The translations under genes and the position numbers were made by a program. Source: Oscillatoriales cyanobacterium RM2_1_1 (GTDB lineage Bacteria > Cyanobacteriota > Cyanobacteriia > Cyanobacteriales > Microcoleaceae). From it: DNA of 40,008 nt. Below are positions 1 through 40,008 of this stretch, one piece after another. The stretch lies in NCBI GenBank assembly GCA_012033335.1, contig JAAURB010000047.1:1-40008 (forward strand). Direction: 5' to 3'. Under the pieces are notes generated by a model. It worked only from the letters and a program-made list of their open reading frames with translations. It was not told the DNA's origin and searched no databases. The first letter of the stretch is position 1. The number at the start of each line of letters is the position of its first letter.

Positions 1-70
1 GTCTACAATAAAATAATAGAAAGGTAGTTGAACCTGCAAATTCAATAAGTTTCCCATTTAATAAGTTTCT

Positions 71-675
71 ATGAATTCCCCCCAATCCATTCCTGAATCG
101 GCTGATTCCCCCAACAAATCTCAGGTTTCTTCAGGCCAGCGCTTGAGAAATTTATTGATTGCTGGGGTGGCGATCGCCTGAGTCTTGCTCTATTTTTGGG
201 GCTAAAAACTGAGGCGACTTCGACTTCCCTACCAGAATTGGCAGAGAATGCCACTCCCTTAGAAGTTGCCTTGGGAAACCAGAAGCCAACATTGATGGAG
301 TTTTATGCGAACTGGTGTACCAGTTGTCAGGCGATGGCCCCTGATATGGCAGCCCTGGAACAGCAATATGGAGAGCAATTCAACCTGGTGATGTTGAATG
401 TGGACAACAGCAAATGGTTGCCGGAGATTTTGCAGTATCGGGTAGATGGGATTCCTCACTTCGTCTTTTTGAATGCCCAGGCTGAACCCACTGCCCAAAC
501 TATTGGTGAGATTCCCCGGAGTTTGATGGCTGAAAATATAGAGGCCATGATCGCCAATCAACCGTTGCCCCATGCTCAAACCACCGGTCAAACTTCTGCC
601 TTTAATCCACCCATTAATCCTGGTGGAAACCGCTCCACCGATCCAAAGGCCCACGGAGCCCAGGTAGTTAATTAA
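71..675 (+). CDS. txlA: TxlA-like membrane-anchored thioredoxin, reading frame broken by one base
   Basis: Thioredoxin-like protein of the TxlA/HCF164 family, which carries reducing equivalents at the thylakoid or plasma membrane and supports cytochrome biogenesis. The natural start is the ATG at 71. It gives a short polar N-terminus and a hydrophobic anchor (LLIAGVAIA), then runs into TGA at 179-181 just after a HIP1 site. The rest (anchor end LSLALFLGL, then the thioredoxin fold with the active site WCTSC and the cis-proline segment GIPHFVF) is in the next frame and stops at 675. One extra base near 176-178 restores a protein of about 201 residues, the usual size. The intact downstream frame alone (from about 196) would lack the anchor. 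Family call is firm; whether the break is real or a sequence error is open. Confidence 0.85.
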
Positions 676-692
676 TCAGGTAGTTAATTAAT
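661..692. repeat. 16-bp tandem duplication at the txlA stop codon
   Basis: CAGGTAGTTAATTAAT occurs twice head to tail (661-676 and 677-692). The first copy contains the last codons and the TAA stop of txlA. Confidence 0.85.
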
Positions 693-1073
693 CAGCAGCT
701 AATCTACCAAGAAACAGGGAATTTAAAAAAATCCCCTGGTTTTCCCAACACAAAGCTTGGATTGAGTGTAGACGAACCCTGAACAAAGAGCCTAGTCCAA
801 TGAGAGGCTTAGCTGTTTAGGGCTGGCATCTCACTGTAATTAATATTCTAAAATTTACGGTTTGAAATAAATAGTCTTTTGTGTAAATCTTGGATGATTT
901 TACTGTAAAGTTTCCGTAAAACTTCGGAGGTCAAGATGTAGTCTTTCAAACTTTTTGCAGGGGAATTGTGAAATCATTGGGTTCGAATTAGACCTATAAT
1001 AAATATCAAAAATTTATCCGAAAATTGCACCGAAAATTTCACAACTGTCAAAGACCCAATATTAAACTGGCCC
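676..1073. other. Intergenic region txlA - pentapeptide gene
   Basis: No coding frame recognised in these 398 bases. It holds the tandem duplication and the hairpin listed separately, an AT-rich stretch, a TATAAT hexamer at 995-1000 without a convincing -35 box, and two inverted repeats: 966-974 with 1036-1044, and 976-982 with 1054-1060. Confidence 0.6.
715..743 (+). terminator. Probable intrinsic terminator of txlA
   Basis: CAGGG (715-719) pairs with CCCTG (734-738). An inner ATTT/AAAT pairing follows one mismatch, with an A-rich loop, then GTTTT. The T tract is short, so the call is moderate. Confidence 0.45.
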
Positions 1074-1604
1074 ATGAACCTCAAGCTTACCCCTCTTCTG
1101 TTCAGTACAATTTTCACTACAACTTTTACTGCAATTGTTCTCACTCTGGGCTGGAGATCAACGGCGATCGCTGAACTTCAAGAAGACTTGCGGCGATTGC
1201 TGAATACAAAACAATGCCAGCAGTGTGATTTGAGCGAAGCCAATTTAGCTGAGGCAGAGCTCAGTGGAGCGGATCTGCTGGGGGCCAACCTGCAAAAGGC
1301 CAATCTCAGTGGAGCCCAATTGCGAGGGGTTGATTTGAGTTCTGCGAATTTAATTGGGGCGGATCTTTCTGGTGCGGATTTGCGAGATGCCAAGCTTCAT
1401 ACCACCAATCTCCGAGAAGCCAACCTGACTGGCGCAGATCTATCCTGGTCGGATTTGTACCAGGCATTCCTAGAGAATGCTCAACTCAAACAGGCTAATC
1501 TATCTAATGCCAATTTGAATAATGCCAGACTAGAAGGGGCGAACTTCTGTGGTGCTATCCTGCCGGATGGAAAGGTAGGGGAATGTCCTGGCAGCCAGAA
1601 CTAA
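1074..1604 (+). CDS. Secreted pentapeptide-repeat protein
   Basis: 176 residues. The first ~33 residues look like a signal peptide (hydrophobic core TTTFTAIVLTLGW, then AIA). A short linker with a CQQC pair leads into tandem A(D/N)LxG-type pentapeptides from about residue 53 to 160 (SEANL, SGADL, LGANL, QKANL and so on), which fold as a right-handed quadrilateral beta-helix. The C-terminal GAxLPDGK-type ending is common in cyanobacterial members. Such proteins are abundant in cyanobacteria and many are lumenal or periplasmic; their molecular role is mostly unknown. Monocistronic: a 400-bp gap lies upstream and convergent radA lies downstream. A bare TATAAT at 995-1000 is a possible -10 box. 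Family assignment is certain; function is not assignable. Confidence 0.9.
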   Translation: MNLKLTPLLFSTIFTTTFTAIVLTLGWRSTAIAELQEDLRRLLNTKQCQQCDLSEANLAEAELSGADLLGANLQKANLSGAQLRGVDLSSANLIGADLSGADLRDAKLHTTNLREANLTGADLSWSDLYQAFLENAQLKQANLSNANLNNARLEGANFCGAILPDGKVGECPGSQN

Positions 1605-1805
1605 AGCTGGGGTTGGATATCTCTCTTTTGCTCAACGCCATGCCGTCAATCACCTGATCCATAACCTGGGTATGGCCCGGTCAGAATCCCTGGAAGAGGT
1701 AACAGTCGAGAGTCTGGCTTTAATTTTAGATATGAATCTGCGCCCGGCGGTGCAACTGACCCAGGCTTTTCTGTCCGGAATGACTGACACTCAAACTTCA
1801 ATGAA

Positions 1806-3425
1806 TCAACCGGTGAATTCACCGGATTCGATAGTATCGGCCTGAGACTCAAGGGTTTCTGGATGGGGAGAAATCGCTGCCACAATCGCATCAAGTACCT
1901 TGCCGACCTGAACGGTTTGGATTTCTAGCCCTAGAGGAATTTGTCCTCGAGGTACGATGGCTCGCTTGAACCCCAATTTTGTTGCCTCCTTCAAGCGCAA
2001 TTCAAGCTGAGAGACCGAGCGCACCTGACCCCCCAATCCTACTTCCCCAATCAGAACCGTGTGAGGATCGACAATTCGGTCTCGGAAGCTAGCCACAATG
2101 GCAATGGCTACCCCCAGATCCACTGCTGGTTCATCCACGTTCAATCCTCCCACTGAAGAGACATAGGCATCTAGCTTGGATAAAGGAATCCCGACTCGTT
2201 TCTCCAGCACGGCCAGAATTTGGAGCAACCGCCCGTGATCAACTCCGGTGGCCGCTCTTCGAGCTGAGCCATAACTGGTGGGGCTGACCAGGGCTTGAAC
2301 CTCTACCACAATCGGACGGGTTCCTTCGACAGACACGACAGTGGCCGTCCCTGGGGCTGACTCTTCCCGACTCCCAAGAAACAACTCTGAAGGGTTGAGA
2401 ACTTCAATCAAGCCTTCAGTCGCCATTTCAAATACACCAATTTCATGGGTGGCCCCAAACCGATTCTTCATGGAGCGCAGCAATCGGTGAGAGGCAAAGC
2501 GATCGCCCTCGAAATACAATACCGTATCCACCAGATGTTCTAGAACCCTTGGCCCTGCCAGGGAGCCATCTTTAGTCACATGACCCACCAGAAATAGGGC
2601 AATATTTTCCCGTTTAGCCACCTGCATCAAGGCCGCCGTACACTCCCGTACCTGGGAGACCGAGCCAGGAGCCGAGGAGAGACCGGCAAAATAAATAGTC
2701 TGAATACTATCAATCATGGCCATTTGGGGCTTGAGGGATTCTAGCTCCCGTAGAATGGCCTCCAAATCAGTCTCCGGCAAGAGATAAAGTTCTGGCTCCA
2801 GTCCAGTAGTATTCAGGGATTCAGGATGATGTCTGGCTAGATTTATAGTTGGGTCAGAAGTGGAGTTAGCCCCCAGAACTGCTCCGTTGAGTGGTGAATC
2901 TGGGTTCTCTCCCAATTGATCCGCTGCTATCCCCAAACCTACTCCTAACCGTTGGGCCCGAAGTTTAATTTGTTGGGCGGATTCCTCGGCGGAGACATAG
3001 AGAATCCGGGTATTCAAGGACAGATAGTTCGCCACTTGCAACAGCAGGGTTGACTTACCAATTCCTGGCTCACCTCCGACCAGGATTAGGGAGCCGGGCA
3101 CAATTCCCCCGCCCAATACCCGATCCAATTCCCCGAACCCGGAAAACCTTCGGGCTTGACCCTGGTCAGAAATTTGAGAGAGTTTACAAGCTGAGAGCGG
3201 TTGACCTAGCGGAAATTCAACTCCGGCGGGGGTTCCGGCGGTGGATTGTAGTCGCTCAACGGTAACGGTACTCCAGGCTGTCCGTTGTAGGGCTGTCGTG
3301 GCGGGGGGCTGCTCCAGCTTTTCCTGCAGGGAATTCCAGGCTTGGCAACTGGGGCAACGACCAAAGTATTGCGGAAAATCGCCGCCGCATTCCTGACAAG
3401 TATAGAATGTACGAGATTTTGGCAT
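1806..3425 (-). CDS. radA: DNA repair protein RadA (Sms)
   Basis: RadA is a RecA-like, DnaB-type branch-migration helicase that processes recombination intermediates. The 539-residue protein has an N-terminal C4 zinc finger (Cys10, Cys13, Cys24, Cys27), a Walker A motif GEPGIGKST (about 118-126), the RadA signature KNRFG, and a C-terminal Lon-protease-like domain (from about 400, with the YVSSVGGL and GEVGLGG segments). It is longer than the ~450 residues usual for E. coli RadA because of a polar insertion at about residues 160-212, between the Walker A region and the next conserved block. The ATG at 3425 starts MPKSRTFYTCQECG, the family N-terminus. It converges on the pentapeptide gene; the stop codon abuts a perfect 16-bp palindrome. 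Confidence 0.96.
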   Translation of the reverse strand: MPKSRTFYTCQECGGDFPQYFGRCPSCQAWNSLQEKLEQPPATTALQRTAWSTVTVERLQSTAGTPAGVEFPLGQPLSACKLSQISDQGQARRFSGFGELDRVLGGGIVPGSLILVGGEPGIGKSTLLLQVANYLSLNTRILYVSAEESAQQIKLRAQRLGVGLGIAADQLGENPDSPLNGAVLGANSTSDPTINLARHHPESLNTTGLEPELYLLPETDLEAILRELESLKPQMAMIDSIQTIYFAGLSSAPGSVSQVRECTAALMQVAKRENIALFLVGHVTKDGSLAGPRVLEHLVDTVLYFEGDRFASHRLLRSMKNRFGATHEIGVFEMATEGLIEVLNPSELFLGSREESAPGTATVVSVEGTRPIVVEVQALVSPTSYGSARRAATGVDHGRLLQILAVLEKRVGIPLSKLDAYVSSVGGLNVDEPAVDLGVAIAIVASFRDRIVDPHTVLIGEVGLGGQVRSVSQLELRLKEATKLGFKRAIVPRGQIPLGLEIQTVQVGKVLDAIVAAISPHPETLESQADTIESGEFTG

Positions 3426-4027
3426 GGTTAGATCAGCAATCGTTCACAGGGTGGGTAGCGAATCTGAAACTCATTTACAAAAATTATCTGTTAGAGACTA
3501 AACTGAGAGAATCCTCAAGGAATCCTTAAAAAAGTCCGCTGAGAGTATTAAGTTCTATAAACTTAGATATCAGTTGGGGTTATGAATTAAATGGAGTGGA
3601 ACAGCGATTTCGACTGTTTTTTTGCAGGTAAGATGCCTGTATCACAAAATTTTGATCTTGATTTTCATCTGATTTGATAGGTGTTTTCTCAAGGCCAGCT
3701 TGATGTCGGTCAAGGTAATCAGCCACCAGAAGGCTCTAACTGTACTAGCTCAAACTTGAGACAATACAAGTCTTGAATTAATATTCTAGACCAATAACTC
3801 TCGAATTGCCGAAAAAGTCATTTCCGAATTTCCCCATGCTGTGACCCAATTGCGTAAAGATGTATTTAATCTTAATGAAACTGGAAGTTCTTTGATTTAA
3901 CCTTAATAATAGGGTAAAAAAATAAGTCGGATTGTCAAAAAAAGTGAAGCGGCTATAATAATATCCTCGCGACATTCACATTACTATCCCCATTCTTTTG
4001 ATTTCGATTTAAGGAGCGCTGAGGCAA
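3426..4027. other. Intergenic region radA - rpaB (divergent)
   Basis: Six hundred bases between divergent genes without a recognisable coding frame. It is AT-rich toward rpaB, with the promoter given separately. The length leaves room for additional regulatory sites or a small RNA, but I see no specific element. Confidence 0.5.
3932..3959 (+). promoter_or_regulatory. Sigma70-type promoter of rpaB
   Basis: TTGTCA at 3932-3937 and TATAAT at 3954-3959 with a 16-bp spacer. Transcription would start near 3966, leaving a leader of about 60 bases before the TTG start. A purine-rich AAGGAG (4011-4016) serves as ribosome binding site. Confidence 0.65.
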
Positions 4028-4762
4028 TTGGAAAATCATAAAGAGAGAATTCTGGTTGTCGATGACGAAGCCAGTATTCGTCGAATTTTAGAAACTCGTT
4101 TGTCAATGATTGGCTATGATGTTGTCACCGCAGCCGATGGCGAAGAAGCCCTCGATACCTTTCGTAAAGCTGACCCAGACCTGGTTGTGCTTGATGTGAT
4201 GATGCCCAAGCTGGATGGGTATGGGGTCTGCCAAGAGCTGCGAAAGGAATCTGATATCCCGATCATTATGCTGACTGCTTTGGGGGATGTGGCGGATCGG
4301 ATCACGGGTTTGGAATTGGGGGCTGATGATTATGTGGTGAAGCCCTTTTCCCCCAAGGAACTAGAAGCTCGAATTCGCTCCGTTCTCAGACGAATTGATA
4401 AAGATGGAACTTCCGGAATTCCCAGTTCCGGGGTGATTCAAGTCAGCAGCATTAGAATCGATACCAATAAACGCCAGGTTTATAAAGGCGATGAACGGAT
4501 TCGGCTCACTGGAATGGAATTTAGCTTGCTAGAACTATTGGTCAGCCGTTCTGGGGAGCCTTTTTCCCGATCAGAGATTTTACAGGAGGTTTGGGGCTAC
4601 ACCCCTGAACGTCATGTCGATACTCGAGTGGTTGATGTGCATATTTCTCGATTACGGGCAAAGCTGGAAGAAGATCCCAGCAATCCAGAATTGATTCTGA
4701 CGGCAAGGGGCACAGGTTATCTTTTTCAGCGGATTATTGAGCCCGGTGAGATTATAGGATAG
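4028..4762 (+). CDS. rpaB: Response regulator RpaB (Ycf27), OmpR family
   Basis: Essential cyanobacterial/plastid regulator of light- and redox-responsive genes, partner of the kinase NblS (Hik33). The 244-residue protein has a receiver domain (acidic pocket Asp12/Asp13, phospho-acceptor Asp56 in VVLDVMMPKLDG, Lys in VVKPFSP) followed by a winged-helix DNA-binding domain (about 135-235, with RLTGMEFSLLELL and a GTGYLF hairpin). The start is TTG at 4028, chosen because the product begins MENHKERILVVDDE as in the family and AAGGAG lies 11 bases upstream. The cofactor-assembly gene follows after 11 bases, suggesting co-transcription. RpaB recognises HLR1 elements; I did not find a convincing one in this window. 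Confidence 0.96.
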   Translation: MENHKERILVVDDEASIRRILETRLSMIGYDVVTAADGEEALDTFRKADPDLVVLDVMMPKLDGYGVCQELRKESDIPIIMLTALGDVADRITGLELGADDYVVKPFSPKELEARIRSVLRRIDKDGTSGIPSSGVIQVSSIRIDTNKRQVYKGDERIRLTGMEFSLLELLVSRSGEPFSRSEILQEVWGYTPERHVDTRVVDVHISRLRAKLEEDPSNPELILTARGTGYLFQRIIEPGEIIG

Positions 4763-4773
4763 GGGCTAGGATT

Positions 4774-5412
4774 GTGGCTAGATCTGATCCCAATCGCATC
4801 CTCAGACTGCTGCCTTTGGTGGCTGGGGGACTCGGCGGAACGTTGTTGCTGATCAATCGGATGTTGACTCCCCAGGTGTTTGACTCTCAAGCCCGTTCAG
4901 ATGCTTTGGGGGTGATTTTGAGCGCCCTATTGATTCTGGTGGGTTTGATCTGGCAGCAGGTTCAGCCCCGGCTCCCCGACGCTGTCGAACTTGCAGGGGA
5001 GTCAGGCTTTATGCTAGCTCCTGAATTACCAGAGTCAGTCAAAACTGAATTAGCCTGGGCTTCCCATGCTCTACTGACCAATACTGTTACCCGTTCAATT
5101 GTGTTGCTCTATGATGGTCAGGTTTTGCTTCGTCGAGGCATCCTGGGCAAGCAATCGGAGGTAAAGCCAGGGCCAATTGTCCAGCGGGCTCTACAAACGG
5201 GCAAACCAATCTATCTGGTGAAGCTGGCCCTGTATCCGGGGAAAATCGAGTTTGACTACTTTCCTGAGAATGCCCAGGGGGTGATTTGCCAACCCGTCGG
5301 AGAAAAAGGGATTTTACTGCTGGCAGCTAATGCTCCCCGCAGCTATACCCAACAGGATGAGAACTGGATTGCTGATATTGCCGACAAACTTGCCAACACT
5401 CTGGAGCAATAA
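4774..5412 (+). CDS. Cofactor assembly of complex C subunit B (CCB2/CCB4-like)
   Basis: 212 residues, GTG start. Two N-terminal transmembrane helices (about 10-28 and 43-61, LLPLVAGGLGGTLLLI and LGVILSALLILVGLIW) precede a soluble GAF-like domain with the conserved end NWIADIADKLANTL. This matches the CCB family that attaches haem c(n) (ci) covalently to cytochrome b6 of the cytochrome b6f complex at thylakoids. It sits 11 bases after rpaB, so the light-response regulator and b6f maturation probably share one transcript. I cannot separate CCB2-like from CCB4-like by eye. Confidence 0.8.
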   Translation: MARSDPNRILRLLPLVAGGLGGTLLLINRMLTPQVFDSQARSDALGVILSALLILVGLIWQQVQPRLPDAVELAGESGFMLAPELPESVKTELAWASHALLTNTVTRSIVLLYDGQVLLRRGILGKQSEVKPGPIVQRALQTGKPIYLVKLALYPGKIEFDYFPENAQGVICQPVGEKGILLLAANAPRSYTQQDENWIADIADKLANTLEQ

Positions 5413-5465
5413 AATAATTTCTGACCCTTTTAAGTAGCTTAGCGCCCTTAATAAGAACCACCTGC

Positions 5466-5918
5466 TTAACGTTCCCTGAAACTATCGGGAGCAAACAGAT
5501 CCAAGGGAAAATGGCCGTAAATACCGTTCACAGCTTCAGGGGTCTCAGGGCTGGATTGATAAGATACCAACACTCCGCGATAGGACTCCAGATAGGAACT
5601 GGCATAAAACGACTGAGATAGTCCATTGAACTTGAGGTAAACTGCCCCTTCTATTGGTGGAATAGGACGGTAGTCTAGAGGAACCGAAAAGTTGAATGCC
5701 GTTAGATACTGACTGAGAGTGGTGGTCGCCTCCCCAAGAGAATCAGCACAAATCCCTAGCATCTGGTAATCGGACGCTTGAACCAGAATCAATAACCCTT
5801 GGCGAACCTGAATCGCTTTCTCTAAAGACAATGTAGGTTGCGTCTCTAGACAATTAAACTCCGTCAGCAGGTTCTGAGCTAAAGCAACGGTGGATAAGGG
5901 AGGCTTGAAAATAGACAT
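5466..5918 (-). CDS. DUF1824 family protein
   Basis: 150 residues, soluble, no signal peptide. The sequence (LTEFNCLETQPTLSLEKA near the N-terminus, YKP-like YRPIPPIEG and YLKFN segments, YRGVLVSYQS, and the C-terminal YGHFPLDLFA) fits the cyanobacterial DUF1824 family, whose function is unknown. It lies just downstream of another minus-strand gene, with a strong hairpin in the 46-bp gap that probably separates or attenuates the two. It is convergent with the CCB gene. Confidence 0.75.
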   Translation of the reverse strand: MSIFKPPLSTVALAQNLLTEFNCLETQPTLSLEKAIQVRQGLLILVQASDYQMLGICADSLGEATTTLSQYLTAFNFSVPLDYRPIPPIEGAVYLKFNGLSQSFYASSYLESYRGVLVSYQSSPETPEAVNGIYGHFPLDLFAPDSFRER

Positions 5919-5931
5919 GCTTAAACTTTAA

Positions 5932-5952
5932 GGGGCGGTTCTAGACCGCCCC
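5932..5952 (-). terminator. Hairpin between two minus-strand genes
   Basis: GGGGCGGT (5932-5939) and ACCGCCCC (5945-5952) form a perfect 8-bp stem with a 5-base loop. On the minus strand it is followed by TTAAAGTTT and then by the ATG of the DUF1824 gene. It can act as terminator of the 5965-6321 gene or as attenuator for DUF1824. Confidence 0.6.
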
Positions 5953-5964
5953 AATATACTACCA

Positions 5965-6321
5965 CTAAGCAAGATTCAGTTCTCCTCGTTGACTAGACCT
6001 GTGAAGCAAGACCGTGACAGGGGAGACTCGTTCTCGAACCTGAGAGGTTGGAGAGGCTTTCTCTTCTGTGGATTGCTCGGACTGCTGACCAGAAACTAGC
6101 ATGGAGTCCTCAGGTCGTACCCACATTTTGCCTTGTTTAAGATCGGCCCGAAGCTGGCAACCTTGCTTCCAGGCATGAAACTTGACGGCGTTCCAGCGGG
6201 GATTGACGGGATATCCAGCAAACCCTGAACGCAGGGCTGGAATGCAAACTTCATCTAGAAGTGTCATCACCTGAATGCCGTCTGAAATTTGAACTGCTTT
6301 CCCTAAGTTTTGCTGTTTCAA
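5965..6321 (-). CDS. Conserved cyanobacterial hypothetical protein
   Basis: 118 residues beginning at TTG (6321). The start is supported by the strong Shine-Dalgarno AAAGGAGGTG, with 10 bases between GGAGG and the start codon. A basic, Trp-containing globular half (about 1-75, with NPRWNAVKFHAWKQG and MWVRPEDSMLV) is followed by a Ser/Glu-rich tail. I do not recognise a named domain. A promoter-like pair lies just upstream on the same strand, and the gene is followed by a hairpin, so it is probably its own unit. Confidence 0.65.
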   Translation of the reverse strand: MKQQNLGKAVQISDGIQVMTLLDEVCIPALRSGFAGYPVNPRWNAVKFHAWKQGCQLRADLKQGKMWVRPEDSMLVSGQQSEQSTEEKASPTSQVRERVSPVTVLLHRSSQRGELNLA

Positions 6322-6656
6322 CTCGACTTCACCTCCTTTAAGTTTTGTCTAGGGCCATGACTAGCATTGTAACGATGCGCTCTACCCTGACACAACCACT
6401 AAACCCTTTATAACGGTCTTTTAACCAGTGGAACTATTCACTAGTTCTCTCTTCAACCCATCAGTAGCCCCTATCCGGAGAGTTAGAAACGGCTACCAAA
6501 AATTTACAAACTAGTCTACAAACTGGAGCAATTAAGACACAAGCTTTACAAATTCTGAATATGCAAAAGGATGAAAGGGAGCCGAGCCCCGGAAACTTCA
6601 GGCTTACTTTACTGAGACCGTTTTAGCAAATATAACGAATTTGTCGATTCCCAAGT
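6322..6656. other. Intergenic region
   Basis: 335 bases between two minus-strand genes. Apart from the promoter-like pair near 6366-6395 I see no gene or clear terminator. Confidence 0.5.
6366..6395 (-). promoter_or_regulatory. Possible promoter of the 5965-6321 gene
   Basis: On the minus strand TTGTGT (6395-6390) and TACAAT (6371-6366) are separated by 18 bases. The position, about 45 bases before the TTG start, is sensible. Confidence 0.4.
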
Positions 6657-7280
6657 TTAAGCACTGGCTTGGGAAAGCTCCTGCCAGCGTTGATGCCAGA
6701 GCTGTGAGGCAGCCTGACTGCCATGAAACTCGTCAAAGGTTTGACTCTGGAGGTCTAGTTCTGGGGCGAGTCGTTCAAGAGACTCAAAACTGCCACAATA
6801 GTCTAGAACCTGCCGCCAGCCTTCCTGCCAATTTTTATAGGCCCGTTGTCGATCTCCCATGAGTTTGAGGCGCTCCTCCTGTCTGGCCTGACGCAGAGCA
6901 ACAATTTTAAGCTGTTCGGCTCGATTTTTCCAGGTGGCACGCCACCGCTCTACGGTGGCGGCATCGTAGTAAGCACCATGGGTGGCCATTTCACCCTGGA
7001 GAACCTCCCCCAAGTGTTCGAGGGCTTGGCGATCGCCACAGGCTTCAATGGCAGCGGTTCCAGATTCTATCCACAGGGGTAAACGCCGGTAACTCATAAA
7101 TTGGCTGCGGCCCCCAAGGGGCTTGACCCAAATCTGAGATTCCCAACAGTCCAGATGGTCAATTTGGCGGGGGGCAATCCTGAGCAATGCGGCCACCTCT
7201 AGCCAAACTCGGGCTAGATGCCATTGATTGGGATCGATGATTCCGGTTGAAAGTAAGTTCTGAGCCATGGTGAACCCCAT
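6657..7280 (-). CDS. Conserved hypothetical protein, helical
   Basis: 207 residues with no signal peptide or membrane segment. It is rich in Trp, Gln and Arg, and the C-terminal half (about 95-180, with RWRATWKNRAEQLKIVALRQ and RQEERLKLMGDRQRAYKNW) looks like long amphipathic helices. I do not recognise a known domain. The frame has two possible starts, ATG at 7280 and ATG at 7268 (MAQNLL); neither has a strong ribosome site, and a GGGG run upstream mildly favours 7268. It is first in genomic order of a minus-strand group with the DUF6473 and glycosyltransferase genes but is separated by ~150 bases, so an operon is uncertain. Confidence 0.6.
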   Translation of the reverse strand: MGFTMAQNLLSTGIIDPNQWHLARVWLEVAALLRIAPRQIDHLDCWESQIWVKPLGGRSQFMSYRRLPLWIESGTAAIEACGDRQALEHLGEVLQGEMATHGAYYDAATVERWRATWKNRAEQLKIVALRQARQEERLKLMGDRQRAYKNWQEGWRQVLDYCGSFESLERLAPELDLQSQTFDEFHGSQAASQLWHQRWQELSQASA

Positions 7281-7428
7281 CTGGATTTCGGACTGGATTA
7301 CGGATTAGTCAGTTCTAGAAATTGCATCCCTGACAAACTATATTTAGTGTTGATTGAGGATTGCTTGCCCATCTTAGCGCCAGATTTGGTTTTTTGTCTA
7401 GCAGCGGATTAATTCAACATCGAGAACC

Positions 7429-8352
7429 TTAAACCCGGATCAGACATTGCTGACAAACCGGGAATAAGGCCGTCGCCCCGTCCCGTTGCATTTCTGGAGA
7501 AAAGTAGTAGTCATTGTAAATCGAGGACTTATCCCCCAAGTCCTCCCGCTCATAGGCCAGATTAATCCCATGGGGTAGCCCGGTGAACCGACTGATTAAC
7601 AGTTGGGGCATTCCTCGGTTAGAGATGCACTCGACATAATGATCAGCATCAGGGCGGATTGCAGCCACCATGTCTGGATTCACCAGTTGCGGAAATTCCC
7701 CGAACAATTTGTAGATGGTTTCGTAGGATTCAGCATAGGCAAGCGATCGCCTGGAAAACCAGAAAAGAATCTTCGGAACCTGAATAGCCTGCAGGAGTTC
7801 CTGGAAGTGTTTTACCCAGTTCAGGCGGGTTTCCTGAATAATCGACCGGATATAAGCCTGATCCTGGTGGGTCAAAAGTGCTTGATAGGCGGGTTCTGAG
7901 CCAATTTTCTGGCCGTCTGATCTGCGGGTCAAGTGTTCTAAACCCCCACTGTCAAATAGGGAGTTGCTTTCACTGCGACCTGACATGATCTGAACCACGG
8001 CAAATTGAGCTCGGTTAATGTGCTCAATCAGTTGAGGATGGTTGAGAAAGAAATAGGGGCCTGCCCCGCCATAACCCAGGTTCAATCCGGGCAGATCCAG
8101 CCATTGTTCTAGCAGCCTTGGATAGGGGCGTTCGCAAAAGCAACCAAAAGTCTGGGCGGCCCCGAGACAGACAAAGTAGTGTCCGGTTGAGAGTTTCTGT
8201 TCTGGATTGATTTCTAAATATGGCTTTGCATCTGACTCCAGGGTTTGCAGTTCTGGCCCCCGAAACACTAGATCCGTCCCTTGCAAAACATAGGAATGAT
8301 AGTTCAGAATCTCCCAATCACGCTGTTGATAATATCCCAGGCCATCTTTCAT
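7429..8352 (-). CDS. DUF6473 family protein (SGNH-hydrolase-like)
   Basis: 307 residues, soluble. It shows the pattern of the DUF6473 family: MKDGLGYYQQRDWEILNY at the N-terminus, FVCLGAAQTFGCFCERPYP (about 73-91), LNLGYGGAGPYFFL, FAVVQIMSGRS, and a C-terminal YNDYYFSPEMQ. The GxxxTFG and GYGGAGP blocks resemble SGNH-type folds, but the catalytic assignment is inference. Such genes tend to lie near glycosyltransferases or sulfotransferases, and here a family 2 glycosyltransferase lies immediately upstream on the same strand. That suggests a role in cell-surface polysaccharide modification. Confidence 0.65.
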   Translation of the reverse strand: MKDGLGYYQQRDWEILNYHSYVLQGTDLVFRGPELQTLESDAKPYLEINPEQKLSTGHYFVCLGAAQTFGCFCERPYPRLLEQWLDLPGLNLGYGGAGPYFFLNHPQLIEHINRAQFAVVQIMSGRSESNSLFDSGGLEHLTRRSDGQKIGSEPAYQALLTHQDQAYIRSIIQETRLNWVKHFQELLQAIQVPKILFWFSRRSLAYAESYETIYKLFGEFPQLVNPDMVAAIRPDADHYVECISNRGMPQLLISRFTGLPHGINLAYEREDLGDKSSIYNDYYFSPEMQRDGATALFPVCQQCLIRV

Positions 8353-8403
8353 AGATTAATTCATACATTGTTAAGTAGGTAGTTGTAATTAATTGTTAAA
8401 TGG

Positions 8404-8449
8404 CAGGGGGTCTGGGGCTTCGCCAGGAAGGGGAGCACTGCCCCCCTTC
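8404..8449. repeat. G-rich dispersed element with hairpin
   Basis: The segment contains GGGGGTCTGGGGCTTCGCC and then GAAGGGG (8427-8433) paired with CCCCTTC (8443-8449). A related sequence in inverted orientation lies at about 17705-17747. It sits 3' of the glycosyltransferase gene and may double as its terminator. Confidence 0.5.
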
Positions 8450-8505
8450 ATCCCCCCCGATCAATCTTTTGATTCATTGCGTCAAGCTCCTTAATTCATC
8501 CATAT

Positions 8506-9504
8506 TCATCCATTGATAAATTGACCGATAACCTCCTCCGTCAAACTCTGCCATTCCGGTTGACAACAAAGCTCGTAACCATCTAGAACCTCTCCTAAAT
8601 CCTCAGAATATTTCGTAAAGCTTTCGACCCAATTCATGACGGTTTCGACAGGCGGAAAGGGTGTATACTCCCAGGATTTTTGTAGGTATTGTTGCATCTC
8701 TGGCAAGAACCCGGTGTAGTAAAGATTCCATGAACACCAGACCAAAGTACTGTAACGCACCCAATTTTTCATTAGTTGAATCTCTAGCGGTAAATCAGAG
8801 TGCTGAAAAAATCGATCCAAAACCCAGTTAATTGATCGGGCCTGGGCAAGGCCATTTCGCATTGTATTCTGTTCATGTTGGCGATAACAGACCGTTGGTT
8901 GCCGCAGCCAATCCGCCTGACATCCGGCCAGAGATAACCGCAACACCAAATCCACATCCTCGGCGTGGGTCAGTCCCGGTTCAAATCCTCCCACTTGCTG
9001 GAGCCAATCGCGCCGGAACATCAGGGTTCCCATGGTTCCCAGCGGCTTCCAGCGCAGCCAGGATTCCAGGTCAAGGACGGGAACGTTCTTCCAGGGCTCC
9101 ACATCCATTAAGGGTTCTCCCGTTTGCGTGATCCGTCGCCAACCACTGTGAACAATACCTAAATCAGGATTGGCTTTAAATACCGCCAATTGACAGGCTA
9201 ACTTGTCAGGTAGAAACACATCATCCGCGTCCAGGAATGCCACAAATTCCCCTTGGGCCATCTGAATCCCCCGGTTCCGGGCAACGGCTACCCCCTGATT
9301 CGTCTGATAGCAATATTGAATTTGCCCTTGGTAGGGTTGCACCACGGATTGGGTATTGTCCTGGGAGCCATCGTCAATCACGATGATTTCAACGTCCGAA
9401 TCGCCCTGGGCCAACACACTCTCAATCGCCTGGGCAATGTAGCGATCGCAGTTATAGCTGGGAATAATTACACTAATACAGGGAGCTTGAGGAAAAGTTA
9501 CCAT
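8506..9504 (-). CDS. Family 2 glycosyltransferase
   Basis: 332 residues with an inverting GT-A fold. The N-terminal catalytic domain shows SVIIPSYNCDRYI, the DDG of VIDDGSQDN, GVAVARNRG and the DxD metal motif FLDADDVF (about 92-99), then GTLMFRRD and the acidic EDVDLVLRL expected of GT2 enzymes. No membrane helix, so it acts on the cytoplasmic face with a nucleotide sugar. The last ~100 residues are a less conserved helical extension. The start ATG at 9504 gives MVTFPQAPCISVII. The DUF6473 gene downstream on the same strand suggests surface glycan synthesis; donor and acceptor cannot be read from sequence. Confidence 0.88.
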   Translation of the reverse strand: MVTFPQAPCISVIIPSYNCDRYIAQAIESVLAQGDSDVEIIVIDDGSQDNTQSVVQPYQGQIQYCYQTNQGVAVARNRGIQMAQGEFVAFLDADDVFLPDKLACQLAVFKANPDLGIVHSGWRRITQTGEPLMDVEPWKNVPVLDLESWLRWKPLGTMGTLMFRRDWLQQVGGFEPGLTHAEDVDLVLRLSLAGCQADWLRQPTVCYRQHEQNTMRNGLAQARSINWVLDRFFQHSDLPLEIQLMKNWVRYSTLVWCSWNLYYTGFLPEMQQYLQKSWEYTPFPPVETVMNWVESFTKYSEDLGEVLDGYELCCQPEWQSLTEEVIGQFING

Positions 9505-9604
9505 GGCGAAGTCAGATTCAATCTGCAGGTTTCTCCATCTTCCTGGAGATGGGATCGTTGAGGACTAAAGAATTATACTCTCTACAAATAAGGCTAACGG
9601 ATTC

Positions 9605-11043
9605 ATGCAAGGTAAACCTGGAACTCTGCGTCGCAGCAAACGCACCCTCTGGTTTGAGCGGGGAATGGCAATCCTGGCCACGATCAATTTTGGCCTAGTA
9701 CTGTTTAATGTTAGCTATATTCCCCTGCGAGATTTTTATTTCCGGTATTGGCCCGAGCTCACCCGCTGGTACGATCCCATTAAAGGCATTGAGCCAAACC
9801 GGGAGACAACCGCCTATCTCGAGACCGTGGAACGCCTGCAACAACAGGTGAGCGCTACGGGATTGGAGAGCCCGGAAGCCGAAACCATTCTGGCCTCCCT
9901 GGGGAACCAGAGCATTGATCTGATCAACGAAGACCCCTTTGCCCTAGCCAATAAAAGTGGCTCCCTGGAAAAAATCAAAAATCGGATGCAGGATCGGATT
10001 TCGATTCCCCCCAAGGGCTCTGCTAAGGAAGCGTTTACGGAATTCTGGAGCCAGGACTATCTCCTCGCTCAAGGGTTCAACTCCGAACTCAACTGGTTTG
10101 AAACTCAGATCTCACCGGCGATCGCCAGTAATTATTATCGCGGTATTGGAGAAAATGGTGAGTTTATTGGGGGTTTTTGGAGGATTGATCTGCCATTTAT
10201 GGTGATTTTCTTGCTGGAATACCTGGGTCGGACTTATCTGATTAGCCGACGATTTACCCGTTTTACCTGGCGAGATGCCCTGATCTGGCGTTGGTATGAT
10301 GTTTTCCTATTTGTGCCCATCTGGCGCTGGTTGCGGATCATTCCAGTAGCCATTCGGCTGGATCAATCGGCGTTGCTGGATCTGGAGCGGGTCAGACTTC
10401 AGGCGATTCGCAATGTGATTGCTAGCTTTGCTCAGGAATTAACCGAAGTGGTAGTGGTGCAGTTTATCAACCAGGTTCAAGCTGAATTGAAAAACGGCAA
10501 CTTGATGAAACAGGTATTCGAGGCCCAAAACCGTCGCTATATTGATTTGAATAACACCAATGAACTCGAAACAATTGCCACCCACCTAGTGCAAACCACA
10601 GTCTTCCAGGTGATTCCCCAACTCAAACCAGACATTGAAGCCCTGCTGCGTTATAGCCTGGAAAGCAGCTTGAAACAGATGCCCTTGTATGAATCGATGC
10701 AACGGATTCCTGGTTTGCAAACCCTGCCCCAGCAGATGGTAGAGCGGTTGGTGAGTGAATTTTCCCAACTGGCCATAGACAGCCCTCAAAAACCTATGAA
10801 TCAGTCAGAGCGGCGGCTGAAGATTCTAAAGGGGTGCAGCTATCTAACCGGTTGGTGCGGCATTTTGGCGAGCTTCTCGGTCAAGAACTCCGGGAGAAAG
10901 AAACGCTCAACGAGATTGAGTCCCTGTTGATTGACTTTCTCGAAGAGTTCAAACTCAACTACATCCAGCGAGTTGATTTTGATGACTTTCAACAGACCCT
11001 GGCGGAGCATCAGCAGTTAAAGCGCCTGACTCCTCGATCCTGA
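9605..11043 (+). CDS. Conserved cyanobacterial membrane protein, reading frame broken by one base
   Basis: The first frame (9605-10930) encodes a membrane protein with a hydrophobic segment near residues 20-38 (ILATINFGLVLFNVSYIPL) and one around 195-215 (LPFMVIFLLEYLG), an aromatic/Arg-rich stretch (WRWYDVFLFVPIWRWLR), then a long helical soluble part. It changes frame near 10811-10816, within CGGCGGCTG. The other frame continues DSKGVQLSNRLVRHFGELL to a stop at 11043. One added G gives a protein of about 479 residues; without it the C-terminus becomes an unrelated basic tail. I recognise it only as a conserved cyanobacterial family of unknown function. It converges on a K+ channel gene 3 bases away. 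Confidence 0.65.
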
Positions 11044-11046
11044 GGG

Positions 11047-12099
11047 TTATAGCTTGGCTCCACGATAGCGGATTTCCTTTTGTAGACGATAGTGGTGGGC
11101 GAACTGGGGAATATCGCCCTGATGCCCCAGCATAATCAAAGTATCCCCTGCGTACAGCATCACCTCAGCCTGGGGATGGTTGATTAAAATTCCATCCTGA
11201 CGGCGCAGGGCCACAATCAAAAACGCCTTTTCCCCCCGAATATCCAGCTCAGAAATTTTCCGACCCACCAGGGTGGAGCTGGAGGGGATGGCAAATTCCA
11301 CAAGTTGGAGCTCGATTTGAGTTAGCACCTGGTTGATACTCTTCCGGGCTTCCTCCTGGGCAAGGAATTCCACCGCACTGGGATGGGTAATCAGGTTACT
11401 CATGCGGGAGGCGCTGATGGCGGAGGGTAAAACCACATGGTCGGCCCCCGCCAGGATTAACTTTTTCTCCGTGGAGGGCAGTTCCCCTCGGGCCAGAATA
11501 ATTAAATTCTGGTTCAGGCCCCGGGCCGTCAGGGTAATAAAAACATTGGTCGCGTCATCCGACACCACTGTAGCCAACACCCGGGCTCGCTCAATCCCTA
11601 CGGCTTTGAGAATGGTCTCATCTGTGGCATTGCCGATTTGAATCATATAACCCAGGGATTCGGCGATCGCCAGTCGCTCTTCATTGCTTTCAACCAAGAC
11701 AAATGGCTGTTTAGCGGATGATAATTGTTGGGTGAGAATTTGCCCGATCCGACCAAAACCGCAGACGATCACATGGTCTTGCAGGTTCTCAATCCCGCGA
11801 GTTTTACGTCGTTGATCAAGAGCCCGGTTGATTTCTCCCTCGGTCACCATTTGAATGAATCCCCCTACGGCATAAACGGCTGAAGATGTTCCAGCAATAA
11901 TCACAAAAATTGTAAATACTCTTTCCCCGGTTTCCAGGGGTTGAACTTCCCCATACCCCACACCAAAGATTGTGATCACTACCATGTATATGGAATCCAG
12001 CAAGGGCCAGCCAAACAAAACATAGCCCTCAACGGCTACGATCAGAGTGATCACAAAGAAAATTGCCCCGGTTAGGACACGCCGAAGTGATCCCTGCAT
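11047..12099 (-). CDS. Two-helix potassium channel with RCK (TrkA-N/TrkA-C) domains
   Basis: 350 residues. TM1 (about 9-30), a pore region with the filter TIFGVGYGE (about 42-50) and TM2 (about 60-85) are followed by a TrkA-N Rossmann domain (VIVCGFGRIGQ, about 109-119) and a TrkA-C domain (about 255-340). This is the MthK/Kch-type layout: a tetrameric K+ channel gated by a ligand at the cytoplasmic ring. The filter is extended compared with the usual TVGYGD, which keeps ion selectivity open. The gene ends 3 bases from the frame-broken membrane gene; the upstream region is shared divergently with sodB. Confidence 0.88.
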   Translation of the reverse strand: MQGSLRRVLTGAIFFVITLIVAVEGYVLFGWPLLDSIYMVVITIFGVGYGEVQPLETGERVFTIFVIIAGTSSAVYAVGGFIQMVTEGEINRALDQRRKTRGIENLQDHVIVCGFGRIGQILTQQLSSAKQPFVLVESNEERLAIAESLGYMIQIGNATDETILKAVGIERARVLATVVSDDATNVFITLTARGLNQNLIILARGELPSTEKKLILAGADHVVLPSAISASRMSNLITHPSAVEFLAQEEARKSINQVLTQIELQLVEFAIPSSSTLVGRKISELDIRGEKAFLIVALRRQDGILINHPQAEVMLYAGDTLIMLGHQGDIPQFAHHYRLQKEIRYRGAKL

Positions 12100-12356
12100 G
12101 AATTCGTTAGGATTAAGAAAATAAAAAGAATCAAGGTAGCTAGATCAGAATCCTACGTAATCCCTGGTTTTGATGTTCTCTAAGCTACAGTCCAAAAGAT
12201 TTCCGCATTAATCCCCATTAAGCAGATATTACATGAATACTCATACCCAAAATCTGGAAAAACTCGATTCAAAGTCCCCCCAGGGAGCATAGCCGCCGTT
12301 CAAAGCCTGTGATACGCTCTAAATCGACCCGTGAAATGAGAGGAATCAGGAACACT

Positions 12357-12956
12357 ATGGCTTACGAACTTCCTACACTGCCTTATGATTACACTGCTTT
12401 GGAGCCTCATATTTCAAAGAGCACCCTGGAGTTTCACCACGATAAGCATCATGCTGCCTATGTCAGCAAGTTTAATGATGCCGTTAAAGGGACTGACCTA
12501 GAGAGCCAGCCGATTGAAGCAGCGATCAAAGCCTTAGCTGGCAATGCAGAGAAGGCAGGAACCTTCAACAATGCGGCCCAAGCCTGGAACCACACTTTTT
12601 ACTGGAACAGCATGAAACCCAACGGTGGTGGGATGCCTACCGGGGAACTCGCCAAGAAGATCGAAGCAGACTTTGGCAGCTTTGAAAAATTTGCTGAGGC
12701 TTTCAAGACAGCCGGGGCAACTCAGTTTGGCAGCGGTTGGGCCTGGTTAGTCCTCGACGGCGATACCCTGAGGGTGACTAAAACTCTCAATGCAGACAAT
12801 CCTCTGACGAACAATCAGGTTCCCCTGTTGACGATGGATGTCTGGGAACATGCTTATTATCTGGATTATCAGAACAAACGCCCTGACTACATTGAGACAT
12901 TCCTGAGCAAATTGGTGAATTGGGACTTTGCGGTACAGAATTTGGCGGCGGCTTAG
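12357..12956 (+). CDS. sodB: Iron superoxide dismutase
   Basis: 199 residues from the ATG at 12357 (MAYELPTLPYDY). A longer in-frame start at 12309 exists but adds a non-family extension, and AGGAA precedes 12357. Metal ligands are in place: His27 (LEFHHDKHH), His79 (AWNHTFYW), Asp161 and His165 (MDVWEHAYY). Gln75 in the AAQAWNHTFYW block is the iron-type signature. Cytosolic enzyme dismutating superoxide from photosynthetic electron flow. The stop codon is immediately followed by a four-copy 15-bp tandem repeat. Ni-SOD lies 540 bases downstream, so the cell holds two metal-alternative SODs in one locus. Confidence 0.97.
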   Translation: MAYELPTLPYDYTALEPHISKSTLEFHHDKHHAAYVSKFNDAVKGTDLESQPIEAAIKALAGNAEKAGTFNNAAQAWNHTFYWNSMKPNGGGMPTGELAKKIEADFGSFEKFAEAFKTAGATQFGSGWAWLVLDGDTLRVTKTLNADNPLTNNQVPLLTMDVWEHAYYLDYQNKRPDYIETFLSKLVNWDFAVQNLAAA

Positions 12957-13014
12957 TTCCCGGTGATTCAGTTCCCGGTGATTTAGTTCCCGGTGATTTA
13001 GTTCTGGGTGATGT
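12955..13014. repeat. Four-copy 15-bp tandem repeat at the sodB stop codon
   Basis: Unit AGTTCCCGGTGATTT: copies at 12955-12969, 12970-12984, 12985-12999 and a degenerate fourth at 13000-13014. It begins inside the TAG stop of sodB. It creates artefactual repetitive minus-strand frames here. Confidence 0.9.
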
Positions 13015-13097
13015 TGAGCGATCGCCATCAATAGTCGCCGCAAAAGGACTCTGTTCCATTGGGGCAGAGTCCTGACTTAAGACATAACAACTTTGCT

Positions 13098-13319
13098 ATG
13101 GTTTTATCCAATCCTGATTATCCCCATGTGATCTGGTCTTTTAGTTATCGGGGATGGCAGCTTGAAATTGATCAGAGTGAGCTCAATGGTCAACGGCTCT
13201 ATTCTGTCTGGGCCAATCATAGTACTGGATGCGCCGTAGCAGTCCCCTGGGCTTTAACCCGTGAGGAGGCCGTTAAACAGGCAAAACGCTATGTTGACCG
13301 CCGATTGCAGTCTTCATAA
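13098..13319 (+). CDS. Small conserved hypothetical protein
   Basis: 73 residues from ATG 13098 (MVLSNPDYPHVIWSF). An upstream TTG at 13059 in the same frame adds a non-conserved-looking stretch. The protein is Trp- and Tyr-rich with an alternating beta pattern (VIWSFSYRGWQLEID, RLYSVWANHS) and a C-terminal helix (TREEAVKQAKRYVDRRLQ). No known domain recognised; the codon use and compact fold suggest a real gene. It lies between sodB and sodN, in the same direction. Confidence 0.6.
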   Translation: MVLSNPDYPHVIWSFSYRGWQLEIDQSELNGQRLYSVWANHSTGCAVAVPWALTREEAVKQAKRYVDRRLQSS

Positions 13320-13498
13320 ATTCTAAGGGTTTTAGGGGCAAACTCTTTCCCTGGGAGGATGCCAAAATCAGTCAGATCTATTGAAGACCCTGGCGCAATT
13401 TTTGCACTGCATTGATCAGCGAAGCGATATACAATGCATAGAGGAAAGTAAAGTTTGGCTAAACAAACTATTTAGTAATCCTCAAAACCTACAGAGTT

Positions 13499-13972
13499 AT
13501 GCTTAAATCAATTGCTTCAATAATCAAACAATGGTTTCCTGCACCCGAGGTTCATGCTCACTGCGATGGGCCCTGTGGAGTTTATGACCCGGCATCCGCT
13601 CGAATTACAGCCGAGGCTGTTGTGGCCATGACCAAGAAAATTCTAGATCTACAGCCCCCGGCGGCGGGAGATGCCCAGGCGATGGTGGCTTATCAGAATA
13701 CCCTGTCTCGTTATATCGCGATCAAGGAAGAACAGGCTCAAAAAACCAAAGAAGATTTGCTGATTCTGTGGACTGATTACTTCAAGCCCGTTCATCTGGA
13801 GAAGTACCCTGATCTGCATGACACCTTCTGGAAAGCAGCCAAGCTGTGTTCTGCTTGCAAAGTAGAAGTTAGCATGAATCATGCCAATGAGCTGATGGAG
13901 ATGGTTCAAAAAATTCATCAGATGTTCTGGGCTAGCAAAGATCGGGATGTGACCTGGTACAAAGCTAGCTAA
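13499..13972 (+). CDS. sodN: Nickel superoxide dismutase
   Basis: 157 residues. A 20-residue propeptide ends in A20, followed by the nickel hook HCDGPCGVY (His21, Cys22, Cys26 of the precursor). After cleavage His1, Cys2 and Cys6 bind nickel through the N-terminal amine, the backbone amide, the His side chain and the thiolates. The remainder is the helical bundle of the family (TAEAVVAMTKKILDL, YFKPVHLEKYPDLH, WKAAKLCSACKVEV). The processing peptidase gene sodX follows 234 bases downstream on the same strand, the arrangement usual for bacterial Ni-SOD. The ATG at 13499 is the only sensible start. Confidence 0.97.
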   Translation: MLKSIASIIKQWFPAPEVHAHCDGPCGVYDPASARITAEAVVAMTKKILDLQPPAAGDAQAMVAYQNTLSRYIAIKEEQAQKTKEDLLILWTDYFKPVHLEKYPDLHDTFWKAAKLCSACKVEVSMNHANELMEMVQKIHQMFWASKDRDVTWYKAS

Positions 13973-14136
13973 TTGCTTGTTTGCCATTGATTTTCTACTA
14001 TTGATCTGCTGCCATTGATCAAGGTTCAGGGGTTAGGAACAGTGTTTCTGACCTCCTTTGGCATTAGCTTTGATATGAGATTGAATCTTTGCAATTTTGA
14101 TCTCAACTTTGTTGATATGCTGCCGATCAGCGCGTG

Positions 14137-14159
14137 AAAGTCCCGAGACGCGAGACTTT
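14137..14159 (+). other. Hairpin between sodN and sodX
   Basis: AAAGTC (14137-14142) pairs with GACTTT (14154-14159). An inner CG/CG pair follows one mismatch, with a 5-base loop. No T tract follows, so it may be an mRNA stabiliser or partial attenuator, not a terminator. Confidence 0.35.
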
Positions 14160-14206
14160 GGAATTAGCAGTTAGATTAGCAGTCCTTATTGGCAATTGCA
14201 AAACCA

Positions 14207-14560
14207 ATGTTCAATCAACTAGACTCTGGCAATATCTATGAATTCTTCCTGTGGATATTGAGGCGACGGCGGCGATTTAGAGTGACCGGGCGCTCAATGT
14301 TGCCGCTGTTGCAACCTGGGGATGAAATTTTAGCTAATCCTAGGGCTTATCGTTCCCGTTTGCCCAATGTGGGGGAAATTGTTGTGATGCAGCATCCTAT
14401 TCGGGCTGATCTGCAACTGGTCAAACGAGTCATTGCAGTTTCAGCAACGGGGGATTGCTTCTTGCAGGGAGACAACCCAAATGAAAGCACCGATAGTCGA
14501 GCTTTTGGCGTTGTAAAAGTCCGCCAGATTATGGGTCAAGTGACCAGCCGTTTTGAATAG
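14207..14560 (+). CDS. sodX: Nickel-type superoxide dismutase maturation protease
   Basis: 117 residues from ATG 14207; a TTG at 14189 would add six residues, and neither start has a clear ribosome site. Signal-peptidase-like S24/S26 fold: catalytic Ser30 in TGRSMLPLL and the Lys general base at Lys73 in LQLVKRVIAV, followed by the family FLQGDNPNESTDSR block. A short hydrophobic helix with a poly-Arg flank (FFLWILRRRRR) may tether it. It removes the propeptide of SodN so that His1 becomes the N-terminus. Synteny with sodN strongly supports this role over general secretion. Confidence 0.9.
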   Translation: MFNQLDSGNIYEFFLWILRRRRRFRVTGRSMLPLLQPGDEILANPRAYRSRLPNVGEIVVMQHPIRADLQLVKRVIAVSATGDCFLQGDNPNESTDSRAFGVVKVRQIMGQVTSRFE

Positions 14561-14631
14561 TCCCCTGAGGCTCCCCTTTGAATCTTGAACAGTAGTATAC
14601 TTTGCTTGCACCAATACCTGAATAAATCGCC

Positions 14632-15465
14632 GTGTCTTTGGATTGGCAAACGGTCAAAACCTACGAAGATATTTTTTATCAAAAGGCGGGGGGAATCGCC
14701 AAAATTACGATCAATCGTCCCCATAAACGCAACGCCTTTCGACCTAAAACCATTGTCGAGCTTTATGATGCTTTCGTTGATGCCCGGGAAGATCTGAAGA
14801 TCGGTGTTGTGTTATTGACTGGAATGGGCCCCCATACCGACGGCAAATATGCCTTTTGTTCGGGTGGGGATCAGAGTGTGCGGGGGGAAGCCGGGTATAT
14901 AGATGAAGCCGGTATTCCTCGGCTGAACGTGCTGGACTTGCAACGTCTGATTCGTTCTATGCCTAAAGTTGTGATCGCCCTGGTAGCTGGATATGCCATT
15001 GGGGGGGGGCATGTGCTGCATCTGATTTGTGACCTGACGATTGCGGCTGACAATGCAATTTTTGGTCAGACTGGCCCTAAAGTCGGTAGTTTTGATGGGG
15101 GATTTGGAGCCAGTTATCTAGCCCGAATTGTGGGTCAGAAAAAGGCTCGGGAAATCTGGTTTCTCTGTCGCCAGTACGATGCCCAGCAAGCACTGAATAT
15201 GGGCCTGGTTAATTGTGTTGTTCCTACGGAACAGCTAGAGGCGGAGGGGGTTCAGTGGGCCGAAGAAATTCTTGACAAGAGTCCCATTGCGATTCGGTGC
15301 CTTAAAGCTGCCTTTAATGCGGATTGCGATGGTCAAGCTGGGTTACAGGAATTGGCAGGCAATGCGACCTTGCTCTATTACATGACGGAACAGGGTCAAG
15401 AAGGCAAACAGGCATTTCTAGAAAAACGCCAACCTGACTTTCGTCAGTATCCCTGGCTCCCTTAG
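14632..15465 (+). CDS. menB: 1,4-dihydroxy-2-naphthoyl-CoA synthase
   Basis: 277 residues, GTG start. Crotonase-fold enzyme closing the second ring of the naphthoquinone, converting o-succinylbenzoyl-CoA to DHNA-CoA in phylloquinone (vitamin K1) synthesis for photosystem I. Family features: RPHKRNAF near residue 29, the FCSGGDQ oxyanion segment, [28 protein letters not shown], and the C-terminal PDFRQYPW. The bicarbonate-dependent class is suggested by the glycine in [16 protein letters not shown] at 14596-14601 may be the -10 box. The 3' end overlaps the convergent small gene by 4 bases. menD lies 5 kb downstream. Confidence 0.97.
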
Positions 15466-15770
15466 GAATGGGCCACCGACACCAGAACCGGAGTGGCCAC
15501 AGGGGTTAGGGTATTTACTGGAGTCGCCACCATGGCACTGACTCCCAGGGGATTGGCAGGAGCGGCATTGGCAATGACTTTGGCCCCCCCAACCCCTTCC
15601 AGGATGGGGTCTTCCCAGGTGGGGGCAAAGGCTTGAAGGGCAAGTGGACAAGCTTCCCAGGCTCCCTGAACAGGGACGCTGAGTTGACTACATTGCCCCC
15701 CGCGTCTTCCCTCTGGAGTGTAGTACTGGCAATAACGACAACAAGAAGTCGGGCCGCTTGAGCTTCTCAT
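15462..15770 (-). CDS. Small Cys-motif conserved protein
   Basis: 102 residues. The first 45 contain six Cys, including [18 protein letters not shown] and an [10 protein letters not shown] segment, a pattern that suggests a small metal-binding or disulfide module. The same short block occurs in other cyanobacterial small proteins of unknown role, from memory. The remainder is Ala/Val/Pro/Thr-rich and probably disordered. It overlaps the 3' end of menB by four bases in convergent orientation. ATG at 15770. Confidence 0.6.
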
Positions 15771-16314
15771 AAGAATTTTCCTGGTCTGTTGGTTCAGATA
15801 AGATCTATTGTGATCTACTGTTAATTGGGTTTAAATGCCTGTTAGCCTTGATCCCGGCTTAGTTAAAGGCGGGTTGGGGTAAATTTGATTTTTAGATTTG
15901 CTTTAGATTTGCGTTATAGATGGATACATTTAAAGGAAACAAAATTAAGTTGTGTGAAGTTGCTCTAATTGGGTCAATAGTCATAGAAAACTAGATGGGG
16001 ATCAAGTGAAAATTTAATGGGATAGTGTGACTGTAAACACATTTTGATGTGACATAACTCCGAGATTGTTTTCCAAATCCCATAAGGTATAGAATTTTTT
16101 GAGGGACAACACCGCCTAAATTTGACCAGACCTCGTCATTGGATGGCTCAAATTTGACCAGACTTCTCGAAAAATTCGGAAAACTTGATATCATTCAAAA
16201 GATTGGGAGACCATTCAGTTATCCGTGTCAGGTTGTCGTTTAAGCAAAAGTCCCAAGACGCTTCCTAGGATGCAGCCTTTGTTAAATTCATCGGATTTTG
16301 CTAGGAGTTCCACC
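15771..16314. other. Intergenic region upstream of the SPOR-like gene
   Basis: About 540 bases with no supported gene. It holds a 14-bp direct repeat AAATTTGACCAGAC at 16118-16131 and 16150-16163 (period 32), a possible regulator site. The longest frame here (16225 onward) is the 5' extension of the downstream gene and lacks a ribosome site. Confidence 0.5.
16303..16307 (+). promoter_or_regulatory. Ribosome binding site deciding the start at 16315
   Basis: AGGAG at 16303-16307, seven bases before ATG 16315. This favours 16315 over the earlier in-frame ATG at 16225. Confidence 0.65.
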
Positions 16315-17535
16315 ATGAGCCAGCCAATTACTCGTTCAATCTCAACTTCCTCTCAGCTAGATTGTTCTCCTCAACTCCAGGCGGTACTTGGCTGTCTAGA
16401 TATTCAGTTGGAGGAAGAATTGACCCGCTATCGACGACAACGCAAGCGGATCAAGCAAACTGCTTTCCCTTCGCCATCAGCAACCCAGCAGGCTCATAAA
16501 CCGTCTCAGGTTTTGATGGTCACCTCAGAAGAGGGCCGTTTGGAGCCGGAGTCGGCGGATTTTCCTGGAGATCGATACGAATCCGGATCCCAGATGACCC
16601 CAGCCGGTTGGGAGTCTGTGGTGATGAAGCCTGGGACAGCCTCTCTAGTTCCTCACTCCCCTGACTCCTCTGATGCATTGCCAGATTCGCCGCTCTCAGT
16701 TCCCGCCAGTTCAAGCGCCCAAACGGCACCAGATCGCTATCTGGAATCCTCAGAAGCCCTGGTTAAGACAATCGAGGAGCGCAGAGCCGCTATTCGGGCT
16801 CAGCGCCGTAGCCCCCTAACCAGTTTGTTCAGCCCGGTGGGTATTAGTTCCATGCTATTGCTGCTATTGTCCTCCATGACCTTGGGTTATGTGGTGCTAT
16901 CTCCCTCTGGCATAGCAACCTTCCAACTGAATCGTTTCTTCCGATCAGGGGCTCGAGTACCCCAGCAAAATCCAGCTTCAGATCCCACCCCTTCTGCCGT
17001 TGTGCCTCCTGTTGGAGGTACTGGTCAATCTCCAAATTTAGCAGCCCAGGAATTCGTCGATCTGGATTTGGGGACTTTGAGCAACATCAGTCCCACTCCC
17101 ACTCCGATTTCCCCCCCCGTTGCGACCCAGGCGAACCCCCCCAGTCCACCGGCGGCTCCACCCGCTTCTACGCCCACTGGCCCTAGCCTAGATAATTTGA
17201 GTGAGGAACTGCTCCCGGAATCTTCCCTTCCCCCCGTTCAGACTGCTCCGGCCCAAACTCCCAAGCCCCCAGCAGGTGCCCCTCCCCAGCCTAAAGCGGC
17301 TCAGCCAGTCATAGCTGCGGACGGGCTTTACTATGTCGTAGCCAGTTATGGAGATGCGGCCTCTTTGGAAAATGCCAGGGCTATGGTTCCCGATGCTTAT
17401 ATCCGTGAATTTCAGACCGGGACAAAAGTTCAATTGGGGGCTTTAGACAGTCCGGTTGCAGCCCAGCAACTAGCCAATGAATTAAATGCCCAAGGTTTGA
17501 CTCCACAGTTTGACGTACCAGCAGCAGGGGAATAA
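16315..17535 (+). CDS. Proline-rich single-pass membrane protein with SPOR-like C-terminal domain
   Basis: 406 residues from ATG 16315. A cytoplasmic N-terminal part (about 1-170, with CLDIQLEEELTRYRRQRKR near 25-45) is followed by one membrane helix (about 175-198, SSMLLLLLSSMTLGYVVL). A long Pro/Ser/Thr-rich periplasmic linker (about 210-325) leads to a compact C-terminal domain (YYVVASYGDAASLENAR, IREFQTGTKVQLGAL, QLANELNAQGL) with SPOR-like spacing. SPOR domains bind denuded peptidoglycan at division sites. The same arrangement (TM, Pro-rich linker, SPOR) occurs in cyanobacterial cell-envelope proteins. The SPOR assignment is by pattern only. Confidence 0.7.
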   Translation: MSQPITRSISTSSQLDCSPQLQAVLGCLDIQLEEELTRYRRQRKRIKQTAFPSPSATQQAHKPSQVLMVTSEEGRLEPESADFPGDRYESGSQMTPAGWESVVMKPGTASLVPHSPDSSDALPDSPLSVPASSSAQTAPDRYLESSEALVKTIEERRAAIRAQRRSPLTSLFSPVGISSMLLLLLSSMTLGYVVLSPSGIATFQLNRFFRSGARVPQQNPASDPTPSAVVPPVGGTGQSPNLAAQEFVDLDLGTLSNISPTPTPISPPVATQANPPSPPAAPPASTPTGPSLDNLSEELLPESSLPPVQTAPAQTPKPPAGAPPQPKAAQPVIAADGLYYVVASYGDAASLENARAMVPDAYIREFQTGTKVQLGALDSPVAAQQLANELNAQGLTPQFDVPAAGE

Positions 17536-17855
17536 GGCAAATCCCTCAGCTCAAGGTCAGATCTGAACTGAAGAACCTGGCTGAGTGCTCGGATCTAAGT
17601 AATACTGTAGGTAAGACCTGGAGTTATAGCCACTGCCAGGGTAGTTGGGACAGGTACATTCTCAGGGAGTAAAGTAATTGCAAATGGTTTGTGAAATGGG
17701 TTGAAGGGGGCATTTCCCTTCTGGGGGCGAAGACCCCCAAACCCTGCTCTCAGTTTTTCCTAATTGATTTAGGATTGCTACAGAGCGCGTCTACGGAAAT
17801 GTTCTGAAAGAATATTTTTAAATTGATCAATCCAGGACAAAACCTATCTTAAGCT
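17536..17855. other. Intergenic region upstream of pspA with G-rich element
   Basis: 320 bases without a gene. At about 17705-17747 lies an inverted copy of the G-rich element seen at 8404-8449 (runs of G and C around CTTCTGGGGGCGAAGACCCC). The last 50 bases are AT-rich and probably hold the pspA promoter. Confidence 0.5.
17705..17747. repeat. G-rich dispersed element, second copy (inverted)
   Basis: The reverse complement resembles 8404-8449: G run, TCTTCGCCCCC-like core, AGAAGGG, ATGCCCCCTT. It can fold into a GC-rich hairpin. Confidence 0.45.
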
Positions 17856-18560
17856 ATGGGAGTCTTCAGTCGTCTCTGGCAAGTCATTCGAGCCAACCTC
17901 AACAGTTTAGTCAGTCAAGCTGAGGATCCAGAAAAGATTCTGGAGCAATTGGTGATGGATATGCAAGAAGACCTCCTCCAATTGCGGCAAGCTGTAGCCC
18001 AGGCGATCGCCACTCAAAAGCGCACTGAACGGCACTATACCCAGGCCAGAGATACTCAGGAAGAATGGTATCGGCGGGCTAATCTAGCCCTGGGGAAAGG
18101 ACAGGATGACCTGGCGCGGGAGGCCCTTGTCCGGCGAAAATCCTATCTGGAAACTGCTACAGCCACAAAGTTACAGCTTGACCAGCAAACTCAAATCGTT
18201 GAAGGGTTGAAGCGAAATATGCGACAGCTTGAGGTCAAAATCAGTGAATTGAAGGCCAGAAAAGACCTCTACACTGCACGGGCCCGTTCTGCCAAAGCCT
18301 CCGAGAAACTCAACCAAATGCTTGGGAATATGTCCACCCAGGGTGCCCGAACCGCTTTTGAGCGCATGGAAGACCAGGTGATGCAGCTAGAAGCTCGTTC
18401 AGAAGCCAGTGCAGAATTGACTTCTACAGAGATTGAGCGGAGATTTGCCGCCCTCGAAGCCGGAGGAGATATAGAAGCCGAAATGGCAGCCATGAAGGCC
18501 CGACTGCGCTCTCAGCATCAAAACCTTAACAATCAGGATTCAGAAATTGACTCTCTATGA
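17856..18560 (+). CDS. pspA: PspA/IM30 family membrane-stress protein (PspA-type)
   Basis: 234 residues, an almost entirely alpha-helical ESCRT-III-like protein. N-terminal amphipathic helix (MGVFSRLWQVIRANLNSLV), the AEDPEKILEQLV motif, the hairpin helices, and the conserved GxxxAFERMEDQVMQLEA segment (about 164-181). It ends soon after helix 6 (AEMAAMKARLRSQ) and lacks the C-terminal helix present in Vipp1, so it fits PspA. It binds and remodels the inner membrane under stress. The paralogue vipp1 follows 404 bases downstream in the same direction; the gap argues for a separate promoter. Confidence 0.93.
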   Translation: MGVFSRLWQVIRANLNSLVSQAEDPEKILEQLVMDMQEDLLQLRQAVAQAIATQKRTERHYTQARDTQEEWYRRANLALGKGQDDLAREALVRRKSYLETATATKLQLDQQTQIVEGLKRNMRQLEVKISELKARKDLYTARARSAKASEKLNQMLGNMSTQGARTAFERMEDQVMQLEARSEASAELTSTEIERRFAALEAGGDIEAEMAAMKARLRSQHQNLNNQDSEIDSL

Positions 18561-18964
18561 GTTGTAGAAATCTTGCGGCGATTGCATCAAGAGGAGATGG
18601 CAAATACTGAAGAAAAACTATAAAAAACTATAATGATGAGGAAGGACAAAAGTTAAGATCAATTAAACTAGACGGATTAGCATCCTAGGATTACGAATCA
18701 TAAAAGTGAACCGTAAAAACGAATCATAAAAATGAATCATTGATGTGAGTCATGAATATGAACCGTTAGAAATGGCTATCACTCTTTTGTAATTCACCTT
18801 GATCAGATACCTGGGAATTTTGAGTTCTAGCGCTAAACTAGGCACAGGGCTGATAGGATTTTCATAGGACAATCTCAACGACTGATCAGGCCATTTGAGG
18901 CAAAGCCGCTGCTTAAGGCAGGCCAACCCTAACTATTACTTGTTGTTTAAGGAAGAACAGCGTC
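18561..18964. other. Intergenic region pspA - vipp1
   Basis: 404 bases without a gene. An 18-bp direct repeat ACGAATCATAAAARTGAA occurs at 18693-18710 and 18719-18736 (one mismatch, period 26), inside a longer run of GAATCAT/GAACCGT-like imperfect repeats (to about 18770). Confidence 0.55.
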
Positions 18965-19735
18965 ATGGGACTATTTGATCGAATTAGCCGAGTTGTTAGA
19001 TCAAACTTAAATGATGTGGTCAGTAAAGCCGAGGATCCAGAAAAAATTCTGGAACAGGCTGTGATCGACATGACTGAAGACTTAGTACAGCTACGTCAGG
19101 CTGTAGCTCAAGCCATAGCCACTCAAAAACGCAGTCAGCAACAATACAATCAATATCAATCCCAGGCCAATCAATGGCAATCCCGAGCCCAACTAGCCCT
19201 GCAAAAAGGGGATGAAAACCTGGCTAGAGAAGCGTTGCAGCGCAAGAAAAGCTACGTAGAGCAGGCCAACACGATTAAATCAACTCTGGATCAACAAACG
19301 TCTCAGGTTGATGGTCTCAAGCGCAATCTAATCAGCCTGGAAAGCAAGATCTCTGAAGCCAAAACCAAGAAGAATATGCTCAAAGCCAGAGCCCAGGCGG
19401 CCAAGGCCAACGAGCAACTTCAGGGAATGATTGGTGGGATCAATACGACAGGTTCCTCCGCTGCCTTTGAGCGCATGGAAGAGCGGGTTCTGCAAATGGA
19501 AGCCCGATCCCAGGCTTCTGCTGAATTGGCCGGGTCAGACTTGGAGAGCCAATTCGCTCAGCTTGAGGCTGGCACTGATGTGGATGATGAACTAGCTTCC
19601 CTCAAGGCTCAGATGCAGATTGGCCCGGCGGCCCAAGTTCAAGGTCAATTACCAGAAGGGAACGTTGCGGCTAATCCCCCACAAGTGGTTGATGCAGAGC
19701 TTGAAGAATTACGCCAACAACTCGACAAGATGTAG
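18965..19735 (+). CDS. vipp1: Vipp1/IM30, vesicle-inducing protein in plastids
   Basis: 256 residues. Same fold as the preceding PspA: N-terminal amphipathic helix (MGLFDRISRVVRSNLNDVV), AEDPEKILEQAVIDM, SSAAFERMEERVLQMEA. It also carries a ~30-residue linker rich in Pro/Gly/Ala and a terminal helix (VDAELEELRQQLDKM), the hallmark of Vipp1/IM30. Forms large rings and rods on thylakoid membranes and is needed for thylakoid biogenesis and maintenance. A GGAAG lies before ATG 18965. Followed by a GC-rich hairpin at 19814-19830. Confidence 0.93.
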   Translation: MGLFDRISRVVRSNLNDVVSKAEDPEKILEQAVIDMTEDLVQLRQAVAQAIATQKRSQQQYNQYQSQANQWQSRAQLALQKGDENLAREALQRKKSYVEQANTIKSTLDQQTSQVDGLKRNLISLESKISEAKTKKNMLKARAQAAKANEQLQGMIGGINTTGSSAAFERMEERVLQMEARSQASAELAGSDLESQFAQLEAGTDVDDELASLKAQMQIGPAAQVQGQLPEGNVAANPPQVVDAELEELRQQLDKM

Positions 19736-19813
19736 TCGATGAATGCCATAGAGTTTGGTTCGGGGGCTTTACCTCAGGGGTTGAGTGCTTTAATCTTTTG
19801 AATATTCGGTGAT

Positions 19814-19830
19814 GCGGGCACTCCGCCCGC
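19814..19830 (+). terminator. GC hairpin after vipp1
   Basis: GCGGGC (19814-19819) and GCCCGC (19825-19830) with a 5-base loop; GTG and CAC outside extend the pairing across a bulge. No strong T tract, so possibly a repeat-type hairpin with terminator activity. Confidence 0.45.
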
Positions 19831-19972
19831 CACTGAAATTTCTGACCATTCTCGAGGTATTCTCAACGTATTCAAATTCTGAGTATTCAAGTTCTGAGCA
19901 TTTGGACTGTAAATGTTCAAATCGTAAAAATAAAAATGTCAAAAAAAATACTGGGAAATTATTAGATTAAAA

Positions 19973-20224
19973 ATGGCTAAAGTTCGTTTACTGATTTTAA
20001 GCTCCTTCGCCTCGGGGTTTGGTCTGTGTTCTGTAGTGTTTGCCCTATTCACCCTGTTTTCTGGCTTTGGAATTGCTGCTGTGTTCAGGTTTCTACTGAC
20101 AATGGCTTTCTTTGGCATAAACCTCTGTTTTACAGCTCATTATTATAGCTTGCTGCTCAAAGAGATGCGCCGGATAAATCGTGGGAAATCAGGGGAGAGG
20201 CGGTTAAGTGTTAATAGCTATTAG
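19973..20224 (+). CDS. Small two-helix membrane protein
   Basis: 83 residues. Two hydrophobic segments, about 5-31 (RLLILSSFASGFGLCSVVF) and 35-62 (AAVFRFLLTMAFFGINLCF), then a basic tail (KEMRRINRGKSGERR) that by the positive-inside rule lies in the cytoplasm. No family recognised. It stands between vipp1 and the glutaredoxin gene in the same direction. Its size and lack of motifs prevent a functional call. Confidence 0.55.
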   Translation: MAKVRLLILSSFASGFGLCSVVFALFTLFSGFGIAAVFRFLLTMAFFGINLCFTAHYYSLLLKEMRRINRGKSGERRLSVNSY

Positions 20225-20291
20225 TCACCATTACTAATGATGGTTTTGAGGGGCTGAGGGTTAGTTTTGCAAGGGTTTTTAAGGGAGATCG

Positions 20292-20603
20292 ATGCCAGTG
20301 TTAAATTCTCTATTTAAGCGGGACTCAAAACAGGTGAAGGCCAATGTTGAAATTTACACCTGGCAAACCTGCCCCTATTGTATTCGGGCTAAATTGTTGC
20401 TCTGGTGGAAAGGAGTAAGCTACACCGAATACAAAATTGACGGGGATGGTGCAGCTCGGGTCAAAATGGCAGACCGCGCCAATGGTCGCCGTTCGGTTCC
20501 CCAGATTTTTATCAACAATCAACATATTGGCGGTTGTGACGACCTCTATCAGCTCAATTCAGAGGCAAAACTGGATCCATTACTAGCTCAACCTGCCGCT
20601 TAA
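20292..20603 (+). CDS. grxC: Glutaredoxin 3 family (GrxC)
   Basis: 103 residues. Dithiol glutaredoxin with active site CPYC (Cys27, Cys30), the conserved RRSVPQIFI loop (cis-Pro after Val) and the GSH-binding GGCDDL. Reduces protein and glutathione mixed disulfides with glutathione. The first ~17 residues are a polar extension ahead of the core that begins VEIYTWQTCPYC. The 3' end overlaps convergent menD by four bases. Confidence 0.93.
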   Translation: MPVLNSLFKRDSKQVKANVEIYTWQTCPYCIRAKLLLWWKGVSYTEYKIDGDGAARVKMADRANGRRSVPQIFINNQHIGGCDDLYQLNSEAKLDPLLAQPAA

Positions 20604-22386
20604 TCGGTGAACTCCCCACTGCGAAATCGATCAGATAACTGCAAACGCCACAGCGCATCGGATTTACGATTGGTTTTTACTTCTAAAACCCGGATTCCCA
20701 GGGCAGGTAGAGGATTTAAGGCAGTTTTGAGCTCTGACCAAGATGAAATCAGTTGATAGGGAACCCGGTAGGCGGCACAGAGGTGGGCAAAATCCACAAC
20801 CTGGGGGGTGGCAAAAAATTCTTCAAAAGGAGGCTCAAACTGGGCGATGGGAAGCATTTCAAAAATTCCCCCGCCCTGGTTGTTGATTAATATCACCGTA
20901 AGATGGCCACGAAGTTTAGGTTGGGATAAAAAACCATTGGTGTCATGGAGCAAGGCCAAATCCCCCGTCAGCAAAATACTGGGTTGATGATCATGGGCAA
21001 TTCCTAAGGCCGTTGACAGGGTTCCATCAATTCCATTAGCACCACGATTAAAAAACAATTGGAATTTGCCAGAATTGGGCTGCCAGAAGCATTCCACATC
21101 TCGGACTGGCATACTATTGGCAATCAAAATCGGCGTTTGTTCAGGTAAAACTTGAGGCAACAACCAGGAGATCTTAGGTTCGATCAGTTCATCTAGAGTT
21201 GCCATTGTCCGATTGATTAAAGCTCTCCCCCGAATTTCTGCCTCATCCCAATTTTGAATGTAGGGCGATCGCGGAGTTGCAGATCGACGATATCGCAGCT
21301 CAGGGTTGGATTTCAAGAAGTCCTGGGAAGATAACGTAGCTAAAATTTGCTCCATTGAGGTTCGCAAATGCAGGGTTGAGCTGTGGAGCGGATCGAGATT
21401 TTGATAGGTTGGATCTAAAATAACGGTTTGAACTTGCGCTGTTTCTAACCATCTTCGCAACAGTTTACTGGTCGGGTACTCTCCAATCTGAATCACCATT
21501 TGAGGCACTAAAGCATCAGCCAAATCAGGGTTCCGCAGAATCAAATCATAGGCTGAAATCATCACCAATTTAGATTGATCTGGGTAATTTCGCAAAGGAG
21601 ATAAACCCTCTGCCAGAATAGGCCAATTGAGTAGTTGAGCCAGTTGAGTGATAGCTTGAACGTAGGGTTCTGGATTTTGAGGTTGAGCAACTCCAGCAAT
21701 AATCAGACCGCGATCAATTGATTTCCACTGATTTAAATAAAACTGAAAGTTGGGAATAGATGTTGTAGTAGGTTGCCATTTTACAGCCGCAAAGAAGTTA
21801 CCCGGAAACTCAGATTTTAAACTTATGATATCTGGTTGAGATAGGGGAGCTAGCGGATCTCGAAATGGGAGATTAAGATGTACCACTCCAGGAATCGGCT
21901 GGAGCGATCGCTCCCAGCTATAAATCATTGTTTGCCGCAGATAAGCCAGGGTATTTATATCAGATAACGGCAAGCTCAACTCAGCTTGCCACCTGGGATA
22001 ATGCCCATACAATCGAACTTGATCAATCGTTTGTCCCGCATGGCAATGCCTCAATTCCGGGGGGCGATCTGCGGTTAGAATAATCAGGGGAATACGGGTT
22101 TCTGTTGCTTCAATTACAGCGGGATAAAAATTAGCAGCGGCGGTTCCGGAGGTACAGATCAAGACCGTTGGCAATCTCGATTTTTTGCAATTCCTAGGGC
22201 AAAAAAAGCTGCGGATCGTTCGTCTAAAATAGAAATGGACTCGATGCTAGAGTGTTGAGTAAAGCCAATTGTTAGGGGGGCAGATCGGGAACCTGGACAA
22301 ATAATTGCGTTTTTTAAACCCAGGCGATAGAATGTTTCAACTAATACTGAAGCCCACAGAGTATTTAGATTGCGAAAATCGGTCAT
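20600..22386 (-). CDS. menD: MenD (SEPHCHC synthase), reading frame broken by one base
   Basis: Thiamine-diphosphate enzyme joining 2-oxoglutarate and isochorismate, the first committed step of phylloquinone synthesis. The N-terminal part (22386 to about 22187) gives [30 protein letters not shown] and [13 protein letters not shown]. The main part (from about 22174) gives [28 protein letters not shown], the ThDP-binding region [31 protein letters not shown] and [13 protein letters not shown]. The two halves are in different frames and meet at an A6 run on the minus strand (T6 at 22181-22186). A seventh A restores [19 protein letters not shown] and a normal ~595-residue enzyme. The zero frame reads A AAA AAT there, a sequence that could slip by -1, but a missing base is the simpler explanation. 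Divergent from dnaE (82 bp). Confidence 0.93.
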
Positions 22387-22468
22387 TATTTCAATACCGT
22401 CAGTAAAGCAATTATACTAAATCTAGATTGTTCCTTACCCAGCATCGTTTACCGAACTGCTTAAGCCC

Positions 22469-25400
22469 ATGTCCTTTGTTGGTCTACATATTCACAGCGA
22501 TTACAGCTTACTTGATGGAGCTTCCCAGTTGCCGCAATTGGTTGACCGGGCCATTGAGCTGGAAATGCCTGCGATCGCCGTCACGGATCATGGGGTGATG
22601 TATGGGGCGGTAGAACTGATCAAGCTTTGCCAGAGTAAGGGAATCAAGCCGATTATTGGCAATGAAATGTATGTGGTCAATGGGGAACTGGCAGATCAAA
22701 AAACCCGCCGCAAAAAATACCATCAAGTCGTTTTAGCGAAGAATACCCAGGGCTATAAAAACCTGGTTAAACTCACCACAATTTCTCATTTAAACGGTTT
22801 TCAGGGTAAAGGAATTTTTGCTCGACCCTGCGTGAACAAAGAACTGTTAGAACAATATCATGAAGGTTTGATTGTGACCAGCGCCTGTTTGGGAGGGGAA
22901 GTTCCCCAGGCTATTTTACAGGGAAAATATCAGGTTGCTCGGGAGGTTGCCCAATGGTATCAGGGAATTTTTGGGGAAGATTACTATCTGGAAATCCAGG
23001 ATCATGGCTCCATAGAAGATCGGATTGTGAATGTTGAATTGATCAAAATTGCCCAGGAGTTTGGGATTAAGGCGATCGCCACAAACGATTCCCATTTTAT
23101 CTCCTGCTATGATGTCGAAGCCCATGATGCGTTGCTCTGTATCAATACTCAAAAATTAATCACCGACGAACGGCGGATGCGCTATAGCGGCACTGAATAT
23201 TTAAAGTCTGCTGTGGAAATGGCAGAAATATTCCGAGATCATTTGCCTGATGAGGTGATTCAAACAGCCATTGAAACCACTTTAGAAGTTGCCAATAAAG
23301 TTGAAGATTACACCGGGATTTTAGGGGAACCGCGAATTCCTGACTATCCTATTCCGGAGAACCATACTCCCAATTCCTATCTAGAAGAAGTGACCTGGCA
23401 GGGATTGCTTGAACGCCTAAAGGCTGAGGATCCGGTTGAAGTCAGTGCCATCTATCGAGAACGGTTAGATTATGAGCTCAAAATGATCCAGAAGATGGGA
23501 TTTTCGACCTATTTTCTGGTGGTTTGGGACTACATTAAATATGCGCGGGATCATGATATTCCGGTGGGCCCTGGTCGGGGTTCAGCAGCGGGTTCCCTGG
23601 TGGCCTATGCCTTAAAAATTACGAATATTGATCCGGTTCACCATGGATTATTGTTTGAGCGATTTTTGAATCCTGAACGTAAGTCTATGCCCGATATTGA
23701 TACGGACTTTTGTATTGAACGGCGGGATGAAATGATTCAGTATGTAACCGATAAATACGGCAAAGATAAGGTTGCTCAAATTATCACCTTCAACCGAATG
23801 ACCTCAAAGGCGGTACTCAAAGATGTCGCTAGAGTTCTGGCAATTCCCTACGGAAAAGCCGATCAGATGGCAAAACTGATTCCGGTATCCCGGGGAAAAC
23901 CGGCAAAGCTCAAGGTCATGATCTCCGATGAAACCCCATCCCCAGAATTCAAAGCTGCCTACGATCACGAAGAAGTTCCGATTCGAAATGATGCGGGGGA
24001 AGATGTGGGCAAGGTTTCGGTGCGGCAGTGGATTGACATGGCAATTCGCATCGAAGGCACCAATAAAACCTTTGGAGTTCATGCCGCTGGAGTGGTGATT
24101 TCTAAGGAGGCCCTAGATGAAATTGTACCGCTACAACACAATAACGATGGTGCTGTGATTACTCAATATTTCATGGAAGATATTGAGGCGATTGGACTGC
24201 TAAAAATGGACTTTTTGGGATTAAAAAATCTCACAACTATTCAGCGATCGCTCAACTATATTCAGCAGAATCACAACCTGGTGATTGATCCCTACGAACT
24301 GCCAGCTTCCGAACGTAAAACCATGGAAATTCTGGCTCGGGGCACGGCCAAAAAGCTACCTGAAGACATTCAAAAAACCTATAAACTGCTTTCTCAAGGG
24401 GACTTGGAAGGTATCTTCCAACTAGAATCTTCTGGGATGCGTCAGATTGTGCGAGATCTGAAGCCCTCCTGCATCGAAGACCTATCCTCAATTTTGGCCC
24501 TATATCGTCCGGGGCCCCTAGATGCTGGCCTGATTCCTGACTTTATTAATCGTAAACATGGCCGGGAACCTATTAAATATGAGCATCAACTTTTAGAGCC
24601 TATTCTACAGGAAACCTATGGAATTCTAGTCTATCAAGAGCAGATTATGCGGGTGGCTCAAGACTTGGCTAGCTATTCTTTGGGAGAAGCCGATTTATTG
24701 AGGCGAGCCATGGGGAAGAAAAAGGTTTCTGAGATGGAAAAACATCAGGAAACTTTTATCAGTCGGGCGATGGAAAAAGCGATTCGGCCTGAAATTGCCA
24801 AAAGTCTCTATGACAAAATGGTGAAATTTGCTGAATATTGTTTTAATAAATCCCACTCTACAGCCTATGGTTACGTGACTTATATTACCGCCTATCTCAA
24901 AGCCAATTATCCCATTGAATACATGGCGGCTCTCCTGACCGAAAATAGTGGCAATACTGACAAAATTCAAAAGTATATTGATTCTTGTCAACGGGGACTC
25001 AAAATTGATGTGGTTCCCCCTAATGTTAATTTATCAGGCTTTGATTTTACCCCCACGGCTCAAAGCATTATTTTTGGACTTTCTGCCATCCGCAATGTGG
25101 GAGAAGGGGCGATTGAAAATATTCTTCAAGCCCGCCAGGAGGATGGTTCATTTAAAGATTTAGCAGATTTTTGCGATCGCATTAATCTACAGGTCGTTAA
25201 TAGTCGAGCGTTAGAATCCTTGATCAAGTGTGGGGCTTTAGACAGTCTCAATCCCAATCGCCAGCAAGCCATTCGGCATCTCGAAAAACTAACCTCTTGG
25301 GCCCAAGCCAAGGCGAAAGATCGAGCCATTGGTCAGGGTAGTATCTTTGATCTATTGGGAGGAACAGCGGTAACCAGTCAATCCCATGGCGATGCACCTG

Positions 25401-26314
25401 TAGCCCCCAGAGCCGAGGATTTCACCACCTCAGAAAAGTTGCAATTTGAGAAGGAATTACTTGGATTTTATGTCTCAGAACATCCCCTGCAATCTATCGT
25501 TGCAGCCAATGCAGATGCAGAGGTGATGACTCTGGCAGAATTGTCTGATTACAAGGGTCGGGGTAAAGTTAAAACCATTGTGATTCTGACAGCCGTTAAG
25601 CTTCACGTGACTAAAAAAGGTGACAAAATGGCCTTTTTACAAATTGAAGATTTAACTCAACAATTAGAAGCCATTGTTTTTCCCCGCACCTATCAGATTG
25701 TGCAGGATCAACTGCTTGAAAGTAAAGTTGTGTTGCTGATTGGTCGAATTGATCGGTCAGATGATCGTGAGGAGGATAAGGTTCAGATCATTGTTGAAAC
25801 ATTAGAATTAATTCAATCTGAATCGACCCAATCCCAGGGAGCCCTCTCATCATCTGAATCGATCCAGGTTCAGCCTCCAAGGGCAGCTATTCTTGAGAAT
25901 TTCAGGGAGAATTCGAATAAAGATTCAAGTGAGAATTCAAATGGGAATTTAGACAGGAACTTAGATAGAAATCTAGACAAAAACCCCGATCAAAACTCAA
26001 ACCAATCAGTGCAACAGTCAGATTCTTCAAGTTCTTCGAAGTCTTCAAGGCTTAAACTCAGGCTTTCCCCGGAGAAAGTCCTGAAAGAAGCCCAAACCCT
26101 CAATGCCCTGAAAGCGATTCTGACTGAATATTCGGGCAATCCCGACTCTGGGAAAATCCCAATTGAGGTTGTCATTCAAGGTCAATATCATCAGCAAACG
26201 GTGCAACTCTACTCCCACCATCCTCAACTTTGGATTGAGGACAGTGCAGCGGTAATAGACCGTCTGCGAGACCTAGGAGTAGAAGCTGAAATGACTCAAA
26301 TTGTGATATCCTAG
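22469..26314 (+). CDS. dnaE: DNA polymerase III alpha subunit, contiguous (no split intein)
   Basis: 1281 residues, C-family replicative polymerase. N-terminal PHP domain ([25 protein letters not shown]), the polymerase palm with catalytic aspartates in PDIDTDF (Asp409, Asp411, later Asp in [11 protein letters not shown]), [10 protein letters not shown], the YRPGPLD and YQEQIM blocks, a helix-hairpin-helix and an OB domain (about 1030-1110). The site used by the split DnaE intein of many cyanobacteria, KFAEY followed by CFNKSHS, is uninterrupted (Tyr790/Cys791). A low-complexity Asn/Asp/Ser insertion lies at about 1145-1190, before a final helical domain. ATG at 22469 starts [15 protein letters not shown]. 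Confidence 0.97.
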
Positions 26315-26352
26315 AAGACTGTGATGTTTTTCAAATTGAATGAAGTTATCCT

Positions 26353-26622
26353 ATGACTCTGACGCAGCAACATAAGCAAGAGATTATGACCCAGCATCAG
26401 ACCCACGAAACAGATACGGGGTCTTCTGATGTGCAGGTGGCTTTGCTCACTGCCCGAATCAACCAGCTCAGTGAACACCTAAAAATCAATAAAAAGGATC
26501 ATGCCTCTAGACGGGGTCTTCTCAAGATGATTGGCCGTCGGAAGCGGTTGTTGAGCTATATTCGGATGCAAGATCCGGATCGCTATCGCAGTCTGATTGG
26601 CCAGCTTGGAATTCGAGGGTAG
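26353..26622 (+). CDS. rpsO: 30S ribosomal protein S15
   Basis: 89 residues, the standard length. Family sequence is visible throughout: [45 protein letters not shown], and the end [12 protein letters not shown]. Binds 16S rRNA early in small-subunit assembly. It is 38 bases after dnaE and 7 bases before the PAM68 gene, so the three may be co-transcribed, with an additional rpsO promoter possible inside the end of dnaE. Confidence 0.98.
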
Positions 26623-26629
26623 ATGTCCT

Positions 26630-27166
26630 ATGGCTGCCAAACCCCCGCGTCAGCGTTTGCCGTTTGAGCCTGCAAAGAGTAGCAAAAAGCCTAGAGTGAA
26701 GTCAGACTCAGCCGCAGATTCATCCGCTTCAAACTCTCCAGCCTCAAACTCTCCAGCCTCAAAACAGAAGACTCAGACTAGCCCCCGTCCACCCAAGCAA
26801 AATAGCCGTCCTGAAGATCGAGCCATACCTGAGGTGGTCAGCCGTCGAATGATCGCGCGGATCGCAACATTCTCAGGAGTTCCTCTGTTTATGGGGATGG
26901 GAAGTTTCGTCGGCAGCTATCTGGTAATCAAAAATGAACTCTTTCCCCTGCCCAGTTCAGCAGTTCTCCTGGTGAGTTTGGGCTGTTTTGGTCTCAGCGT
27001 TCTTGGCGTAACCTATGGCGTACTGTCGGCATCCTGGGAACCAGAAAATTCTGGAAGCTGGCTGGGTTTGCCAGAATTTCGCATCAATCTGGGCCGTACC
27101 TGGGAATCGATTAGAGAAGCTCGGCAACTGGCAAAGGCTAAACGGGAACGAGATCGCAACCGCTAA
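26630..27166 (+). CDS. PAM68 family photosystem II assembly protein
   Basis: 178 residues from ATG 26630 (MAAKPPRQRLPFEP). An earlier in-frame codon at 26597 lies inside rpsO and is less likely. Basic, Ser/Pro-rich N-terminal ~75 residues, with a repeated SNSPA unit, precede two membrane helices (about 86-107 VPLFMGMGSFVGSYLVI and 116-138 SAVLLVSLGCFGLSVLGVTYG), then the conserved GVLSASWEP and the basic tail REARQLAKAKRERDRNR. PAM68 promotes early photosystem II assembly, including CP47 insertion near the ribosome. Its placement directly behind rpsO is suggestive. Confidence 0.85.
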   Translation: MAAKPPRQRLPFEPAKSSKKPRVKSDSAADSSASNSPASNSPASKQKTQTSPRPPKQNSRPEDRAIPEVVSRRMIARIATFSGVPLFMGMGSFVGSYLVIKNELFPLPSSAVLLVSLGCFGLSVLGVTYGVLSASWEPENSGSWLGLPEFRINLGRTWESIREARQLAKAKRERDRNR

Positions 27167-27306
27167 CCGCCCTATCTCCGTCATTTTCTTGACCTTAAAA
27201 CTCGACCTTAAAAAAAGTGAACAACCAGAGGAACATCTATGAAGTGCGCTACATTACTTGAAGGGAGAGCGCAGACTAGAATAAATCTAAATTGATTTAT
27301 TCTAGA

Positions 27307-27348
27307 GTGATTAATCTAAAGTGATAAATCTAAAGTGATAAATCCAAA
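27307..27348. repeat. Three-copy 14-bp tandem repeat
   Basis: Unit GTGATAAATCTAAA: 27307-27320 (GTGATTAATCTAAA), 27321-27334, 27335-27348 (one change). It lies in the 235-bp gap upstream of aroF, about 55 bases before the start. Confidence 0.85.
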
Positions 27349-27401
27349 CTGAACTGTCCACCTCCTAACTACAAACCAATCGGGTAATAGGAACGAGTTC
27401 G

Positions 27402-28463
27402 ATGATTATTGTAATGAAAGTCGGTTCCCCAGAGGCCGAAATTGACCGGGTTAACCAAGAGCTTCAGACAACCTGGAATTTAACTCCAGAGAAAATTGTG
27501 GGGAAGCACAAAGTGGTCATTGGTCTAGTGGGAGAGACGGCTGATCTTGATCCCCTGCAACTTCGAGAAATCAGCCCTTTTATTGAAGACGTATTACGGG
27601 TTGAAAGGCCCTATAAGCGGGCAAGTCGGGAGTTTCACCATGGGGAAGCCAGTGAAGTTGCAATTCCTACCCCGGCTGGAACGGTTCATTTTGGAGAGCA
27701 TTATCCCTTAGTGGTGGTGGCAGGCCCATGCTCTGTTGAAAATGAAGCCATGATTATTGAAACGGCCCGACGGGTTAAAGCCGCTGGGGCTAAGTTTCTG
27801 CGGGGCGGTGCCTACAAGCCCAGAACCTCTCCCTATGCGTTTCAAGGCCATGGCGAAAGTGCCCTTGAACTGTTAGCAGCAGCCCGAGAAGCCACGGGTC
27901 TGGGAATCATTACTGAGCTGATGGATGCTGAAGATCTGCCTGCTTTGGGTAAGGTGGCAGATGTGATCCAGGTCGGCGCTCGCAATATGCAGAATTTTTC
28001 CCTACTGAAAAAGGTGGGGGCTCAGGACAAGCCTGTGCTACTGAAGCGGGGTATGTCAGCCACCATTGAAGAATGGTTGATGGCAGCGGAGTACATTCTG
28101 GCCGCCGGTAACTCCAATGTGATCCTCTGTGAACGGGGTATTCGCACCTTTGATCGGCGCTACACCCGCAATACTCTGGATCTATCAGTGATTCCAGTGC
28201 TGCGCACCCTGACTCACCTGCCCATCATGATTGACCCCAGCCATGGTACTGGCCTGGCTGAGTACGTTCCATCCATGGCTTTGGCGGCGATCGCAGCGGG
28301 GACAGATTCCTTGATGATTGAAGTCCATCCCAATCCAGCTAAGGCCCTTTCAGATGGGCCTCAGTCCTTGACTCCAGAGCGCTTTGATCGATTGATGCAG
28401 GAAATGGCGGTGATTGGCAAAGTCGTTAATCGCTGGCCCCAGGCCGAACCGGCTCTGGTTTAA
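27402..28463 (+). CDS. aroF: 3-deoxy-7-phosphoheptulonate synthase, type I-beta
   Basis: 353 residues. First enzyme of the shikimate pathway: phosphoenolpyruvate plus erythrose 4-phosphate. An N-terminal ferredoxin-like/ACT-like regulatory domain (about 1-70, MIIVMKVGSPEAEIDRV) precedes the TIM barrel with AGPCSVEN, RGGAYKPRTSPYAFQG, LLKRGMSATIEEW, ILCERGIRTFD and the metal-binding DPSHGTG. This I-beta layout is the common cyanobacterial form. A REP-like hairpin (28520-28538) follows. Confidence 0.96.
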   Translation: MIIVMKVGSPEAEIDRVNQELQTTWNLTPEKIVGKHKVVIGLVGETADLDPLQLREISPFIEDVLRVERPYKRASREFHHGEASEVAIPTPAGTVHFGEHYPLVVVAGPCSVENEAMIIETARRVKAAGAKFLRGGAYKPRTSPYAFQGHGESALELLAAAREATGLGIITELMDAEDLPALGKVADVIQVGARNMQNFSLLKKVGAQDKPVLLKRGMSATIEEWLMAAEYILAAGNSNVILCERGIRTFDRRYTRNTLDLSVIPVLRTLTHLPIMIDPSHGTGLAEYVPSMALAAIAAGTDSLMIEVHPNPAKALSDGPQSLTPERFDRLMQEMAVIGKVVNRWPQAEPALV

Positions 28464-28519
28464 ATAGAAGGGGTTGAAGGATGGAGCAGATAGCCAACCC
28501 CACCCCATAATTCAAGTAG

Positions 28520-28560
28520 GGGCAGGGTCTCCCTGCCCTTCAAATAGGGTCTCCCTGCCC
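28520..28560. terminator. GC hairpin and partial duplicate after aroF
   Basis: GGGCAGGG (28520-28527) and CCCTGCCC (28531-28538) form a perfect 8-bp stem with loop TCT. The half-unit AGGGTCTCCCTGCCC repeats at 28546-28560. It looks like a short interspersed repeat that also can terminate transcription. Confidence 0.5.
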
Positions 28561-28583
28561 AATCCATAATCATTAGCTAGTCA

Positions 28584-29510
28584 ATGGATGCATCTCAAAT
28601 CTCCGGTTGGGAACTCTGGCAATGGAGTCAGCAAGCCAGAACTGAAGCTAGAGCCGCTGAGATTGCTCCGGGAGAAGTGGATTGGTTCCTCCAACAGGTT
28701 ACCTACCTTGATCACCTAGCTCTACGCCTAGAGAGCTTCAAAACCCTTTCCCAGATTGGACTGAAGCGTCCCTGGTGTGAGATCACATCCCTCTGGCAAC
28801 GGCGACTGTCAGAACGAGTGCCTTTGCAGTATCTCTCAGGAATAGTGAATTGGCGGCATTTTTCCCTAAAAGTTTCTCCTGCCGTGCTGATTCCCAGACC
28901 TGAGACCGAACTGATGATTGATTGGGTTGCCCAAGCTGTTGCCCAAGCTACTGTCAGGTCAGATCAGGGGCTAACTAGCGGAGATTGGGTTGACCTGGGA
29001 ACGGGCAGCGGGGCGATCGCCTTTGGTTTAGCACAAGTGCTTCCGAACGCCAGAATTCATGCTGTAGATTGCAGTGCAGCGGCCCTGGACGTAGCCCGTC
29101 AGAATGCCGAAGCGTTACAAATGTCAGGGCAAATTCCGTCGGGGCAGATTCGGTTCTACCAGGGAGATTGGTGGGAGCCCCTGGTTTCTCTGCAAGGGCA
29201 AGTCAGCGGCATGGTCTCTAACCCTCCCTATATTCCCCAAGCTCTGATTCCTACCCTGCAACCTGAAGTAGCTCAGCATGAGCCTCATCTGGCTTTGGCG
29301 GGTGGCGCAGATGGATTGGACTGCATTCGGCATCTGGTGGAAACGGCTCCGACCTATGTGAAATCTGGAGGAGTTTGGTTGGTGGAAATGATGGCGGGTC
29401 AGGCCGGGGGAGTCACAATACTTTTGCAGGAACAGGGAAGCTATAGTAGAATTCAAATTCTTTCCGATCTGGCTGGAATTGAGCGATTTGTCCTAGCCTA
29501 TCTCAAGTGA
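28584..29510 (+). CDS. prmC: Peptide chain release factor N5-glutamine methyltransferase
   Basis: 308 residues. SAM-dependent enzyme methylating the GGQ glutamine of release factors 1 and 2. An N-terminal helical release-factor-binding domain (about 1-95) ends in VPLQYLSGIVNWRHF. Then come the SVAVLIPRPETE-like segment VLIPRPETELM, motif I DLGTGSGAIAFGLA (about 135-147), the acidic DCSAAALDVARQNAE, and the catalytic NPPYIP. The gene is followed at once by short tandem duplications that start at its TGA and lead into tsaC. Confidence 0.94.
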   Translation: MDASQISGWELWQWSQQARTEARAAEIAPGEVDWFLQQVTYLDHLALRLESFKTLSQIGLKRPWCEITSLWQRRLSERVPLQYLSGIVNWRHFSLKVSPAVLIPRPETELMIDWVAQAVAQATVRSDQGLTSGDWVDLGTGSGAIAFGLAQVLPNARIHAVDCSAAALDVARQNAEALQMSGQIPSGQIRFYQGDWWEPLVSLQGQVSGMVSNPPYIPQALIPTLQPEVAQHEPHLALAGGADGLDCIRHLVETAPTYVKSGGVWLVEMMAGQAGGVTILLQEQGSYSRIQILSDLAGIERFVLAYLK

Positions 29511-29544
29511 CTATCTCATGTGAACTATCTCATGTGAACTATGG
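29508..29544. repeat. Short tandem duplication from prmC stop to tsaC start
   Basis: TGAACTATCTCATG and shortened variants run head to tail: 29508-29520, 29521-29534, and a partial copy from 29535 that merges into the tsaC ATG. Confidence 0.8.
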
Positions 29545-30142
29545 CGGAAGTTTCCTACGATGAATTAGTCACGGCAGCTTTATCCGGTAACCAGGTGGTC
29601 AGCTTTCCTACCGATACTGTCCCGGCTCTGGCCGTTCGACCTGACCACGCCCAGCTTTTGTTTGAGTTAAAACAACGATCAGCCGATAAGCCGCTCATCC
29701 TGATGGGGGCTACTTCAGCCGATCTCTGGCCCTTTACTCAAGGCCGTGAAACCGACTATCAAGCCTGGAAAAAATCGCAGCTCAGTATTGGCCAGGGGCT
29801 CTAACCCTGGTGTTACCGGCGACGGCCCAGGTTCCTTTGGCTATGCATCCTCATGATCCGACGACTATCGGATTGCGGGTGCCAGATTGTCAGATTGCCC
29901 GCCAGATCCTGCAACGAACTGGCCCCCTGGCAACCACCAGTGCCAACTTATCCAATCAGCCTCCCCTGACCAGTTTGTCCGCCATTGCTCGGCAATTTCC
30001 CACGGTCTTGACCCTAAGATCTGAGGGCCTAGAACCAGATCAATCGATTTCCGAGATTCCTTCCACGGTGATTAAATGGCAAGCCGATTCAGGTTGGGAA
30101 ATCTTACGTCAAGGAGGAGTCAAGCTACAATTCAAAGAATAA
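29541..30142 (+). CDS. tsaC: Threonylcarbamoyl-AMP synthase (Sua5/YciO/YrdC), frame broken by one base
   Basis: Makes threonylcarbamoyl-AMP for tRNA t6A37, normally essential. The first frame gives VSFPTDTVPALAVRPD and the binding motif LKQRSADKPLILMG. After an A6 run (29769-29774) it drifts to a stop at 29804. The second frame (to 30142) continues TLVLPATAQVPLAM, TIGLRVPDC, TTSANLSNQPP and the C-terminal STVIKW. A seventh A gives AWKKIAAQYWPGALTLVLPA and a normal protein of about 200 residues. Sequencing or assembly error is likeliest because the gene is expected to be required. The last 66 bases overlap an upstream extension of the next gene's frame. Confidence 0.92.
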
Positions 30143-30165
30143 GCAGATTATTTTTAATAAAACGA

Positions 30166-31215
30166 ATGGGTGGGAATGAATTGTTGTTTCTCGGAATTGG
30201 GTTGGGTTTAGGGTTTGGAATCAGTAATTTTTTCAGCCTCCGATCCCCATCCATTCAAAGCGCGACTTTTTCTGATCAATATCCTCAAGATTCTCAGAAT
30301 TCTCAGGATTCTCAAAATGTCAGCCAAGACCAACTTCAAGCTCTTTCCAGTCAGCTTCATCAAACTCAAATGGCTTATCAAATGGCTGTCGAAATGGGAC
30401 GTTTTAAAGAGGGCTTTCTGGCTCGGACTTCCCATGAATTGCGATCGCCCCTAAACAGCATGATTGGGATGCTTCAGCTCATTCTGACCGATCTTTGTGA
30501 AAGCCCTGAAGAGGAGCGGGAGTTTACTCAACAAGCCTATGACTCTGCGCTCAAATTTGTCGGACTTCTGGATGAAGCAGTCTATGTTGCTAAGACAGCC
30601 CATGGCATAGAACAGATGAAAATTCAGCCAATTCAGCTTAGTAAGCTATTTCAAGATGTGAAAAAATTGATCCATCTTCAAGCCGCCAATCGTAGCATTA
30701 GGCTCAGCTTTGAAGCGGTTGATCCGAATGTTTATATCCTGGCTGATTTACCTCGAATGCGTCAGGTTTTAGTGAGTTTAATTGACATTGCCCTGACCCA
30801 AATGAACGAAGGAAAAGTTCGGGTTTCTGCAAGTCCCAATCCAAACTCAAACTATGTTCATGTCTACATTGATGATCAACGCCCCCTTGATGCCTGGAGT
30901 GAATCCTCGGATTTGCTCCAGTCCACCTCAAAGTCCAGCGGTGCTCTGCAATTGTCTGGAATTCAGAGCCAGGGACAGGGGAAAATAGATGAGGAAATGG
31001 ACTTTAAGCATGATTCTAAAACCCGGCTCAAAACTCAGCTCAAAAATGACCTGACATTCTCTCCGGGAATGCGTCTGATCATGAGTCAAATCCTATTAGA
31101 AGAGATGCAGGGAAGTTTGGAAATGCTGGCACTGCCAACGGATGAAAACTCAACTGAAAACTTAACGGACTTCACCCGTACCCAATGTTCAATTCCGTTT
31201 GCGCCTGTTCCTTAA
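30166..31215 (+). CDS. Membrane-bound histidine-kinase-like protein with degenerate ATPase domain
   Basis: 349 residues from ATG 30166 (MGGNELLFLG); the longer in-frame start at 30076 lies inside tsaC. One N-terminal helix (about 4-20, LLFLGIGLGLGFGISNFF) and a Gln/Ser/Asp repeat linker (QDSQNSQDSQN) precede a HisKA domain with an H-box FLARTSHELRSPLNSM (His at about 89). The ATP-binding half is eroded: an N-box-like ADLPRMRQVLVSLIDIA lacks the Asn pair, no DxGxG is visible, and the last block FSPGMRLIMSQILLEEMQGSLEM replaces the GTGLGL box. It may be a phospho-acceptor without kinase activity, or a pseudo-kinase scaffold. Confidence 0.75.
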   Translation: MGGNELLFLGIGLGLGFGISNFFSLRSPSIQSATFSDQYPQDSQNSQDSQNVSQDQLQALSSQLHQTQMAYQMAVEMGRFKEGFLARTSHELRSPLNSMIGMLQLILTDLCESPEEEREFTQQAYDSALKFVGLLDEAVYVAKTAHGIEQMKIQPIQLSKLFQDVKKLIHLQAANRSIRLSFEAVDPNVYILADLPRMRQVLVSLIDIALTQMNEGKVRVSASPNPNSNYVHVYIDDQRPLDAWSESSDLLQSTSKSSGALQLSGIQSQGQGKIDEEMDFKHDSKTRLKTQLKNDLTFSPGMRLIMSQILLEEMQGSLEMLALPTDENSTENLTDFTRTQCSIPFAPVP

Positions 31216-31808
31216 GCTTAGTCTGGAGTTTGAATCAATATCAAGTGCTGGGGACAGATTGAGTTTCACCGGACTAGAAGACGATCAGCCAGGGCTATGC
31301 ATCAAACCAATGAATTAGGTCTGAAACTCAATCAACCTATCTGTAGCTTTCTGCAGGGTTATAACATTGAGTCCAGTCCTTCGGAGTACCAATAACGTCA
31401 TTGAGGCCAGAATCTTCGGGTGGCAAGGCTTTTAGCTGATTGGCGACCTGAGTTTAGTATAGACTTCTGGCTAAAACAGCGCTCTGACTAAAGTAGCGAT
31501 CGCAACTGCTATTCTATCTCTGAGACCATATTCTATTTCCAAAGTCATCAAGATAGTTAAAACCCCTAACTGAGTAAATTTAACTGATAGTATTGGAATA
31601 TTCGGGTGTTTTAGTATGAAGTTTTGTTGTTGATTCTAAAGTTTCCTGTAGAAAATTATACGGACGATCAAAAATATAGCTTGACACAAGCTAGAATCCT
31701 TAAAGTACTCAATCCGGGTCAATTTAAATTTGGACTCAGACTCAAGTTTAAATCCATGTTAAATCCGTTTTGATATAGCCTGGTTCAAGTCTTTTCTGCT
31801 CTTAAGAG
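31216..31808. other. Intergenic region before the GAF kinase
   Basis: 593 bases with no supported gene. It holds a HIP1 site near 31496 and a TTGACA at 31681-31686 whose partner -10 is weak. Nothing else recognised. Confidence 0.5.
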
Positions 31809-34580
31809 GTGAAAGTGCTAGCAAATATGTCATCACTGCAATCAGAACCAGCCCAAAAAATTAATCTTTATCAGATTATTACAAAAATTCATCAATCTCT
31901 CCAGTTGGGCGATGCCCTAGCTACAACGGCTGAACAAGTCCGAGGCTTTCTGGGGATTGATCGGGTGATGATTTATCGCTTCCGGGACGATGGCAGCGGA
32001 GAAGTGATCGCGGAATCAATTTTTGCCAAGCGCTTACCGGCCCTTCAGGGGCTTTGCTTCCCCGCCGATGATATTCCTCAGGAGGCCCGGCAGATGTTTC
32101 TGGCGGTCAGACAACGGGCCATTGTCAATGTGGCTACGGGGAAGACTGGCCTGAGCCCGGCTGACTCTGCCCAAACGGGAGAACCGATTATTCCTCCACA
32201 GATCCACTATCGAACCGTTGATCCCTGTCATCTGGCTTATCTGGAGGCCATGGGAGTGAAGTCTTCCCTGGTGATGCCCCTTGTTATCGATCAGCTTGGG
32301 GCTGAAACAGACCGGTTCTGTGAAATTCCTCGAAAGTCTGCTCAATTATGGGGGCTTTTGGTGGCCCATCATAGTGAGCCCCATGAGTTTTTGCCCGAAG
32401 AACTACAACAGATGCAACTGATTGTCGATCAGGTGTCCGTGGCGATCGCCCAAGCTACTTTACTCAGTCAAACTCGTCAGCGAGCCCTGGAAGAAGCCAC
32501 CATCAACTGCATCTCTAACCTGCTCCACCAGCAGCCGACGATTCAATTCAATCAGGCTCTAGCGGCTACAGTTGAGGCTTTTGAGGGGATTGGGGGCAGG
32601 CTTTATTTGGGGGCTTCAGAGGCTCAACCCAGTCAAATTTTTACATCCGGTGAACAGCCTGTGACTTCAACCGGGGAAGTCGAAGCAATTTTAGAGGAGC
32701 ATCCCCTGTGGCAACGATGGATTCAGGATGGATTTCCTAAAGATGGCAGCAATGCCACGGTTTTTTCTTCAGTTTGGCCTGTGATCAACCTGTATCAAGA
32801 ACCGGCCCTGCGGGTGCTAACTCCGAGGTTTCAACAAACTCCGATTCGTGGCCTCCTGGTAATACCGATTTATGCCCGGCAGCAATTTCTAGGGATCTTG
32901 ACAATTTTTCGTCCTGAGATCGAGACTGAAACCCTCTGGGCCGGAAGGTTTGACCCTAGCACCAAGCAAACTTTACCCCGGCAGTCTTTTGCAGCCTGGC
33001 GAGAGCATCAACAGGGTCAGACTCAGCCCTGGATTCATCCAGATCTGTCCCTGGCTGAAGCCCTGGGTCGTCAGTTTGCCATGGCCATTGAGCAATACAA
33101 GCTTTATCAGGAGATAGCAGGATTTAACTCCCAATTAGAACAGCAGGTGAGCGATCGCACCGCCCAGCTTGAAAAATCTCTCCAGGTTACCCAGGCCCTC
33201 AATCAGGTGAATCAGCGCATCAGTCAGACCCTGGAACTGCAAACAATTTTATCGACCATTGTTCAGGAGGCCCAATCATTAATCCACAGCGATCGCGTCC
33301 TTGTCTATCGGTTGCTCAATGATCACGAAGGCGAAGTTATGATTGAAGCCCTAGGGCCAGGGATCGCGGCAACGGTTGGGATTAAAACCCCCGAGGGCTG
33401 CTTTCCCCTTACCGCCAAGCATTCCTATCGCCAAGGGGAAATTGGCATGATCGAGAACCTCCACACCCGAACCCTCTCCTCCTGTCATCGGGAGTTTTTG
33501 CAGAGTCTCCAGATCCAGGCCAATCTGGTGGTGCCGATTGTGGTGAATGATGAACTCTGGGGTCTGTTGATTGCCCATCAATGCTATCGTTCCCGGATCT
33601 GGACTGCTGAAGAGATTGACTTGTTGCAGCAATTAAGCAGTCAGGCGGCGATTGCGATCGCCCAGGCCGAGCTTTATAACCAGGCCCGGATGATGGCGAC
33701 TCGGGAACAGGCGAATGCTGCCCAGTTGACCGCTACATTAGCTGAGCTCCGCTACACTCAAATTCAGCTCATTCAGTCCGAGAAAATGTCCAGTCTGGGG
33801 CAGCTTGTGGCGGGGATTGCCCATGAAATCAATAACCCAATTACTTTTATTGCGGGGAATCTGACCCCGGCAGAAGAGTACTGTCAAGATCTTTTACAAT
33901 TGGTGGCTCTATACGACCAGCACCATCCCAAGCCCCATCCTGAAATTCAAGATTTTGCGGAGAAAATCGAACTGGGTTACCTGGCACAGGACGTTAGCAA
34001 GCTCTTCGCTTCGATGAAAACTGGAGCCCAGCGAATTCAGCAAATTGTCCAATCTTTGCGGAATTTCTCTCGCCTCGATGAAGCAGATTTGAAAATCGCG
34101 GATCTACACGAGGGATTGGACAATGCTTTACTGATTGTGCAACATCGGCTTCAGGCCAAACCTGGAACGCCAGGGATTCAGGTCTCCAAGGCTTACGGTG
34201 CCTTACCCCATGTAGAATGCTATCCCGGTTTACTCAATCAGGTCTTTCTCCATCTATTAAATAATGCAATTGATGCCCTAGAGGATGTCCAACGCCAATC
34301 TGCTGCTCCCTTCCTATTGCCCACCCTCAAACTGCGGACGAAGTTCGATCCCCAGAGTCAGTCGGTGAGTCTGACCATTGCTGACAATGGCTGTGGCATT
34401 GATCCGGAGATTCAGGGGCGGATTTTTGATCCCTTCTTCACCACTAAGCCGGTTGGTCAGGGCACTGGATTGGGACTTTCCATCAGCTATCAAATCATTG
34501 TTCAACAGCACAAAGGCACTCTAACCTGTTTTTCTGAGGTCGGTCAGGGGACAAAATTTGAGATTATGCTCCCTGTTTAG
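31809..34580 (+). CDS. Multi-GAF (phytochrome/cyanobacteriochrome-like) sensor histidine kinase
   Basis: 923 residues, soluble. GAF1 (about 20-215) is phytochrome-like: RFRDDGSGEVIAES, an Asp88-Ile89-Pro90 motif and Cys140-His141 in DPCHLAYLEAMGVKSSLV, the usual bilin site. GAF2 (about 225-425) has no such Cys. After a coiled coil (about 430-460), GAF3 (about 470-645) has Cys559-His560 in SSCHREFLQSLQIQANLVVPI plus Cys531 in EGCF, 28 residues earlier. The kinase core follows: His672 in GIAHEINNP, Asn818/Asn819 (N-box), DNGCGI, and GTGLGLSI. Start is uncertain: GTG 31809, GTG 31815 (best spacing to AAGAGG) or ATG 31827; residue numbers here use 31809. The 3' end overlaps the convergent REC-EAL gene by 17 bases. 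Confidence 0.9.
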   Translation: MKVLANMSSLQSEPAQKINLYQIITKIHQSLQLGDALATTAEQVRGFLGIDRVMIYRFRDDGSGEVIAESIFAKRLPALQGLCFPADDIPQEARQMFLAVRQRAIVNVATGKTGLSPADSAQTGEPIIPPQIHYRTVDPCHLAYLEAMGVKSSLVMPLVIDQLGAETDRFCEIPRKSAQLWGLLVAHHSEPHEFLPEELQQMQLIVDQVSVAIAQATLLSQTRQRALEEATINCISNLLHQQPTIQFNQALAATVEAFEGIGGRLYLGASEAQPSQIFTSGEQPVTSTGEVEAILEEHPLWQRWIQDGFPKDGSNATVFSSVWPVINLYQEPALRVLTPRFQQTPIRGLLVIPIYARQQFLGILTIFRPEIETETLWAGRFDPSTKQTLPRQSFAAWREHQQGQTQPWIHPDLSLAEALGRQFAMAIEQYKLYQEIAGFNSQLEQQVSDRTAQLEKSLQVTQALNQVNQRISQTLELQTILSTIVQEAQSLIHSDRVLVYRLLNDHEGEVMIEALGPGIAATVGIKTPEGCFPLTAKHSYRQGEIGMIENLHTRTLSSCHREFLQSLQIQANLVVPIVVNDELWGLLIAHQCYRSRIWTAEEIDLLQQLSSQAAIAIAQAELYNQARMMATREQANAAQLTATLAELRYTQIQLIQSEKMSSLGQLVAGIAHEINNPITFIAGNLTPAEEYCQDLLQLVALYDQHHPKPHPEIQDFAEKIELGYLAQDVSKLFASMKTGAQRIQQIVQSLRNFSRLDEADLKIADLHEGLDNALLIVQHRLQAKPGTPGIQVSKAYGALPHVECYPGLLNQVFLHLLNNAIDALEDVQRQSAAPFLLPTLKLRTKFDPQSQSVSLTIADNGCGIDPEIQGRIFDPFFTTKPVGQGTGLGLSISYQIIVQQHKGTLTCFSEVGQGTKFEIMLPV

Positions 34581-35910
34581 GATGGTTAAAGAATCCGCCA
34601 TCCCGATACTCAGTCAGAAACATTTGAAATTCTATCCAGGGAATCGGGCGACTAATTAAGTAACCCTGGGCAACATCACACTGGTGTTGCCGGAGAAACT
34701 TCAGCTCGGCGGCAGTTTCAACCCCTTCAGCAATCACTTCCAGACCCAGTTGATGGGCCATGTTGATAATAGCCTGAACAATCGCTTGATGCTTCAGGTT
34801 TTTATCCACATCCCGGACAAATGCCTGGTCAATTTTTAAGGTATTGAAGGGCAGATTTTGCAGATAACCCAGGGAAGAATAGCCCGTACCAAAATCATCA
34901 ATGGAGATATGAACCCCCAAATTGCTTAGTTCAGTACAGTTCTGGATGGCAATATCAATGTCATTGACTAAAACGCTTTCCGTCAGTTCTAACTTGACAA
35001 ATCGCAGATCAAGCTGGGCTTCCTGGGCAATTTGAATCAACCTCTGGTTCATGTCCGGGCAACTGAATTGATGCCCTGATAAATTGGCGGCAATAGTCAT
35101 GGATTCAAATCCCAAACGGTGCAACAGCAGGGTTCTCTGGCAAACTGTTTTTAATACCCACTCATCTAGCTCGTAGATCAAGCCAGTCGATTCAGCCAGG
35201 GAAATGAAGACATTGGGGGGGATCATGCCCTCCTCCGGGTGATACCAGCGCAACAAGGCTTCAGCTCCGGTAATTTCCCCGGTTTGCAGGTTGAGCTGCG
35301 GTTGATAATTGAGGTGAAATTGTTGATGGGCGATCGCCTGGCGAAGCTTGGTTTCAATGGCTGCCAGCCCTGGTGCATTGGCAGCATGGATATCAACAGA
35401 CTTGAGGATCCCAGACTTCGAGACGGGAGAATTTAGCCCTGCAGATCGGTAGGGTTGGGTTTGGGCGCTGAGCAGTTGCATCTGGCTGGTCAATCGTTCT
35501 AGGGCAGACTGTTCTACCCGATAACGGGTTAGGGCCGTTTCAATCGTAGCCCGCATGTCCTGAGGCTTGAAGGGTTTGAGTAGATATCCGTAGGGTTCAG
35601 TTTTTTTAGTGCGCTCCAGGGTGACTTCATCCCCGTAGGCGGTCATGTATACCACCGGAATTTTAAATTGATTGTGAATCTGTCCGGCAGCTTCTATCCC
35701 GTCCATGTCCCCTTGAAGCATGATGTCCATCAAGATCATGTCTGGACGAAGATTTCTCGCCGTTTGAATGGCTTCTTCTCCAGAATCCACAATTGCAGAG
35801 ACATCGTAACCGAATTTTTTCAAATTTCTGGCTACATTTTCAGCAACAATCAGTTCATCTTCAACGATCATGACTTGAGTGGTGGCTGAGGGTATTGTGG
35901 TGGTTTTCAT
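34564..35910 (-). CDS. Response regulator with EAL domain (c-di-GMP phosphodiesterase)
   Basis: 448 residues from ATG 35910 (MKTTTIPSAT), chosen because GGAG lies 6 bases before it. Longer in-frame ATGs at 35940 and 35922 exist. Receiver domain (acidic IVEDE, phospho-acceptor Asp in ILMDIML, Lys in YLLKPFKPQD), a linker of about 70 residues, then an EAL domain with the catalytic residues of active enzymes: EALLRW, NLSGHQF, the glutamate of LELTES, DDFGTGYSSLGYL, LKID, AEGVET and QGYLISRP. It should hydrolyse c-di-GMP to pGpG under phosphorylation control. The convergent GAF kinase is the obvious candidate partner. Confidence 0.93.
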   Translation of the reverse strand: MKTTTIPSATTQVMIVEDELIVAENVARNLKKFGYDVSAIVDSGEEAIQTARNLRPDMILMDIMLQGDMDGIEAAGQIHNQFKIPVVYMTAYGDEVTLERTKKTEPYGYLLKPFKPQDMRATIETALTRYRVEQSALERLTSQMQLLSAQTQPYRSAGLNSPVSKSGILKSVDIHAANAPGLAAIETKLRQAIAHQQFHLNYQPQLNLQTGEITGAEALLRWYHPEEGMIPPNVFISLAESTGLIYELDEWVLKTVCQRTLLLHRLGFESMTIAANLSGHQFSCPDMNQRLIQIAQEAQLDLRFVKLELTESVLVNDIDIAIQNCTELSNLGVHISIDDFGTGYSSLGYLQNLPFNTLKIDQAFVRDVDKNLKHQAIVQAIINMAHQLGLEVIAEGVETAAELKFLRQHQCDVAQGYLISRPIPWIEFQMFLTEYRDGGFFNHPKQGA

Positions 35911-36288
35911 GCTCTTCTCCATTGACTGAGCGGCTAGCAAGCAGTTAGAAACTTCACCAAAACTGGCGTTTGATGAACCAAGTTAGGATTGAATAAATCT
36001 TAAGCTTGTGTCTCTCGGACTGACACTCTTATTATTCCCGGTTTCAGGGGTTGGCGCTTCACCCGGTCAGATGAACGAATCAGATGATTTTTACGGTAGA
36101 TTGGAACGGGGAACTCCCTGCTCTATGCCCTTGAGTTGATGCCCTGTTTTCGGAGTACAGCATCTTTATGCGGATGGGGTGTAGTAGTTTCCGGATTTTT
36201 ATCTGAATCTATTTTATATTATTTTACTTTATCTATTTTATTCTAAAAATCCATAGATTTTACCCTATGCACTTCCTATCGTTAGATC
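35911..36288. other. Divergent intergenic region REC-EAL - trmH
   Basis: 378 bases. The trmH side is very AT-rich, with a direct repeat TCTATTTTAT at 36208-36217 and 36232-36241. No gene seen. Confidence 0.5.
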
Positions 36289-36984
36289 ATGGCACAACCG
36301 CAAAATCACCAGGAATTACCAGAATTAATTGCCCATCTGGGCCAATTTGTTCAGGAGAGTCGCCGGCAAAGAATTCAAACGGTTTTACAGCAACGAACCC
36401 GCTACATTACGGTTGTATTAGAGGACATTTCTAAACCTCACAATGCCAGTGCTTGCCTGAGAAGTTGCGATAGTTTTGGTGTCCAGGACGTTCATCTGAT
36501 TGAAAATCGTAATTCCCTTGATTTGAATCGTGAGGTCAGTGTTGGTTCCGATCGTTGGCTAACCCTATATCGATACGACCAGCCCCAGGCCAATAATACT
36601 CAAATCTGCTTGGAGCAGCTCAAGGCCCAGGGGTATCAAATTGTTGCCACCACCCCCCACGCGAACGAAATCACCATTGCCCAGGTTCCAGTTCAGCAAA
36701 AGTTGGCCCTGATGTTTGGGACAGAACTCTATGGGCTCTCGGAATTTGCCCAGTCCCAAGCTGATCATCTGGTGCAAATTCCAATGTTTGGGTTTAGTGA
36801 AAGTTTTAATATCTCAGTCAGTGTGGCGATTTGTCTGTATGAAGTGACCAAACGGCTACGGGCCTCAACGATCAACTGGAGACTGAGTGAATTAGAAGTC
36901 CAGGAAGTCCAGTTGAGTTGGCTGCGTCAATCGATTCGAGGCGGGGAATTGGCAGAACAAAGATTCTTAGCTCAGCCGGATTAA
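36289..36984 (+). CDS. trmH: tRNA (guanosine-18-2'-O)-methyltransferase TrmH (SpoU family)
   Basis: 231 residues. SPOUT-class RNA ribose methyltransferase: motif 1 HNASACLRSCDSFGVQDVHLI (catalytic Asn/Arg), motif 2 LALMFGTELYGLSE, motif 3 IPMFGFSESFNISVSVAICLYE. The C-terminal helical extension (about 195-231) is typical of TrmH. Methylates G18 in the D-loop of tRNAs. Starts MAQPQNHQELPELI at ATG 36289. Single gene, with no close partner. Confidence 0.93.
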   Translation: MAQPQNHQELPELIAHLGQFVQESRRQRIQTVLQQRTRYITVVLEDISKPHNASACLRSCDSFGVQDVHLIENRNSLDLNREVSVGSDRWLTLYRYDQPQANNTQICLEQLKAQGYQIVATTPHANEITIAQVPVQQKLALMFGTELYGLSEFAQSQADHLVQIPMFGFSESFNISVSVAICLYEVTKRLRASTINWRLSELEVQEVQLSWLRQSIRGGELAEQRFLAQPD

Positions 36985-37212
36985 AATAAAAATGCTGATT
37001 CTAATATTTATTGATCCAAGATTCAGCCGAAATACAAGGTTTTGCAGGCGGCTAGAGCATGGGGGTTAAGGGTGCATCGTGTACTAACTCTCAAGTTCAT
37101 GCTTCACAGGATTGAAGCCATGGGTCATCTCCCTATCATTCTCCTATAATAATTTCCCTGGGATTTCCTGATAATGAGCAATCAGAATTAATTTTTCTAC
37201 AGGCTTTTGTCT

Positions 37213-39006
37213 ATGTTGCCCCTCGAATCCTCTGCCAGTTCTGACTCCAGTTCTCGCCAAAATTCTAGCCATCATTCTAACCCTGGCTCTCCGACTCAAG
37301 CCGAATATTTTCTGGTTTGTGGTTTGGGGAGCTTGGGCCAATATTGTGTCGTTGCCCTGGGGGAATTTGGTGTCCCGATCAAAGGACTGGATCTGACCCA
37401 GCCCGATCAGTGGGAAGTGACTGATTTCCCCGATCTCCTAGAGGAATTGATCATTGATGACTGCCGCAAAATCCCAGTCCTAGAACGGATTCAAATTCAG
37501 TGCTGCCGGGCGGCGTTGTTAGTGGCTTCGGATGAACGGGCCAACACAGAAACCGCCCTGGTGATTCGCCAACTCAACCCCCGTACCCGGCTGATTGTGC
37601 GTTCTGCCAAGGACAACCTGAATCAACTCCTGAGCCAGCAGCTAGGTAATTTTGTGGCCTTTGAACCAACTCAGCTTCCGGCTTCGTCCTTTGCCCTGGC
37701 AGCTCTCGGTAATGAAACCCTGGGATTTTTTAAACTCGAAAATCAGCAAATTCGGGTAATTCAGCGTCAACTGGATTCGAGCGATCCCTGGTGTCAGCGT
37801 TCTTCTCTCCAGGATCTCAACAATCGTACCCGGCGAATTCTTTCTCACACTCTGCGGGAAGCGCCAAAACTTCCTAGCCTGCATGACTGGGAACCTGGAA
37901 CTCGCCCCCATCCCGGAGACACCGTAGCCTATCTAGAAATTGTAGATCGGTATACTAAAGCCGAAGCTCAGAATTCCTCTACTTCCCTATCCCAAACCAG
38001 CCGCCAATTCCATTGGGCCAATGCTTGGCAATGGCAATCTCTCCAGGAACAACTGATCAAATTCTGGCAACGGGGAGAGCAACAACCCCTGCGGCGGGCT
38101 GCTGTAGTTTATGGAGCGATTGTAGCGGTGCTGCTAGGCTTTGGAACATTACTCTTCCACGGTGCTTATGCTCAGTCCACCCTGCTGAGTGCATTTTACG
38201 GTGTTGTGATCTTATTGCTGGGGGGATATGGGGATCTGTTTGGGGAGTTTGAGTCTTCTGGTTCAGCGCCGGGTTGGCTGAAGTTAGTGGCTCTGGGGTT
38301 TACCCTGGCTGGAACCGCTTTGGTGGGTGTCCTCTATGCCTTGCTGACGGAAGCTTTACTCAGTTCCCGTTTCCAATTTGTCCTACGGCGACCCCCGGTG
38401 CCGACATCTGATCACTCTGTCGTGATTGGATTGGGTCGAGTTGGGCAGCAGGTGGCGACTTTACTCCAAGAGTTTAAGCAGCCTGTGGTGGGGATTTCCG
38501 GGAACCAACAGCTCGAACCCAATCTCTTGCCCACCATGCCGCTGATCATTGGCAAAATTAATGAAGCCTTGACCAAGGCCAATCTTTCCACTGCCAAAAG
38601 CATTGTTGTATTGACGGATGATGACATGCTGAACTTTGAGGTAGGATTGATGGCCAAAGCCGCCAATCCCCGATGCAATCTAGTATTGCGAACTATGGAT
38701 CAGGGCCTCAGTGACCGGCTCTCCCAACTCTTGCCCCATTCCCATATTCTCTGTGCCTATGCGGTGGCCGCCGAGGCCTTTGCTGGAGCGGCCTTCGGAG
38801 AAAATATTCTGAATCTGTTCCGACTGGGAAATCAAACTATTCTGGTCACAGAATATCTGGTTGACGCAGCGGATACCTTAAATGGGTTGCTCCTGGGGGA
38901 AGTCGCCTACGGATATGGCGTAGTTCCTATTTTGCATCAGACTCCCTCCAGTGAAGCCCGATTATTACCTTCAGATGAAGTCCGGTTGGAACGAGCGATC
39001 GCATGA
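37213..39006 (+). CDS. RCK - pore-like membrane domain - RCK protein
   Basis: About 597 residues from ATG 37213 (a TTG at 37207 is the alternative). An N-terminal polar tail (~30) precedes a first TrkA-N/RCK Rossmann domain (FLVCGLGSLGQ, about 35-45) and a linker with TrkA-C-like segments. A membrane unit follows with a helix near 298-315, a pore-loop-like segment reading LLLGGYGDLFG and a helix near 355-378. A second RCK domain begins SVVIGLGRVGQ (about 404-414). GGYGD resembles a K+ filter but lacks the Thr-Val of TVGYGD. The 3' end overlaps the next gene by four bases (ATGA), indicating translational coupling. Confidence 0.75.
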   Translation: MLPLESSASSDSSSRQNSSHHSNPGSPTQAEYFLVCGLGSLGQYCVVALGEFGVPIKGLDLTQPDQWEVTDFPDLLEELIIDDCRKIPVLERIQIQCCRAALLVASDERANTETALVIRQLNPRTRLIVRSAKDNLNQLLSQQLGNFVAFEPTQLPASSFALAALGNETLGFFKLENQQIRVIQRQLDSSDPWCQRSSLQDLNNRTRRILSHTLREAPKLPSLHDWEPGTRPHPGDTVAYLEIVDRYTKAEAQNSSTSLSQTSRQFHWANAWQWQSLQEQLIKFWQRGEQQPLRRAAVVYGAIVAVLLGFGTLLFHGAYAQSTLLSAFYGVVILLLGGYGDLFGEFESSGSAPGWLKLVALGFTLAGTALVGVLYALLTEALLSSRFQFVLRRPPVPTSDHSVVIGLGRVGQQVATLLQEFKQPVVGISGNQQLEPNLLPTMPLIIGKINEALTKANLSTAKSIVVLTDDDMLNFEVGLMAKAANPRCNLVLRTMDQGLSDRLSQLLPHSHILCAYAVAAEAFAGAAFGENILNLFRLGNQTILVTEYLVDAADTLNGLLLGEVAYGYGVVPILHQTPSSEARLLPSDEVRLERAIA

Positions 39007-39290
39007 TTGTCCTGGCAACAATTGAGGGGTTGCGGGCCGTGGAACAGGGAACCATGATTTCCCAGCCAACCTGGAGGGTAAAAATTGAAAAGACCCTGTC
39101 TGATGATGCCAGCTTTGAGGGAGCCAATCTGATTGTGCGAATTTCCGGATGCCCTTTGCATACTGCCCGACCCTTGATGGAGCATTTACCGGCAATACTG
39201 CCCACGCCACTGTACAAACATCAGGCGTATTTGCTGGTGGGAGAACTGCGGCGTTTAGGGGTGATCGCCCAAATTTTATCAGAGGAATAA
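39003..39290 (+). CDS. Small conserved protein coupled to the RCK channel-like gene
   Basis: 95 residues beginning at the ATG of an ATGA overlap with the upstream stop codon. No membrane segment or signal peptide. Sequence blocks: MIVLATIEGLRAVEQ, WRVKIEKTLSDDASFEGANL, RISGCPLHTARPLMEHLPAILPTPLY and AYLLVGELRRLGVIAQ; the C-terminal part has the beta-alpha-beta look of a ferredoxin-like fold. No named family recognised. The tight coupling suggests it works with the RCK protein, for instance as a cytoplasmic subunit, which is inference. Confidence 0.65.
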   Translation: MIVLATIEGLRAVEQGTMISQPTWRVKIEKTLSDDASFEGANLIVRISGCPLHTARPLMEHLPAILPTPLYKHQAYLLVGELRRLGVIAQILSEE

Positions 39291-39292
39291 CC

Positions 39293-39916
39293 TTAACTCA
39301 AGGCCCCCGGAATCAGACTACCCAGAGCGATCAAACCAAAGCTTAAAATAATCCCCCCGGAAATGGAGTTGATCCACCGCAACCGGCGATCGCTGAGGGT
39401 TTCCCGCAGCAGTTCGACCCCGCCAGTGAGCAACAGCCACCACAGGGCCGACCCCAAAAATATCCCCAAGACTAGAATGCCAGCATCGAGATAACTGGGG
39501 GTGGCGCTCACCAAACCCAACCCCGCAAACACAGCCAGAAAGGAAAGGATCGTTCCTGGATTGGTGAGGGTAAGAAAAAAAGTGGATCCATAGGCTCCCG
39601 CCATCTGAGTGGTTGTTGCTTCGGTCTTGACGGGTTTTGCCAGGGCCGTCTTCACCCCCAAATAGATCAGAAAAATCCCCCCCACAATCCTCAACCCAAT
39701 ACTGTGATCCACCAAAAAATTGGCAACCAGGGTCAACCCAAAACCGGCAATACCCCCATAAACCGCATCAGCGCTGGCGGCTCCCAAACCCGACATCAGC
39801 CCAGTCAATCGTCCCTGGGTGAGGGTACGACGGATACATAAAACCCCAATCGGCCCCACCGGAGCGGCAATCGAGAAGCCCATCAGTAATCCTTTGAGGA
39901 AGCCATTTATCTTCAT
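39293..39916 (-). CDS. LysE/RhtB family exporter
   Basis: 207 residues from ATG 39916 (MKINGFLKGLLMGF), chosen because GGAGG lies 10 bases upstream; an in-frame ATG at 39940 is the alternative. Six hydrophobic helices with the family N-terminal signature GFSIAAPVGPIGVLCIRRTL and the internal FLTLTNPGTILSF (helix with Asn-Pro). Members of this family export amino acids such as lysine or homoserine lactones; the substrate here cannot be read. Convergent with the preceding small gene, 2 bases apart. The last ~90 bases of the window upstream of it show no further gene. Confidence 0.85.
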   Translation of the reverse strand: MKINGFLKGLLMGFSIAAPVGPIGVLCIRRTLTQGRLTGLMSGLGAASADAVYGGIAGFGLTLVANFLVDHSIGLRIVGGIFLIYLGVKTALAKPVKTEATTTQMAGAYGSTFFLTLTNPGTILSFLAVFAGLGLVSATPSYLDAGILVLGIFLGSALWWLLLTGGVELLRETLSDRRLRWINSISGGIILSFGLIALGSLIPGALS

Positions 39917-40008
39917 AGGTTCTTCACCTCCATATTGCATTCATCTCTATATTCCTGGTAAGTAGCTAGGCACAATTAATTAGAAGATACATGTAGGGGG
40001 TTGAATGA

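Follow-up and report, generated by a model that had tools for sequence, protein, structure and literature searches.

A two-cysteine cyanobacteriochrome-type GAF domain with glutamate in place of the DXCF aspartate follows a PAS-less phytochrome module in a cyanobacterial histidine kinase

In the 15E state of the dual-cysteine cyanobacteriochrome (CBCR) TePixJ, the aspartate of the DXCF motif is directed at ring D. In two other CBCRs, of the insert-Cys type, every Asp variant still bound phycocyanobilin (PCB) and Asp-to-Glu was milder than Asp-to-Ala, but all Asp variants photoconverted worse, which counts against an Asp-free reading (excerpts of PMC5240096). On the phytochrome side, W(G/A)G and PRXSF are the motifs of the tongue (excerpts of PMC6696110). 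The crystal construct of the phytochrome SyB-Cph1 omitted the downstream GAF2 (excerpts of PMC11264168), and the third GAF domain of All2699 (All2699g3) is described as a red/orange sensor with a reversion of about 20 s (excerpts of PMC6121604). Here, we describe a sensor histidine kinase from Oscillatoriales cyanobacterium RM2_1_1, encoded in a window of 40,008 nucleotides (the whole stretch of DNA analyzed), whose features are collected in Table 1.

Table 1. Coordinates in the window of the kinase gene, its domains and motifs, and the neighboring gene.
Feature	Coordinates	Strand	Basis or remark
Sensor histidine kinase, 923 aa	31809..34580	+	GAF1 - PHY - GAF3 (CBCR) - HisKA - HATPase_c
GAF1 DIP motif, D87-D88-I89-P90	32067..32078	+	Alignment to All2699g1
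GAF1 Cys140-His141, predicted bilin cysteine	32226..32231	+	Aligned with All2699g1 (6oza)
PHY domain, residues 346-428	32844..33092	+	Pfam PF00360
PHY tongue: WAG (377), PRQSF (390), WREH (397)	32937..33008	+	Motif reading
GAF3, CBCR-type GAF, residues 476-617	33234..33659	+	Pfam, phmmer, structural match
E529-G530-C531-F532, DXCF-position motif, Glu for Asp; Cys531 = second cysteine	33393..33404	+	Alignment
Glu544, aligned with TePixJ Arg507	33438..33440	+	Arg in 61/76 clade domains; Glu only in GAF3
Cys559-His560, canonical bilin cysteine (predicted) and His	33483..33488	+	Alignment
Phe563 (canonical Cys +4), group signature	33495..33497	+	TePixJ: Gln526
H box HEINNP, phosphoacceptor His672	33822..33839	+	Motif reading and HisKA domain match
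HATPase_c	34230..34574	+	N, G1, F, G2 boxes = NNAID, DNGCG, FDPFF, GTGLGL
Response regulator REC-EAL	34564..35940	-	Convergent; 17 bp overlap with the end of the kinase gene

The kinase gene starts with GTG, with an ATG at codon 7 as well, its reading frame is unbroken, and the output motifs of HisKA and HATPase_c are intact. The first-pass annotation had called it a three-GAF kinase; GAF1 and GAF3 stand, but the presumed "GAF2" is the PHY domain, and only GAF3 among the three is a CBCR domain. GAF1-PHY matched SyB-Cph1 (8w26), All2699g1 (6oza) and Cph2 (4bwi), with identities of 49.5-63% between All2699g1 and GAF1 among the 20 matches listed. It combines a bilin Cys-His, the DIP motif and a tongue with W(G/A)G and PRXSF, and no PAS domain was matched in the kinase by Pfam at E 0.001. 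Judged by these sequence characters, GAF1-PHY is a PAS-less (knotless, Cph2/All2699-type) phytochrome module, for which red/far-red cycling is expected, and the kinase is thus a two-sensor hybrid.

The Pfam GAF score for the whole kinase was 6.5e-50. In GAF3, codon 531 is TGC (33399-33401), codon 559 is TGT (33483-33485) and the Glu529 codon lies at 33393-33395, so that the interval 33399-33485, reported earlier as a candidate dual-cysteine site, runs exactly from Cys531 through Cys559. Cys531 in its E-G-C-F context, Cys559-His560 and the 28-residue spacing all read as first described. The spacing, originally likened to that of Cys494/Cys522 of TePixJ, was borne out by a gapless phmmer alignment to 3vv4 that pairs DPCF with EGCF and ECH with SCH, placing Cys531 at the DXCF cysteine and not away from that loop. 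GAF3 therefore has the CBCR-type GAF, the Cys-His, the second cysteine 28 residues upstream and the following phenylalanine (Phe532) of a DXCF domain, and lacks the aspartate two residues before the second cysteine. It departs from the red/green (XRG) type, whose members group with AnPixJg2 and Slr1393g3, in carrying EGCF instead of D-T/S-x-L without a second cysteine, and from the RcaE type of green/red CBCR in having Cys531 and His560.

Structural comparison pointed the same way, with reservations. The GAF3 model matched Pb structures of TePixJ with Z 18.5-18.6 and rmsd 2.9-3.0, almost without gaps: 6p58 aligned model residues 7..156 with 435..584 (149 aligned) and 4fof aligned 4..160 with 432..588 (156 aligned). 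Because the offset is a constant 428 at the range ends, model residues 66 and 94 fall on TePixJ 494 and 522, in a model built from an alignment of 4 rows whose Cys531 loop is of low confidence (pLDDT block means of 56-62 around the loop and below 50 at residues 79-88). Two observations count against a dual-cysteine reading: Slr1393g3 (5dfx), a red/green domain, matches the model as well as TePixJ does, and the top solved sequence match, 6oap (5.9e-34), has a tyrosine at the second-cysteine place. The second and third solved matches by phmmer were 8k9o and 7ckv (RcaE).

Among the relatives of GAF3, sampled as 30 + 60 loci taken among the matches listed, the two cysteines behave differently from the aspartate. 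In a FastTree clade of 76 domains that includes GAF3 itself, cysteine stands at the Cys531 position in 75 and at the Cys559 position in all 76, with histidine next to the latter in 71. Of the 160 alignment columns ranked by conservation, that of Cys531 comes 4th and that of Glu529 145th; this contrast places the two-cysteine pattern beyond chance. The inner clade of 62 domains recovered by IQ-TREE, mostly phytochrome-linked GAFs, retains the second cysteine in 61 and the DXCF aspartate in 3, with E, G, S, P, K and Q among the residues at the Asp place across the clade. Glu529, first taken as a hint of an atypical blue/violet or green photosensor, is indeed there, but it is no single-protein oddity, since the constraint on the aspartate has been lost in the clade as a whole. 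Parsimony on the 62-domain clade gave a root without Asp and 2 changes at that site, and a root with Cys and 1 change at that one; the clade itself has moderate support (SH-aLRT 88.7), with values below 50 at four nodes on the path from it to GAF3. In one member, L011, the second cysteine is gone and the canonical Cys-His retained. Beyond the wider, 96-member group, in which 92 members have phenylalanine at canonical Cys +4, aspartate is present in 44 of 48 dual-cysteine domains; of the sampled domains that have no second cysteine, 38 of 41 carry it too. The red/green references 3w2z, 6bhn and 5dfx fall outside the group. These alignments suggest that the cysteine was retained in evolution while the aspartate was released.

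The X place of the clade motif, acidic in many members, is what we take to be the position of Glu217 of RcaE. A relocated carboxylate is not a general explanation for the missing aspartate, since 23 of the 62 domains lack an acidic residue at either place.

The first set of relatives had been gathered with GAF3 itself and was subject to selection bias, and the count was therefore repeated from the PHY domain. Among the best 96 places ranked by the PHY domain alone, lower-ranked places being excluded, 67 are followed by a dual-cysteine CBCR GAF, with Asp in 12 of these; 16 have the canonical cysteine only, 7 no canonical cysteine (two of which may be misread, L231 being a fragment and L250 having its Cys one place later), 5 no CBCR-like GAF, and in 1 the contig was too short. 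D-S/T-x-L GAFs of the red/green type without a second cysteine account for 15 of the 96. The share with a second cysteine declines with distance, being 55 in the best 62 places. Pooling all sampled loci into a mixed set of 118 unique PHY proteins, limited to ORFs with at least 150 aa beyond PHY and to matches reaching query residue 190 or further, gave 79 dual-cysteine domains (Asp in 17), 18 with the canonical cysteine only (17 of them with D-S/T-x-L, the other being L205, which is the L011 gene again), 12 without a CBCR GAF, and 9 without a cysteine at the aligned canonical place, these last including the fragment L231 and L250, L251 and L254, which show a shift or gap there.

From this pattern we infer bilin binding, a C10 adduct, color, photoproduct stability and signaling for GAF3. 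Most likely, it would attach PCB, or phycoviolobilin made from it, via Cys559, and in the dark 15Z state Cys531 would be bonded reversibly to C10 of the bilin by a second thioether, giving violet/blue absorption. Light would then flip ring D and free Cys531, yielding a 15E state of longer wavelength. With the aspartate absent, this photoproduct should have lower stability and is probably short-lived, and such instability would suit the sensing of light intensity. GAF1-PHY would cycle between red and far-red, and both sensor modules would act through one helical spine on HisKA-HATPase. The genome carries bilin synthesis genes (heme oxygenase, PcyA, PebA and PebB). For this kinase, a two-channel sensor with PCB at Cys559, an Asp-free reversible Cys531-C10 adduct and a violet/blue dark state is the reading we consider probable.

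The foremost alternative, which we regard as unlikely, is that GAF3 holds its bilin at Cys559 only and runs a red/orange or red/green cycle, with Cys531 unligated and at most tuning dark reversion. All2699 likewise joins GAF1-PHY to a CBCR GAF3, and that GAF3 is reported as red/orange (excerpts of PMC6121604), a nearby non-conserved cysteine of SPI1085g3 alters only dark reversion, fluorescence and yield in the excerpted description, and the partner aspartate is missing from GAF3. However, a cysteine without a use is unlikely to be kept in 61 of 62 clade domains, and the red/green D-S/T-x-L GAFs that lack it form a set of their own.

A further possibility, less probable again, is that GAF3 is degenerate and, with productive bilin binding lost, acts as a rigid relay from the phytochrome module to the kinase. 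Its terminal branch is the longest in the tree, so constraint on it may be relaxed. Bilin-pocket residues, proposed earlier as a check, gave a mixed answer: His560 and Asn572 are kept, but TePixJ Asp492, Gln526, Arg507, His498 and Trp499 are replaced by Glu, Phe, Glu, Thr and Ala. The glutamate at the Arg507 place speaks for degeneration, as do Ser472, Ala488 and Ala521, which stand in for residues conserved in 75, 74 and 72 of the 76 clade domains, and the PHY-ranked places without a CBCR-like GAF or a canonical cysteine. Against it, Cys531, Cys559, His560, Asn572 and Phe563 have persisted despite the long branch, and the frame is intact. That Cys531 is a redox switch, or a coincidence sensor of light and redox, in place of a plain photocycle thiol appeals to what conserved free thiols can do chemically in general and is very improbable, as its position and spacing match a C10-ligating cysteine and the sequence gives nothing to set it apart from the adduct.

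The convergent REC-EAL gene encodes a possible partner of the kinase, and its orientation leaves the pairing a guess. BLAST found no close REC-EAL gene in 82 loci (L033, L034 and L109-L188), mostly with about 5 kb of sequence beside the kinase and not all of them orthologues, and neighborhood thus gave no grounds for naming it the cognate regulator. Among these loci, L128 has an EAL gene (29% identity) near a CBCR kinase, L155 has an EAL domain inside the PHY protein itself, L154, L166 and L159 have EAL matches at 28-29%, and L156, L159 and L165 have weak REC matches.

The GAF domain that follows many PAS-less phytochromes is, these counts suggest, a second light sensor and not a spacer. A broader proposal, to which we give slightly less than an even chance, is that a widespread dual-cysteine lineage, for the most part fused behind PAS-less phytochromes, forms the C10 thioether without the aspartate, on a rebuilt ring-D side with Phe at Cys +4 for Gln526. 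If so, a single polypeptide would report the red/far-red balance together with violet/blue intensity, and the "D" of DXCF would be separable from second-cysteine chemistry. That aspartate names the subfamily and is near-universal in the other sampled CBCR domains, with or without a second cysteine; a natural lineage lacking it would make the role of the carboxylate testable in wild-type proteins, not weakened mutants, and could offer two-color light-controlled kinases for optogenetics. The open literature, with subscription papers beyond reach, yielded no Asp-less dual-cysteine lineage, and none of EXCF, XXCF, EGCF or SXCF was found there as a CBCR motif name.

Compared with known systems, GAF3 shares with TePixJ-type DXCF CBCRs the GAF fold, the Cys-His and a second cysteine 28 residues upstream followed by Phe, and differs at the -2 position, Asp there, Glu in GAF3 and variable in its clade. 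The green/red RcaE is likewise a CBCR GAF without Asp at the DXCF position, but has V at the second-cysteine place and L after the canonical cysteine; despite being a close solved match, it was placed apart from the group by both trees, and kinship with it was set aside. All2699 of Nostoc PCC 7120 resembles the kinase in having a knotless GAF1-PHY and then a third, CBCR GAF (excerpts of PMC6696110, PMC6121604, PMC9705869 and PMC12907550). All2699g3, compared by description only, is a red/green-family or red/orange sensor, whereas GAF3 of the kinase is of the dual-cysteine type, and direct orthology with All2699 is unsupported. SyB-Cph1 is like the kinase in its GAF-PHY-GAF2-HK order and in its DIP, Cys-His and tongue motifs (excerpts of PMC11264168).

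Pfam searches of the kinase returned two GAF stretches (best at residues 476-617), PHY (346-428), HisKA and HATPase_c, and the H, N, G1, F and G2 boxes were all found. GAF1 harbors D87-D88-I89-P90 and Cys140-His141; a tongue with WAG, PRQSF and WREH lies in the second domain. GAF1-PHY matched the solved PAS-less phytochrome SyB-Cph1 (8w26, 1.2e-69), in addition to All2699g1 (6oza) and Cph2 (4bwi). On these motifs and matches, the protein is a PAS-less phytochrome joined to one cyanobacteriochrome (CBCR) GAF, GAF3, and a kinase. The first-pass annotation had described a three-GAF kinase; this was abandoned, as the GAFs are not equivalent, the second being PHY by Pfam and tongue motifs and GAF1-PHY being the PAS-less phytochrome. 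Its coordinates for both GAF3 cysteines proved exact.

Features of the kinase and its surroundings
Feature	Position	Strand
Short YrdC/Sua5-like ORF, overlapped by the 379-aa HisKA ORF	29810-30142	
379-aa ORF, HisKA without HATPase_c match (Pfam)	30076-31215	+
Sensor kinase ORF, 923 residues, intact frame	31809-34580	+
Cys531 codon	33399-33401	+
Cys559 codon	33483-33485	+
REC-EAL response regulator, convergent, overlapping the kinase 3' end by 17 bp	34564-35940	-

A search for a close REC-EAL gene in the regions flanking 82 loci found none.

The proposed correspondence of GAF3 with characterised DXCF CBCRs was upheld by phmmer, which aligned chain 3vv4 with EGCF under DPCF and SCH under ECH, the stretch from one motif to the other being gapless. 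Counting 3vv4 from that Cys as 494 yields Asp492, His498, Trp499, Arg507, Cys522, His523, Gln526 and Asn535, the residues named for TePixJ in the available text of PMC6955287; 3vv4 is therefore TePixJ. In the top solved match to GAF3, 6oap, Tyr occupies the second-Cys place. An AlphaFold model of GAF3 built from four sequences (mean pLDDT 71.4, low confidence in the loop carrying Cys531) superposed on the TePixJ Pb structures with Z 18.6 (6p58) and 18.5 (4fof), a tie with Slr1393g3 (Z 18.6). The TePixJ alignments span 149/150 and 156/157 residues with an offset of 428 at both range ends, and this constant offset places model residues 66 and 94 (Cys531 and Cys559) on TePixJ 494 and 522.

A profile of 28 GAF3 sequences was searched against 195 genomes of the same order; the matches listed, together with fetched loci, yielded a set of 183 distinct GAF domains, which includes some phytochrome GAF1s and domains lacking the bilin cysteine. 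Both cysteines were present in 67/68 GAFs directly after a PHY tongue. Asp occupied the DXCF place in 11/67 of these dual-Cys domains, compared with 44/53 of the remaining dual-Cys domains (Fisher p 9.8e-14; the sequences are not independent). FastTree placed GAF3 within a 76-member clade (77-tip node support 0.972) containing 66/68 PHY-adjacent domains. Within it, the canonical Cys is present in 76/76 and the second Cys in 75/76 (conservation rank 4/160 columns), and the Asp column ranks only 145/160.

IQ-TREE (LG+G4, fast search, SH-aLRT) of 184 canonical-Cys domains and seven references recovered a 96-tip group (98.8) that excluded all seven references. Inside it, a 62-tip clade holding the window GAF3 reached 88.7, with four nodes on the path from it to that domain below 50; support for the clade is moderate. 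The second Cys is present in 61/62 of its members, the window included, and Asp in 3/62; parsimony placed Cys, without Asp, at the root of this clade, with two changes at Asp and one at Cys. Asp is mostly retained in those members of the 96-tip group that lie outside this clade (13/19 and 15/15), in dual-Cys domains outside it (44/48) and in domains without the second Cys (38/41, one of which, L011, lies inside the 62-tip clade). Phe at canonical Cys +4 marks 92/96 domains of the group (58/62, 19/19 and 15/15) and 3/48 dual-Cys domains outside it. Glu takes the Asp place in 16/62 clade members, so that the window's EGCF is one among many substitutes; in 23/62, neither the Asp nor the X place is acidic. 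Another Asp-free member, L225 (ORF 452-625), carries NSCF and Cys-Tyr for Cys-His, and has the second longest terminal branch in the clade.

To reduce bias in the count, we also ranked loci by the PHY domain only, which had a match in 165/195 genomes. Among the best 96 places, the next domain was a dual-Cys CBCR GAF in 67 (Asp in 12, Glu in 15), a GAF with the canonical Cys only in 16 (15 with the red/green-type D-S/T-x-L motif, plus L205, the same gene as L011) and a GAF lacking Cys at the canonical position in 7; 5 had no CBCR-like GAF and 1 met a contig end. The domain behind PHY is thus not always dual-Cys, yet where both cysteines occur, Asp is usually absent. An earlier mixed count gave dual-Cys in 79/118 and Asp in 17/79. 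In two loci (L029, L030) with a PHY about 53% identical, the kinase directly follows PHY and GAF3 is absent.

Comparison of the bilin pocket gave a mixed picture. TePixJ bilin surroundings include Asp492, Gln526, Arg507, His498, Trp499, His523 and Asn535, and a shift of the early photoproduct toward the Asp492 and Gln526 side chains has been reported (PMC6955287). GAF3 keeps His523 and Asn535, but shows Asp492 to Glu, Gln526 to Phe, Arg507 to Glu, His498 to Thr and Trp499 to Ala. With the Asp492 and Gln526 equivalents both replaced, the ring-D side seems rebuilt; Gln526 itself is uncommon, occurring in just 4/48 dual-Cys domains outside the 96-tip group. Glu544 is found in the window alone among the 76 clade domains, and the terminal branch of its GAF3 is the longest. 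This domain may be evolving fast or be under partly relaxed constraint, though both cysteines survive.

The genome encodes heme oxygenase, PcyA and PebA/PebB. With heme oxygenase and PcyA, phycocyanobilin can be made, and PebA and PebB should add phycoerythrobilin. PebA and PebB are adjacent, with PcyA elsewhere (L048, L050). The same genome also carries five consecutive dual-Cys CBCR GAFs in another protein, four DPCF and one LACF (L056, G000:C157), and a CBCR-type GAF match broken by one TGA (L052, G000:C90:44362-44847), either a disrupted gene or an artefact of assembly.

In TePixJ, Cys494 is joined to C10 and Cys522 to the A-ring ethylidene of phycoviolobilin (PMC6955287). By analogy with DXCF sensors, GAF3 would bind bilin at Cys559, with Cys531 reversibly attached to C10 in the dark state, and hence would absorb violet/blue light. 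In the 15E isomer, Asp492 is described as lying toward ring D (PMC6121604). Every Asp variant of two insert-Cys CBCRs still bound PCB, with lower photoconversion, Asp-to-Ala being harsher than Asp-to-Glu (PMC5240096). Based on these descriptions, a working but less stable photoproduct is expected. AM1_6305g1 is cited as a DXCF domain isomerising despite a replaced second Cys (PMC11284453). L011 (ORF 467-630) retains the canonical Cys-His with a shortened second-Cys stretch, E--F instead of xxCF; this Cys is thus not strictly required, and L011 provides a ready-made natural comparison for its role.

Dual-Cys CBCRs, PAS-less phytochromes and the GAF-PHY-GAF-kinase order are already known. In the open literature searched, we found no account of a dual-Cys lineage that lacks the Asp and follows PAS-less phytochromes, and a characterised member may exist. 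GAF3 is probably a variant functioning like a DXCF CBCR, outside strict DXCF membership. The kinase shares its domain order with SyB-Cph1, drawn as GAF-PHY-GAF2-HK (PMC11264168). All2699g3 occupies the same position in a kinase of related architecture, but is described as red/green-family, to which the window GAF3 does not belong; it is a red/orange sensor reverting in about 20 s (PMC6121604), indicating that the position behind PHY can hold other colours.
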